Assembly (NCBI GenBank): GCA_903907865.1
Contig: CAIVPR010000042.1
Location: 1 to 64,000, forward strand
Source of the DNA: an uncultured Acidobacteriia bacterium
Lineage (GTDB): Bacteria > Acidobacteriota > Terriglobia > Bryobacterales > Bryobacteraceae
DNA length: 64,000 bases
Direction of reading: 5' to 3'
The notes below the pieces were generated by a model that was given only the letters and a program-made list of their open reading frames with translations, had not been told where the DNA came from and made no database searches. How positions within the stretch are numbered: the first letter of the stretch is position 1; each line of letters starts with the position of its first letter. Both the position numbers and the translations under genes were made by a program. Of the stretch, positions 1 through 64,000 are shown piece after piece.

Positions 1-4
1 CTAG

Positions 5-1677
5 GAGTCTGTCGGGAATAGAGCATCCCAAATTTCCCCGTGGACGTAGACGGCGAAGTCCTTTATCCTGGGTTTGTGGGCAAGAGTTTTCGAGCGGACA
101 ATCTGGATCAGGAGTTGTTGTTGCCACCGTCGTTGCACGACTGGTTGCCGGAGAAGCATCTGGCGCGGTTCATTGTTGACGTAGTCAAGGAACTGGATTT
201 GCGTGCGTTCTACAAGTCCTACGAGGAGGGGGACGGACGGGGTCGGGCGGCGTATGAGCCGGCGATGATGGTTCGTCTTCTTCTATACGGGTACTGCACG
301 GGGTTGGTGAGCAGCCGGAAGATGGAGCGGGCAACTTACGGGGACGTGGCCTTCCGGTACTTGTCGGGGGATTCGCATCCGGACCACGACACGATTTCCT
401 CGTTTCGCAAGCGTCATCTGGAGGCGCTGGCCGGACTGTTTGTGCATGCCTTGCGGCTGTGCCAGAAGGCGGGCCTGGTAAAGCTGGGCCATGTGGCGAT
501 TGACGGAACAAAGATCAAGGCCAATGCCAGCAAGCACAAGGCAATGAGCTACGACCGGATGAATGAAGCGGAACCGCGGCTGCGGCGGGAAGTCGAAGAG
601 TTGCTGCGGCGCGCGGCAGCGGCGGACGAGGCTGAAGACGCGCAGTACGGAAAAGGCAACGCGGGAGACGACCTGCCGGAGGACCTGGCGCGGCGGGACA
701 GCCGGCTGAAGAAAATCCAGGCGGCGAAGGCGGAACTGGAGCGTGAAGCCAGAGAGAAGGCGGAACAACAGCGTCTGGAAGCGGAAGCCCGGATTGCACA
801 GCGGCGGGAGCAGGAGGAGCGGACCGGAAAAAAGGCCGGCGGGCGCGACCCGCAGGTGCCGGACCCGGAGAAGGCAAAGCCGGAAGCCAAGGCGCAGCGC
901 AACTTCACCGATCCGGACAGCCGCATCATGGTGGACGGCGCAAACAAAGGAGCCTTCATCCAGGCCTACAATGCCCAGGCCGCGGTGGACGGCACGGCAC
1001 AGGTGATCGTCGCCGCAGAGCTTACGCAACAAGCCAACGATACCCGGCAACTGGTGCCGATGATCACGAAGGTGGAAGCCAACACCGGAAGGAAGCCGGA
1101 AGCTGTCAGCGCGGACGCCGGGTACTGGAGTGAAGCCAACGTCAATGACGAGCGCGTCCGTGGAATCAACCTGCACATCGCAACCGGCAGGCAGAAGCAT
1201 GGAGGGAAGGTGGAGCCGACCATGGGACCGCCACCGGATGACGCCGCCGCAAAAGAAGCGATGCAACACAAACTGCGGACCGCGGAAGGCAGCCGGGTCT
1301 ATGCGATGCGCAAGGCAATCGTGGAGCCGGTATTCGGACAGATCAAGGAACGCCGCGGTTTCCGGCGCTTCAGCTTCCGGGGACTGGACCAGGCGGGGCT
1401 GGAATGGAAGCTCGTATGCCTCACCGGCAACCTGCTCAAGCTGTTCCGCTCGGGATTGGCACCGCAAGCATCCTGAAGCCAGTCACTGCACCCATGGCGC
1501 GCACGTGCAGACGGCAAGACATCCCCCGTTGCCGCCCAACCCGATTCTCTTCCACTTCGGAAGCCGAATCGTCCCATTGCGGACTTGTCGACGAACAAGC
1601 CGCTACCGCAGTTGCAGGTAAGGATGGAACACCATTTTTGACCGGGACGACTTGGGTGGCTTATTTCCGACAGACTC
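5..1677 (+). mobile_element. Intact IS1182-like insertion sequence flanked by CTAG
   Basis: The two ends form imperfect terminal inverted repeats. The left end after CTAG reads GAGTCTGTCGGGAATA and the right end is its complement with one mismatch. CTAG at 1-4 and again at 1678-1681 is the likely 4-bp target duplication, which fits the preference of several IS1182-family elements for palindromic CTAG sites (family knowledge). The element is 1673 bp with one transposase gene and about 200 bp of non-coding DNA before its right end. It sits 6 bp from the hairpin that ends the cytochrome operon. The window begins exactly at the left CTAG, so this may be a contig edge collapsed on a repeat (inference). 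Confidence 0.88.
40..1476 (+). CDS. IS1182-family transposase
   Basis: This DDE transposase should catalyse cut-and-paste movement of the surrounding element. The N-terminal third has the family pattern LLPPSLHDWLPEKHLARF followed by a DUF772-like region (YEPAMMVRLLLYGYCTG) and the block DHDTISSFRKRH. The catalytic core starts near VAIDGTKIKANAS (first Asp). SADAGYWSE carries the second acidic site, and the C-terminal VEPVFGQIKERRGFRRF carries the Glu. A charged, coiled-coil-prone insertion rich in Glu, Arg and Ala lies between about residues 180 and 290. The start is GTG, the first possible start inside the element. At 478 residues it is full length with no internal stop, so the element may be active. 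Confidence 0.92.
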   Translation: MDVDGEVLYPGFVGKSFRADNLDQELLLPPSLHDWLPEKHLARFIVDVVKELDLRAFYKSYEEGDGRGRAAYEPAMMVRLLLYGYCTGLVSSRKMERATYGDVAFRYLSGDSHPDHDTISSFRKRHLEALAGLFVHALRLCQKAGLVKLGHVAIDGTKIKANASKHKAMSYDRMNEAEPRLRREVEELLRRAAAADEAEDAQYGKGNAGDDLPEDLARRDSRLKKIQAAKAELEREAREKAEQQRLEAEARIAQRREQEERTGKKAGGRDPQVPDPEKAKPEAKAQRNFTDPDSRIMVDGANKGAFIQAYNAQAAVDGTAQVIVAAELTQQANDTRQLVPMITKVEANTGRKPEAVSADAGYWSEANVNDERVRGINLHIATGRQKHGGKVEPTMGPPPDDAAAKEAMQHKLRTAEGSRVYAMRKAIVEPVFGQIKERRGFRRFSFRGLDQAGLEWKLVCLTGNLLKLFRSGLAPQAS

Positions 1678-1686
1678 CTAGGGGAA

Positions 1687-1715
1687 GTCCGACCGTAATA
1701 TCACCACGGTCGGAC
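1687..1715 (-). terminator. Hairpin at the 3' end of the cytochrome operon
   Basis: A perfect 10-bp inverted repeat (GTCCGACCGT / ACGGTCGGAC) with a 9-nt loop lies 32 bp downstream of the last cytochrome stop codon. The U-rich tail is weak, so it may be a Rho-assisted or mRNA-stabilising hairpin. The IS element ends 6 bp beyond it. Confidence 0.6.
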
Positions 1716-1747
1716 CCTATCCCTGTTGCTGGAATCGAAAGAGCTAA

Positions 1748-2059
1748 CTACTTCTTCAGCGTCCGGATGAACGCCACCACATCGTCCGGGGGCACAGTCA
1801 GCGTCTTCGACGCCGGCATCTTGCCCTTGCCGTCCGTGATCACCTTCTTCAACTCGGCATCCGACACCGCCTGGACCTTGGCCGACGAGAGGTCGCCCAT
1901 GGTCGGAAACATCTTCGCCATCGTCGCGTTGGGTGTCCCCGCAGCCCCGTGGCAGTTCTTGCAGGACTTGTCGTAGGCCGCCCCGCCCGCCTTCGCATCG
2001 GCCGCCAGCATGGAACTTGCCGGAGCCAACAGCGCCAAAATGAGTACTGCTGTCTTCAC
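1748..2059 (-). CDS. Small periplasmic monoheme cytochrome c
   Basis: A class I cytochrome c of 103 residues. It has a cleavable signal peptide (about residues 1-20, ending near LAADAK), one heme site CKNCH at about residue 33, and a C-terminal GKGKMPAS segment whose Met is the likely distal ligand. It is closely similar to the next gene upstream, so the two are tandem duplicates. The start is GTG, preceded by a good GGAGG ribosome site 8 nt away. As the last gene of the multiheme operon it probably shuttles electrons in the periplasm between the membrane quinol oxidase and the decaheme conduit (inference). Confidence 0.85.
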   Translation of the reverse strand: MKTAVLILALLAPASSMLAADAKAGGAAYDKSCKNCHGAAGTPNATMAKMFPTMGDLSSAKVQAVSDAELKKVITDGKGKMPASKTLTVPPDDVVAFIRTLKK

Positions 2060-2073
2060 TTCCCTACCTCCTC

Positions 2074-2379
2074 TTACTTCTTCAAAGTGTGCACGTAGGC
2101 TGCCAAGTCGTCGATGGATGTCGCCGGCACGGCCGCGATGGCCTTCATCTTGCCCTTGCCCGCAGTGACTGCTGTCTTGACTTCCGCGTCCGTGACGGCC
2201 TTCTTGCTGAAGTCGGGGATGGTGGGCATCATCTTGGCGATCGCCGCGTTGGGCTCTCCCGATGCACCGTGGCAGCCCTTGCAGGACTTGTCATAGATGG
2301 CTCCGCCAGCCTTGGCGTCGGCACCGAACATCATGCTGGCAGGCGCCAGCAGCGCGATCAAGAGCAGTGTCTTCTTCAT
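2074..2379 (-). CDS. Small periplasmic monoheme cytochrome c, paralogue of its neighbour
   Basis: 101 residues with a signal peptide (MKKTLLLIALLAPASMMFGA), one heme site CKGCH and a GKGKMKAI segment likely to supply the axial Met. The N-terminal half aligns closely with the next gene (DAKAGGA-YDKSCK-CHGA-G-PNA-IAKM), while the region around the Met ligand differs, so the two may have different potentials (inference). It has a GGAG site 6 nt before the ATG and lies 14 nt upstream of its twin and 19 nt downstream of the membrane cytochrome. Likely a soluble electron carrier. Confidence 0.85.
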   Translation of the reverse strand: MKKTLLLIALLAPASMMFGADAKAGGAIYDKSCKGCHGASGEPNAAIAKMMPTIPDFSKKAVTDAEVKTAVTAGKGKMKAIAAVPATSIDDLAAYVHTLKK

Positions 2380-2398
2380 GTTGTCTCCAGTTTGGACC

Positions 2399-3817
2399 CT
2401 AGTGGGTTTGTTTTTTCTCGGGAATCCCGAGGGTCTTCAATACCGCCGGTGAAGCCTCGTCAACCGCTACGGCCTCATGGCACAGCGAACAATCGTTGCT
2501 GATAGTTCTATTGTCGCTCGTAGTGTGGGCTCCGTCGTGGCAGCGGAAGCAACCTGGCGCGTCGGTGTGGCCGAGGTTGATCGGATACGTGCCCCAAGTC
2601 ACTTTTAGGTCCGGGAACACGTTGCGGTTGTAGATCTTGACAAGGCCCTTGCCTGCCGCGTCTATCTCGGCGGCGCGGGAAGTGGTGATGTCCGGGTACT
2701 TGGCCTGGTAGAACGCGGCGAGCTTCGAAGGAATCTGCGTCGCGGCAGCCTCGGCGGTCGGATATTCGGCACTGATGATCTCGAGGCCCGTCTTCTTCAT
2801 GAACGGCAGCGACGTGGGCAGCTCGCCTGAGTCGAGGCCGCTGTCGACTGCCTTGGATGCCGGTTGGAACGCATGCGCCGCGCGGTTGTGGCAATCGACG
2901 CACTGCATGTCGTACTTCGGCAGCGCCGCAATTGCTTTGGCATCGACGCCCGAGGCCGGGAACTGGCTCACATGGCCCTTGCCGTCGTCGTAATCGACCC
3001 ATTGGATGGTCTGACGTTTCGGGTCGGCGGGCGCATAGCGGATGTGGACGCCGGGTCCCATGTGCGCCTTGTGGATGTCGCCTTCCCGCACCGTCAGGAC
3101 CGTTTCGGTAAGCGTGTTGGTCTCGTCGTCCCTGTAACTGGAGCGGACACGGACGCTGGAGCCGAGGTCGCGTTCCCGATTGTGGCAGCGCTCGCAGGTC
3201 TCGATGGATTTCACCAGGCGGTTGCTCTCGATCGCCGACTCGATGGGGCGCTTGTAGGTGCTGAACGTCACGTCCTTCAACTGCTTGATGCCCGCGATCT
3301 TCGCCGAAAACCAGCCGGACGCGCCGGGCCCAATGTGGCACTCGACGCACTCCACGTGCGAGTGCAGGGCGTGCGGCGTCTGCTTCCAAGCCGTAAACTC
3401 GGGCTTCATCACGTGGCAACTCTGGCCGCAAAACTGGTCGGTCTCCATTTGCTGGACGGCCCGGTAGGTAGCTTGGCTGCCGATTACGAGGTTGACGAAC
3501 GTCATCAGGCCGAGGAAAGTGACCAGCCTGCCCAGCGACGCACGCCGGTTGGGCATGGTGCGCAGGCCTTGGACCACCTGGCGCCGGGCCAGCAAGACGC
3601 CGATCGGCATCAGGATCAGGCCCAGAATGAGGATCGCCGGGATGATCAGGAACGCCAGGATGCCGATATAAGGGTTATCGGCCTTGCCCTTCAGGTGCAT
3701 GGGCAGGACGAACAACCACGAGAATCCGGCCGTGGTAGTGAGCGCGACCCCGAGCAGGCTGACCCAGTGCTGGGTTAGCAGCGATAGCCAAGATCTACCT
3801 TCACTCTCGGTACTCAT
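2399..3817 (-). CDS. NapC/NirT-type multiheme membrane cytochrome, ImcH/CymA-like quinol oxidase
   Basis: Predicted inner-membrane protein of 472 residues that would take electrons from quinol. Three hydrophobic helices lie at about residues 18-39, 51-77 and 97-114, followed by a periplasmic heme domain. The heme sites are CGQSCH (C130, a CX3CH variant), then CVECH (157), CERCH (208), CVDCH (306), CFRCH (423) and CSLCH (443), six in all. The CX3CH first site and the three-helix anchor recall the Geobacter inner-membrane cytochrome ImcH more than the single-helix CymA (family knowledge). The ATG at 3817 is chosen because it forms an ATGA overlap with the upstream stop. An in-frame start at 3883 would add a hydrophilic N-terminus. 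Confidence 0.82.
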   Translation of the reverse strand: MSTESEGRSWLSLLTQHWVSLLGVALTTTAGFSWLFVLPMHLKGKADNPYIGILAFLIIPAILILGLILMPIGVLLARRQVVQGLRTMPNRRASLGRLVTFLGLMTFVNLVIGSQATYRAVQQMETDQFCGQSCHVMKPEFTAWKQTPHALHSHVECVECHIGPGASGWFSAKIAGIKQLKDVTFSTYKRPIESAIESNRLVKSIETCERCHNRERDLGSSVRVRSSYRDDETNTLTETVLTVREGDIHKAHMGPGVHIRYAPADPKRQTIQWVDYDDGKGHVSQFPASGVDAKAIAALPKYDMQCVDCHNRAAHAFQPASKAVDSGLDSGELPTSLPFMKKTGLEIISAEYPTAEAAATQIPSKLAAFYQAKYPDITTSRAAEIDAAGKGLVKIYNRNVFPDLKVTWGTYPINLGHTDAPGCFRCHDGAHTTSDNRTISNDCSLCHEAVAVDEASPAVLKTLGIPEKKQTH

Positions 3818-4917
3818 TTGGTGCCTTTTGTATTCAGGAACGCAATCAGATCCGACATCTCGCCCGCCCGCAGCACAGGCCACGGAATCTTGCGGGCATT
3901 GGCCTGTTCCAGCATTTGGGGACCATGCCGCCAGAGGGCCGAAACCATGGTGATGCCGCTCCAGTCACCCGCGCGGGCGTGGAGGTCGGGGCCCGGACCG
4001 GCCGATCCATGGCATTCGACACAACGCTTGGAGGCGAAGATCTTGCGGCCCTTGTTCGCGTCGCCGCTGCCCGCGTAGAACTGACTGGCCCAGCGCTGTC
4101 CCAATACCTCGTTGATTTCCTGGCCTTCCAGTTTGGGAGGCTCCAGGTGCAGCAGCGGAGCGTGGTTCCACATGGAGGCGGCCACGTCAGTCAGACTCTT
4201 GGAATGCCCGAGCGGGCGCGATTCGTGACACGACGCGCAGCCTTTGGAGGCGAAGAGCGCGGCACCTTCGGGTCCGACGGTGATGCGGAACGCCTGCGTG
4301 GGAGTCGTCGCCTTCGAAGCGGTGCGCAGATAGACCAGCAGATCCGAGAGTTCCTGAGCCGAAAGGTCTGGCCACTTCAGCTTCTTCTTGGAAAGCTCGG
4401 CCCACATGGTCGAGGTGTGGTTCCACATGGCACCCACCAGAGCAACGGGGTCGCCCAAGGTCTGCCACTGGTTGACCGGCTTCGCGGCGGCATTCGGAGA
4501 TGTGGTCAGGCCGTGGCAGGTGGCGCAGGTCTTGGTGGTGAAGAGGTGTTTGCCTCGACCGGCATCGCCAGGGCTTTCAAAGTAGCGGGCGGAGGAGAAA
4601 GAGGCGAACAGGTCGGAGGCGTCCTGGTCGGTCAGTGTGCCGACCGCGGTGCGCTTCTCCTTGATGGCGGCCCACATGGCCGGGGCATGGTTCCACATGG
4701 CACCGGCCAAGTCCGCCGGAGTCATGGCACGGTCGAGGACCCGGCCGAGGTCAGGAGCCAAACTGCCGCCGACGCCCCTCAACTTGTGGCACTGGATACA
4801 GCCCTGGGATTCGAAGAGCTTGTCGCCGCGGACGGAGTCCATGGGGAGGGCGGCCGCGGACAGGGTGGCTACTGGAAATAGCGCAGCGGAAAGAATGCCG
4901 GTCAACAGCAGTTTCAT
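3814..4917 (-). CDS. Tetraheme cytochrome made of four repeated monoheme domains
   Basis: Secreted protein of 367 residues with a signal peptide (about residues 1-23). Four tandem cytochrome c domains carry CIQCH (C40), CATCH (C131), CASCH (C227) and CVECH (C299). Each is followed about 35 residues later by a related motif: MWNHAPAMW, MWNHTSTMW, MWNHAPLLH and LWRHGPQML. The conserved Met is the likely axial ligand in the first three domains. In the fourth the MWNH Met is Leu, so the Met in HGPQM may take over. The repeat unit is about 90 residues. The start and stop form ATGA overlaps with both neighbours. Its position between the barrel and the quinol oxidase suggests a periplasmic relay (inference). 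Confidence 0.85.
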   Translation of the reverse strand: MKLLLTGILSAALFPVATLSAAALPMDSVRGDKLFESQGCIQCHKLRGVGGSLAPDLGRVLDRAMTPADLAGAMWNHAPAMWAAIKEKRTAVGTLTDQDASDLFASFSSARYFESPGDAGRGKHLFTTKTCATCHGLTTSPNAAAKPVNQWQTLGDPVALVGAMWNHTSTMWAELSKKKLKWPDLSAQELSDLLVYLRTASKATTPTQAFRITVGPEGAALFASKGCASCHESRPLGHSKSLTDVAASMWNHAPLLHLEPPKLEGQEINEVLGQRWASQFYAGSGDANKGRKIFASKRCVECHGSAGPGPDLHARAGDWSGITMVSALWRHGPQMLEQANARKIPWPVLRAGEMSDLIAFLNTKGTK

Positions 4918-6920
4918 CGTGTGTACCTCAATCCGGCGGTCAGAAGGTGCGTGCGGAACGATTCGTAGGCGTAGAACGTTTCGGCGAAGCCGTAATACCG
5001 CCATTCGGCGAACACCGAAAGTGACTTGTTGACCGGCGCCACCACCTTCGCCAGCGGCTGGTAGTAGCTACCGGGGCGGCTGCCCGACGTCCACGACGCC
5101 GCCCCGCCCGCGTTGATCTTGATCTTGCGGTAGGTCCCGTTCAGGAACCCGGAGAGCGCATGGCAATCGTCGCGGTAGACCGAAAGCGCTGGCGAGAGCA
5201 GTTGGGGAACCAGGTAGCTGATCTGCGAGTGCGCGTCGCAGCGGGTGTAGTTGGCCTCGAAGGTCCAGTTGTCGCCTTTGGGTGTCCAATCGAGCGCCAA
5301 CGACTCGCGCTGGTTGCGGAACAGATAGGATGTGCCGTTGTTCGGATTGCGGTTGTCGAGGTAGTTGAAGTCCCCCGAAATCCGCAGGGTGTTGGTCAAC
5401 CGGTATCGGCCCATCATCCGCACCTTAGTGTAGTTGTACAGGCTGGTGCGGAAGTACTCGCCCGTGCTCTGACCGGCTTCCAACTCGCCTGTGAGGGACA
5501 GTTTCGGCGATGGCCGGTAGATGATCGCGCCCAGCCCGACATGCCGGTGCATCGTGGAGGAAGGGTTGGTGGTGAGTGCCTCGGGCGGCAGGACGGCGTC
5601 GCGGACATCGCCCCAAACGTAACGGTAGCCGCCGCGCAACGTGAGCGATTTCGACACTTCGCCGAAAATGCTGGTCTCGGACTGGTTGTAGTTGTAGGCA
5701 AGGTACGCCTGCGGCAGCGTGGTGGTGGTAAGCCCGGCCGAGAGGAACTTGTCCACTTGGTTGGCCGAGGCCGAATTGTGCAACCGGTCGGTCATCCACG
5801 ACTGCTGGATGCGGATGCCGGAGAACGGGCGGATCTCGAACCCCGCATCCGCAGTGGTGTGTGGCAGCTTGGAGGTTGCCGAAACCAGGTACTGCTCATT
5901 GGTGTAGAAGAGTAGGGTGCTTAGAACCACCAAGTTGCCGGTGTCGTACTGCTGGTAGTTCAGGCTGTTGCTCGGCTGGCTGAACAGGAAGTTCGCGTGC
6001 AGGTCCAGCCAGGAAAACGGCGACGCAGTGCCGATCACCTTGCTGTGGGTACCAGTCCCGCGGACGCCGTAGGCTTGCGACAAAGTGCCCAGATTCAGGG
6101 TTTGGCCGATGAAGGGCACCGGGTTGTCGCCGGGATTGGTCTTGGTGGTGTAGGTGTCCTGGTCGTTGCGGAAGATGGTGCCGCCTTCCTCCAGCGTCAA
6201 GTGGTAGCGATTGCCGGAGACATGGAAGCCGCCACGGAACAAGTCGGTCGTGTCGCGCATGAGCGACGGCACCGCATATTCGTTGCCGCCAGTCTGGAAC
6301 GTGGTGACGGACCGGCCGGAGCTCGAATCGCGCTCGTAGTTTAGGTAGGGCGAAATGAGGTGCCCGTTGAACATTTCAAAGTCGTAGGAGCCCATCCGGC
6401 GCTTGGTGTCGAAGGACTGCTGGTCGATCAGGAACGTCGGGTCCGCGTACGAGGGCAGGTTGTTGAAATAGGCCATCTGCCGGAAGTCCGCGAGGAACTT
6501 GTACAGGCCGCGCTTTTCGGCGAAGATGTGCAGGCTGGACCACGGATCGCCCCAGTCGTAGGCTCGGACGCGCAACCGTTCGAAGAGGCGGTGCTTGGGG
6601 TCGAGGATGGTGAAATCCGTGCCCGTGAACTTTGGACCGGAACCGAGATTGACCAAACTGCGCCAAGTGTCGGCGCTGCCGCCGATGCCGGAGCGCCACC
6701 GGTAGCCAGCTTCGACGTAGCCTGTGATCCAGGACTCGTTGGACGGCAGGGGGGAAGCGTCGGGTGCCGGGGCGGCAGCGGCGGGCGCAGCCTCTTCCTT
6801 CTTTGGCTCTTCTTTTTTCGCTTCTTCCTTCGTGGCCTCTTGCTTGGGAGCATCCGCGGGCTTGGCCGCGTCCTGCCCAAGAAGCGGCATCGCCATCAGC
6901 AATAGAATGGTCGCCCTCAT
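4914..6920 (-). CDS. Outer-membrane beta-barrel, probable MtrB/PioB-like conduit porin
   Basis: A 668-residue protein with a short signal peptide (MRATILLLMAMPLLGQ), then a Lys/Glu/Ala-rich stretch at about residues 18-55. The rest consists of alternating amphipathic segments rich in Tyr, Asn and Thr, typical of a large outer-membrane barrel, ending LLTAGLRYTR. The length matches MtrB/PioB proteins (about 650-800), and it lies between an MtrA-type and another multiheme gene, which is the main reason for the call. The N-terminal CXXC found in Shewanella MtrB is absent. The ATG at 6920 overlaps the mtrA-like stop as ATGA. It would wrap the decaheme protein to make a trans-membrane electron wire (inference). 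It could be an unrelated large porin. Confidence 0.65.
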   Translation of the reverse strand: MRATILLLMAMPLLGQDAAKPADAPKQEATKEEAKKEEPKKEEAAPAAAAPAPDASPLPSNESWITGYVEAGYRWRSGIGGSADTWRSLVNLGSGPKFTGTDFTILDPKHRLFERLRVRAYDWGDPWSSLHIFAEKRGLYKFLADFRQMAYFNNLPSYADPTFLIDQQSFDTKRRMGSYDFEMFNGHLISPYLNYERDSSSGRSVTTFQTGGNEYAVPSLMRDTTDLFRGGFHVSGNRYHLTLEEGGTIFRNDQDTYTTKTNPGDNPVPFIGQTLNLGTLSQAYGVRGTGTHSKVIGTASPFSWLDLHANFLFSQPSNSLNYQQYDTGNLVVLSTLLFYTNEQYLVSATSKLPHTTADAGFEIRPFSGIRIQQSWMTDRLHNSASANQVDKFLSAGLTTTTLPQAYLAYNYNQSETSIFGEVSKSLTLRGGYRYVWGDVRDAVLPPEALTTNPSSTMHRHVGLGAIIYRPSPKLSLTGELEAGQSTGEYFRTSLYNYTKVRMMGRYRLTNTLRISGDFNYLDNRNPNNGTSYLFRNQRESLALDWTPKGDNWTFEANYTRCDAHSQISYLVPQLLSPALSVYRDDCHALSGFLNGTYRKIKINAGGAASWTSGSRPGSYYQPLAKVVAPVNKSLSVFAEWRYYGFAETFYAYESFRTHLLTAGLRYTR

Positions 6921-7885
6921 TTCAGCAGGTTCCGATCCGCATAGCTGCCATGGATTTTCTGGTGGCAGACCGTGCAATTTTGGTACCGCGGGGACCGCAA
7001 ATCATGGAAGGCCGGGGGCACAACGCCCATGGGCGATCCGACTGCGGGCGTCTTTACGGCTGGCATGTTCGAGTGGCATTCGAGGCAGACCGACTTCACT
7101 TCCTGCCGGACCAGCATGCGCGGATTGCTCGACCCGTGCGGCTCGTGGCAGGTCGCACAGCCTTCGAATCGAACGGGGGCGTGCTCGAACGTGAACGGTC
7201 CGCGCTTGTCGCCATGGCACTTGACGCAACCGACGTCATTGGCAGCGAAGGACTGCACCATCGCCTTGCGGTTGGAACCGTGCGGATTGTGGCAGTCGAC
7301 GCAGGTCATTTCAGCCTCGGGAACCTTGTGCCGGAACGGCTTGGCAAACTGCACCGCGACGTCCTTGTGGCAACTGGAACAGAGCGAGTTCACTTGCGCC
7401 GCGCCCCGCGCCACCAAGCCCGCCGGGCCGTTGCCGTGGATCGTGTGGCAGGAAGTGCAGGCGACCGCATCCTTCATGTGGCTGCTGGAGATCCGCTCGG
7501 AGTGCTTCGCCGTGTTCAAGTGGCAGCTCAAGCAAGTCTTGTCCGTTTCGACGGCAGTCAACTTGAGCGGATTCCGGATATCCTCCGCGGTCGCCGAACC
7601 CGCGTGCTTGGCCCCGGGACCGTGGCAGGATTCGCAACCGTGCTCGTCCCATCCGCCCCGCTTGTCGGTCTCCACGAACGTGTGGGCCGACTTCCGGAAG
7701 TTCTTGTAGATGTCCTCATGGCACATCTGGCAGGTGCTGGAGCCGGCAAAGTCGTCTCCGAAGGGCGTTCCCGCCTTGTGTGCCGCCGCGCCCAGCTGCT
7801 TTGAGCTTTCCTTAGAGCTGGGAGCGGCCCCCGACGCATAAGCGCCGAGGGCCGCAAGGAGAAGGACCACCCTAGTACTGCGCAT
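6917..7885 (-). CDS. mtrA: MtrA/DmsE-family decaheme cytochrome c
   Basis: A 322-residue secreted protein (signal peptide about residues 1-20) with exactly ten CXXCH sites: CQMCH, CESCH, CLSCH, CTSCH, CSSCH, CVDCH, CVKCH, CATCH, CLECH and CTVCH. Length, spacing and the repeated CHxPHG blocks match the DmsE/MtrA/PioA family, whose members sit inside an MtrB-type barrel and carry electrons across the outer membrane (family knowledge). Its stop overlaps the start of the barrel gene (ATGA), and its own start overlaps the end of the decaheme gene upstream by 14 nt. This is the most diagnostic gene of the conduit. Confidence 0.92.
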   Translation of the reverse strand: MRSTRVVLLLAALGAYASGAAPSSKESSKQLGAAAHKAGTPFGDDFAGSSTCQMCHEDIYKNFRKSAHTFVETDKRGGWDEHGCESCHGPGAKHAGSATAEDIRNPLKLTAVETDKTCLSCHLNTAKHSERISSSHMKDAVACTSCHTIHGNGPAGLVARGAAQVNSLCSSCHKDVAVQFAKPFRHKVPEAEMTCVDCHNPHGSNRKAMVQSFAANDVGCVKCHGDKRGPFTFEHAPVRFEGCATCHEPHGSSNPRMLVRQEVKSVCLECHSNMPAVKTPAVGSPMGVVPPAFHDLRSPRYQNCTVCHQKIHGSYADRNLLK

Positions 7886-9986
7886 GGACAGACCCTATTG
7901 AGAACTGCGCCCCAGTCTTGTGGCAGACGGTGCAGCTTTCACCCAACTTGGGGTCGGTTTGCGAGAGGGCATGGACGGCTACCGGAATGTCGGCATGGCA
8001 TCCAGTGCAGGCAGCGGTGATCGGCTGGTCCGGGTTGATGGGCCCTTGCGGGTCGATAACCGGGTTCTTGCCGAGCGGGAGCTTCGCTTCGCTGCCGCCC
8101 GTGTGGCACATGGAGCAGTTGCGCGTATCGCCAGCGGCACCCGTGGAGGACATCGCGGGGTAGCGGACATCGGTGAAGTCGTTGTGGGTCCCACCAAATC
8201 CGACGACCGTGTAGTCCCGACCCAGCGCCAGCAGGTTCTCGCCGGTGTGGATTCGGTGCACGAGCATGTTGAAGTTGATGCCCTGCGGGGGCAGCGCCTT
8301 GTCGGCCGCCACTACAGCTCCGGGACGCCGTGCGGCATCGGTGTTGGACGGATTGTGGCACATGATGCAGTATTCCGGCTGGTTGCGTAGGCCGCCGTGG
8401 ATGGTGGTGAAGCGGACGTGGCACTGTTGGCAGTTCGCGACCGCGACCACTGTACGCCGGGGGGCGACCGTGGAGCCGTCAACCGAGAAGTAGATGACCT
8501 TGTTCACAGCGCCGTACGTGACCGCCGTGGAACTGGTGGTGTTCGGGAGCAGGGTTTCCGTCCTGCGGGCCTCAACGCCGATGGCGAAGGTGCCCTTGGA
8601 ACCGGCCGGCACCGCGTGGGTGAAGGCGTAGGTACAAGTGCCGTCCGCCCCGCACTTGGCTGCAGTCAGGGCGCTTTCGGTTACGTAGCCTGGAGTGGTA
8701 ACGTCGGAGCCGAAGCCCGTGTAGCCGTAGTCCGTGGTTGGACCGGCCATGGTGAATGAAAGCGTTCCGAGGGTACCCGGCAGAATCGGCTTGGATGCGC
8801 TGTCCAACAGGGTGAAGGTCAGGGTCGGCTTCTGTCCGGCCGTACCGTTGTCGACCTTCTTGAGCGCGATCACAACACCGCCGAGCGATGTGGAATCCGC
8901 GGGAACAACGTGCGCACCTTTAATGGAGGCGTCGAAGTCCAACTGGCCCTGCGGGATGTGGCAGGTTGCGCAGAGCGTGTCGCCGACCTGCGGGCCACCG
9001 GCATGGTTCTTGCCGCTGACGAAATCGACGTTGTCGTGGCAGGAACCGCATGCCGCGGCGCTGGGCTTGGTCAAGTAGTTGGTGGCCTGCACGGCACCGG
9101 ACTTCTGGTCGTGGCAAGTTTCGCAGCGACGGGGGTCGGCGGGGAAGACCACCGTAGACCAATCGCTGTTGCCGATGGCGTATTTGCCGCCCGCGATGAC
9201 GCTGGGAAGCTGCGATCCCATGTGGATCTTGTGGATGTACACCTTGAAGTCGACGGAATTTCCGTTCGACGCTTCCGTGGACTGCGGCTGGTGGCAGATG
9301 ACGCAGAGTTCCACCGCGCGGCGGCGCCCGCCGTGGGCCGAAACTTGATCGTGGCAGCGGTTGCAGCTCTGGGTGCGGACCACGTCGCGGACATGCGTCA
9401 CCTTGGCCCCGTTCGGGACAAACGTGTAAACCGTCGTCGCGTTGTTATTTGGGATGCCAAAGGCGGACATATTGCGCGCCGCGTACAGGCCGATGGTGTG
9501 GGTGGCCGTGGTGTCGAAGCCTGTCGGGGCCTTCGTCTTGAAAACATATTGGTATTTGCCCGAATCCAACTGGGTCAGGGTGCCGCCGGAATCGGCGGCG
9601 GCGCGCGTAAAGGTTCCCGCAGCACCAGTGGCTTGGCTCGTGACGTAGGAAGTGTATTGGTCCTGGTTGTTCGGAATGGTCCCGATGACATAGCCGACGG
9701 TGATGGGGCCCGGCGTATAGACGCCGTTGATATCGAGTGGGAGCCCTTGCGGATCGGCCAAGTTGTAGACGACGGTAATAGTGCCGTCGTTGGCGATGGT
9801 CCCCGAGGCGATTTGGATGGTGAGACCCGGACGGAGGAAGTCGATGGTGACGGAACTCAGGTAGGCGGCCTTGTCGTGCGGGCCGTAGGTGGCTTTCTTG
9901 GCGCCGGTGAGCGCGAAGGCTGCCACTAGTAGGATCATCAGCCTCATGGCTTTGACTGCGTATCCCTTGGTTGTCGGTAGTGTCAT
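7872..9986 (-). CDS. mtrC: OmcA/MtrC-family decaheme cytochrome, candidate cell-surface terminal reductase
   Basis: About 704 residues with ten heme sites in two pentaheme clusters: CNRCH, CVICH, CETCH, CGSCH, CATCH, then CQQCH, CIMCH, CSMCH, CTGCH and CTVCH. The clusters are separated and preceded by beta-rich regions, as in MtrC/OmcA. Family hallmarks include CNRCHDQVSAHGGRR, HKIHMG and CIMCHNPSN. In Shewanella such proteins are outer-membrane lipoproteins that reduce metals. Here the hydrophobic signal (LMILLVAAFALTGAKK) ends in Ala-Lys with no lipobox Cys, so export or anchoring must differ. ATGs at 9986 and 9947 are both possible starts, and neither has a strong ribosome site. First gene of the operon. 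Confidence 0.9.
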   Translation of the reverse strand: MTLPTTKGYAVKAMRLMILLVAAFALTGAKKATYGPHDKAAYLSSVTIDFLRPGLTIQIASGTIANDGTITVVYNLADPQGLPLDINGVYTPGPITVGYVIGTIPNNQDQYTSYVTSQATGAAGTFTRAAADSGGTLTQLDSGKYQYVFKTKAPTGFDTTATHTIGLYAARNMSAFGIPNNNATTVYTFVPNGAKVTHVRDVVRTQSCNRCHDQVSAHGGRRRAVELCVICHQPQSTEASNGNSVDFKVYIHKIHMGSQLPSVIAGGKYAIGNSDWSTVVFPADPRRCETCHDQKSGAVQATNYLTKPSAAACGSCHDNVDFVSGKNHAGGPQVGDTLCATCHIPQGQLDFDASIKGAHVVPADSTSLGGVVIALKKVDNGTAGQKPTLTFTLLDSASKPILPGTLGTLSFTMAGPTTDYGYTGFGSDVTTPGYVTESALTAAKCGADGTCTYAFTHAVPAGSKGTFAIGVEARRTETLLPNTTSSTAVTYGAVNKVIYFSVDGSTVAPRRTVVAVANCQQCHVRFTTIHGGLRNQPEYCIMCHNPSNTDAARRPGAVVAADKALPPQGINFNMLVHRIHTGENLLALGRDYTVVGFGGTHNDFTDVRYPAMSSTGAAGDTRNCSMCHTGGSEAKLPLGKNPVIDPQGPINPDQPITAACTGCHADIPVAVHALSQTDPKLGESCTVCHKTGAQFSIGSVHAQY

Positions 9987-10052
9987 AGGAGTTACCCGCC
10001 GAAGCTGTAGCACTCGGGTGGCCAAAGCGCAAGTGTCGTGTTTCTAGCGCGA

Positions 10053-10124
10053 CACCGAGGGTCCTGAACGCTCCAGTACCCCCTCGGTGGCGCACATTGG
10101 CGCAGGGGGTGCGCGATTTGGCGC
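10053..10124. promoter_or_regulatory. Divergent control region with a 9-bp inverted repeat and tandem TGGCGCA boxes
   Basis: Between the conduit operon (leftward) and the universal stress gene (rightward) lies a perfect inverted repeat CACCGAGGG (10053-10061) / CCCTCGGTG (10081-10089) with a 19-nt spacer. It is immediately followed by three TGGCGCA boxes within about 40 bp. The geometry suits a dimeric regulator. No regulator gene is nearby, so the function is inferred. Confidence 0.4.
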
Positions 10125-10203
10125 AGTTACGGTCTCTTGGAGGGCTTCCGGGTCTGGGAATCGATTGGCCCTCGTCGTGCTCCATCCTTGGCGGAGGCCT
10201 GTC

Positions 10204-11112
10204 ATGAGTTTCAGGCACATTTTGTTTCCAGTCGATTTCTCGGGGCGCTGCTACAACGCCGCCCCGTATGTCCGTGCGATGGCGGCACGATCCAAGGCCG
10301 CCGTCACCTTATTGAATGTCGTGGAGACACCTCCGCCATGGGCCGCAGCCGCCGACGGGGGCTACGCCATGGAGTTCGACGTCACTCGAATGAAAGAGGA
10401 GTCTGAACACCAGTTGGCCATCTTCGCCGGGGAAACCTTCCCGGCAGGCGGAACGGACACGGGTAAGGTCGGCTTCGAGGTTGATTCCGGCGACCCCGGC
10501 ACCTGCATCGCGGGTCTGGCAAAGGACTGGGACGCGGACCTTATTATGATGCCCACCCACGGTCGCGGCTTGTTCCGCCGGACCTTGCTGGGTTCGGCAA
10601 CCGCAAAGGTGCTGAACGACGCGCATTGCGCCGTCTGGACCGACGTCCACACCGAAACTCCGGTGCCGCCCGAGCGGGTGGGAATTCACCAAATCGTCTG
10701 CGGCGTCGAACTCGACAACGAGGCATCCGACTTGGAACTGATCCGGTACACGGCGACGCTAGCTGCGGAATGGGATGCCGGTGTCGTCCTCGTACACGCG
10801 GTACCCGGGACCACGGCGCGGCCCGACATGTACTACGACGTGCCTCTGGAGACCTTCCTCCGGGATGTGGCCGTGGAACAGATCGGCAAGCTGCAACTAA
10901 AGGCGGGGACCGACTTCCCGTACGTGGTCGAGGCAGGCCCGGTTGCCGGAACGGTGCGGGAAACAGCGTTGCAGAAGAAGGCGGACCTTGTGGTCATCGG
11001 CCGGGGCGTGATCGGAGAGTTTGCGGGCGGTATGCGGACTCACGCGTACGGGATCATGCGGGAATCGCCGTGCCCGGTGCTGAGCGTTTGGGACAAGACC
11101 GACGTGTTGTAA
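10204..11112 (+). CDS. Tandem-domain universal stress protein
   Basis: 302 residues with two UspA-like domains. The first (about residues 1-150) starts FRHILFPVDFS and ends with the nucleotide-binding pattern THGRGLFRRTLLGSATAKV (GxxG-x9-GS type), so it probably binds ATP. The second (about 155-300) keeps the fold (IHQIVCGVEL, ADLVVIGRGVIG, CPVLSVW) but has a degenerate loop. The ATG at 10204 is chosen because it has a GGAGG site 6 nt upstream. A longer reading from 10087 lacks this and would cover the control region. It lies head-to-head with the cytochrome operon and 7 nt before the dehydrogenase gene, suggesting redox or stress co-regulation (inference). Confidence 0.85.
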   Translation: MSFRHILFPVDFSGRCYNAAPYVRAMAARSKAAVTLLNVVETPPPWAAAADGGYAMEFDVTRMKEESEHQLAIFAGETFPAGGTDTGKVGFEVDSGDPGTCIAGLAKDWDADLIMMPTHGRGLFRRTLLGSATAKVLNDAHCAVWTDVHTETPVPPERVGIHQIVCGVELDNEASDLELIRYTATLAAEWDAGVVLVHAVPGTTARPDMYYDVPLETFLRDVAVEQIGKLQLKAGTDFPYVVEAGPVAGTVRETALQKKADLVVIGRGVIGEFAGGMRTHAYGIMRESPCPVLSVWDKTDVL

Positions 11113-11119
11113 TCGTCTG

Positions 11120-12082
11120 GTGATTGCCGTACATTTGGAATCGGGGCGGATCGAGGTCCGCGAGGTGGGAATGCCGGAGCGGCCGGAGGGTTTCGCGCTC
11201 ATTCGGCTGCTGGTTGCGGGGATCTGCAACACGGATTTGGAGTTGCAGCGCGGCTATTACGGCTTTGCGGGCACGCCGGGGCATGAGTTCGTCGGAGAGG
11301 TAGTTGACGCCGACTCGCGCGAGCTGATTCGAAAACGCGTGGTGGGTGAGATCAATCTCTACTGCGGGGATTGTTCGTGGTGCGCGCGCGGGCTTGGTCG
11401 GCATTGCCCCACGCGGACGGTGCTGGGGATCGTGAGGCATCCCGGAGCATTCCGCGAATTCCTCACGTTGCCGGAACGGAATCTGCGGATCGTGCCGGAC
11501 GGGGTTCCGACGCGCGCCGCCGTATTCGCCGAGCCGCTCGCCGCCGCTTGCGAGATTTTGGACCAGGTTGCGATCCCGATGGGGTCGGCGGTGGCGGTGC
11601 TGGGCGACGGCAAGCTGGGGCTGCTGGTCGCGCAGGTTCTGCAGGCGAACGGGCTGAAAGTGCACCAGTTCGGGCGGCACCGGTCGAAACTGCGGATCTC
11701 GGAACGACGTGGGGTGGTCACGGAGATCGTGGGCGACCATCTGCCGGTCGCGGAATACGAGTGGGTTGTGGATGCGACTGGCTCGGCGGCGGGTCTGCGT
11801 GCGGCAGTCGGAATGACGGTGCCGCGCGGGACGATCATTCTGAAATCGACCGTGCACGGCGAGGTTCCCATCGACACGGCCCCGGTGATTGTGAATGAGG
11901 TCACGCTGGTGGGGTCTCGGTGCGGGCGGCTGGAACCGGCTCTGGAGTTGTTGGCGGCGGGCGCGGTTGATGTGGAGTCGATGGTGGCGGACGAGGTGGG
12001 GCTTTCGGACGCGGTGCGGGGGTTCGGGCTGGCGGCGACGTCGGGGATGTTGAAGGTTTTGCTGACCGGGAGCGCGGGCTAG
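11120..12082 (+). CDS. Zinc-dependent MDR alcohol dehydrogenase
   Basis: A 320-residue medium-chain dehydrogenase. The catalytic zinc ligands are visible in GICNTD (Cys) and GHEF (His-Glu). The structural zinc lobe has the four Cys of CGDCSWCARGLGRHC. The NAD(P) Rossmann loop is VLGDGKLGLLVAQ, in which GDGKLG replaces the usual GxGxxG. Substrate is not predictable; distant relatives oxidise alcohols and polyols. It starts with GTG 7 nt after the stress protein stop and is probably co-transcribed with it. It ends in a run of Gly and Ala codons. Confidence 0.85.
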   Translation: MIAVHLESGRIEVREVGMPERPEGFALIRLLVAGICNTDLELQRGYYGFAGTPGHEFVGEVVDADSRELIRKRVVGEINLYCGDCSWCARGLGRHCPTRTVLGIVRHPGAFREFLTLPERNLRIVPDGVPTRAAVFAEPLAAACEILDQVAIPMGSAVAVLGDGKLGLLVAQVLQANGLKVHQFGRHRSKLRISERRGVVTEIVGDHLPVAEYEWVVDATGSAAGLRAAVGMTVPRGTIILKSTVHGEVPIDTAPVIVNEVTLVGSRCGRLEPALELLAAGAVDVESMVADEVGLSDAVRGFGLAATSGMLKVLLTGSAG

Positions 12083-12136
12083 GCGGCGGCGGGCGGCCAA
12101 CAGAAACACGGGTGGCCACCCGCCCCTAGGGCTTGG

Positions 12137-13768
12137 CTACGGCTGGGTATCGGCTGCCGGGCCCAGCCATTCGTTCCACTGGCTCAGCACGAAGCGGAGT
12201 TTGCCGCTGATGGCGGGTGCCGGTCTCGGGCTCTTGAATGGAATCTTGAGTTCGCAGCTCTGGCCGCCGTTCAAGCCATCAAGATCCAACGGTTGGGTGT
12301 CAGTAGTCTTCCCGTTGTTGCGTGTCACCTCGACCGACCAGTCTCCGCCAGTCTTGTCCGGCTCGACGGCCGAAACAGCAAAGGTGTCAGTGAAGAGGGA
12401 CGCGCCCTCGAAATGGTCGTTGAACCAGAACTTGTGGTCCAACTCGTAGTCGGGGACGCGCAAATCGAGTGTAACCCCAAACTTGAGTTCCTCCGGGCGT
12501 CGAGGGTCGGGTTGCGCAGGGCGAAACCGTTCCGAGAGGAACATTGTCGACAGGTATACGCTGGTTGGGCCGGCACTGAGTTCGGCATGAGTGCGACAGG
12601 CCACCGAATCCTCTTCGGAAACCCGTCGGGAGAGATACCAGCGCCTGCCGCGCGGGGAAACCAGCAGTCCGATTTGGTAGACGGCCTCGACCTGCGCATC
12701 CTTGCCCTGGAGGGGTTCGGGCAGGGTGACGGCATCTACGTCCAAGTAAATATCGACCCTGAGGTCCCCGAAAAGGAAGCGCGTGAGGTTCTGATAGGAC
12801 TCCTCGCTGTTGACAATGCCGAACGCCCCGGAGTGTGACCGAAATACGAACGCTGTCGCGGCGGGGTTTTGCGTCTTCCCGTCCGCCTCGACGCCCCACA
12901 CCGAGGCATTCGCGATGCGGACCAACCCGTCGCTACCGTGACCCGAAAACGTCCGGGACAGCCCCATGGCGACCTCGTAATCGGAGCGGTTGGTGCCGAC
13001 AAGGCAGAAGACCTTGCGGGACGGGAGAATGCTTTCCGGGATCCAGTCCACGCGCCCGGTTTCTTCGAACAAAGCCTTGTCGATGGCCAGATAGTCAGCC
13101 ATGTGTTGCCTGTTGAAGTTGTAGATGTCGTTAGCAGTCAGCCACTCCGGCACATTCACCCCGGCCATATCGATGCCGTTGTGGGGTGTGGCGTAGGTGA
13201 AGAACTTGTCGACCGTCTTGATCAGGTCGTCCGCACGGAGGGTGGAGTTCTGCAGGAAGGCACGACAGATGAGCCCGCCCATCGAATGGGCCACGAGATA
13301 GCAACGGAAGTCCTGTTTGGCCTTGTCTGGATCCTGGGCGGACTTGGTTGTGAGGTCTCGCACACGCTCGATAAGGTCGGCGAGACCCCTCGCGAAGTGT
13401 TCAATATCTGGAGTCGTCCCGTCGCCGAGGATAGAAGATGCCTCGTCGTAGTAGCGGTAGATGATGATGGAGTTAGATTCGAGCTGCCCCCCGTCCCAAG
13501 AATCGTCCATGATGTCGAAACCATGCCGGTAGACGGCGTCGTAGCCGTATTCCTTCATTAAGCGCAGGACCGGCGATTCGAAGACAAACTTGTCAGCCCG
13601 TTGGGTCTTCTCGGGTGTGGCCCGGTAGACAGTGGAACCAAGGTTGAAGCCGCAAAACGGATCTGCGGCGGTTTCGTTCTGCTCCGTGCGGCTCATGGCG
13701 TAGCCACGCACGTAGATGATGGGCAGGAGACGTTCTTTTGGCGTTGGATTCTGTGTTGAGTCTGGCAT
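12137..13768 (-). CDS. Lipase-like alpha/beta hydrolase
   Basis: 543 residues. The N-terminal half is an alpha/beta hydrolase: PIIYVRGYAMSR gives the oxyanion strand and YLVAHSMGGLICRAFL is the nucleophile elbow with the catalytic Ser. Later FTYATPHNGID and GSDGLVR/SHSGAFGI probably supply the Asp and His. The C-terminal half (from about residue 340) is beta-rich and unrecognised, perhaps a binding or assembly domain. There is no signal peptide, so a cytoplasmic product is likely. The ATG at 13768 has AGGAAGG about 9 nt upstream and is preferred over an in-frame upstream ATG at 13816. Substrate unknown; the family includes PGAP1-like and triacylglycerol lipases. Confidence 0.7.
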   Translation of the reverse strand: MPDSTQNPTPKERLLPIIYVRGYAMSRTEQNETAADPFCGFNLGSTVYRATPEKTQRADKFVFESPVLRLMKEYGYDAVYRHGFDIMDDSWDGGQLESNSIIIYRYYDEASSILGDGTTPDIEHFARGLADLIERVRDLTTKSAQDPDKAKQDFRCYLVAHSMGGLICRAFLQNSTLRADDLIKTVDKFFTYATPHNGIDMAGVNVPEWLTANDIYNFNRQHMADYLAIDKALFEETGRVDWIPESILPSRKVFCLVGTNRSDYEVAMGLSRTFSGHGSDGLVRIANASVWGVEADGKTQNPAATAFVFRSHSGAFGIVNSEESYQNLTRFLFGDLRVDIYLDVDAVTLPEPLQGKDAQVEAVYQIGLLVSPRGRRWYLSRRVSEEDSVACRTHAELSAGPTSVYLSTMFLSERFRPAQPDPRRPEELKFGVTLDLRVPDYELDHKFWFNDHFEGASLFTDTFAVSAVEPDKTGGDWSVEVTRNNGKTTDTQPLDLDGLNGGQSCELKIPFKSPRPAPAISGKLRFVLSQWNEWLGPAADTQP

Positions 13769-13829
13769 TGTAATTGCCTTCCTAGAGGAAGATATCATAA
13801 GCAACCTGCAATCCACGGAAGGTCCTGTT

Positions 13830-14060
13830 TCAGCTCACCTCGCGTCGGCAGAAGTCGGCGCATCCCGCGACGCCCACCAGGATGCCCCCGATTCCGCACA
13901 CCCACACCGCCGTCGGCACCTCCGCCGCCTGCTTCGACAGCACCAGCATCGGCAACGACCACGGGAAATATTGCGGCCAACCGCCGTACGGGCCAGCGGA
14001 GATCAACATCGCGAAGCTGGTCACCATTGCCACGATGCCGACGCCCAACTCGACCTCGAC
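13830..14060 (-). pseudogene. Remnant of a membrane protein, possibly the C-terminus of an ABC-2 permease
   Basis: The leftward frame ending at the stop 13830-13832 encodes two hydrophobic segments (IVAMVTSFAMLIS and VWVCGIGGILVGVAGC) joined by GGWPQYFPWSLPML, and ends ADFCRREVS. This resembles the last two helices and tail of ABC-2 type permeases. Upstream of about 14060 the frame turns into low-complexity Arg/Gly/Glu coding and no start or N-terminal domain is found. It is therefore most likely the 3' end of a deleted gene. The homology is judged by eye only. Confidence 0.4.
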
Positions 14061-14074
14061 CTCGCCTCGACCTC

Positions 14075-14289
14075 GCGAAGGCGCTTCATCTGGACTCCAC
14101 GGTGGAGATCCTCGCGCCGCTCGCGGACGAACTCCAAGCTGTGTCCGAACTTGTATCCCCGGCCTCCAAGGCTTCGAATCGGCCCCGCCCAACGTCCAAC
14201 AACGCCTCATCCAGCTAATGCGCAAACACAACGCATGGGTCGGAGGCATCCGGTTGGTCCGCGAACGCATCCAGCCGCCACCGTCCTAG
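14075..14289 (+). pseudogene. Frameshifted fragment of an unknown gene
   Basis: Two plausible protein stretches lie in different rightward frames: ALHLDSTVEILAPLADELQA (about 14077-14140), then PPNVQQRLIQLMRKHNAWVG up to the TAG at 14287-14289. Joined by one frameshift near 14150 they would read as one helical protein. No start codon or ribosome site is evident, and a short CTCGACCTCG repeat at about 14045-14075 marks the junction with the permease remnant. No function can be assigned. It may be a decayed gene or chance coding. Confidence 0.3.
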
Positions 14290-14516
14290 CCGCCCGACTC
14301 CGCCCCGAACTGCGCAATCAACTCCCGCGCCTCCTCCAGCCTGTCCGAGGGCACTTGGATCGCGATGTGCTTGTGCAGGAACGGATCGATATCCGTGACC
14401 AAGGTGGCGATCTGGCCTAGGGCGAAGTACGGGATTTCGGCCTCTTCCAAGATCCCTTTGATCAAAGAAAGCTCGATCCGACTGTTGGTTTCGGTGAGTA
14501 TGGACAGGTTGGTCAC
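14286..14516 (-). CDS. DUF2007-like small signal-transducing-type protein
   Basis: A 76-residue protein with the ferredoxin-fold layout of DUF2007 proteins. ILTETNSRIELSLIKGILEE is the first strand and helix, IPYFALGQ follows, and then IAIQVPSDRLEEARELIAQF. Members are small proteins of unclear role, often adjacent to unrelated genes. The start is GTG with AGGGGA about 9 nt upstream. It is the last of three leftward genes with the small membrane protein and the AlbA_2 protein, separated by 30 nt, so co-transcription is likely. Confidence 0.6.
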   Translation of the reverse strand: MTNLSILTETNSRIELSLIKGILEEAEIPYFALGQIATLVTDIDPFLHKHIAIQVPSDRLEEARELIAQFGAESGG

Positions 14517-14546
14517 GGCGCAATCCCCTGCCGCCAGTCTACATCG

Positions 14547-14711
14547 CTACTTCTTCGGCGCGGGCCGCCAATTCGCCATGTCGCGGCCAAACCACGAGAT
14601 GGCCAGGGTCGCGACCACGATCAGTCCCATGGCGATCCAATAGCCGTTCATGTAGCAATAGAAAAGGGCCGCAGCGACCCCGAGAAGGAAAAGACATCCA
14701 CAGGCACACAT
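14547..14711 (-). CDS. Very small membrane protein (54 residues)
   Basis: This short frame starts with ATG three bases after the TGA of the AlbA_2 gene. It begins MCACGCLFLLGVAAALFYCY, then MNGYWIAMGLIVVATLAIS, and ends WFGRDMANWRPAPKK. It is nearly all hydrophobic with two predicted helices and a basic, tryptophan-containing tail. The Cys-rich start (C2, C4, C6) is unusual. No family is recognised. The tight spacing to the upstream stop and the sensible membrane topology are the evidence that it is real. Confidence 0.55.
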   Translation of the reverse strand: MCACGCLFLLGVAAALFYCYMNGYWIAMGLIVVATLAISWFGRDMANWRPAPKK

Positions 14712-14714
14712 AAA

Positions 14715-16406
14715 TCAGGGCCGAACGCCCGGCCTCCACTCTTCGGCAACAGCCAACGCCTTCAAGACCGCCGTCAATGTAGGAGCGTCCGCAGCGAGGT
14801 TTCTTGCCGCCCGCAAGTCCCGGAGGGCAAGTGCGGTCGACTCCCGCGATGCCTCGATCCCACCCACTACAACCGACCGTCCTCTCGCCAATCCCAGAAG
14901 AGCGTTGCCCCGCACCAACAGAACCGCAGCGTTTTCGTTCAGTTCCGGTCTTCCACGGAAACGGGCATCCATGAAGTCGACCGCCGCACGATGGTCGCCC
15001 AACTCGATGAACAGGTTTCCGATACTCGCAACCTCGTCGTCCCAATCGACCGGGGCCGATTCCAAGTGGCCCACTGCGGCGTTCAAGGCCATGCGGGCAC
15101 GGTCGAGATCCCCCGTCAGGATCGCATCGGTTACACGCCTGCGGTCGGTCGCCAAAGCGTGCCTCGGGTGCGCCGGGAGGGTGCAGACCAGTTGCCATTC
15201 GTTGGCCTCGAAACGGGGAGGCGGGCACCCGCGTTCATACATGGTACGGAGGATGGTGGTGATGCCCTGGCCCTCAGCTTGGGCCATATCCAGACGGCTC
15301 AGAAACCATACCAAGCTCTGGTTCCTCCACTTTGGAGGTGCCTGTCCCTGCCGCAGCTGCTCCAAGGAAACGCCGCCCAACAGGGCGCCTGGAGAAAGAA
15401 TCTCGATACGGTCCGAAAACGCCGTGATGCGGGTCGGATAGTGCAGACTGTAATCCCGATGTGCCAGCGCGTTCACCATCGCTTCTTGGAGCGCGCGTCG
15501 GGGGTACTTTTCCGCGTTCTGGATACCGCTCGCCCTGTCATACGCAACGCGGCACTGCTCATCGAGCAGATTGGTCAACCGCCGATACTGGTCGAGGAGG
15601 GTACCCGTCAGCTCGTTCCGCTCGCCGTGTCGTTCGCCCCGGTCCACTCCCGGATAGATCGAAAAATAGCTATGGGCCCCCGGAATGTGCTGTTGCAGGT
15701 TCCGGCCGAACAGCAGCATCGCGAAATTGCGCGGTCGGAGAGTCCCTGTCAGGGGCTCGCGGGCGTATAGCGGCGGAACAAGGGCGTGGAAGGACTTGGT
15801 ATCGGAAAGGTACTGCTCGATGCCGGTATCGGGGTCGGGAAAATCGATCCGCTGGAGGAACTCGCGCAGCGCCAGCAAGTCGAGGTCATTGCGGGTGGCG
15901 GTCTTGCAGGGCTCGTGGTCCCAAGGCTCGGCGTCACCCTTGCGTACCAGCAACTCGCGCAGGACGCCGTTGCGGGCCTCCATCGTGTTGCGGCTGATCC
16001 GGACGTAGTACGGTCCGGCCTCGTCGCGACGACGAAAAAGGTGCGGATGCCGGGTGGCTGGCATGACGAAGACCAAAATTCGGTGATCGGGGGAGTCCGC
16101 GGGCAGTTCCTGCACCAGCGGAACAATGGCGGGCGACACGCGCTCGCGGCAACCGGTCAAAACCTCGCCCTCCACCTCCTTGAGGCGGGCGGCGGTCAAT
16201 CCGACGGTCTTGATGTAGGGGAATCCGTGCTCGTCCCGCGCTTCGGCGGCACCGCACACCACATAGCCGCCGCCGAGGTTGCCCCAATCGTTGGCAAAGG
16301 CGGACAGCGCTTGGACAACATCGTCGGTATCGGCGACGTTTTCCTTCCATTCGACTTGCTCGCTCTCGCGGATGGAGAGTTCCTTGAGGTCGATGTGGTC
16401 GGTCAT
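14715..16406 (-). CDS. Schlafen AlbA_2-domain protein with ATPase-like and TPR-like regions
   Basis: 563 residues. The N-terminus is a Schlafen group III AlbA_2 domain (ESEQVEWKENV, then ALSAFANDWGNLGGGYVVCG). A middle segment follows, and the region ALQEAMVNALAHRDYS / ITAFSDRIEILSPG has the pattern of the ATP-binding fold common in these proteins, often annotated as RecG-related. The last 130 residues (HPRHALATDRRRVTDAILTG onward) are helical and TPR-like. No helicase motors are present. Relatives are transcription regulators or defence components. Its ATG is clear. It heads a leftward group with the small membrane protein and the DUF2007 gene. Confidence 0.75.
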   Translation of the reverse strand: MTDHIDLKELSIRESEQVEWKENVADTDDVVQALSAFANDWGNLGGGYVVCGAAEARDEHGFPYIKTVGLTAARLKEVEGEVLTGCRERVSPAIVPLVQELPADSPDHRILVFVMPATRHPHLFRRRDEAGPYYVRISRNTMEARNGVLRELLVRKGDAEPWDHEPCKTATRNDLDLLALREFLQRIDFPDPDTGIEQYLSDTKSFHALVPPLYAREPLTGTLRPRNFAMLLFGRNLQQHIPGAHSYFSIYPGVDRGERHGERNELTGTLLDQYRRLTNLLDEQCRVAYDRASGIQNAEKYPRRALQEAMVNALAHRDYSLHYPTRITAFSDRIEILSPGALLGGVSLEQLRQGQAPPKWRNQSLVWFLSRLDMAQAEGQGITTILRTMYERGCPPPRFEANEWQLVCTLPAHPRHALATDRRRVTDAILTGDLDRARMALNAAVGHLESAPVDWDDEVASIGNLFIELGDHRAAVDFMDARFRGRPELNENAAVLLVRGNALLGLARGRSVVVGGIEASRESTALALRDLRAARNLAADAPTLTAVLKALAVAEEWRPGVRP

Positions 16407-16482
16407 GCCGTGACTCCGAACGTCAGAACGGAAACGCGGGTCCAGGACGAATCCGGGACCCGCGGCAAAACAAGTTGAAGAA

Positions 16483-17634
16483 CTACTTGGCTGCGGCGGC
16501 CTTGAGGGCGTCCGCCTTGTCCGTCTTTTCCCACGTGAAGGTGTCCTCGCTGCGGCCGAAGTGGCCGAACGCGGCGGTCTTCTTGTAGATCGGACGGCGC
16601 AACTGCAGGTGGTCGATGATCCCCTTTGGGGTCAGCGGGAAGTTGGCGCGGATCAGTTCGGTGATCTTGTTTTCCGAGATGGTACCGGTGCCAAACGTGT
16701 TCACGTTCACCGAAACCGGGTCCGCAACGCCGATGGCGTACGCCAACTGGACTTCCGCCTTGGTCGCCAAACCAGCCGCCACCACGTTCTTCGCGATGTA
16801 GCGGGCCATGTAGCAGGCCGAGCGGTCAACCTTCGTCGGGTCCTTGCCCGAGAACGCGCCGCCGCCGTGACGGCCCATGCCACCGTAGCTGTCCACGATG
16901 ATCTTGCGGCCGGTGAGGCCGGTGTCGCCGTTCGGTCCGCCGATGACGAAGCGCCCGGTCGGGTTGATGTGGTATTTGGTGTTCTCGTCCACCATGTGCT
17001 GCGGAACCACGGGGTCGATGATGTGCTTGCGAACCTGGGCGCGGAGCTCTTCGGTCGAAACGTCGTCGCCGTGCTGGGTCGAGATCACGATGGCGTCAAT
17101 GCGGGTCGGCTTGCCGTCCACGTATTCGACGGAAACCTGGCTCTTGCCGTCGGGGCGGAGCCAAGTCAGGGTGCCGAAGTTGCGAACTTCCGAGAGCTGC
17201 TTGGTCAACTGGTGGGCCAGTTGGATCGGCAGCGGCATCAGTTCTTCGGTTTCGTCGCAGGCGTAGCCGAACATCAGGCCTTGGTCGCCGGCTCCGCCCG
17301 TGTCAACGCCCATCGCGATGTCGGGCGACTGGGTCTGGATGACGTTGAGCACGCCGCAGGTGGCTGCGTCGAAGCCGAAGGCAGCGTCGGTGTAGCCGAT
17401 TTCCGCGATGGTCTTGCGGGCGATGGTCGGGACGTCGATGTGGCCGTTGAAGGTGATTTCACCGGCTACGATGCAGACGCCGGTGGTGACCAGAACCTCG
17501 CAGGCGACGCGCCCGGTGGGATCCTGGGCGAGAACCGCGTCGAGAACCGCATCCGAAATGTTGTCTGCTACCTTGTCGGGGTGGCCTTCGGTGACGGACT
17601 CGGACGTGAATAGAAACTTTTGGACTTCTGCCAT
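16483..17634 (-). CDS. metK: S-adenosylmethionine synthase
   Basis: Converts methionine and ATP to S-adenosylmethionine. All family signatures are present in 383 residues: [16 protein letters not shown] near the N-terminus (metal and ATP binding), [12 protein letters not shown], and the phosphate loop [16 protein letters not shown]. It ends in an Ala/Lys-rich tail. The ATG at 17634 has GGAGAG about 5 nt upstream. The roughly 100 bp leader to the next gene has no riboswitch-like structure that can be recognised. Housekeeping gene, cytoplasmic, normally a tetramer. Confidence 0.97.
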
Positions 17635-17737
17635 GCACTCTCCGTTTTCAGTGGGCTGTTTGATTGAGGCGGGAACCGCTGGTCAACACAAACTTCCAGT
17701 TTAGCAGGGAGACGAGTTGCGGCATACCGAGGGTAGG

Positions 17738-18127
17738 CTAGTACCGGCCCCGCAGCTTGCCGAGGTCGCGGCGGTCGCGCTTGGAAGGTTTCCCGTCGCG
17801 GAAGGCTTCGAATTGCGGCATCAGCTTGCGCTCCTCGGCAACCTTGGCGCGCGCCGCGCGACTCGCCTCGGTTTCGCGGTACATGGTCTGGGCGACTGCC
17901 GCCGACCCGCGCATCTCGCTGACCACCAGAACCTCGACCGTGAATTCGCCGCCCTCGTTCTTGATGCGGAGCATGTCGCCGACCTTTACGTCGCGCGAGG
18001 GCTTGGCCTCGGTACCATTGGCCTCGATGCGACCGAGTTCACAAGCCTTCTGTGAGATCGAGCGGGTCTTGAAGAATCGGGCGGCCCAGAGCCACTTGTC
18101 AATGCGTATCCCGTCCATGGATTCCAT
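17738..18127 (-). CDS. hslR: Hsp15-type S4-domain RNA-binding protein
   Basis: 129 residues, close to the 133 of E. coli Hsp15, which binds stalled 50S subunits carrying nascent chains (family knowledge). The S4 domain occupies the N-terminal two thirds: IRIDKWLWAARFFKTRSISQ, ACELGRIEANG, DVKVGDMLRIK. A basic Arg/Lys tail follows. The ATG at 18127 matches the family start, and a second ATG nine bases on is also possible. It lies 16 nt after the ABC permease stop, so it may be the third gene of that transcript. Confidence 0.85.
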   Translation of the reverse strand: MESMDGIRIDKWLWAARFFKTRSISQKACELGRIEANGTEAKPSRDVKVGDMLRIKNEGGEFTVEVLVVSEMRGSAAVAQTMYRETEASRAARAKVAEERKLMPQFEAFRDGKPSKRDRRDLGKLRGRY

Positions 18128-18143
18128 TTTGGGGCATGCAGCC

Positions 18144-19139
18144 CTACTCGTCCAGCTTCCGCCCGAACCACCACACGGAAACCGCGAAGGCAAGCGCGCA
18201 GGGAATCAGCACCAGAGGACCGCTGCGGAACGCCGCCGCGCCAGCACTGCAAAGGAGCACAACCTGGACGAGTCCGTTCTCCAGCCCCGCTCCGGCCGAA
18301 AAACGCCAGCGCGTCTGTGGTCGACGCTCCAAGACAGCAGATCGATGGCCGATAGCCAATGCCACCAACCCCGCCGCCAATCCGGTCGCCGGTGCCAGGG
18401 GCAACGTCAACACCACCGCGATCAGAAGAAACGCCGCGTCCTTCGCCAGGATCGCCATCCACCCCGGTAGAGGCATCAGACGGTGCCGGATCATGGCCGA
18501 TTCCGAATCCAGTCCGAACAGGCATTGAGCCCGGCTCGACAACGCCAGTACCACCAGCAGGGTCATCATCATCCGCGCCTCCTCGGGCAGCGCCGGTACG
18601 AAGAACCGGTATGCAGCCCCGGACACCGCAACCAGCAGCGCCATCCAGAAATCCAGGGTCACCATCGTTTCCCGCAGCGCACGCTGAATGAACATCCCGA
18701 TGCGCCCCGGAAACGCCGGGATCCACCGCAGGAAGGCAGGTTGTCCGCCAACCACGGGCGCGAAGAACCCGACCGCGAACAGCGCCGCCAGCAGCGCCAG
18801 CAAGCTCGCGCTCTCCACGTGCCGCAGCGACCAGGCCGCAAGCGCGACCAGCAACAGAAAGATCGGATTCAACCATGGGCTCAACACGCGCAGCCAGCGC
18901 CGGTCGGCATCCGTCAGCGGCCACTGCGCCGAGCGCTCGGCCGGTACCCGCCGCAATGGGTCCGCGCTCATCGGAAACAGGATTACAAGCGCGCCCAGCA
19001 GCAACAGGAACATCCCCGCACCCTGCAGCAACACCACCGTCGCCAGGAAGAAATTGTTGGACGCTATCGTCCCGAAGCGGACCCGCTCGCGCTTTTCGAT
19101 CAGCGCGAGCGCCCCTAGGATTGCGCGGACCCGAGCCAA
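18144..19139 (-). CDS. ABC transporter membrane subunit
   Basis: A 331-residue integral membrane protein with about eight hydrophobic segments, for example FLLLLGALVILFP, IFLLLVALAAWSL, LLALLAALFAVGFFAPVV and LLIAVVLTLPLAPATG. It is the partner of the ATPase encoded just upstream, whose gene it overlaps by 25 nt. It starts with TTG, preceded by GAGGA at a good distance. No substrate can be inferred. It does not closely match a named ABC-2 family by eye and is identified mainly by topology and its ATPase partner. Confidence 0.7.
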   Translation of the reverse strand: MARVRAILGALALIEKRERVRFGTIASNNFFLATVVLLQGAGMFLLLLGALVILFPMSADPLRRVPAERSAQWPLTDADRRWLRVLSPWLNPIFLLLVALAAWSLRHVESASLLALLAALFAVGFFAPVVGGQPAFLRWIPAFPGRIGMFIQRALRETMVTLDFWMALLVAVSGAAYRFFVPALPEEARMMMTLLVVLALSSRAQCLFGLDSESAMIRHRLMPLPGWMAILAKDAAFLLIAVVLTLPLAPATGLAAGLVALAIGHRSAVLERRPQTRWRFSAGAGLENGLVQVVLLCSAGAAAFRSGPLVLIPCALAFAVSVWWFGRKLDE

Positions 19140-19858
19140 GCCAGATCCTCGACCGACGGAACGTCGATCAACTCGAAATACAGTTCCTCCAGCGACCGGT
19201 CCAATTCGCCACGCACAAAATCCCTGGCCACCTTGCCGCCGTGGACGATGATGAACCTCGTCGCAAGGCGCTCAAGCGCCGAGAGGATGTGGGAAGTCAG
19301 GAACACCGTCCCACCCTTGGCCGCGAAACGCTCCAGCAGACCGCCAATGGTGCGCGCCGTCATCGGGTCGATCGCCTCGAAGGGCTCGTCAAGGAACAGC
19401 ACCGGCGGATTGTGGATAACCGCCATGGCCAGCGACGTTTTCTTCCGCATGCCGCTGGAGCAGTTCCCGGCGAAAACCTTGCGGCCATGCTCCAGGTCGA
19501 GAACTCGGAGCAACTGGTTGGAGCGGTCGCGCGTTGACGCCTCGTCCAGCCCGTAGACACGACCCGTAAGCTGCAGGTGCTCCTCCACCGTAAGATCGTC
19601 GAACAGTCCCAAGTTGGCAGGCAGCACGCCGATCTTCTTCTTCAGTTCGACGCTGCCGGCGGCCACGCTGAGCCCAACGACCATCGCGTCGCCTGAAGTG
19701 GGCGCCAGGAGTCCGGTCAGCATGTTCAGGGTGGTGGACTTCCCTGCCCCGTTCGGGCCCATGAAGGCGCAGATCGACCCGGCCGGAATGTCGAACGAAA
19801 TGTTGTCGACCGCCGTAAAGGAGCCGAATCGGCGCGTCAGACGCCGACAAGAGATCAT
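19115..19858 (-). CDS. ABC transporter ATP-binding subunit
   Basis: About 247 residues. Walker A is GPNGAGKST, Walker B is VLFLDEPFEAIDP, and the switch His is in LTSHIL. The signature is CSSGMRKK, typical of ABC-2 type exporters (SxGMRxK) rather than LSGGQ. The Q-loop position reads VLPANLG, so the usual Gln is replaced. The ATG at 19858 has AGGA upstream; an ATG at 19876 is an alternative. It forms an operon with the overlapping membrane subunit. Such pairs export drugs, lipids or peptides, but nothing here fixes the cargo. Confidence 0.9.
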   Translation of the reverse strand: MISCRRLTRRFGSFTAVDNISFDIPAGSICAFMGPNGAGKSTTLNMLTGLLAPTSGDAMVVGLSVAAGSVELKKKIGVLPANLGLFDDLTVEEHLQLTGRVYGLDEASTRDRSNQLLRVLDLEHGRKVFAGNCSSGMRKKTSLAMAVIHNPPVLFLDEPFEAIDPMTARTIGGLLERFAAKGGTVFLTSHILSALERLATRFIIVHGGKVARDFVRGELDRSLEELYFELIDVPSVEDLAWLGSAQS

Positions 19859-19962
19859 GGGAACATTATCCTGCATGGGACTGGATCTAGTACCCGGTCC
19901 GACGGGCTTTACCTTTTCCGAATTGCTTTTCGCGCTGCGGGGTGAGATCATCCCCAGTTAGG

Positions 19963-20520
19963 ATGCCCGATCTAGCTAGAATATTGAGCGACCTAGCGGT
20001 CAACGAGGCCGTCGTGCGTGACCTCATTGAGGGCCTCGGCGATGCGCGGTTGAACTGGCAGCAAACACCCGGCGTCACTTGGAGCGTGGCCCAGTGCATC
20101 GAGCACGTGGCGCTGACCAACAACAGCTACGTGGCGGCCATGGTTGCCGCGATTCGTCAGGTCCCCCGCCCCAAAACTCCTTGGACCGGACCGATTCGGC
20201 CAAGCTACCTCGGCCGACTGTTCATCCGCTCGATCGAGCCACCTGTAAAGGGAATGAAAATCAAGGCCCCGACGGTTATCGCGCCGAGTCTGGGGAAGAC
20301 GGTCGAGGAAGTTCAGGCGGCCTTTGCTGAAAGCCATGGTCGGATCCGCAGTGCCGTGGAACAAGCCACCGGGCTCGACGTCAATTCAGTAACCTTCGTC
20401 AATCCCTTCATACCGCTGCTGCACCCCGCCTTGGGAACCGGATTCCAGATTCTGATGGCCCACGAGCGCCGCCACTTGTGGCAGGCCAGGAATGCCCGGC
20501 GCGCAGCCTTGGCCGCGTAA
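19963..20520 (+). CDS. DinB-superfamily protein
   Basis: 185 residues with the four-helix DinB/YfiT layout. The metal-site pattern is visible as AQCIEHVALTN (His) and AHERRHLWQARNA (two His, HxxxH spacing). Members are thiol-dependent transferases or hydrolases that use bacillithiol, mycothiol or glutathione, but most are uncharacterised. The start could be ATG at 19963 or an upstream in-frame GTG at 19942; the family pattern fits either. It is divergent from the ABC gene with about 100 bp between. Confidence 0.75.
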   Translation: MPDLARILSDLAVNEAVVRDLIEGLGDARLNWQQTPGVTWSVAQCIEHVALTNNSYVAAMVAAIRQVPRPKTPWTGPIRPSYLGRLFIRSIEPPVKGMKIKAPTVIAPSLGKTVEEVQAAFAESHGRIRSAVEQATGLDVNSVTFVNPFIPLLHPALGTGFQILMAHERRHLWQARNARRAALAA

Positions 20521-20631
20521 CACGGTCAAGGCAGTCGTCCACGATCAGGATCCGCAATCCCGGCTTTCGTGATAACCGCACGACTGGCCTGGTGTAATGC
20601 CACCGGTCCCCACCGGGTCGGTTCCCGGTTG

Positions 20632-21936
20632 CTATTTCACCCGATTGCCGGCGATATAAACAGACTCAATCGTCCGCGAGTTCTTGATGTCGTCCAGCGG
20701 GTTCTTCGTCAGAACGATCAGGTCGCCCCACTTGCCCTTCTCCAGAGTCCCCAGATCCTTCGCCTTCAGATACTCAGCCGAATTCTTGGTCGCGGCCTGG
20801 ATCACCTGCGACGGAGTCAGGCCGGCTTCGACCATCAACTCCATCTCCCAGTGCTCCAAGTAGCCCGGGAAGCGTCCGGGAGGCCCGGAATCGGTCCCGA
20901 AACCGTACTTCACGCCCGCGTCGACCAGCTTCTTCAGGTTCTTCTTGGCCGTCTCGAGGAATTCCGGATAGTGGGCGAAGTGCGGATCCGCCGCCTGCGC
21001 CTTCTGGTACTCGGAGTTCTTCAGCGTCGTGACCACGTTGGCCGAAACGCCCTGGGTGAAGAACGGGTCGGCGATAAACTTCGGCGTGGTGGCGTAGGCG
21101 AACATGGTCGCCTCGCGGCTCAGCGTCGCGGCCAGCTGCCACACGCCGTTCTTCTTCATAGTGTCAATGAGCGCTTGGTCCACAGGCTGGTCGCGGACGA
21201 TGTGCGCAAAGCCGTTGACGCCGTAGCCCGCCAGTTCCTTGGCATCCGCCAAATAGAAGATGTGCGCCGCCACCGGCAACTTCGCCTTGTGGCCATCGAC
21301 GATGATCGCCTTGGCCATGTCGTACGGCATCTTCTTGAGTTCGCCGTTGTGGTCGTCGAGCCAGAGCTTCACCGTATCGACCTTCAACGCCTTCAGCGAA
21401 TCGATCTTCTTCTGAACGTCCGCCGCAGAGGCCGTGCCGTCGTTGACGCCTACCAGGCCGCCGTAGCCGCCCTTGGCCACGAACCCGTTGCCCGCCGTGT
21501 AGATGCGGGTTTCGCCCGGACGCCCCGCCGCGCGCTGCTTGTCGCGCATACCGACGACGAAATCTTTGTCCGTGCCCATGCTCATCATGGTCGTGACGCC
21601 ATACTGCGCGTAGGTCTTCAGGTTCTTGGTGACATTGGCCTCGGTGAGGTTGTCCGCCGACTGCTTCACGTCCACCGTCGCGCCCAAATGCCCGTGGAGG
21701 TTGATGATGCCGGGCATCACGAACTTGCCCGCCAGATCCACCGTCTCCGCGCCCGCCGGGGCCTTCACATTTGCGGCCAAGCCGACCCACGTGATCTTGC
21801 CGTTGTCCAGAATCAGCGCCGCGTTCGCGACCGGGGCCTTGCCCGTGCCGTCGATCAGCGTGAAACCCTTCAGAACCTTGACTTCAGCCTGCAAGCCGCA
21901 AGCCAGCGCCAATGCAATCAAAACACCCTTAAACAC
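20632..21936 (-). CDS. Secreted amidohydrolase, imidazolonepropionase-like family
   Basis: 434 residues with a signal peptide (about 1-17, ending GLQAE). Metal-dependent amidohydrolase features: GIINLHGHLGAT (HxH), TVKLWLDD (candidate bridging Lys), VAAHIFYLAD (His), GFAHIVRD (His) and FGTDSGPPG (Asp). The outer beta-sandwich segments ILDNGKITWVG and GDLIVLTKNPL frame the barrel. Likely periplasmic hydrolysis of a dipeptide or cyclic amide. The GTG start lies inside the last codons of the upstream Cys-rich gene (8-nt overlap), so it belongs to that operon, an unusual partner for an Fe-S protein. Confidence 0.85.
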   Translation of the reverse strand: MFKGVLIALALACGLQAEVKVLKGFTLIDGTGKAPVANAALILDNGKITWVGLAANVKAPAGAETVDLAGKFVMPGIINLHGHLGATVDVKQSADNLTEANVTKNLKTYAQYGVTTMMSMGTDKDFVVGMRDKQRAAGRPGETRIYTAGNGFVAKGGYGGLVGVNDGTASAADVQKKIDSLKALKVDTVKLWLDDHNGELKKMPYDMAKAIIVDGHKAKLPVAAHIFYLADAKELAGYGVNGFAHIVRDQPVDQALIDTMKKNGVWQLAATLSREATMFAYATTPKFIADPFFTQGVSANVVTTLKNSEYQKAQAADPHFAHYPEFLETAKKNLKKLVDAGVKYGFGTDSGPPGRFPGYLEHWEMELMVEAGLTPSQVIQAATKNSAEYLKAKDLGTLEKGKWGDLIVLTKNPLDDIKNSRTIESVYIAGNRVK

Positions 21937-22615
21937 TCTTCGCCCCCTGTTGAACCGCTTCTTCCAGCAAACGCTTCGCGCGCGACGGGTTGAACACGCC
22001 GCACGAACAGAAACGCGCCATGTAACTGCAGGCCTGTTCCGGTGTGCGGCGGCCTTCCTTCACGAAATCGACCATCTTCTTGGCCAGCGAATGGCTCACC
22101 ATGCCGTGTCCGCACATGGTGGAAAGCGCCATCACCTGAGAGTTCGGCAGCTTGTCAACCTTGCCCTCGAAGCCCAGCGAGTAGCCGACGCTGTGGCGAG
22201 GAATGCCCGCGTAGTGGCAGCACTCTTCGGCACCGTCAATAGAGGTGGAGATGTTGATGCTCATCCCCAAGTCCTCCTCCTTGATGCGCTTGACGAAGTT
22301 CTCCGCGGCGACCTTGTTGTCGAAGACGGCGGCGCAGGTGGTCGGCGTATCGAGTCCCGCAATCACGGCCTTGAAGTCGGGAGTGATGTCGCGGTTCCAG
22401 TGGGCGGTCGGGACCAGGTCCTTGGACGGGCGCAGCGCTCCGCCGTGGCGGGCGTCGCCGAGGTTGACCGGGCCGTACTCGGCGGCGATCTCGAGGAACC
22501 GGCGCAGCTTCGGCAGCGAATCGCTGTCGTTGGTGCCCTTGCTGGCGATGGCGAAGATCACGAAGTCATCGCGGAAGCTCTCCGCGGAGCCGAATCGGTG
22601 CAGTGTGTTGGTCAT
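21929..22615 (-). CDS. Cys/His-rich protein of unknown function, partner of a ferredoxin-like protein
   Basis: 228 residues, not recognised. There is no signal peptide or membrane segment. Potential metal or cluster ligands crowd the second half: EECCHYAGIPRHS, STMCGHGMVSHS, EQACSYMARFCSCGVFNPS. The first half is mixed alpha/beta (DDFVIFAIASKG, GPVNLGDARHGG, VIAGLDTPTTCAAVF). The start forms an ATGA overlap with the stop of the Fe-S gene upstream, so the two proteins probably work as a complex. A cluster-binding or redox enzyme is a guess only. Confidence 0.7.
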   Translation of the reverse strand: MTNTLHRFGSAESFRDDFVIFAIASKGTNDSDSLPKLRRFLEIAAEYGPVNLGDARHGGALRPSKDLVPTAHWNRDITPDFKAVIAGLDTPTTCAAVFDNKVAAENFVKRIKEEDLGMSINISTSIDGAEECCHYAGIPRHSVGYSLGFEGKVDKLPNSQVMALSTMCGHGMVSHSLAKKMVDFVKEGRRTPEQACSYMARFCSCGVFNPSRAKRLLEEAVQQGAKSV

Positions 22616-23454
22616 GCGTGTACAGTCTCCTGCTGGGCCGCAATCTGGGCGACAACCTTCGCCCGTCCCAGCCCGATGTTGGTTTTTGCCCGCTCCAGCT
22701 TGTAGCCGAGCTTTTCGAGGATGGGGGCCACCACGTGGTCCTCTCCCTCGGCGTCGCAGCGGGTACCGACGCCCAGCGCTACCACGGTATTCAATTCCTT
22801 CTCGACGGCCCACACCAGACGGATGATCTCCTCCGTGCGGTCCACCGTGACCTTGATTTCGACAATGGCCGACATCACCTTCTCGTTGAGGATGTCGGCG
22901 CGCAGGGTGCCTGTGGGCACGTCGGTCATCAATGAGGTGATCGGGTTCTTCTTTTCGAAGGAAACGCCCGCCTTGGCCAGAGCCCAGCACATCTTCTGGA
23001 TCTCATTGAAGCGCGCGCCGACGCCGGGGCGTCCAAATTCGATGGTGAAGCCGACTTCGCCGACCTTGACGCGACCGGAGACGTCGTTGGTCTTGACCTC
23101 CTCGGTGCCACGGCCTTCGACGCCAGTCGATTCGTGGGGCACACGGGGGTCTGAAAACGCGCGACGCACGACGCGCGGCCATTCGAGCTTGTCGGGCTCG
23201 AAGGCGGAGGTGGGGCAGACGTCGGGCTCGGGCTCGAAGCGGATGCGCGCCATGGCGAACAACTTCCGGACGGTGCGGACCATCGTCGGATTCAGCTTCT
23301 CTTGGCTGAGGCCGTTGTAGCAGGCGTAGCATTCGACGCACTCGTCGCGATTGATGGTGGCCCGTTTGATGACGGGGTCGATGTAAATCGCCTCCATCGG
23401 GCAGACGTAGGTGCAGTTGCCGCAGGCAACGCATTTATCCGGGTTGATGCGCAT
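22612..23454 (-). CDS. Ferredoxin-like 4Fe-4S protein with a long unknown C-terminal domain
   Basis: 280 residues. The N-terminus has a standard cluster site CVACGNCTYVCP (C8, C11, C14, C18). A second half-site CVECYAC (C39, C42, C45) has its fourth Cys-Pro only at C80 (DVCPTS), leaving 34 residues where three are usual. The remaining 180 residues form an unrecognised alpha/beta domain (VGFTIEFGRPGVGARFNEIQ, IVEIKVTVDRTEEIIRLVW). The ATG at 23454 is directly before the cluster motif. Cytoplasmic. First gene of an operon with the Cys-rich unknown and the amidohydrolase. Confidence 0.75.
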   Translation of the reverse strand: MRINPDKCVACGNCTYVCPMEAIYIDPVIKRATINRDECVECYACYNGLSQEKLNPTMVRTVRKLFAMARIRFEPEPDVCPTSAFEPDKLEWPRVVRRAFSDPRVPHESTGVEGRGTEEVKTNDVSGRVKVGEVGFTIEFGRPGVGARFNEIQKMCWALAKAGVSFEKKNPITSLMTDVPTGTLRADILNEKVMSAIVEIKVTVDRTEEIIRLVWAVEKELNTVVALGVGTRCDAEGEDHVVAPILEKLGYKLERAKTNIGLGRAKVVAQIAAQQETVHA

Positions 23455-23490
23455 AGGCTGATTCGGGGTGGCGGCTAGCCACTGTGATCT

Positions 23491-23520
23491 ATCATATTGC
23501 AAGGACGGGCGCGGGTACAA
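23491..23520 (-). promoter_or_regulatory. Likely promoter of the ferredoxin-like operon
   Basis: On the leftward strand TTGTAC is followed after 18 nt by TATGAT, about 30 nt upstream of the ATG at 23454. The -10 match is good and the -35 only fair. Confidence 0.4.
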
Positions 23521-23602
23521 TGTCGCGGTGCTGCTTGCCTAGCGCTATGCAAGGATCATGGCGTATCCTTTAATAACGGTGTGCGCTAATTAAAGTTCTT
23601 GC

Positions 23603-24775
23603 ATGACTCCCAATGACAGCCCCCGGCTGGGACGCTACGTCTCGAAATCGTATCACGGGGAAACGGTGCGGGCTTTCGTGCCACCGCCGTTGCCCCCGGA
23701 TCCACCCCTTCGGTTCGACGGCCTCCAGCGGCTGCTGGAGCAGGCCAGCCAAGCGCTCGGAAGGCTCGACGGCCTTTCGTCCGCCCTGCCCGGCCTGCCG
23801 CTGTTCCTCTACGCGTACGTCCGCAAGGAGGCTGTGCTGTCCTCGCAAATCGAAGGCACGCAGTCTTCCCTGTCCGATCTCTTGCTGTTCGAGAACGAAC
23901 AGGCTCCCGGCGCGCCAATTGACGACGTCCGCGAGGTATCGAACTACGTCGCTGCGTTGGAACACGGACTGGAACGCCTCCGCGGCGGCTTCCCGCTCTC
24001 TTTGCGGCTGATTCGCGAGATGCACGGCATTCTGCTGTCGCACGGCCGCGGTGCCGACAAGCAGCCTGGCGAATTCCGGACTAGCCAGAATTGGATTGGC
24101 GGGACGCGTCCGGGCAACGCCTCGTTCGTCCCTCCCCCGCCCGAAGACCTTATGCCCTGCTTGGGTGCGCTTGAATTGTTCCTTCACAAGGAAGACCCCG
24201 ACTTGCCGCTACTGGTCCGTGCGGCACTGGCGCACGTCCAGTTTGAAACCATCCACCCGTTCCTAGATGGCAACGGCCGCGTCGGACGGCTGCTGATCAC
24301 GTTCCTGCTTTGTTCCCAAGGCGGACTGCGGGAACCGATCCTGTACCTGAGCCTGTACTTCAAGGAAAACCGGGCGGCATATTACGATCTGCTCGACCGC
24401 GTCCGCACCAAGGGGGACTGGGAAGCTTGGGTGGACTTCTTTCTCACCGGCGTACGCGACACGGCTGAACAGGCCGCAGGGGCCGCCCGCGCAATGCTTG
24501 AGCTTTTCAGCCGCGATCGCAGCCGAATCGAGACTTTGGGCCGTCCCGCGTCCTCGGCGTTGCGGGTACATCAGCACCTGCAAAGGAGGCCGATCGGCTC
24601 GATCCGGAGATTGTCGATGGACTTGGGGATCTCAATTCCCACTGTAGGGACGTCGCTCCGGCACTTGGAAGACCTCAGCATCGTGCAGGAGACCACGGGC
24701 GGCCAACGCGACCGGGTATTCGTATACAAGGCGTATCTCGAGGTGCTGAACGAGGGGATGTTGCCGCTCCGATAG
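23603..24775 (+). CDS. Fic-domain protein with built-in inhibitory motif
   Basis: 390 residues. The Fic catalytic motif is complete: HPFLDGNGRVGR with the His base and the phosphate-binding loop, so AMP transfer is expected. The N-terminal helix carries SSQIEGT, the (S/T)xxxE(G/N) self-inhibition motif of class II Fic proteins. The C-terminus is a winged-helix-like segment (RRPIGSIRRLSMDLGISIPT), usual in this subfamily. No separate antitoxin gene is adjacent, which agrees with internal inhibition. It is divergent from the ferredoxin-like operon. Targets unknown. Confidence 0.9.
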   Translation: MTPNDSPRLGRYVSKSYHGETVRAFVPPPLPPDPPLRFDGLQRLLEQASQALGRLDGLSSALPGLPLFLYAYVRKEAVLSSQIEGTQSSLSDLLLFENEQAPGAPIDDVREVSNYVAALEHGLERLRGGFPLSLRLIREMHGILLSHGRGADKQPGEFRTSQNWIGGTRPGNASFVPPPPEDLMPCLGALELFLHKEDPDLPLLVRAALAHVQFETIHPFLDGNGRVGRLLITFLLCSQGGLREPILYLSLYFKENRAAYYDLLDRVRTKGDWEAWVDFFLTGVRDTAEQAAGAARAMLELFSRDRSRIETLGRPASSALRVHQHLQRRPIGSIRRLSMDLGISIPTVGTSLRHLEDLSIVQETTGGQRDRVFVYKAYLEVLNEGMLPLR

Positions 24776-24800
24776 CGGTACCGTCCTGGGCCGCTACTCG

Positions 24801-26036
24801 CTACGCCGGTTCGGCAGCCGCGGCGGCATCTGCCTCGGCGGCCGCGACGGCAAGATCGACGCCTTCCCAGCGCGCCACCACCGCCGTCGCCAAGCAATTG
24901 CCCAGTAGGTTGACCGAGGTCCGGGCCATGTCCATCAGAGTGTCCACGCCCAGGATCACCGCTACGCCTTCAACCGGCAACCCGAACGTCGCCAAAGTTC
25001 CGGCCAAAATCACCAGCGAGGCACGCGGCACGCCCGCCACGCCCTTGCTGGTCAGCATCAGCGTCAGGAGCATCGCGAGCTGCGTCTTGAACGGCACCTC
25101 GATGTTCGCCGCCTGGGCCACGAACATCGCCGCCAAGGAGAGGTAAAGCGTCGATCCATCCAGATTGAAGCTGTATCCTGTCGGGAGCACGAACGCCACG
25201 ATGTGCTTGGGAACGCCGAAGCGCTCCATGTTCTTGAGCGCGATGGGCAGCGCCGATTCGCTGGACGCTGTCGAAAACGCCAGCAGGAACGGCTCCCGGA
25301 CGTATTGAATGAAGCGCCCGATCGGCACGCGGCAGATCGTCGCCACCGAGCCCAGCACCACGACGACGAAGAACGCCTGCGCGGCATAGAGGGTTCCGAC
25401 CAGCTTCCCAAGGTTCACCATCACGCCGAGGCCTTTGTCGCCAATGGTCGCCGCCATCGCGCCGAAGACGCCGAACGGGGCGAAGAGCATCACGTAGCCG
25501 GTGTAGCGGAACATGACCTCGGCCAGAGACTCGCAAAACTCTACGACCGGCCGCGCTTGGAGACCGGTGGTGGCGCACGCCGCGCCGAAGATGAACGCGA
25601 ACACCACGATCTGCAGAACCTCGCCCTTCGCCATTGCGTCGATCACGCTGGTAGGGAAGGTGTGTTCCAAGATCTGGGTAAAACTGGCACTCTGGGCTGC
25701 GACACCCGCTCCCCCGCTCTTCGCGAGATGAACACCAACCCCGGGCTTGGCCAGATTCACGGCTCCCAGACCCACGAAAAGGGCCACCGTGGTGACAATT
25801 TCGAAATAGAGGATTGCCTTGCCGCCGATCCGGCCCATCGTCTTGACGTTGCCGGTGCCGGCAATGCCGACCACCAGGGTGCCGAACAGCAACGGGGCGA
25901 TGATCGACTTGATCAGCCGCAGGAAGATCGTGCCGAGGATGGCCAACTCTTTGGCTTGGGTCGGAGCTATGGCCCCAAAAGCCACACCCGCTACGAGCGC
26001 GATCAGGATCCAAGCGGTCAGGGATACGCGTTTCAT
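24801..26036 (-). CDS. Dicarboxylate/amino-acid cation symporter (DctA/GltP family)
   Basis: 411 residues, close to the usual 420. The family signatures are clear: AFSTASSESALPIAL (Ser-rich hairpin 1), GYSFNLDGSTLYLSLAAMF in helix 7, MLLTLMLTSKGVAGVPRAS (hairpin 2) and DTLMDMARTSVNLLGNCLA in helix 8. It imports C4-dicarboxylates or acidic amino acids with protons or sodium. The C-terminus is an Ala/Glu-rich tail. The ATG at 26036 precedes the first helix, with GGAGAA upstream. It is convergent with the Fic gene (25 bp apart) and no co-transcribed gene is seen. Confidence 0.92.
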   Translation of the reverse strand: MKRVSLTAWILIALVAGVAFGAIAPTQAKELAILGTIFLRLIKSIIAPLLFGTLVVGIAGTGNVKTMGRIGGKAILYFEIVTTVALFVGLGAVNLAKPGVGVHLAKSGGAGVAAQSASFTQILEHTFPTSVIDAMAKGEVLQIVVFAFIFGAACATTGLQARPVVEFCESLAEVMFRYTGYVMLFAPFGVFGAMAATIGDKGLGVMVNLGKLVGTLYAAQAFFVVVVLGSVATICRVPIGRFIQYVREPFLLAFSTASSESALPIALKNMERFGVPKHIVAFVLPTGYSFNLDGSTLYLSLAAMFVAQAANIEVPFKTQLAMLLTLMLTSKGVAGVPRASLVILAGTLATFGLPVEGVAVILGVDTLMDMARTSVNLLGNCLATAVVARWEGVDLAVAAAEADAAAAAEPA

Positions 26037-26143
26037 GTTCTGCTGATTCTCCAAAGGGCTTTCAGTCGATGGTGCCCACATGGCAGAGGCAGTCGCACGA
26101 GGCCGCCGTTCCTACTAGATTACACGCCCGGAGCGTGCGCCGA

Positions 26144-26770
26144 TTATTGCCGGGCCCGGACTTGCTTGAGGCGATCCACGTCCATTGCCGAGAGCGGCAG
26201 CGACGCGGAGATCAGTTGCCGGCCCGAGAGCGCGGCCTTCTGTACCCCCTCGTGGGCATGCATGCCGGACTTCGTCAGCATGTGCACCAGTTCGTGCGCC
26301 ACCACGCGGCCCAGGGCGCGTCCGATCAGGACATCGGCCTTGGTGTAGTCTCCGCCGAACATCGCCATGCGGACGGAATTGACCACGCGGTCGCAATCGA
26401 CCTCGCCGAAGGGCTGGACTTCGCCATTCGCGGTGCGGGTGGTTGCGTACGGGCCGGTTTCGTCGTAGAGGGGCGGGGCGGGATCGAAGGAGCACGAGCC
26501 CTTGAACGTCATCACGACGAGGTCGCTGTAGACGTTGCCCATGGCGGCGTTCCGGTCCTGCCATTCGAGGCGGATGCCGGAAGTGCCGATGATGCGTCCG
26601 GCTTCGGCACGCATCTCGTTCAGGGCCGAGGCTGCAAAGTGGCCCTTTATATCGAAAATCACCGTCACAGCGGACGGCAGCGCAGCAGTCGGCACAACGC
26701 CGCTTGATGCGGCAAGGGCCTGTGTGACGACGCAAAAAAATACGGAAGCGCAAATGGCAACGGGGCGCAT
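26144..26770 (-). CDS. Secreted zinc-metalloprotease-like protein
   Basis: 208 residues with a signal peptide (MRPVAICASVFFCVVTQALA). The C-terminal half has a zincin-type motif VVAHELVHMLTKSGMHAHEG: HExxH, with a further His six residues later as a possible third ligand. Similar small secreted proteins occur in acidobacteria, but no substrate is known to me. The ATG at 26770 has AAGGA 7 nt upstream. A good -10 element lies about 45 nt upstream. Stand-alone gene. Confidence 0.65.
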   Translation of the reverse strand: MRPVAICASVFFCVVTQALAASSGVVPTAALPSAVTVIFDIKGHFAASALNEMRAEAGRIIGTSGIRLEWQDRNAAMGNVYSDLVVMTFKGSCSFDPAPPLYDETGPYATTRTANGEVQPFGEVDCDRVVNSVRMAMFGGDYTKADVLIGRALGRVVAHELVHMLTKSGMHAHEGVQKAALSGRQLISASLPLSAMDVDRLKQVRARQ

Positions 26771-26813
26771 TCTCAGTCCTTGAGAAAAAACAGAGCCAAC
26801 GGGGCTCAACATG

Positions 26814-26819
26814 ATTATA
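26814..26819 (-). promoter_or_regulatory. Perfect -10 box upstream of the metalloprotease-like gene
   Basis: TATAAT on the leftward strand, 43 nt before the ATG at 26770. No convincing -35 box lies at 16-18 nt spacing (the closest is TTGATG, 21 nt away). Confidence 0.35.
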
Positions 26820-26920
26820 GTGCGAGTTGCTTTTCGATTGCATCAATTATTTTGATGGAGTTTGCCCGGACGGGTCCCGGTACCCTCCGCCCCCCGGGTC
26901 CCCCTCGCTAAACTGGTTGT

Positions 26921-31051
<4,131 letters not shown>

Positions 31052-31082
31052 AGTTCCGCCGTCCGGTTTCAACCCAAAGGGA

Positions 31083-33293
31083 CTAGCTGCTGAGCGGCTT
31101 GTAGTAGCGGCTGTAGTACTTGCCGTAGTAGCCGTAGTAGTAGTAGCGCTCGCTCATGTCGGAGCGGACTTCGTTCAGCGCCAAGCCGATCACGTTGGCC
31201 TTGAGTCGCTTGAGGCTCTGCAGCACGCTGGCCACGGCAGCTTTCTCGGTCTGGCCTGCCAGCGCGACGACGACGACGCCATCGACCAGCGCCGCGATTT
31301 GCAGAGACTCGGCGAACCCGAGCAACGGAGGTGCGTCGCAGATGACCAGATCGTACTCTTGGGTGGCTTCCGCCAGGATTTCGCGCAGAATCGTGCCAAT
31401 GCCGTCGGCAGCTCGCCTGGAAGGCGGACCGGCGGGAAGAACTTGCAAGTGCGTCAGGCCATCGGGAGTGATCAGCAAATCGCGCCAAGCCGCGCCATCG
31501 TTGATCACATCGGAGAGTCCCTTGTCGTTGGGGACGCCCAAGTGGTGGTAAAGGCCGGGACGCCGCAAGTCGGCGTCGATGACGAGGGTCTTGCGCTTCT
31601 GTTGGCTGTGTACCACGGCGAGATGGACGGCCGTCGTGGTTTTGCCTTCGCGCGGCGTGGCCGAGGTCAAAAGAAGACTGCGGGGGCGTCGGTCCGCATT
31701 CGGCAACAGTATGGAGTCGCGAAGCGTTCGGACAGCCTCTTCGTAGGTATTGGCAACGCCGGAATGGCTACCGAAGAACTCTCGTCGCTGGGATCCGGGC
31801 TGATTCGGCAACTGGCCCCGCCAAGCCTTGACAAGGGGCAGTGCGCCCAAAACCTCAGTCTGGAGCTGGCGCTGGATCACGTCCGGATCCCGGAGCGAGT
31901 GGTCCAAGCCCTCGGATACGAAAACCACGGCGATGCCGAGAAGCGAGGAAATGGCGAATGCCATGAGGGCGATCATGCGCACATTTGGAAACACCGGGGC
32001 CCTGTTGGCACGGGCCGGGTCGGCCAAGCGAATGGAACTGCCTTGAAATCCGGCGTTGATCCGCCCCTCGTTGATCTTGCGGTTGAGTTCGTCGTAGAGC
32101 GTTTTGTCGGCCGCGGCATCGCGCTGCAGTGCCTGGTACTCGAGCGACTTGGAATTGAGTTGGTCGAACTCAGCCTTGGTGGAAGCCACCGCCTCCTGGA
32201 GGCTCTTTTCACGGTCAACTGCTTCCCGGTAATCGGCATCGACGCGATTGACGATTGTCGACTTCATGGCTTCGAACTGCTCCGAAACCTGGGCTTGCCG
32301 AACAGCGGCTTTCTTGTACTCCGGGTGGTTGGCCCCGTACGTCGTCTTGACGGTGGCAAACTTCTCGGCTTCCTCGCCTACGCGCGTGGCCAGCTTGCGA
32401 ATTTCTTCGCCCTGCTGAGATGCCTCCAGCGCCTCGACGGAACCGCTATGAACGGACTTTGCCGCAGCCTCCTTGCGAAGGCGGTCCGACTGCGCGTTGG
32501 TCCATTCCGTGTTCAATTGCAACAGCCGGGAGGACAGTATGTTGGTCTTCTCGGTCGGACTGACGATCTTCAAGTCCTTTTCGAACTGGAGGAGCTTGGC
32601 CGAGGATGTTTCCATCTTCGCCCTCAGGCCTTCCAGTTGGTTGGCAATGAAGTTGGACTGCTTCTCCGAGGCCTTGAGACGGATTTCGAAGGTCCGGTCG
32701 ATGTAGCTGGTCACAACTGCGTTCGCGACCTCCGCAGCCAAAGCGCGGTTGGGGGAGCGGTAGCTGACTTGCAACAGGAAGGTCTTGGGTGGACGGACCA
32801 CGGCCAACGCGGCCAACGAGACCGGGGCATCGTCGCGAGTGGGGTCGGTCACCCCGGGCTGCATGGTTTGTGACAACTTCAGACGTTGGACAACCGGCCG
32901 GAGCACCGAATCGGATGTGATGAGCTTGATCTGCGTCGTGAGAAACGTGTCCGTGTCGGCCATGCCCATGTTGCGCGAAGCACTCATCGACTCCTGGCCG
33001 ACCACGCCCATAGGCGCAAGACGATCCACGTCGATAGTTGCGGTCGCTTCATATAGAGGAGTCAACCGCGACGCCACCGCTATGGACGCAGCAACGGAAA
33101 CGCCGACAAACAACAGGAGCCTCCATTTATGGCGGCTCAACATCCAAATGTAGTGGGCCAAAGGCAAGGCCTCGCTAGTCGACTCCGGCTCAGCGGGTGC
33201 GCTTTGGTAAAACGCGAACCGTTCCATCATTGCCGGCGGCATGGGGCCCGATTCGGATGGTTGCAGGGCGAGCGGATTGTTTTCTTTGGACAT
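31083..33293 (-). CDS. Wzc-like bacterial tyrosine autokinase for polysaccharide export
   Basis: 736 residues. The N-terminal Wzz-type domain has a first membrane helix at about 57-77 (WRLLLFVGVSVAASIAVAS). A long coiled-coil region and a second helix (MIALMAFAISSLLGIAVVF, about 448) follow. The cytoplasmic BY-kinase domain has Walker A SATPREGKTTTAVHL, Walker A' VIDADLRRPG and Walker B LVICDAPPLL. The last 23 residues contain ten tyrosines (RYYYYGYYGKYYSRYY), the autophosphorylation cluster that controls chain length in Wzc. The ATG at 33293 is used; one codon upstream is TTG. No glycosyltransferase or export genes are adjacent. Confidence 0.9.
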   Translation of the reverse strand: MSKENNPLALQPSESGPMPPAMMERFAFYQSAPAEPESTSEALPLAHYIWMLSRHKWRLLLFVGVSVAASIAVASRLTPLYEATATIDVDRLAPMGVVGQESMSASRNMGMADTDTFLTTQIKLITSDSVLRPVVQRLKLSQTMQPGVTDPTRDDAPVSLAALAVVRPPKTFLLQVSYRSPNRALAAEVANAVVTSYIDRTFEIRLKASEKQSNFIANQLEGLRAKMETSSAKLLQFEKDLKIVSPTEKTNILSSRLLQLNTEWTNAQSDRLRKEAAAKSVHSGSVEALEASQQGEEIRKLATRVGEEAEKFATVKTTYGANHPEYKKAAVRQAQVSEQFEAMKSTIVNRVDADYREAVDREKSLQEAVASTKAEFDQLNSKSLEYQALQRDAAADKTLYDELNRKINEGRINAGFQGSSIRLADPARANRAPVFPNVRMIALMAFAISSLLGIAVVFVSEGLDHSLRDPDVIQRQLQTEVLGALPLVKAWRGQLPNQPGSQRREFFGSHSGVANTYEEAVRTLRDSILLPNADRRPRSLLLTSATPREGKTTTAVHLAVVHSQQKRKTLVIDADLRRPGLYHHLGVPNDKGLSDVINDGAAWRDLLITPDGLTHLQVLPAGPPSRRAADGIGTILREILAEATQEYDLVICDAPPLLGFAESLQIAALVDGVVVVALAGQTEKAAVASVLQSLKRLKANVIGLALNEVRSDMSERYYYYGYYGKYYSRYYKPLSS

Positions 33294-33482
33294 CAATTTT
33301 GGTCTTCCGTCAGGCGAAGGTCTGCGGACTGGACAACGGTCTCCAGCTTATAAATTAGCAGATCCCCACGTAAGGAGTGTTGTGAGGTTGACGGATGTTG
33401 CAGTTCGGCCCAAGTTCGCGTTCGGGCGGGACATCGGCGCGGTTTGCCGACGTGGTCACCGGACGCGCAAAAGTACTCTCCC

Positions 33483-33522
33483 GTGAAGTGGCCGGAGCGT
33501 CGCGTCGCTCCGGCCACTTCAC
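33483..33522 (-). terminator. Strong hairpin downstream of metY
   Basis: A perfect 17-bp stem (33483-33499 with 33506-33522; arm GTGAAGTGGCCGGAGCG) with a 6-nt loop, 10 nt beyond the metY stop and about 190 nt before the autokinase start. It has no clear U-tract. The rest of 33294-33531 holds only an AT-rich patch near 33347 that may be the autokinase promoter. Confidence 0.65.
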
Positions 33523-33531
33523 GCTCCAGGC

Positions 33532-34848
33532 TTAAGCTTGGGACGCAGCCAAGGCTTGGTCGAAATCGGCGATGATGTCCGCGATGTCTTCGATGCCGAC
33601 CGACACCCGCACATACTCGGGCAGGACGCCGGCTGCGCGCTGCTCATCCTCGGTCAACTGTTGGTGCGTGGTCGAGGCCGGATGGATCACCAGCGTCTTT
33701 GCATCCCCCAGGTTGGCCAAGTGACTGGCGAGCTTGACTGCGTTGATCAGCTTGACGCCCGCTGCGGAACCGCCCTTGACGCCGAATCCCACGACCGCGC
33801 CGGGACCGCCGGGGATGTACTTCTTCGCGTTTTCATGATGCGGATGGCCCGGCAGACCGGGATAGTTCACCCACTCGACGGCAGGGTGTCCCGACAGCCA
33901 TTCCGCAAACGCCTGCGCGTTCGACGTGTGGCGTGGCATCCGCAAGTGCAATGTCTCGATACCCATCAGGAACAGGAAGGCGGCGAACGGGCTCATGGCG
34001 GCACCGGTGTCGCGCAGCCAGTGTGTCCGCATATGGATGATGTAGGCGATGTTCCCGATCGGCTTGAGCGCTTCGGTGAAGACAACGCCGTGGTACGAAG
34101 GGTCCGGCGCGGTGAATTCCGGCCATTTGGCCGCGTTTTCCGCCCACTGGAACTTGCCGCTGTCGACCACCAGGCCGCCAACGTGGACACCATGGCCGCC
34201 GAGGAACTTGGTGGCCGAATAGATCGAGATGTCGATGCCGTGGTCGAAGGGCTTGAACAGCGCCGGGGTCAAAACCGTGTTGTCCATCAAAACCGGCAGA
34301 CCGTGCGAGTGTGCGATGTCCGAAATGGCCTGGAAGTCCGGCACGTCGTTCTTGGGGTTGCCGATGGACTCGAGGAAGACGAGTCGGGTCTTGTCGTCGA
34401 CCAAGCCGTTGATCTGTTCCGGCTTGTCGGGGCCGAAGAAGCGGACTTCAATCCCCAGTTGGCGCAAGGTCTGGGTGAACAAGGTCCACGTGCCGCCATA
34501 AAGGCTGGTGGAGGAGACGATGTTCTGCCCCGAATGCGCAATGGTCAGGATGGCCGCCGTGATGGCCGACTGGCCGCTGGCGAACGCCAAGGCCGCGGCT
34601 CCGCCTTCAAGGGCGGCGATGCGCTTTTCCAGCACATCGTTGGTGGGGTTCATGATGCGCGAGTAGATGAACCCGAACTCCTTGAGCGCAAAGAGGTTGG
34701 CTGCGTGGTCCGTATCGTGGAACACGTAACTGGTGGTGCTGTAGATGGGCACGGCGCGGGCACCCGTCGTGGGGTCCGGCTCCTGTCCAGCGTGGAGGGC
34801 GAGTGTGCCTAAGCTGCGTTGTGCGGAATCTGACATTTCCTGCATCAT
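33532..34848 (-). CDS. metY: O-acetylhomoserine sulfhydrylase
   Basis: A PLP enzyme of the Cys/Met metabolism family, about 438 residues. It makes homocysteine from O-acetylhomoserine and sulfide. Signatures: [47 protein letters not shown], and the Schiff-base Lys in [12 protein letters not shown]. The length and the long C-terminal domain are typical of MetY rather than MetB. Starts at 34848, 34845 or 34836 (all ATG) are possible; the first is given. It lies 40 bp from the divergent DUF3108 gene. Direct sulfhydrylation would feed methionine to MetK encoded elsewhere in this window. Confidence 0.92.
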
Positions 34849-34888
34849 ACGACATTCCGTGTACGTATGAGAAACTGACGGCTTGAGA

Positions 34889-35704
34889 ATGGCCAAGTTT
34901 CGAATCGCAATGTTCGCCATCCGCGCGGCGTCGGCCTTGGCTGGGGGCTTGGCCGGCGTTCCCTTGCTTGCGCAGTCGCTCGCGGGTCCGGAGACGTTCC
35001 AGTATGCGGTGGAGTGGCGTTTGATCCCGGCGGGCACGGCGCGGTTGAGCTTTTCCCCGCTGGGGAAGACCGGCCAGCAGCCCGGCAGCGCTGCCAGCGA
35101 GGTCAGGCTGCATCTCGAATCCGTCGGACTGGTTTCGCGCCTTTTCCGCGTCGAAGACGACTACACCGCCATGCTGGGACAGAACTTCTGCGCCCAGAGC
35201 GAATTCGTTTCGGCCCGCGAGGGCAACCGCCACAAGGAAACGCGCATCGTCTTCGACTCGCCCGCCCGCAAGGCCACCTGGCAGGAGAAAGACCTCGCCA
35301 AGAACGTGACCACAAGCAAGGAGGTCGAAATCCCGGCCTGCGTTCACGATCTGATGGGGGGCCTCCTGCTCTTGCGCAGCCTGCGTTTGGAGCCTGGCAA
35401 GACGGCCCAAATCCCGGTCAGCGACGGCAAGAAATTCGTACAGGCGAAGGTCGAAGCCCAGGAACGCGAGGAACTCAAGACCGAACTCGGAACAGTCAAG
35501 ACCATCCGCTACGAGTTGTTCCTGTTCAACAATGTCTTGTACAAGCGGTCCGGGCACTTGCACATCTGGCTGACCGACGACGAGAAGCGCCTTCCGGTCC
35601 AACTGCAGGCCAAGATGCAATTCGCCATCGGTACCATCACCTTCCGAATCCAGAAGCCGGCTTCCGATTCCAACCCGGCCGTAGCAGCCGCCGCAACCAA
35701 GTAA
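34889..35704 (+). CDS. Secreted DUF3108-family protein
   Basis: 271 residues with a signal peptide (about 1-31, [20 protein letters not shown]). The body matches DUF3108: [19 protein letters not shown] near the start, later [13 protein letters not shown], and a repeated lipocalin-like strand pattern ending [19 protein letters not shown]. The function is unknown; members are periplasmic, probably barrel-shaped binding proteins. The ATG at 34889 is preferred to a TTG two codons earlier. It is the first of five rightward genes with short gaps (7 nt to the GDSL gene). Confidence 0.8.
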
Positions 35705-35711
35705 GGAAAGA

Positions 35712-36842
35712 ATGTTCGTGAGAAGAATCCAATCCGCAATCCCCGTTTCCGTGGCCGTGCTGTGCGTCGTGGCCGCCTATGCCCAAACCGCGCCGCGACC
35801 TGCGTCGCCACTGCTGAACGCCAAGGACGCCCTGACGCTGGCGACAAGCCTCAGCCAACTGATGGAATCGACCGCGACCGCCGTGCCTGGCCTGCCCGGC
35901 TCGTCCGACGGTCTGCGCCGTAGCGCCGACGCCACGCTGGCGGAACTGCGGATCAAGCCTACCGACACCGTCCTCACCTACCGGCTGCTGGGCCAGGTGA
36001 AGGCCTACGGGGCGTTGTTGGGAGGATTCCCGATGCCGTCGCCGCTGCCTCAAGTGGCCGCGGACCAGTTCGCGCAGCTCCGCGAAGGCACCTACAAGCT
36101 GCAAATCCACTTCGACGCGCTGCTCGAATCAACCGCCCGCCAACTAGCCAACCGCGAGGCCGACCCCAACAACCTGAGGCGCTACGCCCCGGCCAATTTG
36201 ACCCTGACGCCGTCGCCGCGATTGCCGCGAGTCGTCTTCTTCGGCGACTCCATCACCGACGGCTGGCACCTGAACGAGTACTTCACCGGGCGCGAATTCG
36301 TCAACCGGGGCATCAGCGGCCAGACGACAACGCAACTGGTCGGGCGCTTCCAACAGGACGTCGTTTCCCTGAATCCGAAGGCTGTGATCATCCTGATCGG
36401 GATCAACGACATCGCGCGGGGCATGCAGGCGGGGGCCATCGAGGACAACCTCGCGACCATGGGCGACTTGGCCCGTGCGCACGGCATCCACCCGATCTTC
36501 TGCACCATCCTGCCCGTCAGCGACTACCACAAGGACGTCGACCCGCGCTACGATGTGGCCAAGTTCCGTCCCCCAGCCGTCATCCTGCAGGTCAACGCCT
36601 GGCTGAAGGAGTACTGCAAGCGCGAGGGATTCGCGCTGGTGGACTATTACGCCGCCGCGGCCGACGGCGCTGGAATGTTGCCCGCCGACATGGGCGACGA
36701 CGGGCTGCATCCGAATGCCAAGGGCTACCGGATCATGGCACCGTTGGCGCTGGCGGCGATTGACAAGGTACTGGCGAGCCCGGCGCAGCCAATCGCGCCG
36801 GCGGATTCGTCGAAGCGGAAGACTCCGGGGGCTCAGCACTAG
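35712..36842 (+). CDS. Secreted SGNH/GDSL-type esterase
   Basis: 376 residues with a signal peptide (cleavage near AYAQ). The first 150 residues are a helical unknown region; the SGNH hydrolase follows. Block I is FFGDSITDGW (Ser nucleophile), block II GISGQTTTQL, block III IGINDIARG, and block V DDGLHPNAKGY (Asp and His). It probably deacetylates or cleaves esters on polysaccharides outside the cytoplasm. A ribosome site GTAAGGAAAG precedes the ATG. It lies 7 nt after the DUF3108 gene and 34 nt before the DUF1592-type gene. Confidence 0.88.
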   Translation: MFVRRIQSAIPVSVAVLCVVAAYAQTAPRPASPLLNAKDALTLATSLSQLMESTATAVPGLPGSSDGLRRSADATLAELRIKPTDTVLTYRLLGQVKAYGALLGGFPMPSPLPQVAADQFAQLREGTYKLQIHFDALLESTARQLANREADPNNLRRYAPANLTLTPSPRLPRVVFFGDSITDGWHLNEYFTGREFVNRGISGQTTTQLVGRFQQDVVSLNPKAVIILIGINDIARGMQAGAIEDNLATMGDLARAHGIHPIFCTILPVSDYHKDVDPRYDVAKFRPPAVILQVNAWLKEYCKREGFALVDYYAAAADGAGMLPADMGDDGLHPNAKGYRIMAPLALAAIDKVLASPAQPIAPADSSKRKTPGAQH

Positions 36843-36876
36843 CCCATTTCGAGCCGCGAGCGGATATACTACCAGC

Positions 36877-39597
36877 ATGCAATCGCGCGGAATCGCGACG
36901 ACCTTCCTGCTGGCAGCGGCTATCCCGTGCCTGACAGCCGCCCCGCCATTCGCAGGCTCCGACGCCTTCATCCAGAAGAACTGCGTCTCCTGCCACAGCT
37001 CGCCGCAAGGCGCGGCCCGCCTCGACCTCTCCAAGCTCGCCTACGAGCCAGCCAACCCCGACAACTTCGCAATCTGGATAAAGATCCACGACCGCGTCGC
37101 CGCCGGTGAAATGCCGCCCGCCGGGATCCCCAAGCCTCCCGCCGCATCGAACTCGCAGTTCGTGAAAGGCCTCTCGGACGCGCTCACCGCCTATGAGCGA
37201 TCCGTCGTGACAACGCGCGGCCGTGCCGGACTCCGCCGCCTCAACGCCTACGAGTACGAGAACGGAATCCGCGACCTCCTCGGCGTTCCGTGGGTCCAGA
37301 TCAAGGGCAAGCTACCCCAGGACGGCGAGTCGTACCGCTACAACAAGATCGGCGGAGCCCTCGACGTCTCGCACGTCCAGCTCTCCCGTTACATGAGTTC
37401 GGCGGACTTCGCGATGCGCGAAGCCATGGCAGCCAAGTTGGTCGAGCCGCCAACGACGACCAAGCGGATCTACGCGCGCGAGGAACCCTCGCTGGCCCGG
37501 AACTTCTTGCCGCGCGAAGGCAACACCCGGACCGACCGCCTGAACTTCCCCGTCCTCGATTCCCACGCCCAGCCGGATGTGCGCGCCGGTCGCAGCCCCA
37601 TTTCGAGCCCTGAAACCAAGGAGCGCGAGGCCATCGGGCGCGTCTCGAGCATTTTCTCCGATGCCGGCGGCTTTAGCTGGAGCGGTTTCCGGGTCCCGGC
37701 GGCGGGCCGCTACCGCGTGAAGCTGAAGGGCTACTCGATTTGGGTCAGCGGCGGCGGCGTCGACCACTGGAACTACGAAGGTTTCGGTGCCGAAAAAACC
37801 GCCTACCTCAACCCGACCACCTACCACCGTCCAAACAGCGACGAGATCTGGCGCGGTCGCCGCAACGAGCCGATTGGCGTCTACGCCCAGAGCTCCGGCC
37901 AGTCGCGGCCGCTTGCCGAATTCGACTTCACGCCGGAACCCACCGTCAATGAGGTTGAGGTGCTGCTCGGCGCGAATGAAACCATCCAGACCGACTGCAT
38001 GCGCCTTTTCCGCACCCGCGTCAACGGCAGCGAGGAGGCGTACGTCAACCCGCTCGCCGGACCAGACGGCATGCCCGGCGTGGCGTTCCAGTGGATCGAG
38101 GTCGAAGGGCCGCTCCGCGAAGCAACCGACGGGGCCGGTTACCGCGCGATGTTCGGCGACCTCCCGATGCGCCGCCTGAAGGACGGTGAAGCGGGCGGCG
38201 TCACGGTCCAGATCGTAGCGCCACCGGGCGCGGCTGGTCCTGCCGGCCCCGGACGCGGCTTTCGTTTCGGCCCGCGCATGCAGGATGTCGCGGTGGAAGT
38301 CACAACCGACCACCCCCACGAAGATGCCGAGCGCCTGCTCCGGGCATTCCTGGCGCGTGCCTACCGGCGTCCAGTGGAGGAAGCCCATTTCAAGCGCTTC
38401 CTCGAACTCTTCAACCAGCAGTTCGGGCTGGGCCGCGGATTCACACGATCCATGATTTCGGCCTACACCGCCGTCTTGACCTCCCCCGGCTACCTGTACG
38501 TCCAAGAGACCCCGGGCAAGCTCGACGACTACGCCCTCGCCACCCGCCTCGCGCTATTCCTCTGGAATTCCCCGCCGGACAGCGAGCTCCTTTCGCTGGC
38601 CGCCGCGCACCGCCTGGGTAATGCCGACGTGCTCCGGGCGCAGACGGACAGGCTGATCAACGACCCGAAGTCGCGCCGGTTCGTCGATTCTTTCACCGAC
38701 TACTGGCTCGACCTCCGCAAGATCGACGATTCCTCCCCGTCCACCACCCTCTACAACGACTACGAGCTGGACGACCCGCTCAAGCTCGCCGCCGTCGAAG
38801 AAACACGGCTTTTCGTACAGGAACTGTTCCGCAAGAACCTGCCCTCGCGCACTGTGATCGATTCCGATTTCACGTTCCTCAACGAGCGTTTGGCGAACCA
38901 CTACGGCGTGCCGGGCGTCACCGGGGCCGCGATGCGCCGGGTCTCGCTCCCGAAGGACTCCGTCCGCGGCGGGCTGCTGACCCAGGCGAGCGTCCTCAAG
39001 GTCACAGCCAACGGCACCACCACGTCACCGGTCCTTAGGGGCGTCTGGATCATGGAACGCATCCTCGGCTTCCGCACCGCACCGCCGCCGGGCGTACCCG
39101 CCATCGAGCCCGACATCCGGGGAGCCGTCACTATCCGGCAGCAATTGGACAAGCATCGCGCCGATCCCACCTGCGCCTCGTGCCACCGCAAGATCGATCC
39201 GCCGGGCTTCGCGCTCGAATCCTTCGATGTGATGGGCGGCCAGCGCGACCGTTACCGCGCCTTTGCGGACGGCGTCAAGCCCGAGCAGGGCATCGGCCTC
39301 TCGGGCCAGCCCTTCGCCTTCCGCTACGGGCTGCCGGTGGATTCTGCGGGCACCCTTTCCGACGGGCGCTCGTTCCAGAACATCCGGGAATTCAAGAAGC
39401 TGCTGCTGGACCATGACGAACGGAAGATCGCCGGAAACTTGGTGGGCCAGCTTGCCACGTTCGCCACGGGCGCTCCCGTCGGCTTCTCGGACCGCAAGCA
39501 GGTCGACGAGATTCTGGACAAAACCCGCGCATCGGAATATGGGGTCCGCGGCATGGTCCACGGCATCGTGCAGAGCGATCTCTTCCGGAACAAGTAA
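36877..39597 (+). CDS. DUF1587/1592/1588/1585 secreted cytochrome-like protein
   Basis: 906 residues with a signal peptide (about 1-22). An N-terminal heme-type site NCVSCHSSP (near residue 32) belongs to a planctomycete-style cytochrome domain with AGEMPPAG as the Met loop. DUF1587 follows ([19 protein letters not shown]), then DUF1592/1588 ([48 protein letters not shown]) and DUF1585 at the end. CASCH is part of the DUF1588 pattern. This family is abundant in planctomycetes and acidobacteria and always paired with a DUF1552 gene, as here; its reaction is unknown. The ATG at 36877 precedes the signal peptide. Confidence 0.88.
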
Positions 39598-39619
39598 CAC
39601 GACACAAGTGAGGACGGCC

Positions 39620-40936
39620 ATGTCGAACACCAAAGAGAACAACCGGCGCGCAAACGGCACAATCCCACGACGGACACTGCTGCGCGGCGTCGGGGTCGGC
39701 TTGGCCCTGCCTCTTCTGAACGCGATGGTCCCCGCCACGGCCCGCGCCCAGGCTTCAGGCGTCCCGCGCCGCATGTTCGGGATCTGCAACAACCTCGGAG
39801 TGCTGCCCGGGGAGTTCTTCCCCGCCGACGCGGGCCGGGACTACACGCCCTCGCCCTACCTCAAGATCCTCCAGGACCACCGCAAGGACTTCACCGTTTT
39901 CTCCGGCGTCTCGCATCCCAACGTCGACGGCGGCCACCCGTCCGACATCAGCTTCCTGACGGCTGCTCCGCACCCGGCCAGCAGTTCATTCCGCAACACG
40001 ATTTCGCTCGACCAGTACATCGGCGAACGCATCGGCAACCAGACGCGGTTTCCGTCGTTGACGCTGGCCGTGAATACGGGCGGCCGCTCGCTTTCGTGGA
40101 CCGGCAACGGCGTCGCGATCCCGCCGGAACAGAGCGCAGCAAGCGTCTTCCGGCAGATGTTCATCCAGGGGAGCCCCAAGGAAGTCGAGGCGAAGATTGC
40201 CGAACTCGACACCGGCCGGTCCATCCTGGACGCTGTTTCCGACCAAGTCCGAGACTTGGAACGACACGTCGGCACCGACGACCGTACGCGCCTCGACCAG
40301 TACTTCACCAGCGTCCGCGAACTGGAAAACCGCCTGCAGGCATCGAAGGGGTGGGAGAGTAAGCCGAAACCCGTGGTAAAGGTGCCCGAGCCCCAGGACC
40401 CCGCGAACCCGGCGCAATACATGGCCAAGGTCGCGGCCATGTACAGCCTGGTGCGGCTGGCGTTCGAAACCGATTCGACGAGGGCTGTGACGCTAATGCT
40501 CGACAGCGTCGCCACGCCGGTGGTGGAGATTACAGGGGCCACCATCAGCGACGGCTACCACAATCTTTCGCATCATGGAAAATCGGAGGCGAAGCTGGCG
40601 CAATTGCGGATCATCGATTCATGGCACATGCGGCTACTCGCGGACCTGTTCAAGGGTCTGAAGGGCACACGGGAGGGCGGCGAGGCGTTGATGGACCGGG
40701 CGATGGTCCTGTACGGCTCGAATTTGGGCGACGCCAATGCCCACTCCACCACCAACATGCCGACGCTGCTGGCGGGCGGTGGCTTCCGGCACGTGGGCCA
40801 TCTCGCGTTCGACCGGGGCCAGAACTACCCGCTGCCCAATCTGTTCGTTTCGATGCTGCAGCGCATGGGGATCGAGACGGACAAGTTCGCCTCCTCTACC
40901 GGGACGATGTCCGGGCTGGAGATGACGAAAGCATGA
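39620..40936 (+). CDS. DUF1552 Tat-exported protein
   Basis: 438 residues with a twin-arginine signal ([18 protein letters not shown]), so it folds before export and may bind a cofactor. Family features include [31 protein letters not shown], the helical [16 protein letters not shown], and [20 protein letters not shown] with HxxTxxP-like residues common to alkaline-phosphatase-type relatives. Function unknown. It has GAGG upstream of the ATG and lies 22 nt after its usual partner, the DUF1592-type gene. Its stop overlaps the next start as ATGA. Confidence 0.88.
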
Positions 40937-41478
40937 TCCGGGCGGCCAGATTCGCAGTTGTAGTGCTGGCGGTCGGTTGTGCGGCCGCGGCGGAGCAGGT
41001 TGTGGTCGATTTCGAAAAGGCAGTCGTACTGCTGCCCGACGGCAGGGCGAACCGCTTGCCGCAATGGGTGGAGAACGGCGTCACGTTCGCCTTGGCGCAC
41101 GAGCCCCGGAAATCCAAGGGTAAGGGCTTGGTGATGTTCGTTACCCACCTCAGTTCGGGTCACAAGGGTATCGCCGGGGCTATGGCGACCGAGCCGATTC
41201 CGGTGCGGGCCACGTTCCCCAAGCCGGTTTCGTCGGTGACGGTGTCGCTGTGGGGGTCGACCGGGACGCCTGCGGTGCTGGAGGCTTTCGACGCGGATGG
41301 CAAGGTGGTGGATCGGGCGAGTCTGGAGTCCGTGCCGGGGCGGAAGGCTCCGGGGGAGTCGGTACCCGTGTTTACGATGACGGTACACGCCAACCGGATC
41401 GCCTACGTTGAGTTTTCGGGCCCTCGGGAGGGTGAATACCTTGCGGCGCACGAGGTGCGGTTCACGCCTGTGGAATAG
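40933..41478 (+). CDS. Small secreted beta-rich protein, unknown function
   Basis: 181 residues with a signal peptide ([20 protein letters not shown]). The rest is mostly strands ([54 protein letters not shown]), suggestive of a carbohydrate-binding or beta-sandwich fold. No family is recognised. The ATGA overlap with the DUF1552 gene shows it is the last gene of the operon and that its product is probably made with it. Confidence 0.7.
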
Positions 41479-41542
41479 GGACGGTGGTAGGATCGAAACC
41501 GATGCCCGCCCACGAATAACTACCGTTACCCCGAAGTAGTAT

Positions 41543-42538
41543 CTACAATTCAAAACCCTGATCAGAAACAATCTGCGACAGTCGGAAACCATCCACCAAG
41601 GTGATCGGCTGCTTTCCGGGCTCCGAAGCCTCCGTGATCGCAGCCTTCGAAAAGTACCCAGTCGTGACGACCGCGCCACGCGCGAAAGGTTGTAAACTGC
41701 CACGCAGTTCAGCCACTTCCTTCCGTCCAACCGTGTGTAGCCAGCGCTTGGCTTGGATCTGGACCAAGGCATTCTCGTACACCCAAAAACCTGGCCCTAC
41801 CCGCGCGTTTACGTCCACTCCGCCGTCCGCGCTGTACTTGGTCACACAAACGTCGCGGAATCCGGCATGAACCAAGAGATCCTTCAGGAAGAGCTCGAAT
41901 CGGCGCGGCTCCATGGAGAGAAGCTTACTGCGAAGTTTCTCAATCCTCTGAAAGTCGGCTTGACTGTCGGCCTGCGGCCCCACCACAATGTCCGCTTCGT
42001 AGTCGACCACTTCCGGCAAACTGTTCACTATTTCAGCCCAGACGCGTCCGTCCAACGCGATCGGAATCGACACCGCATCCGGGTGGAGTGAGAGTTCAAA
42101 TAGCCAGACCTTCCGAATCTGACCAGTGGCGTCCACTTGAGTATCCGGATAGTGTCGACGGTAGCCCAATAACCCGAGGTACCTCCATCGCTTGGGCCCC
42201 ACGGTCTTATTCCGACGGCTCGCGACCATGACAAAGCCGTGGATTGGGTAGCCATCCCGCTTCTGGTCTATGATGCGCTTGTTGATCCCCGCCAGCGTTT
42301 GCTCCCCGCTCAAGCCCGCAGCCGTGTAGGTGAGGACATCGGCTTCCAGCCTGTCACGGTAGGGATTCTCTCCGAGTGGATGAAGCGCCTCGCTGGCAGT
42401 CATCAGAGCTAGGCGGACAACGCGACCAGCAACAGTGCTGGGACGGATCCCGGACGCGTTCCCGACGCCTAGGGCCACCGAGATCTCGGCGTTGGAGTAT
42501 AAGGTTCCGACTTCGAGTGTTGTGATCGCCTGAGGCAT
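41543..42538 (-). CDS. Mrr-type restriction endonuclease with an SRA-like reader domain
   Basis: 331 residues. The N-terminal part (about 55-160) has the pattern ENPYRDRLEADVLTYTAAG followed by GEQTLAGINKRI and FELSLHPD. This is seen in SRA-like or HNH-associated modified-base readers of type IV enzymes. The C-terminal part is an Mrr-like PD-(D/E)xK nuclease: FELFLKDLLVHAGFRDV, SADGGVDVNA (Asp) and VQIQAKRW (Gln-x-Lys). No methyltransferase is adjacent, which agrees with cleavage of modified foreign DNA (inference). It is flanked by unrelated genes on both sides. Confidence 0.75.
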   Translation of the reverse strand: MPQAITTLEVGTLYSNAEISVALGVGNASGIRPSTVAGRVVRLALMTASEALHPLGENPYRDRLEADVLTYTAAGLSGEQTLAGINKRIIDQKRDGYPIHGFVMVASRRNKTVGPKRWRYLGLLGYRRHYPDTQVDATGQIRKVWLFELSLHPDAVSIPIALDGRVWAEIVNSLPEVVDYEADIVVGPQADSQADFQRIEKLRSKLLSMEPRRFELFLKDLLVHAGFRDVCVTKYSADGGVDVNARVGPGFWVYENALVQIQAKRWLHTVGRKEVAELRGSLQPFARGAVVTTGYFSKAAITEASEPGKQPITLVDGFRLSQIVSDQGFEL

Positions 42539-42612
42539 TTCCGCCAGATTCGAGAGTAACAGACACGCCTTGGACCGCCGGTTGTTTCAGGACTGAATCG
42601 GCTCCGCCCCCC

Positions 42613-44087
<1,475 letters not shown>

Positions 44088-44098
44088 AAGTGCCCCCG

Positions 44099-44602
44099 TT
44101 ACTTGCCGGTGTCGGCATCCATCAGGTGGAGGTCCAGATGCTGCGGGGCCACACCCCCGTAAGCAGTCTCCTGCAGCAAGCTGATGGTGTTCTTGACCGC
44201 CTTCTTGAGGGGCTGCAGCATGCAGTCCACCGGGATGGAAATTGCCAAGTCCACGTCGCGGCACTGGTGCAGGACCTGGACGCCGCTGCGGCGGTAATGG
44301 TGGAACGGCGCGTTCTCGAGTCTCAGCGGCTGGGCCACCGCCCCAAAGGCTGCTACCCGTTGCACCTCGGGAACCATTGCGAGGTTGTGGGCGAGGAGCT
44401 GGGCCGCCCAGCGGAAGAGCTTTTGTCGGCGCAAGTGGCGCGCGGCGGAGTTTTCCAGGGAGTCCTTCTCGTAAAGCCGGTAGTAGTCCGACTCTCTACG
44501 CAGGTACTCGGGACGCGACTCCAATTCGGCAAGCTCGTCCTCGCTCGGTGAGAGGTCGACAATTTCAGGGATCTCCGGATGGTCCGGCCATGGATCCGTC
44601 AT
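44099..44602 (-). CDS. Nucleotidyltransferase-like protein
   Basis: About 167 residues. The middle has a polymerase-beta-like pattern: VQRVAAFGAVAQPL, then after a longer than usual gap CRDVDLAISI, where the Asp pair would bind metal. The canonical GS is replaced by GA and the loop is extended by about 15 residues, so activity is uncertain. The N-terminal 70 residues are helical and acidic (SPSEDELAELESRPEYL). Start: ATG 44602 with AGGA 9 nt upstream; a GTG two codons earlier is possible. It resembles MNT-type proteins by pattern only. Confidence 0.5.
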   Translation of the reverse strand: MTDPWPDHPEIPEIVDLSPSEDELAELESRPEYLRRESDYYRLYEKDSLENSAARHLRRQKLFRWAAQLLAHNLAMVPEVQRVAAFGAVAQPLRLENAPFHHYRRSGVQVLHQCRDVDLAISIPVDCMLQPLKKAVKNTISLLQETAYGGVAPQHLDLHLMDADTGK

Positions 44603-44611
44603 GCTCACATC

Positions 44612-46195
44612 CTACCCGATGAACCGCCCGGCCGGGATCCACCCCAGCGCCACGCCGGTCATCGCCACACCGATGATGACAATGGCGGTGGCCGAAACCA
44701 CCGGCATGTACCGGAAGAACGAACTGCTCTCCGCCTTGCCTTCCGGAAATAGATTCTTGGCGTAAAGTACCAGGAGTCCGGTCGCCATGAGAACGATCGC
44801 GAGCCCCATGCTGAACGACAGCAGCAGCACCATGCCCAGGGCGACGCGTCCTATCGAAATCGCACTCAATAGCAGGATCAGGGCCGACGGGCATGGCACC
44901 AAGCCCCCGCTCGCACCCAGCGCGATCAGGCTGCCGATGGAAATGTCGCCCTCGGGAACATGCGAGTGGGTGTGGCCGTCGTGGGTATGGGTCAGACCCC
45001 CATGTGTGTGGTCGTGGCTGTGGGAATGGTCGTGATCATGGTGATGGTGGTGGTCGTGCGAATGGTCGTGGTGGTGGTGGTGATCATGGCCGTGGTCGTG
45101 CCCGTGTCCCGAAAGCGCCCGGTAGCGCCGCCACAGCATCATGGCCCCGATCCAGAAGATCGACAATCCCGAAACCACCCCCAGCACCTTCGAAATCTTC
45201 TCCGGCATCACGTACTGCGACAGGAACATGGTGGCCAAACCCAGCGCGAACACGCTGATCGTATGGGTAAACGTCACCATGCAGCCCAGAATCACGGCAT
45301 GTTTGGCTGTGCCGCGCTCGCCCACCAGATACGCCGCCACCATGGTCTTGCCGTGGCCCGGTTCCAAGGCATGCAGCGCGCCGAACCAGAACGCCAGACC
45401 CAGCAGCGTTGCCAACATGGCCCACGAGAGATTTTTCGTGCGCAGCAGCTTGGAAATCGCGTCGTCGCGCTGAACGGTACCCGCCGACTGTGCCTCGGGC
45501 GGACGCGAACCGCGCACTTCAGGCGCACTGGCCGTCTCCACCGGCACTGCTGCCGCAACCGAGGCTTCCACCACCGGTTTCCGCACCTCGGTAACCGTCG
45601 GAGCCACCGGCTTCCACTCGAACCACGCCTTGGTGGCTTGCGGCGGGGCCTTGGTCGGATCCTGGGGATACGACGTCAGCCCGAGGCTCAAGTCCACATC
45701 GCCGTGGGATGCCTTCGACACGTCCGAGCCCGCCCCCGGACGCACGACGACCTCGCGCCAGCCCGCGCGTGTCGGATAGTTGCCGTCCTCGTACTCGAAC
45801 CGGCCTCCCGAGGCCTCCACCGACAAATGCGTCGTGATGCGGAACACGGGGAGATTCCCCGCGCCGTCGGTAACGGCCAATTCCGTGGATTGAACAACCG
45901 CCCGCAGGACCTTGCCGCCCTCGGTGAACTTCAACGCCGATACCCACGACCGAGCCTGTTCTGCGGCCTTGGCCTCGAGCACGTCCTTCGGCGCGTCCTT
46001 GGCCAGGTTCCAAGTCTGCAGCAATTCGAAGGTCGGGATCTCGGCCAAGTCCAGCACGTAGGTGACGGCAATGCCCTTGGCACCCGGCTCCAACCGCGCA
46101 TAGTGGTTGACACTCAGATTGCCCATCGGGTGCGCCAACGCCCGGCCCGGCGGAACAACGCTCATCAGTATGAAGGCGACAGCGAAAAATCTCAT
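44612..46195 (-). CDS. Nickel/cobalt exporter with periplasmic domain and His-rich loop
   Basis: 527 residues. A signal peptide (about 1-20) precedes a 230-residue periplasmic domain ([17 protein letters not shown]). The NiCoT/RcnA-type membrane part follows, with the signature [20 protein letters not shown] and later [15 protein letters not shown] cytoplasmic loop between about residues 365 and 420 contains some 30 histidines interspersed with Asp, Gly and Ser, a probable metal buffer. Family members export Ni or Co, or feed enzymes. It is divergent from deoC with about 70 bp between. Its stop lies 9 nt before the nucleotidyltransferase-like gene. Confidence 0.85.
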
Positions 46196-46266
46196 GTTAT
46201 TGGAATCTACGAACCCGTCCGCTATTCGGATTGTCCCCCGAGCAATATGCTACGGTAAAATTTCCC

Positions 46267-46965
46267 GTGAGCACTGAACCCTTGGCATTCGATAGAGACA
46301 TCGCGCGACTGATCGACCACACCATTCTAAAGCCGGAGGCCGTCCGTGCGGAAGTAGTCCGCGTTTGCGACGAGGCCCTGCGTTTCGAATTCGCCAGCGT
46401 GTGCGTTAATTCCTGCTGGGTGCCCCTCGTCGCCGAACAATTGAAGGGCTCACGGGTGAAGGTCTGCACTGTGGTCGGTTTCCCGCTCGGGGCAGCCGCC
46501 ACCGCCGCGAAGGTTGCCGAAGCGCGCGGGGCCGTGGAACATGGTGCCACCGAAGTCGACATGGTGCTCAATGTCGGGATGCTGAAGGGTGGCGAACTGG
46601 AATACGTCGAGTCCGACATCCGGTCAGTCGCCGACGCCTGCCACGCGGACGGCGCGATCCTCAAGGTCATCCTCGAAACCTGCCTGCTCACCGACGACGA
46701 GAAGGAAACCGCCTGCCGTCTTGCCGTGCAAGCCTGTGCCGATTTCGTCAAGACTTCTACCGGATTCGGCAAGGCCGGGGCATCCGTCGCCGACATCGCA
46801 CTAATGCGCCGCGTTGTCGGGCCTGACATCGGGGTCAAGGCGTCGGGCGGCATCCGCACCCTGGACGACGTGAAGGCGATGGTTGCCGCCGGAGCTTCCC
46901 GCATCGGGGCCAGTGCCGGCGTGAAGATTGTCGGTGCCGGCGAATCAACCGTTGGCGGATACTAG
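46267..46965 (+). CDS. deoC: Deoxyribose-phosphate aldolase
   Basis: Cleaves 2-deoxyribose-5-phosphate to acetaldehyde and glyceraldehyde-3-phosphate. 232 residues with [55 protein letters not shown], the Schiff-base Lys in [10 protein letters not shown], and the proton-relay Lys in [11 protein letters not shown]. The GTG at 46267 gives the family N-terminus; a TTG at 46231 would add 12 residues. It lies 14 nt before the phosphatase gene. Confidence 0.93.
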
Positions 46966-46979
46966 GAACCCGAACGCAG

Positions 46980-48737
46980 ATGCCCCCGCGTGCCAAGCCA
47001 CCTGCGAAGTTCCAGGAGCGCAGTGAACTGCTCGACTTCCTGCTGGAGGTTGCCAACACCACCGGCGAGACCCTGGACTTGGACGAACTGCTCGCCTCGG
47101 TCGCCGAAATCGTCCGCCGGGTGATCCCCTGGGAGATGTTCGCCATCCTGCTGTGCAACAAGAAACACCAGGACCTGCGCATCCGCTATGCCGTCGGACA
47201 CCGCGAAGAGGTGGTCCGCAACATGCGGATTCCACTGGGTGAGGGGATTGTCGGAATCGCAGCCCAAACGCGGCTGCCGGTTTTGGTCGACGATGTCCAG
47301 TCCGACGAGCGCTACCTTGCCGCGTCCGACATCGTCCGCAGCGAGCTGTGCGTCCCGATGATCGCGCGCAACCGGGTAGTCGGCGTCATTGACCTGCAGT
47401 CGGCCCGCGTCGCGGCGTTCCAGGAGCACGACCGGACAATCCTTCGTTTGATCGCGGCCCGCGTCGGAGCGGCCATCGACAACGCCCAACTCTACCGCCG
47501 GGCCGAGCGCCAGTACGAAACGATTCGCACCCTGTCCAGCATTTCGCACGAGTTTTCGTCCATCCTTGACATCGACGAACTGCTGTCGAAGATCGCAACC
47601 AGCGTGCGGCGGCTGATCTCGTACGACGCGTTCAGCATCCTGATGCTGGACGAGACCGGGACGTCCCTGCGGCACCGTTTCAGCATCCGGTACGACAAGC
47701 GGGTCAACATCGACAACATCCCGGTGGGCAAGGGGATCACCGGGGCGGCGGCCACCTCGGGCAGGATTGTGCGGGTGCTCGACACAATGGCCGATCCGAG
47801 ATACATCGCGTCGCACCCGGGCATCCATTCGGAGATCGCGGTGCCGCTGGTGGTTCGCCACAAGGTTGTGGGAGTGATGGATCTGGAAAGCGAGCGTCTC
47901 GGGTACTTCCGGGCCGAACACGCCCGGACGCTGGCACTGCTGGCACCGTCGGTGGCCATCGCGGTGGAAAACGCGCGGCTCTACCAGGAGATCGGCCTGC
48001 GCGAACGCCTGATGCAGGAAGACTTGCAGGCGGCGTTCGAGGTGCAGACAGTGCTCCTGCCCCAGGAGGCTCCGCCGGTGGACGGCTTGGAGATCGCAAT
48101 TGGCCTACGTCCGGCGCGGCAGATTTCCGGCGACCTCTACGATTTCTTCGAGTATTCGGACGGCAACGGACCCGACGAAACGGTGGTCGCGTTTGGCGAT
48201 TCGAGCGGCAAGGGGGCCGCGGCGGCGCTCTACGGGGCCATGGTGAGCGGTCGGATGCGGTCGATGGGTCGGCGGAGGCGGAGCCCGTCGGACATGCTGT
48301 CGGCCCTGAACACGGCCTTGATGGACCGCAAAGTGGATGGGCGGTATGTCTGCCTCATGCTGGCGTCGTGGAATCCGCGAACGCGGGTCTTCACGCTGGC
48401 GAACGCGGGGGGGACGCACCCGGTGGTGTGCCGCGGAAACGAGGTGATCGAGTTGACGCCGGACGGCGTGCCGCTCGGACTATTGCCGGACAACCAATAC
48501 GAGGAACTGCGGTTTCAGACGCTGCCGGGCGACCTGGTCGTTTTCTATTCGGACGGCGTTTCTGACCACCAGGATCCCGACGGCAAGGAGTATGCGCTGA
48601 AAGGCCTGGCCAGTGTCCTGACCGGCTGCCATTCCTGCCCTCCGAAAGTCGTCGTGTCGGCAATCTTCGCGGATCTGGACTCGGTGAACACGGTGCGATT
48701 CGACGACCAGACGGTGATGGTGTTCCGGGTACTGTAG
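46980..48737 (+). CDS. GAF-GAF-PP2C (SpoIIE/RsbU-type) phosphatase
   Basis: 585 residues: GAF 1 (about 30-170), GAF 2 (about 190-330), a short helix, then a PP2C-like SpoIIE domain (about 365-585). The metal-site patterns are ISGDLYDFF, VAFGDSSGKGAAAALYGAM, LANAGGTHPV, VFYSDGVSDHQDPDG and DDQTVMVF. Such proteins sense small ligands through GAF and dephosphorylate anti-sigma antagonists in partner-switching systems (family knowledge). No anti-sigma or STAS gene is nearby. Cytoplasmic, no membrane segment. It probably shares a transcript with deoC. Confidence 0.9.
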   Translation: MPPRAKPPAKFQERSELLDFLLEVANTTGETLDLDELLASVAEIVRRVIPWEMFAILLCNKKHQDLRIRYAVGHREEVVRNMRIPLGEGIVGIAAQTRLPVLVDDVQSDERYLAASDIVRSELCVPMIARNRVVGVIDLQSARVAAFQEHDRTILRLIAARVGAAIDNAQLYRRAERQYETIRTLSSISHEFSSILDIDELLSKIATSVRRLISYDAFSILMLDETGTSLRHRFSIRYDKRVNIDNIPVGKGITGAAATSGRIVRVLDTMADPRYIASHPGIHSEIAVPLVVRHKVVGVMDLESERLGYFRAEHARTLALLAPSVAIAVENARLYQEIGLRERLMQEDLQAAFEVQTVLLPQEAPPVDGLEIAIGLRPARQISGDLYDFFEYSDGNGPDETVVAFGDSSGKGAAAALYGAMVSGRMRSMGRRRRSPSDMLSALNTALMDRKVDGRYVCLMLASWNPRTRVFTLANAGGTHPVVCRGNEVIELTPDGVPLGLLPDNQYEELRFQTLPGDLVVFYSDGVSDHQDPDGKEYALKGLASVLTGCHSCPPKVVVSAIFADLDSVNTVRFDDQTVMVFRVL

Positions 48738-48785
48738 TCGACTTGGGGCCGTGCCGGGTCAGTTACACTGGGTTCAAGGACTACG

Positions 48786-49637
48786 ATGCGGTGCCTCAAT
48801 CCCCAATGTCCGGCTGAAATCCACGACTCGCTCCGGGTGTGTGCGACGTGCGGTCGCGATAACGGATGCCCCAACGTCAGGAAGGCCCAGGAACCTGCCG
48901 AGGTGGCGGCGCTGCGGAACCGGCTTGAAGAAGCGGAATTGCGTGCGGATGCTCGCGGCGCGGGCCAGAACCTTGCCCGTTTTCGCGACGAGGTGGCCGA
49001 CAAATCCGTCGCCGTGTTGGCGATGCCCGCGAGCAATGCCCTGCCACTCCTGAACGAGGACGGCCAAGCATTCTCCAACTTCTACCGTTTGGTGGAGGCG
49101 GGTGTCCGCATTCCGAAACCGAACTGGTACGACAGGTTTCGCGGCATCGCGGACCAACTGCTTTTCCCCCACTACGCGGAAAACATCTTCTTTGCTGCGT
49201 TGTCGCTGGACCGTCAGGGCTCCCCCTACTACGGGACTGTTTCGCTATCCCTCGCCCCATTCGCCATCTCGGACCGGGCCACGGTATTTGAGAGCAACTC
49301 GCTGCTGTTCTGCAGGGACCGCAATCTCGGACTACAGTCGGACGTCCCCCCGGGCTACCGAGCCGCATGGGAGGATCGGGGAATGATCGCCGCCTCGAAG
49401 TTGGAGCCGAAGCTCGTCCCGGACACGCAGCCCGGAGAGTTCTCCGGCATTCTCTTGGAGCAGAAACCGACGGATGACGCCGACTTCGTCGAGGTACACG
49501 TGTACGACCGAATCACGAGGCACAGTCTGTCCGGTGTTGTGATTCGCCGCACGGGTGATCCGGATACCGAACTCTTCCACGCCCTCGTCAGGAACGCGTG
49601 CAGTCAGAAGGGTTTGGCGTGCGAGGAGGTTGCATGA
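48786..49637 (+). CDS. Zinc-ribbon protein of unknown function
   Basis: 283 residues. The N-terminus is a zinc ribbon (CLNPQCPAEIHD, then CATCGRDNGC), followed by a helical linker (EVAALRNRLEEAELRADARG) and an alpha/beta domain: FSNFYRLVEAGVRIPKPNWY, ENIFFAALSLDRQGSPYYG, DFVEVHVYDRITRHSLSGVV. No family is recognised. AAGGA lies 6 nt before the ATG. Its TGA overlaps the ATG of the next gene (ATGA), and the pair stands alone between unrelated genes. Confidence 0.65.
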   Translation: MRCLNPQCPAEIHDSLRVCATCGRDNGCPNVRKAQEPAEVAALRNRLEEAELRADARGAGQNLARFRDEVADKSVAVLAMPASNALPLLNEDGQAFSNFYRLVEAGVRIPKPNWYDRFRGIADQLLFPHYAENIFFAALSLDRQGSPYYGTVSLSLAPFAISDRATVFESNSLLFCRDRNLGLQSDVPPGYRAAWEDRGMIAASKLEPKLVPDTQPGEFSGILLEQKPTDDADFVEVHVYDRITRHSLSGVVIRRTGDPDTELFHALVRNACSQKGLACEEVA

Positions 49638-50482
49638 ACGCCTTTGTTTCCGGCCAGTCGCGGTTGGCGCTGATTGTCGATGGCAACTCGCAATACTTCG
49701 TCCGACATGGCGGGGGCGGAGTCCACACCCCCATGAATCCATTGATGATGGGCTCATTCGTGGATTCCCCTGACGTGCGCCAGTTCGAATCGGTGACAAT
49801 CGACCAAGTCGTTGATGAGTTGTCCCTGGCGGTGGAACAAGACACTGCGCTCCAATTCCTACTCGCACTGATGGATCATGTCGAGGAGTCAGACCTTCGG
49901 CTGAAGCTTGTTGATAGGTTGGACGAACTGAGTCGGCGGCCCGCAGTCGGTCGGTATCTGTCCAATCGGCTGTACGCGTTCCCGCTGCCAGAGAGCGCCA
50001 TTCCCGAAATGAAGACACTGGTTGCCGAACTGGGCCTCGCCCATCCGCTTGGCAGCGAGATCCTATCTGTCCTGTTGCGGCAGAGCCAAGTCGCGGTCGT
50101 GCATGGGGCATGGGAGGAACTGGCAGCAACTCGATTCCAGAACGATGCGGATAGGTATCGCTTCTTCTCCGCAGCCGTTCTCGCCGGTCTCACGAGAGCT
50201 ATTGTGACTGGAGAAGGCCAGCCGATTGCCGCGGATTGCATTCCCGCCCGGTGCTCGGGCGAGTTGGTCGACGCGTGGATCCAAACGGCATTTGGAGCGC
50301 AGCTTGCGGCAAACTCTGGTGGACGCGTCGCCCCGCGCGCATCGGCACCCAAGAAAGCCAAGATTCCCGCTTGGCTAAAGGTCGCGAAGGCACGTGGACC
50401 AATCAGAGCCGAGACAGTAAAGGCCACAATTGCAGTGAAATCGTCGGCCGCGGAACGGAAGCAGCTCCGGGGCGGATTGTGA
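49634..50482 (+). CDS. Unknown protein coupled to the zinc-ribbon gene
   Basis: 282 residues, not recognised. The first 50 residues are strand-rich (SRLALIVDGNSQYFVRHGG), the middle is helical (IDQVVDELSLAVEQDTALQF, LKLVDRLDELSRRPAVGRYL), and the last 50 residues are basic (KKAKIPAWLKVAKARGP), possibly nucleic-acid binding. GAGGAGG lies just before the ATG. It is translationally coupled to the zinc-ribbon gene. Codon use is slightly less GC-biased than nearby genes by eye. The 190 bp after it shows no gene or clear hairpin. Confidence 0.6.
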   Translation: MNAFVSGQSRLALIVDGNSQYFVRHGGGGVHTPMNPLMMGSFVDSPDVRQFESVTIDQVVDELSLAVEQDTALQFLLALMDHVEESDLRLKLVDRLDELSRRPAVGRYLSNRLYAFPLPESAIPEMKTLVAELGLAHPLGSEILSVLLRQSQVAVVHGAWEELAATRFQNDADRYRFFSAAVLAGLTRAIVTGEGQPIAADCIPARCSGELVDAWIQTAFGAQLAANSGGRVAPRASAPKKAKIPAWLKVAKARGPIRAETVKATIAVKSSAAERKQLRGGL

Positions 50483-50671
50483 ATTCATCCCCCATGCCCC
50501 TCATAGATTAGGGAGCGTATTTCCGGCCAGGCACCCTCGCACACCACACCATCCCCGTTAGTGACTACTGTCTTCAGGCTGAACGGCTCCGACGCGGACG
50601 GGCAAGCCTCCTGAACGACCCGATCCTGCAGTTCAACAGTTGATTCCACCAGCTAAGATTACCGTATCCGC

Positions 50672-51523
50672 CTACCCCGCCAACCGCACCAAAGCCGCAA
50701 TATCCGCCCGAGCCACGGCATCATCCTCCACCGGGGTCTCCAAAATAAAAGCCTTGTCCCGCAACCCCGGATGCGTCAGAATCCGCCCAAACGCCTCCTC
50801 GCCGATATACCCCTTGCCGATATTCTCGTGCCGGTCCAAGTGCGACCCCAACGCACCCTTGGAGTCGTTCGAATGGATCACCTTGACCTGATCCAGCCCC
50901 AGAATCTTGTCCGCAGCCTCCACCGTCTGCCGCAAACCCTCCGCAGTCGCCACGTTGAATCCTGCCACCAACATGTGGCACGTGTCGAGGCAATACCCCA
51001 GCGGCAATTTCGGCGTCTCCCGCTCCGCCAGATCTCGGATCAGCCGCAGTTCCTCGAACTTCGACCCGATCTGGTTCAACGACCCCGCCGTATTCTCCAG
51101 CAACACCGTCACCCCGCGCGGCTCGAAGCCCTCCGCCGCCTCGGCCAGTCCCAGCACGAACGCCGCAATCCCCTGCTGCAACGGCTGCCCCTTGTGATTG
51201 CCCGGATGCAGCACCAGATAGTCGGCCCCGATCGCCGCCGCCCGATCCAACTCGCCCCGGAACGACTTGATGGACTTCGCCCGTATGTCCGGATCGATGC
51301 TCGCCAGGTTCGCCAAATAGTTGCAATGGATCACCAGCGGATTCACGTCGTGCTTCACCCGCGCCGCCCCCATGCGCTTCACGTCCACCGGATCAGGAGC
51401 CGAAGCCCGCCACATCCGTGGACTGGCCGAAAAGATCTGGCACGTGTTCGCCCCCAGTTCATAGGCCTTCAGGATGCTGTCTTCGAGCGATTTCGCCCGC
51501 GAGGTATGGATTCCGATGCGCAA
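50672..51523 (-). CDS. nfo: Endonuclease IV (AP endonuclease)
   Basis: 283 residues, matching E. coli Nfo (285). It cuts DNA at abasic sites with a three-metal centre. Conserved ligands lie in RIGIHTSRAKSL, VIHCNYLANLAS, DYLVLHPGNHKG, VLLENTAG, GYCLDTCHMLVAGFNV, KVIHSNDSKGALGSHLDRHENIG and FILETPVE. The TTG at 51523 matches the family start and leaves 49 bp for the divergent glgP promoter. An ATG at 51574 would overlap the glgP start codon and is disfavoured. Confidence 0.93.
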   Translation of the reverse strand: MRIGIHTSRAKSLEDSILKAYELGANTCQIFSASPRMWRASAPDPVDVKRMGAARVKHDVNPLVIHCNYLANLASIDPDIRAKSIKSFRGELDRAAAIGADYLVLHPGNHKGQPLQQGIAAFVLGLAEAAEGFEPRGVTVLLENTAGSLNQIGSKFEELRLIRDLAERETPKLPLGYCLDTCHMLVAGFNVATAEGLRQTVEAADKILGLDQVKVIHSNDSKGALGSHLDRHENIGKGYIGEEAFGRILTHPGLRDKAFILETPVEDDAVARADIAALVRLAG

Positions 51524-51572
51524 ACGACGATGATACTGTCTTCGGATTGTTAAACTGGAGTTTCCCCCCCGC

Positions 51573-54122
51573 ATGCCATTCAACATCCAACCAATCCGCG
51601 AGTTCGTGGTGCGTCCGGCCGTGCCGCCCCAACTCTCGCGAATGACCGAACTCGCCTACAACGTCCTGTGGGCCTGGGAGCCCGCCATCCGGACGCTGTT
51701 CCGCCGCCTCGACCCTGTCCTCTGGAAGGAAACAGGCAACAATCCCGTCGTCATGCTGGGACGGGTTTCCCAAGCGACCCTCGACCGGGCCGCCAACGAC
51801 CCCCGCTACCTCGCGCAATACCAAGTCGCCTGCCAGCGCTTCGACGCCCACATGGTCAAGCCTGCACAGCACGGGGACAAGCTCGTCGCCTACTTCTCCG
51901 CCGAGTACGGCCTGACCGAATCCGTCCCCGTCTACTCCGGCGGCCTCGGAATCCTCTCGGGCGACCACATGAAGTCTTCGAGCGACCTCGACCTGCCGTT
52001 GGTCGGCGTCGCCCTGCTCTACCAACTCGGCTATTTCCGCCAGTATCTGAACGCCGACGGCTGGCAGCAGGAGCGCTACCTCGAAAACGACTTCTACTCC
52101 CTGCCCATCCAGCCCGCCCTCGACGCCGACGGTAACCAGCAGTACGTCCGGGTCCAGTTGCCGACCGGTCCACTCGCCATCCGCGTTTGGAAAATGCAGG
52201 TCGGCGGCATCCAGATGGTCTTCCTCGACACCAACACGCCGGAAAACCAGCGCGTCGAGGACCGCGGAATCACCAACCAACTCTACGGCGGCGACAATGA
52301 CATGCGGATCCGCCAGGAGATCGTCCTCGGCATCGGCGGCCTCCGCGCGCTGGAAGCACTGGGCCTCAAACCGACCGTATTCCACATGAACGAGGGGCAT
52401 TCCGCCTTCCTCGCCATCGAGCGCATCCGCCTCTTCATCGAGCGCCAGGGTCTGTCGTTCGACGAGGCGCTGGAAGCCACCCGCGTCAACAACGTCTTCA
52501 CCACACACACGCCCGTTCCCGCCGGCATCGACCTGTTCGACCCCGGCATGCTGTACAACTACTTCAGCCAGTTTTGCCGCGAGGCGAGGATTGATTTCGA
52601 CCAGTTCTTGGCGCTTGGCCGCAAGAATCCGAACGACGGGGGCGAACCGCTCTCGATGGCCATCCTCGCACTGAAGACCTCGGCCTACCGGAACGCCGTC
52701 AGCCGGCTGCACGGTGTGGTGTCGCGCGAGATGTGGAACAACCTCTGGGCGGCCCTGCCCGCCGACGAGACCCCCATCACCTACGTCACCAACGGCGTCC
52801 ACATGCCCAGTTGGGTCAACGGCGATCTGGCCGACCTCTACGACCAATACTTGGAACCGGACTGGCGTGCCCGCTGGAACGACTTGGAGATGTGGAAGCT
52901 GGTCAAAGACATCCCGGACGAGGAGTTGCTGGAAATGCACCGCCGCCGCAAGCGCCGCCTGATCGCGTTCGTCCGCGACCGGCAAGCGGCCTCGGCAGCC
53001 CGGCGCAAGGCCTCTTCCGTAGAACAGCGGTATTCGGCCGAGGTTCTCAACCCCCACGCGCTCACCATCGGTTTCGCCCGCCGCTTCGCCACCTACAAGC
53101 GCGCTACGCTCCTGTTCAAGGACGTCGCCCGGCTCAAGCGCATCCTTTGCAACCGCGAACGCCCCGTGCAGATCGTGATCGCGGGCAAGGCGCACCCCAA
53201 GGACCAGCCGGGGAAGGCGTTCATCCGCGAAATCGTACAGTTGTCGCGCGACCCCGACCTGTGGAAGCACATCGTCTTCGTCGAGGACTACGACATGAAG
53301 GTCGCCCGCGAATTGGTGCAGGGCGTCGACCTCTGGCTCAACAACCCCAAGCGTGGCGAGGAAGCCTGCGGCACCAGCGGCATGAAGGCCGCCATGAACG
53401 GTGTGCTGAACCTCTCAATTCTCGACGGCTGGTTCGACGAGGCCGACGAGATCTCCGGCGGTTGGGCCATCGGCGACCGCGAGGAGTATTCCGACGAACA
53501 GGACGCCATCCACGCCAGCAACATCTACTACCTGCTGGAAAACGAGATCGCGCCGCTGTTCTACGCGCAGGCCGAGGGCGGACTTTCGACCGACTGGGTC
53601 CGTCGCATGAAGATCTGCATGATGAACCTGACGCCGCGCTTCGACGCCCGCCGGATGGTGGACGACTACACGAAGCTGTTGTACAACCCCGCAGACGCTG
53701 CTTGGGGAAAGATGGCGGGGGGCAAGTTCCAAGAGGCGAAGGACCGGTCCAAGTGGAATGCCCGTGTTCGCGAGGTCTGGCCCCGGGTCAACTTCGTCGA
53801 CATGGGCCCTGCGCCTTCCGGCTCGGTAACCAGCGGGAAGCCGGTGGTCGTCCGCGCGTCCCTGACGCTGGCTGGCTTGAAGCCGGACGATCTTCGGGTG
53901 GAGTGCGTGATCGGCCGGATCAGCGTGAGCGGCAATCTCGAGGAGACCCAGGTTCTGACGCTGCCCTCGGTGCAGCTGGTCGACGACACGGCAACTTTCG
54001 AGCGGGAGATTGTGCCTTCACAGACAGGCAGGCTGGGGTACGCGGTGCGCGTCTGTCCCAACCACTTCGAGGATCCGCTAACGCGTCCCGTAACCGGGCT
54101 GATGAAGTGGAGCGGTCGGTAA
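51573..54122 (+). CDS. glgP: Alpha-glucan (glycogen/maltodextrin) phosphorylase
   Basis: 849 residues. It releases glucose-1-phosphate from alpha-1,4-glucans using PLP. The N-terminal DUF3417-like segment (PQLSRMTELAYNVLWAWEP) and overall length match the compact bacterial/archaeal type (TIGR02094-like). Signatures: FSAEYGLTESVPVYSGGLG, FHMNEGHSAFLAIERI, VTNGVHMPSW, FARRFATYKRA, and the PLP site EEACGTSGMKAAMNGVLNLS with Lys. The C-terminal 100 residues form a beta-sandwich extension. The gene is monocistronic and ends at a shared hairpin with tig. Confidence 0.93.
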   Translation: MPFNIQPIREFVVRPAVPPQLSRMTELAYNVLWAWEPAIRTLFRRLDPVLWKETGNNPVVMLGRVSQATLDRAANDPRYLAQYQVACQRFDAHMVKPAQHGDKLVAYFSAEYGLTESVPVYSGGLGILSGDHMKSSSDLDLPLVGVALLYQLGYFRQYLNADGWQQERYLENDFYSLPIQPALDADGNQQYVRVQLPTGPLAIRVWKMQVGGIQMVFLDTNTPENQRVEDRGITNQLYGGDNDMRIRQEIVLGIGGLRALEALGLKPTVFHMNEGHSAFLAIERIRLFIERQGLSFDEALEATRVNNVFTTHTPVPAGIDLFDPGMLYNYFSQFCREARIDFDQFLALGRKNPNDGGEPLSMAILALKTSAYRNAVSRLHGVVSREMWNNLWAALPADETPITYVTNGVHMPSWVNGDLADLYDQYLEPDWRARWNDLEMWKLVKDIPDEELLEMHRRRKRRLIAFVRDRQAASAARRKASSVEQRYSAEVLNPHALTIGFARRFATYKRATLLFKDVARLKRILCNRERPVQIVIAGKAHPKDQPGKAFIREIVQLSRDPDLWKHIVFVEDYDMKVARELVQGVDLWLNNPKRGEEACGTSGMKAAMNGVLNLSILDGWFDEADEISGGWAIGDREEYSDEQDAIHASNIYYLLENEIAPLFYAQAEGGLSTDWVRRMKICMMNLTPRFDARRMVDDYTKLLYNPADAAWGKMAGGKFQEAKDRSKWNARVREVWPRVNFVDMGPAPSGSVTSGKPVVVRASLTLAGLKPDDLRVECVIGRISVSGNLEETQVLTLPSVQLVDDTATFEREIVPSQTGRLGYAVRVCPNHFEDPLTRPVTGLMKWSGR

Positions 54123-54134
54123 GAAAATACGTTC

Positions 54135-54190
54135 CCTCGCGGTAGCGGCTCGGTGGATTTACCGGGCCACCGAGCCGCTACCGCAAGGGA
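54135..54190. terminator. Bidirectional hairpin between glgP and tig, a copy of the dispersed repeat
   Basis: Arms 54135-54157 and 54168-54190 pair over 23 bp with one mismatch around a 10-nt loop; the core arm is CGGTAGCGGCTCGGTGG. It lies between convergent genes. The right arm (CCGAGCCGCTACCGCAAGGG) matches the repeat family found near 57.5 and 59.6 kb. Confidence 0.75.
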
Positions 54191-54197
54191 GTGACTG

Positions 54198-55460
54198 CTA
54201 TTCGGCTGTCTTGACGGCCTTCTCGAACAGGAAGTTGAGCGTCTTCTGCGTCTGGATCTGCGACGCGATGCGGTCCAACGCCCCGTTTGCCTGCAGCTTC
54301 TTGCGCACCGCCGCCACGGCTTCCTTCTCTTGGCGTGCGATCTGGTTCACCTCGCGGTCAACCTCCTCGTTGGTAACCGCGATCTTCTCCTTCTCGGCCA
54401 CACGGCCCAGAATTAGAGATGCCCGGACTTCCTTGGTCGCATCGGCGCTTTGGGCCTCGTAGACCTTGGTCCAATCGAGGTTGAAGCTCTTGGTGTCGAT
54501 CCCCTGCTGCTCCAGTGCCCGCAGCCGCTCGTTGACCCGGTTTTCCACCTGGCGCTCAACGAACGCCTTCGGCACGTCGAACACGTTGGCGTCAACCAGC
54601 TTCTCCACCACGCGGTCCTTGGCGATCCGTTCGGCGTCCGCCTGGCGCTGGCCATAGATGGACTTGCGGACGGCAACCTTGAGCTCGTCCACGGTGCGGA
54701 AATCGCCCAAGTCCTGCGCAAAGTCGTCGTTCAGCTCAGGCAACTCCTTGCGGCGCAGCCCCTTCACGTTGACCCGGAACTTGACGGTCTTGCCCGCCAA
54801 GGTTTCCCGACCGTAGTCTTCGGGGTAGGTGACGTCGAATTCCTTCTCGTCGCCGGGTTGCGCGCCGGTCAGATTTTCGGTGAAGCCCGGCATGGTCTCC
54901 GGGCCGCCGATCAGAACCTGGACCTCGTCGGACACGATGGGGTCGTCGGTGCCTTCCAGCGATTCAAGGCTCACCACCGCGTAATCGCCGTCGGCGATGG
55001 CACGCGGGTCCTCGTTGATGTAGGTCGCCTTCTGGTCGAGGATCTCGGCGATCCGCTTGTCGACATCCTCCTCCTCGACGACAGGCTCGGTGTAGGGAAT
55101 CTCGACGCCCACGTAGTCCGTGAGTTCGAACTCCGGGAAGACCTCGAATTCCGCCTTGAAGTGGATCGACTCGCCGTCATGCCAATGCACGTCGGTGACG
55201 TTCGGGGTGCCGACAACCCGAAGGTTGTCTTCCTTCGCCTTCGCGTCGAAAAAGCGCGGAACGAGATTCTCCGCCACCTTCTGCCGGATGTCGGCGGCGT
55301 ACGTCTTGCGGATCAGCGACAAGGGGACCTTGCCCGCGCGGAAGCCTTTCAGCTGGACACGCTTCTGGAACTGTTCGGCAACCTTGCCGGTTTCCTGCGC
55401 GACAGCCTCGGCAGGGATGGAGACCTCGATCTCGTGCTTGCAGCCTTCTACTAATGCCAA
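54198..55460 (-). CDS. tig: Trigger factor, ribosome-associated chaperone
   Basis: 420 residues. The ribosome-docking loop is GFRAGKVP near residue 41 (family GFRxGxxP). A PPIase FKBP-type domain follows at about 150-240 ([34 protein letters not shown]), then the long C-terminal helical arms ([20 protein letters not shown]). It starts with TTG preceded by GAGGT. It usually precedes clpP and clpX; here it stands alone, convergent with glgP and divergent from accB. Confidence 0.93.
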
Positions 55461-55649
55461 TTCGGATTTACCTCGGAACAGATTCGGATGGTCGAAACCT
55501 TCAGGATAACAAAGGAAGCGGCCCCCGCGCCTGGATCAAATCGAATCGACCCTCCGCCCGTGATGAAGAGCCTGTTAACCTATGGGTTTGCATGGTCCAG
55601 GAGGTCAAACCCCAGGGGCCGTGCGTGTGTACGCAAGACCAAAAGCAAT

Positions 55650-56112
<463 letters not shown>

Positions 56113-56132
<20 letters not shown>

Positions 56133-57465
56133 AAAGGTCCTCGTCGCCAACCGCGGCGAAATCGCCCTTCGTGTCATCTGCGCCTGCAAGGATCTGGGCA
56201 TCCCCACGGTGGCAGTGTACTCGGAGGCGGACCGCCACAGCCTTCCCGTGCGCTTTGCCGACCAAGCCGTCTGCATCGGTCCGGCCAAGAGCGCGAAAAG
56301 CTACCTCAACATCCCCTCCATCATCAGCGCGGCCGAAATCACCAATGTGGACGCCATCCACCCCGGCTACGGCTTCCTGAGCGAGAACTCGGGCTTTGCC
56401 GAGGTCTGCCGCGATTCCGGCATCAAGTTCATCGGCCCCAGCCCGGACGTGATCGCCTCCATGGGCATCAAGGAACGCGCCCGCGCCATCATGAAACAGT
56501 ACGGCGTGCCGATCCTGCCCGGCTCCGAGGGCGCTTTGACCTCGGTCGAGGAAGCGCTCGACACGGCCAATTCCATCGGCTACCCGGTCATCATCAAGGC
56601 CTCGGCTGGCGGTGGCGGGCGCGGCATGCGGGTGGTACATTCCCGCGAGGAACTGCCCGCCCTCTACGACCAGGCCAAGCAGGAGGCTGGCGCGTCGTTC
56701 TCCAGCGCCGACGTCTACATCGAAAAGTTCATCTCGGCCCCCCGTCACATCGAATTCCAGTTGTTGGCCGACGAGCACGGGAATGTGGAGATCCTCGGCG
56801 AACGCGAGTGCAGCATCCAACGGCGGCACCAGAAGCTTCTGGAGGAATCCCCTTCGCCCGCCTTGCGCCCGGAAGTTCGCGAGCGCGTGATGGCCAAGCT
56901 CAAGGAAGCCATCAAGGCGATTGGGTACTCCAACGCCGGAACCGTCGAATTCCTGATGGACGAAAAGGGCGACCTGTACTTCATCGAGGTCAACGCCCGC
57001 ATCCAGGTGGAGCATCCGGTCACCGAAGCGGTAACGGGCGTCGATTTGGTGAAAGCGCAGATCCGCATCGCCGCGGGCGAGACACTGCCGGACATCTTGG
57101 GCGGGCCCGTGACGCGTTTCGGGCACGCCATCGAGTGCCGCATCAACGCGGAGCATCCGGTGACGTTCGCACCGTCCCCCGGTCGCATAACGGGTTTGAA
57201 TTTGCCCGGCGGCATCGGGGTCCGGGTGGACACGCACGCCTATCAGGACGGCGTGATCCCGCCCTACTACGACTCCTTGGTCGCAAAGTTGATCGCGCAC
57301 GGTCGAGACCGCGCCGAGGCGATCCAGCGCATGAAACGCGCCTTGGATTTGTTCGTCGTGGAGGGAATCCATACGTCGATTCCATTGCATAAGCGCATCT
57401 TGAACGAGCCGGATTTTGTGGCTGGCACGTTCGACACGAACTTCATCAAGCGCTGGATGCCGTAA
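56113..57465 (+). CDS. accC: Biotin carboxylase subunit of acetyl-CoA carboxylase
   Basis: 450 residues, matching E. coli AccC (449). It carboxylates the biotin on AccB using ATP and bicarbonate. Signatures: [51 protein letters not shown] (ATP grasp), [20 protein letters not shown], and [23 protein letters not shown] at 56113 is chosen because GGAG stands 9 nt upstream and the length is then exact; longer readings run into accB. Confidence 0.94.
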
Positions 57466-57474
57466 GGCCGAAGC

Positions 57475-57537
57475 CACTCCCTCGGGATCAGCAGGCTACC
57501 GAGCCACGACCGCAAGGGAGTGTTTGTTCGTGAACGA
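57475..57537. repeat. Dispersed GC-rich intergenic repeat, copy 1
   Basis: CACTCCCT (57475-57482) pairs with AGGGAGTG (57515-57522). The body CCGAGCCACGACCGCAAGGG (57499-57518) followed by AGTGTTTGTTCGTGAAC is nearly the same as the copy after the Fpg/Nei gene. It probably serves as the accC 3' hairpin. Nothing else was found in 57466-57601. Confidence 0.65.
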
Positions 57538-57601
57538 GCGATCCGCCGGAGTGCCTGCTGGACCGCTTGCGCTGCCACAGTAAAATGGAGTGGTAGCCCA
57601 A

Positions 57602-58669
57602 ATGAAGAACCTTCTCCCCCTCGCCCTGCTAGCCTCCATCGCGGCACAGGCCCAGGCCCCCTACAAGATGGCCGTCGTCGGTCTTGTCCACTCCCACGTC
57701 TGGGGCCACCTCAACGACATGCTCAAGAGCCCGGATGTCACCTTCGTCGGCGTGGCAGAGCCCAACAAGGCGCTGCAGGCCGAAGCGGTCAAGGCTGGAG
57801 TCGGGGCGAACCTGATATCGGACGACTACAAGCAACTGCTCGACAAGCAGAAGCCGGACCTGATCTGGGCCTTCGTGGAAAACAACCGGCACCTCGAAAT
57901 CGTGGAGGCCGCCGCCGCCCGCCACATCAACGTCATCTTCGAAAAGCCCCTGGCCTCCACATACAAGGACGCGCTGAAGATCCAGGAAATCGCCAAGAAG
58001 GCTGGCATCCAAGTGATGTGCAACTACCAGATGGCTTGGTGGCCAGCCAATTACACGGCCAAGAAGGTTGCGGATTCAGGCCAGCTCGGGCAAGTCTACC
58101 GGCTGCACGGAGTCGTCGGACACGGCGGACCGGGCTCCGATGGCGTCCGTAACGGGGCCTTTTTCGCCTGGCTGACCGATCCGGTCCAGAACGGTGCCGG
58201 CGCGCTGATGGACTTCGGCTGCTACAACGCCCTGTGGTCGCTCTGGTACTTGGGGCGGCCGGACAGCGTCTATGCCCACGTCAACCACATCCGCCCGTCG
58301 GTGTTCCCGAAGGTCGAGGACAACGCCGACCTCATGCTGAACTATCCCAACGCCGTCGGCTTGTTCGAAGGCAGCTGGGACTTGCCCCGCAGCTACCAGG
58401 ATCTTGAGGTTTTCGGGATCAAGGGCAGCGTTTATATGAAGAACGGGTCGGTGGAAAAGCAGGAGGGGCGCAACAAGACGCCTGTCGAGATCGCCCCGCT
58501 TGCGCCCGAGGATGCCGAACCCATCCACTTCATGGTCACGCGGATGCGCCAGAAGAAGCAGATCGAGGGGATGACCTCGCTCGACATGAACGTTCAGGTG
58601 GTGGAGATCATCGAGGCGGCGAAGGAATCGATCCGCACGGGCAAGGCCGTCGCGCTGCCCAAGAAGTAA
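57602..58669 (+). CDS. Secreted Gfo/Idh/MocA-family oxidoreductase
   Basis: 355 residues with a signal peptide-like N-terminus ([19 protein letters not shown]). The NAD(P) fold begins [17 protein letters not shown], where the usual GxGxxG is altered to GLVHSH. Later signature positions are [16 protein letters not shown] (EKP, conserved Lys) and [29 protein letters not shown] provides the C-terminal active site. An exported member with a changed dinucleotide loop may use tightly bound cofactor or act on sugars in the periplasm (inference). It lies 4 nt before the glycosylase gene. Confidence 0.85.
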
Positions 58670-58673
58670 AACG

Positions 58674-59588
58674 ATGCCGGAGTTGCCCGACATCACGGCC
58701 TACGTCTCGGCGATTGAAGCTCGTATCGCCGGGGCGAGCGTTGCCGGGACAAGGCTGGAGCGCATCCGCATCGCGACCCCGTTTCTGCTGCGCAGCACCG
58801 CCCCTCCGCTCGCCGAGCTGGAGGGGCGTGCTGTTTCTGGCGTCCGGCGGATCGGCAAGCGTATCGCCATCGGCGTCGAGGACGACGACTGGCTGGTGCT
58901 GCACCTGATGATTGCCGGACGCCTGCACTGGCATCCGGCTGCCGGCAAGCCGCCGGGACGGAACATTCTCGCGGCATTCGAGTTCACTACTGGGTGGCTC
59001 TCTCTGACGGAGGCTGGAAGCAAGCGCCGGGCGTCGCTCCATGCCGTGCGGGGCAGCGCCGATCTCGCGTTGTTCGACCCCGGCGGACTCGACGTGTTTG
59101 CAGCTACACCAGAAACCTTCCGGGCCGCGCTCACGCGGGAAAACCACACGCTCAAGCGGGCCTTGACCGACCCGAGCGTGCTCGACGGCATCGGCAACGC
59201 CTACTCCGACGAGATCCTCCACGCCGCCCGGCTCTCGCCACTGGCGCAAACGCAGAAGTTGCACGATCCCGACTGGGACCGCCTGTACTCGGCGACCCGG
59301 GCGACGTTGCGCCTTTGTATGGACCGCCTGGTGGCGGAAGCGGCGGTTGCGTTCCCGGAAAAGGTCACGGCGTTCCGGCCCGACATGGCGGCTCATGGGC
59401 GATACGGGAAGCCGTGCCCGACCTGCGACACCGCAATCCAGCGTATCCGCTATGCCGACAAGGAGACCAACTACTGCCCGGTATGCCAGACCGGTGGCAA
59501 GGTGCTGGCGGATCGGGGGCTGTCGCGCCTGCTGGGCGCGGACTGGCCCAGAACGCTGGAGGAGTTGGAGTTGTTGCGGCGGCGGTGA
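58674..59588 (+). CDS. Fpg/Nei-family DNA glycosylase
   Basis: 304 residues. The N-terminus is [10 protein letters not shown] with the catalytic Pro2 and Glu3. The H2TH region is [20 protein letters not shown], and the zinc finger is CPTC...CPVCQ near residues 252-278, followed by the Arg-containing tail. It removes oxidised bases and cuts at the abasic site. Whether it prefers 8-oxoG (MutM) or pyrimidines (Nei) cannot be told. It follows the oxidoreductase gene by 4 nt. Confidence 0.88.
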
Positions 59589-59621
59589 GGGTGGAGGTTG
59601 CTCGGTAACATGTGGATTCTG

Positions 59622-59657
59622 CCGAGCCGCGACCGCCAGGGAGCGTTTGTTCGGGGA
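59622..59657. repeat. Dispersed GC-rich intergenic repeat, copy 2
   Basis: CCGAGCCGCGACCGCCAGGG followed by AGCGTTTGTTCGGGGAAC, matching copy 1 at most positions. It lies 34 nt after the Fpg/Nei stop, in a 374-bp gene-free stretch (59589-59962) that otherwise holds only the large hairpin below and a short GCGGCTGGAAGCCGC hairpin near 59721. Confidence 0.65.
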
Positions 59658-59804
59658 ACCTAAAATGCGCCGCGGCACGGTCAACTGCGCCGTTTCTAGG
59701 TTCATTGCGCGGGCCGCAAGGCGGCTGGAAGCCGCCTCTCCTCGGGATTGGTGGACTGCAGTCGATGGGCGCTAGGTCATCGACCGCGTGAATTGGTCGC
59801 TCTC

Positions 59805-59916
59805 CGTTTCAGAGCCGCGACAGCCATGGAGCGGTCCCTTCCGACTGACTGCGCCCATGGAACCGAGCGTTGTGCAAGGTCGAGGACCGCTCCATCCCTG
59901 TCGCGGCTCTGAAACG
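59805..59916. repeat. Large inverted repeat between convergent genes
   Basis: Arms of 32 nt (59805-59836 and 59885-59916) match with two mismatches. They start CGTTTCAGAGCCGCGACAG and are separated by 48 nt. The core AGAGCCGCGACAG is related to the dispersed repeat. It may end both the Fpg/Nei and the TonB-receptor-like transcripts, or be a paired mobile miniature element. Confidence 0.7.
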
Positions 59917-59962
59917 AAAGGTCGGACGGCCTTGTATTGGGCACCTTCAACCGGTCGCAGAC

Positions 59963-62900
59963 CTAGAAGCTGATCTTGGCCCCCAGTTGGATTTGCCGTG
60001 GGCCGATCGACGAATAGCTGAAGCCCTGCGTCAGCGTGGTCACGCCGAACAGGCTGCTGGTCGCGGACAGGTTCGGCGAGCCGAAGGTCGGCTGGTTGGT
60101 CGCGTTGTCGGCGTCCATGCGCAGCTCGAAGCGGGCCCGTTCCTTGATCCGGAAGGCCTTGAAGAACGACATGCTGACCTCGGGCACCGCGCGACCGCGG
60201 AAGTCCGGCCATTGCGGCACCGGCTGCGTGTTCAGCGTGAATGGCTTCTGGATCAACCATGCCACGGGCTCGGACGCGTCGGCGCAGTTCTGGCGCGCGG
60301 TGGTGTTCTGGTTCAAGGTACAGGTATTGAACCAGCGGGTGAAGGTCGGGTTCGGGAGCCTCGGATCCAGGCCGGTCGAGTAGGCACCGCTGACGTTCAG
60401 CAGTGCGCCGGAAACCCACTGGGTGTAGCCCGACACCTGCCAGCCGTTCAGCACCGTCTTGACGAGCTTGTTCTGGTTCTTGAACAGGTCCTCTGTGTAG
60501 GTGAAGATCAGGTTGATGGTGTGGGGCGGGGTGCCGCCATCGCGGGTGATGAATTGGCCGGGTGCGTCCATGCCATTGTTCAGGTAGCTGGTGAAGGTCG
60601 TGCTCTTGCCGAAGGTACCGTTGAAGACCACCGACAGGCCGTGCGACAGGCGCTTTTCGAACTGGAAGACCACGGCGTTGTACTTGGTGGTGCCGATCGG
60701 CATATTGTTCTCGGTGATGCCTGTGTACTGGGGGTAGGGCAGGAGCGATTGCTGCAGCGTGATGGTCGAGCCGTTCAGCGACGTTCCGGGCAGCAGGTTG
60801 GCGTAGGGATTCGCCACGCTGGTGCCGGTGAGGCTGGCTCCGTACTGTTGGTATTGGGCGAACGAGACGGAGTTGCGGTTGTAGGACGTGGGCTGGTCGC
60901 GTCCGAAACGACCGTTGTACGACACCTCGATCACCGACCGGAACGGCAACTGGTATTGCACGCCAACCGAAACCACATGGGTGTAGGGCATGACGCGCGT
61001 GGGCGAGATGAAGGAAATGCTCTGCCCGACGTTGGTCAGAAGCCCCAGCGAGCGGCCGGGAGGTGCGAGGATGCCGGTCGGGAACGGGTTCGAAAGCATA
61101 CCGCAGGAGGCACCGGTGCAGCCCGTGGTTGTCAGCGGAATGATGCCGGCGGCCGACACCGACGTTGCCGGAGCGGTGGAATAGCTGAAGCCAGTGGTCG
61201 GGGCGACGTCGGCCGTGGGCGTGTAGGTCATGCCCCAGCCGCCGCGGATCACCATCTTTTCCATCACCTGGTAGGCGAAGCCGAGGCGCGGGGCGAGATT
61301 GTTCAGGTCGCGCTTGTAGGGGAGGCGGTTATCGGCGTTGGCAAAGAGGAGGCCACCAGCTACGGTCGGGCCGCTGCCCGAGCCGACGTGCGAGGTGGTT
61401 GTGGGGTCGAAGCCACGGATGGCCTGGTTGAAGCGGTCGGTGATGGGAGATTCGTACTCCCAGCGGAGGCCGAGGTTCAGGGTCAGCTTGCGGGCCAGAC
61501 GCCAGTCGTCCTGCCCGAACCAGGAATAGTAGTGCTGTCCCTGGGCCGGGAAAGAGTTAAAGCTGCTGGAGACGCCGCTCGGGTAGCCAAGCAGGAACGA
61601 GGCCATGGCGTCGCCCGACTGCGCGTTCGCCACCAAGGGGTTGGCTTGCGTAAAGCCGGCCGAGGCGCTGACCGTGAAGGCGGCGGGCGGGCTCGACTGG
61701 TTGTTCATCAGGTTGCGGAACTCGCCGCCGACCTTGATGGTGTGCTTGCCCAGCGTCTTGGTGAGGGTGTCGCCAGCCACGAAGTTATTGCTGAAGTTGA
61801 GCGTTCCGGCACCGCCGCCGAGGCCGAAGTAGTTGGACACGGCGATATTGGGGAAGGCCACGGTCTGGAGCTGGTTGGTCAGGGTTGAGGGGAAGCCGAG
61901 CTTGGCCGGGTCATAGCCGAGCGCGTAGTACTTGATGGCGAAGACGTGCCGGTTCCAGCTGGCGCGGGCAGTGTTGATGAGGGTTGAGGAGAGCACGGAA
62001 GTCAGGTTGATGCTGGCCGCGATGTTGCCCCGGTAGTGCTCGAAGGAGTTCGAGGCGTAGTCGGTCTTCAGGGCTTGGAAGGCCGGGAGACCCGCGCCGC
62101 CGCCGTTGGTCTGGCCGCGGAGGTCGCGGGCGATGGTGACGAACATCGACTCGTTGCCGTTCAGCTTGTGGTCGAAGCGGAAGACGTGGGAATCGAACGG
62201 TTCGTGGTCGTAGTTGGGATAGACGCCGACATTGGGCTGGGTGCGAGCCGCAGTCTGGTTGGGTGCCAGGTAGAACTTCGCGATATTCGCCGCGATGGGG
62301 TTGATGCGGTTGGCGGGGACGATGCCGCCGGGGAAAGGCTGGCGGGTGTAGCTGCCGTCGGCGTTCTGGATCGTGGTGAGCGGGTCGTAGATGGCGACGG
62401 TGGCACCGCTGGTGCCGGACACGTAAGTCTTGGAGAAGTCCCCCGTGCGCTCGGCCAGGGTGGGGGAGGTCAGCGTGTTGCCGGTGGGTCGGTTGTCGCG
62501 GTAGACGTCGACCGCATAGGTGACGAAGGTTCGGTTGCGACCGTCGTAGATGTGGGGGATGCGGAAGGGACCGTCGATTTCGAGGCCGGGCTCGTTCATG
62601 CGGAACGACGAGTTGGGCGCGTGGGTGGCGTTGGCCTCGAAGGTGTTGGCGTTGAGGGCCGGGTTGCGCATCAGCCAGCCGAACGACCCGTGGTACTGGT
62701 TGGTGCCGCTTTTGATCGAGACGCTGACCACGCCGCCGCCGGTGCGGCCGAGCTCGGCGTCGTAGACATTGCTGATGATTTTGACCTCGCCGACGGCGTC
62801 TGGCGGGGGCGAGATGGTGTTGGCGGCACCTGTACTTTCGCGGTAGGTGTTGGGGGAGCCGTCGAGCAGTACCTCGTTGTTGGTGCCACCGAGGATGCTC

Positions 62901-63433
62901 GCGCCGTTGTCGCCGCCGTCGAACGGGCGGACGGTGGTGCCGCCGGTCGCGCCCGCCGAGTAGCGGACCAGTTGGAAAACGTCCTTGGCGTAGGTGGGGA
63001 CGGATTCCACGAGGCTTTCGTTGATGGTGCTGGAACGGGAGGCGGAGACGTTGTCGAGCAACGGGGCCTCGGCGGTGATGGAGACGGTTTCGGAGGCGGC
63101 ACCGAGTTGGAGCTTGAAGTCGACGGCCTTGCGGTCCGAACTACGCAGTTCCATGTTCTCGACTGCCATCTTGAAGCCGGGCGCGGTCACGGAAACCGAG
63201 TATTGGCCGGGGTTGACCGGAGGCGCGCTGTAGATGCCCGCACCATTGGTCTGGGCCGTAGTGACGACGTTGGTTTCGAGGTTCTTGATCTCGAGCTTGG
63301 CGGCCGGGACGGCGGCACCTTGCGGGTCCGTCACAGTGCCGGTGATGACGGCTCGGGTTTCCTGGGCCATGGCCGACGGGCCGTGGAGGCAGGCGGCGAG
63401 CGCGGCGGCGACGAGAATTCTCTGGAATTTCAT
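59963..63433 (-). CDS. Large TonB-receptor-like outer-membrane protein with carboxypeptidase-regulatory domain
   Basis: 1156 residues with a signal peptide (about 1-24). A CarboxypepD_reg-like Ig fold follows at about 28-110 (ITGTVTDPQGAAVPAAKLEI, GIYSAPPVNPGQYSVSV). A plug-like region comes next (NNEVLLDGSPNTYRESTG, GGGVVSVSIKSGTNQYHGSF), then a long barrel that ends in the aromatic IQLGAKISF. This Oar/TonB-dependent type is expanded in acidobacteria and is thought to import plant or microbial polymers. A TonB box is not obvious. The ATG at 63433 has GGGGGAAG upstream and a strong promoter. Confidence 0.9.
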   Translation of the reverse strand: MKFQRILVAAALAACLHGPSAMAQETRAVITGTVTDPQGAAVPAAKLEIKNLETNVVTTAQTNGAGIYSAPPVNPGQYSVSVTAPGFKMAVENMELRSSDRKAVDFKLQLGAASETVSITAEAPLLDNVSASRSSTINESLVESVPTYAKDVFQLVRYSAGATGGTTVRPFDGGDNGASILGGTNNEVLLDGSPNTYRESTGAANTISPPPDAVGEVKIISNVYDAELGRTGGGVVSVSIKSGTNQYHGSFGWLMRNPALNANTFEANATHAPNSSFRMNEPGLEIDGPFRIPHIYDGRNRTFVTYAVDVYRDNRPTGNTLTSPTLAERTGDFSKTYVSGTSGATVAIYDPLTTIQNADGSYTRQPFPGGIVPANRINPIAANIAKFYLAPNQTAARTQPNVGVYPNYDHEPFDSHVFRFDHKLNGNESMFVTIARDLRGQTNGGGAGLPAFQALKTDYASNSFEHYRGNIAASINLTSVLSSTLINTARASWNRHVFAIKYYALGYDPAKLGFPSTLTNQLQTVAFPNIAVSNYFGLGGGAGTLNFSNNFVAGDTLTKTLGKHTIKVGGEFRNLMNNQSSPPAAFTVSASAGFTQANPLVANAQSGDAMASFLLGYPSGVSSSFNSFPAQGQHYYSWFGQDDWRLARKLTLNLGLRWEYESPITDRFNQAIRGFDPTTTSHVGSGSGPTVAGGLLFANADNRLPYKRDLNNLAPRLGFAYQVMEKMVIRGGWGMTYTPTADVAPTTGFSYSTAPATSVSAAGIIPLTTTGCTGASCGMLSNPFPTGILAPPGRSLGLLTNVGQSISFISPTRVMPYTHVVSVGVQYQLPFRSVIEVSYNGRFGRDQPTSYNRNSVSFAQYQQYGASLTGTSVANPYANLLPGTSLNGSTITLQQSLLPYPQYTGITENNMPIGTTKYNAVVFQFEKRLSHGLSVVFNGTFGKSTTFTSYLNNGMDAPGQFITRDGGTPPHTINLIFTYTEDLFKNQNKLVKTVLNGWQVSGYTQWVSGALLNVSGAYSTGLDPRLPNPTFTRWFNTCTLNQNTTARQNCADASEPVAWLIQKPFTLNTQPVPQWPDFRGRAVPEVSMSFFKAFRIKERARFELRMDADNATNQPTFGSPNLSATSSLFGVTTLTQGFSYSSIGPRQIQLGAKISF

Positions 63434-63474
63434 GGAGCACTTCCCCCTTGAAGTGTGGTCGTACAGCAAGTGAG

Positions 63475-63502
63475 TTTATACGTTAACTGTGGGTGGTGTC
63501 AA
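63475..63502 (-). promoter_or_regulatory. Near-consensus sigma-70-type promoter of the TonB-receptor-like gene
   Basis: On the leftward strand TTGACA (63502-63497), a 16-nt spacer and TATAAA (63480-63475) give a transcript start about 35 nt before the ATG at 63433. Best promoter match seen in the window. Confidence 0.7.
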
Positions 63503-63534
63503 TCCGCTTTCCGTCCGCGCCATACTATTTCTAT

Positions 63535-64000
63535 ATGCGCCGCCTCCTCCCGATAGCCACCCTCCTCGTTGCAACCTGCGCCGCCCAAAACCGGCTCACC
63601 CCCCAGGAACAGTCGCAAGGCTGGAAGCTTCTGTTCGACGGCACTACGACGACCGGTTGGACCGAGGTGACAGGACTCCCTTTCCCCAAGACGTGGACCG
63701 TCGCGGACGGATGTCTGAAAACCATCGTCGGGCCGGGGGCGTTCCAGGATATCCGCACCGTCGATACGTACCGCGATTTCGAATTCCAGTTCGAATGGAG
63801 GCTGGCGAAGGGCGGGAATTCGGGTGTGAAGTACCTGGTCCAGAAGACCGATCGGTGGCAGAAGAAGGGTGTCGACGGCTTCGAGGCGCGGGCGCGGGGC
63901 TTCGAGTACCAGTTGTTGGACGACGGGGTCGCCGAGGAGGCGATCAAGGATCCCAAGCGCGGCACGGCGTCGCTCTATACGTACTTTGCCACCACGCCGG
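63535..64000 (+). CDS. DUF1080 (3-keto-disaccharide hydrolase-like) secreted protein, cut by window end
   Basis: The first 155 residues only; no stop is reached. There is a signal peptide (MRRLLPIATLLVATCAAQ), then the DUF1080 pattern GWKLLFDGTTTTGWTEV, WTVADGCLKTI, YRDFEFQFEWRLAKGGNSGV and FEYQLLDD. The fold is a concanavalin/LamG-like sandwich, and recent work links the family to 3-keto-glycoside hydrolysis. No ribosome site lies before the ATG, and TACTAT stands only 5 nt upstream, so the transcript may be leaderless (inference). It is divergent from the TonB-receptor-like gene. Confidence 0.85.
   Translation, partial: MRRLLPIATLLVATCAAQNRLTPQEQSQGWKLLFDGTTTTGWTEVTGLPFPKTWTVADGCLKTIVGPGAFQDIRTVDTYRDFEFQFEWRLAKGGNSGVKYLVQKTDRWQKKGVDGFEARARGFEYQLLDDGVAEEAIKDPKRGTASLYTYFATTP

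Follow-up and report, generated by a model that had tools for sequence, protein, structure and literature searches.

The window (the whole 64 kb stretch of DNA analysed) carries on its minus strand a seven-gene operon that probably specifies an outward-directed chain for extracellular electron transfer. A predicted ImcH-like quinol oxidase is encoded together with MtrCAB in this one operon, which appears to be new, while the conduit itself is already known in the group.

Operon layout and heme sites

Seven open reading frames were found on the minus strand between positions 1748 and 9986, co-directional and with no internal stops. From 9986 downward they are arranged as follows.

7872..9986, minus strand: mtrC-like outer-surface decaheme cytochrome (704 aa, 10 CXXCH; TIGR03507, PF22113)
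6917..7885, minus strand: mtrA-like decaheme cytochrome (322 aa, 10 CXXCH; TIGR03508)
4914..6920, minus strand: mtrB-like outer-membrane beta barrel (668 aa, 0 hemes; PF11854, AlphaFold2 and Foldseek)
3814..4917, minus strand: tetraheme cytochrome (367 aa, four c-type domains, 4 heme motifs)
2399..3817, minus strand: predicted ImcH-like inner-membrane quinol oxidase (472 aa, three TM segments, one CX3CH and five CXXCH; PF03264)
2074..2379, minus strand: monoheme cytochrome c, copy 1 (101 aa, 1 heme motif; PF13442, PF00034)
1748..2059, minus strand: monoheme cytochrome c, copy 2 (103 aa, 1 heme motif; PF13442, PF00034)

The block contains 31 CXXCH and 1 CX3CH, and the co-directional run of seven genes and 32 heme sites proposed in the first-pass annotation was borne out. 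A six-frame scan of the 64 kb found 35 CXXCH strings, 31 of them within the seven operon frames. With the starts of the first-pass annotation, the mtrC-like and mtrA-like genes overlap by 14 nt, and the mtrA-like/mtrB-like, mtrB-like/tetraheme and tetraheme/ImcH-like pairs by 4 nt each; gaps of 19 nt and 14 nt separate the ImcH-like gene from monoheme copy 1 and copy 1 from copy 2. The seven genes are presumably transcribed as one unit, and a scan of 9800-10250 for promoters and terminators found none. In 80 loci fetched from the order, the mtrC and mtrA genes are on the same strand in 74 (no more than 150 nt apart in 67 of the 74) and mtrA and mtrB in 79, with a spacing of -616 to +336 nt.

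The MtrA-like, MtrB-like and MtrC-like proteins

Both decaheme proteins exceeded the cut-offs of their family models. The MtrA-like protein scored 252.4 bits against TIGR03508, the DmsE/MtrA family (cut-off 192.2), and its top PDB match was chain A of 6r2q (E 9.7e-36), while the MtrC-like protein scored 466.9 bits against TIGR03507 (cut-off 209.3), matched PF22113 and found MtrF, MtrC, OmcA and UndA in the PDB. The assignment of an MtrA-type and an OmcA/MtrC-type decaheme made earlier is upheld by these scores. The barrel protein passed the gathering threshold of PF11854 (26.9 bits vs 23), had no match in NCBIfam, and a PDB sequence search with its profile found nothing. Its single-chain AlphaFold2 model (pLDDT 84) was searched with Foldseek and gave 6r2q_B, the MtrB chain, as the top match (E 3.8e-16, TM 0.67/0.68), followed by a next match at 1.6e-9. 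The model and the Pfam score together support the MtrB-like barrel which had been suggested, and the MtrA-like protein is expected to sit in it. Neither of the two outcomes that the first-pass annotation had named as refuting its reading, decahemes lacking a family match or a structure other than a suitable barrel, was seen.

The OmcA/MtrC-type label holds by family, but the protein departs from Shewanella MtrC in two features. Shewanella MtrC is described with an N-terminal LXXC lipid anchor and a CX8C pair in domain III (PMC9973256, in the part of the article available). The window's protein has no lipobox cysteine, its first cysteine being residue 208, and its cysteine pair, between hemes 5 and 6, is CX5C and not CX8C. 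The true start of the gene may lie nearer 9947. Across 71 MtrC sequences, with starts set mechanically, a lipobox-like string was present in the first 70 residues of five. Both columns of the CX5C cysteines are occupied in 44 of the 71 sequences, and in 27 of the 68 proteins with ten motifs the stretch from heme 5 to heme 6 lacks a cysteine. By analogy the CX5C pair may be a redox switch, which is offered as a lead only.

The quinol oxidase is predicted to be ImcH-like

The protein of 2399..3817 is, as judged from its sequence, ImcH-like. It is the sole PF03264 match of the genome and matches NrfH in the PDB. Hydropathy analysis placed three N-terminal TM segments at 19-37, 51-69 and 95-113, and these are followed by the CX3CH site (CGQSCH at 130) and five CX2CH. 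All six motifs are conserved without change across 19 aligned sequences, the window's included, which shows the CX3CH site to be real. These features supported the six hemes and the NapC/NirT-type quinol oxidase of the first-pass annotation, a label that proved too broad. CymA, which has one membrane helix, was rejected as the identity of the protein on account of the six heme motifs and three TM segments. CymA is described as a tetraheme NapC/NirT protein in the available portion of PMC8805035.

The marks of ImcH, as given in the accessible text of PMC6295460, are three N-terminal TM segments, an atypical CX3CH next to the TM domain and 5-9 CX2CH. In the same text ImcH is so far implicated only in quinol oxidation. 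Geobacter employs ImcH (GSU3259) with high-potential acceptors. One homologue was found in each of seven Geobacter-type genomes at 32-41% identity (G. sulfurreducens GSU3259 itself lying outside the comparison set), and six of the seven possess the marks; the Anaeromyxobacter homologue has no CX3CH in the frame taken. The window's protein shares with Geobacter ImcH the three N-terminal TM segments, the CX3CH and several CX2CH, and differs from it in having five rather than six CX2CH and in being encoded beside mtrCAB. As far as the available text of the 2018 survey goes, no mtrAB adjoins imcH (PMC6295460).

Among relatives, Paludibaculum included, the ImcH-like gene often comes directly after a CbcL-like gene whose product has nine CXXCH, and the Paludibaculum CbcL-like protein possesses a b-type domain. 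CbcL and ImcH, with consecutive accessions, are both reported as expressed on electrodes in D. acetexigens (PMC12133095, in the portion available). The window's genus differs in this respect, since no CbcL-like match at E 1e-20 was found in its 19 genomes (the window's and 18 others, with at most five candidates scored per genome).

Tetraheme and monoheme carriers

Each of the four c-type domains of the tetraheme protein carries a CXXCH together with either MWxH or LWxH. Judged by its position and number of hemes, the protein corresponds to the 'c-cyt group 5' of Baker et al. Its AlphaFold2 model, a confident one (pLDDT 85), had no PDB match at E 0.001 among 82 matches at E up to 10; several of the weak matches are single c-type cytochromes aligned over about 100 residues. 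The two monoheme proteins are 58% identical.

Comparison with known systems

The mtrCAB and tetraheme core is already described for Bryobacterales. Baker et al. 2022, in the part of the article available, define an MtrCAB 'Group 5' of Acidobacteriia/Bryobacterales with a tetraheme gene directly after mtrB, and report for its five hits no inner-membrane quinone oxidoreductase nearby and no mtrC duplicates (PMC8805035). The window's operon has the same mtrCAB with a periplasmic tetraheme directly after mtrB, and it adds the ImcH-like gene and two monohemes in the same run. The absence of an inner-membrane step in Group 5 fails for the window's genome and for related genomes. Several relatives carry paired mtrC genes.

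Compared with Shewanella oneidensis MtrCAB-CymA, the two decahemes and the barrel are the same, the MtrA-like protein aligning with chain A and the barrel model with chain B of 6r2q, whereas the window has an ImcH-like protein rather than CymA and carries tetraheme and monoheme carriers in the run. The tetraheme and small-cytochrome additions had been listed earlier as differences from Shewanella, and so they are, but the tetraheme part was already known from Group 5 (PMC8805035, available portion).

Distribution and linkage

The ImcH-like gene was scored as present at E 1e-30 in 164 of 180 barrel-positive genomes of the order vs 7 of 77 barrel-negative ones, with up to six candidates scored per genome, so that some absences may be misses; the co-occurrence was evaluated by a Fisher test, which ignores kinship. 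The 16 barrel-positive genomes without it, four of them in the window's genus, suggest that it is not indispensable to the conduit. In at least 40 of the 164 genomes it lies no more than 12 kb from the barrel gene, compared with about 0.7 expected by chance in genomes of 6.5 Mb. The linkage occurs in varied gene orders, in many genera and also in other families of Acidobacteriota. On a tree of 62 acidobacterial and seven Geobacter-type ImcH-like proteins, the distribution of the mtr-linked label takes a minimum of 12 changes to explain. Where the loci read in the window's genus contain the ImcH-like gene, it belongs to the mtr run or is accompanied by a monoheme gene; in four genomes the ImcH-like and monoheme genes form a pair away from the conduit.

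Proposed electron path and alternatives

In the proposed path, menaquinol would be oxidised at the inner membrane by the ImcH-like protein, and electrons would pass to the periplasmic monohemes and the four-domain tetraheme. These would reduce MtrA, seated inside the MtrB-like barrel; MtrA would pass the electrons through the outer membrane to MtrC, the decaheme at the cell surface, whose acceptors would be Fe(III)/Mn(IV) minerals, humics or the like. The flow order among the soluble carriers, the outward direction, the menaquinone donor and the acceptor are all inferred. The decaheme family matches and the barrel model matching MtrB support the quinol-to-outside conduit that the first-pass annotation had read here. 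Only relatively high-potential acceptors are expected, because Geobacter ImcH serves such acceptors and the genus has no CbcL-like match. The missing lipid anchor site of MtrC was counted against the outward reading. The genome has three PF01578 (cytochrome c assembly) matches and no match to PF05140 (ResB). The same genome contains three matches to heme-copper oxidases; oxygen respiration is therefore probable as well, and the conduit could be minor.

An inward chain is improbable. In such a chain Fe(II) or another cell would be the electron source for MtrC and MtrAB, and a terminal oxidase would receive the electrons from the monohemes, on the pattern of PioAB/MtoAB; both the heme-copper oxidases and the resemblance of small monoheme cytochromes to carriers such as MtoD were counted for it. 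In PioAB/MtoAB iron oxidation, MtrAB homologues work inward, typically without MtrC; MtrC is present in the window's operon, and direction is not readable from sequence. Transfer in both directions is reported for MtrAB cores (PMC8805035, available portion), but ImcH, in the accessible text of PMC6295460, is so far tied to quinol oxidation only, the ImcH-like protein is the only member of PF03264 in the genome, and the described phenotype of a family relative is Fe(III) reduction (PMC8407742). Of the earlier suggestion that the host could respire minerals or electrodes, or oxidise iron, outward transfer is favoured, and iron oxidation is possible and less favoured.

The outward chain might also take a narrower form, compatible with it, in which the operon is an electron-disposal valve for fermentation or oxic-anoxic transitions and not a growth-supporting respiration. 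This form is rather unlikely, although Paludibaculum fermentans ties Fe(III) reduction to sugar fermentation (PMC8407742), heme-copper oxidases are encoded in the genome, and the CX5C of MtrC may be a switch like the Shewanella CX8C (PMC9973256, available portion). That a quinol oxidase is encoded in the run speaks instead for a link to the quinone pool and for respiration over overflow, and the MtrC proteins with ten motifs and no cysteine between hemes 5 and 6 also speak against a valve. It is very improbable that the ImcH-like and monoheme genes are passengers serving another periplasmic reductase, their adjacency being a lineage accident. The four genomes with this pair away from the conduit and the conduits without an ImcH-like gene would suit such passengers, but the linkage in varied orders, many genera and other families of the phylum, the repeated changes on the tree and the strong co-occurrence with the barrel do not, and none of the seven operon genes matched a terminal reductase family over cut-off in NCBIfam or Pfam.

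Significance of the combined operon

The inner-membrane step reported missing from acidobacterial Mtr clusters is now supplied, and one gene run can hold both an outer-membrane wire of Shewanella type and a quinol oxidase of Geobacter type. Electron export to minerals is suggested to be widespread in the order. Tentatively, and with somewhat less than even confidence, a chain in which a distinct kind of tetraheme wires Geobacter-type ImcH to Shewanella-type MtrCAB may be a founding, near-general trait of Bryobacteraceae which recurs in other Acidobacteriota. If so, reducing minerals or humics would be the rule and not the exception among the Bryobacteraceae, which are abundant in soil.

Three species of the order had been described by 2021, of which one, Paludibaculum fermentans, is reported to reduce Fe(III), coupling this to sugar fermentation (PMC8407742). 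Its genome possesses an mtrC-mtrA-mtrB-tetraheme run and a CbcL-ImcH pair 273 kb away; in this sole relative here with a known phenotype, the ImcH-like gene is not beside the conduit. P. fermentans P105 is in culture.

Organization of the operon

The window possesses seven genes on the minus strand, which read from 9986 to 1748 as mtrC-mtrA-mtrB-tetraheme-quinol oxidase-monoheme-monoheme and carry 31 CXXCH motifs and one CX3CH motif.

7872..9986 (-), C, mtrC-like decaheme
6917..7885 (-), A, mtrA-like decaheme
4914..6920 (-), B, mtrB-like, predicted barrel
3814..4917 (-), T, tetraheme
2399..3817 (-), Q, ImcH-like quinol oxidase
2074..2379 (-), m1, monoheme copy 1
1748..2059 (-), m2, monoheme copy 2

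The seven-gene heme operon of the first-pass annotation was confirmed, and its outer conduit was already known. The elements that appear to be new are the ImcH-like gene beside the conduit, its order-wide co-occurrence with the conduit and the recurrence of this link in other acidobacterial families. Searches of the open-access PMC library for imcH with mtr genes in Acidobacteriota gave no report of imcH within an mtrCAB operon among the papers listed.

The outer-membrane conduit and its distribution

Both decaheme assignments agreed with the family models: C reached 466.9 bits with TIGR03507, where the cut-off is 209.3, and A exceeded the TIGR03508 cut-off of 192.2 with 252.4 bits. The PDB matches of C were MtrF, MtrC, OmcA and UndA. 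A aligned along its whole length with 6r2q chain A (E 9.7e-36), which we take to be MtrA, while the PDB record gives a different molecule name. B passed PF11854 narrowly (26.9 bits against 23) and had no NCBIfam match, so its fold was modelled. The AlphaFold2 model, built with 41 family members, has a mean pLDDT of 84 and 30 strand segments of at least 3 residues; 26 barrel strands are described in MtrB (PMC7198977). Foldseek ranked 6r2q chain B, from the solved Mtr complex, first among PDB structures (E 3.8e-16, TM 0.67/0.68), followed by siderophore receptors from 1.6e-9, and the model thus supports the earlier prediction that this 668-residue protein is a barrel. Shewanella MtrC is described with an LXXC lipid anchor and a CX8C pair (PMC9973256). 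In contrast, C has no cysteine before residue 208, and therefore no lipid anchor, and shows CX5C between hemes 5 and 6. By a rough count with mechanically set starts, 5 of 71 C sequences of Bryobacterales (window included) have a lipobox-like string within the first 70 residues.

Group 5 of Baker et al. 2022 represents five Acidobacteriia MtrCAB clusters, in each of which mtrB is immediately followed by a tetraheme gene; no duplication of mtrC is reported for it, nor is any putative inner-membrane quinone oxidoreductase in the neighbourhood, which sets it apart from nearly every other group (PMC8805035). Candidates for mtrA/mtrB in Bryobacter and others were described by Eichorst et al. 2018 (PMC5900883). 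The C-A-B-T arrangement is therefore known. Among 257 genomes of Bryobacterales, TIGR03507 matched in 197 (169 above cut-off), while the sole match in 14 control genomes was in E. coli, below cut-off. The B profile matched 180 of the 257 genomes at E 1e-10, representing 71 of the 84 genera. Eighty loci around B were fetched, picked by hand among the matches listed and spread across genera, and part of them reach contig ends; at two (L111, L126) an overlap filter removed the barrel from the gene-order listing, yet the profile matched there. T was present in 54 of the 80, and in 51 of the 53 loci with T and B on one strand it starts within 150 nt of the B end. Against the reported lack of mtrC duplicates in Group 5, several Bryobacterales loci have two C genes, paired or nearly adjacent beside mtrAB (L073, L122, L124, L125, L133).

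T is composed of four c-type domains. Every domain carries CXXCH together with MWxH or LWxH, a motif that may supply the distal heme ligand. Four motifs of this kind were found in 44 of 53 relatives. The AlphaFold model of T is confident (pLDDT 85) and gave no match to solved structures at E 0.001.

Identity of the quinol oxidase

Q was earlier described as a NapC/NirT-type quinol oxidase with 6 hemes. The family (PF03264; top PDB match NrfH, E 1.4e-8) and the six motifs stood, and the description is refined by three membrane segments and the marks of ImcH. No other PF03264 match occurs in the genome. CymA was ruled out by the heme motif count of six and by the three membrane segments. ImcH homologues are described with three N-terminal TM motifs, an adjacent atypical CX3CH and 5 to 9 CX2CH, and the available text of that 2018 study reports no mtrAB/mtoAB adjoining imcH (PMC6295460). 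All the described marks are present in Q.

Homology was analyzed in seven Geobacter-type genomes chosen among 70 loci, G. sulfurreducens not included: Geobacter argillaceus, Geobacter sp. OR-1, Geomonas sp. Red32, Oryzomonas japonica, Geomesophilobacter sediminis, Pelotalea chapellei and Anaeromyxobacter soli. Each gave one match to the Q profile (470-548 bits; 32-41% identity with Q). In six of these matches the pattern described for Geobacter ImcH is complete, with three TM segments, CX3CH and six CX2CH. The Anaeromyxobacter match also has the three TM segments and the six CX2CH, but CX3CH was absent from the frame taken.

Association of Q with the conduit

At E 1e-30, Q was found in 171 of the 257 genomes. 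Both B and Q occurred in 164 genomes, only B in 16, only Q in 7 and neither of them in 70, which gives an odds ratio of 102 and, with kinship ignored, a Fisher p of 1e-38. They share a contig in at least 48 genomes, lying within 12 kb in at least 40 and within 5 kb in at least 36, against a chance expectation of about 0.7 within 12 kb (164 genomes of 6.5 Mb). The gene order differs among loci: Q lies 3' of T in the window and five loci (L063, L064, L068, L129, L132), before C in five others (L083, L095, L096, L117, L121) and divergently in L099.

Beyond Bryobacterales, the Q profile matched 173 of 396 genomes of a phylum sample at 1e-60; the window's own genome and a few further members of its family are part of that sample. 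Twenty Q loci from 19 of these genomes were read, picked by hand among the matches listed. C-, A- and B-like genes lay beside Q in three (L261, L262, L265). L266 and L267 each have an A-like decaheme, with weak B matches of 48 and 50 bits, and L271 has both an A-like decaheme (136 bits) and a 739-aa ORF that the B profile did not match. The remaining 14 showed no C/A/B-like genes within the stretch read. In a tree built by a quick method from 69 Q proteins, of which 62 are acidobacterial (window included) and 29 of these labelled mtr-linked, the label requires at least 12 changes. The sample is non-random and some mtr-linked labels were lost to contig ends; repeated joining of two working partners would give such a pattern. 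The clade that contains the window has 19 rows and a support of 100. The Geobacter-type rows do not form one clade because the Anaeromyxobacter row falls elsewhere.

Two conduits hint at other quinol oxidases. Upstream of mtrCAB in G016, a genome of the window's genus, a second set (L070, 14431-19000) comprises two NapC/NirT proteins (PF03264) with three CXXCH each, a 679-aa ORF that matched no Pfam family and, running off the stretch end with 6 motifs visible, an MtrA-like cytochrome. G016 has no ImcH-like match at 1e-30, and the set may therefore replace the ImcH-like protein there. The G019 conduit, also without ImcH-like match, has a cytochrome b with a fused c-type domain (PF00033, PF00034; L072, 4896-6326, -) after a monoheme gene, a possible alternative quinol oxidase.

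Q away from the conduit and the proposed electron path

Among 20 further Q loci of Bryobacterales, mostly with Q not near B, ten have a nine-CXXCH protein directly 5' of Q in the same direction, and at an eleventh (L154) this gene lies 3.6 kb from Q. The Paludibaculum fermentans protein (553 aa, b-type domain PF01292) is CbcL-like by its sequence features, and this CbcL-like and Q pair lies 273 kb from the C-A-B-T cluster. The CbcL-like protein matched in all seven Geobacter-type genomes (29-33% identity, full-length or best matches), and nine CX2CH were counted in seven of eight such loci read, a different ORF being taken at L246. At 1e-20, CbcL-like matches occurred in 117 of the 257 genomes and in none of the 19 of the window's genus, its own genome included. 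D. acetexigens is reported to express a CbcL and an ImcH on electrodes, and the accessions of the two are consecutive (PMC12133095). In G. sulfurreducens the acceptor potential sets the need for ImcH or CbcL, and the double mutant is reported unable to reduce Fe(III) oxide (PMC5585712).

Q and a monoheme gene lie together, apart from the conduit, in four genomes of the window's genus (L144-L147), and 20 of 61 Q loci show a same-direction monoheme beside Q. This pairing makes m1 and m2, which are 58% identical, likely direct partners of Q. Q would oxidise menaquinol; electrons would pass through m1/m2 and T to A inside the B barrel, and from A to C on the outside. We infer, and favour, outward flow because of the reported role of ImcH and Fe(III) reduction by P. 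fermentans, in which Q lies elsewhere in the genome and not beside the conduit.

Genome setting

The window's genome (7.5 Mb, 98% complete) belongs to one family with P. fermentans and has three heme-copper oxidase and three PF01578 matches. An IS1182-family transposase gene (40-1476, +; NF033551, 384 bits, above cut-off) lies just past the operon 3' end, convergent with m2. A planctomycete-type cytochrome c/PSD domain protein (36715-39597, +; PF07631, PF07627, PF07635) carries two of the four CXXCH strings found outside the operon frames in the window. A single 1376-aa ORF (26921-31051, +) combines topoisomerase III (TIGR01056, 576 bits), a RecQ-type helicase (TIGR00614, 392 bits; both above cut-off) and an HRDC domain, a natural TopoIII-RecQ fusion.
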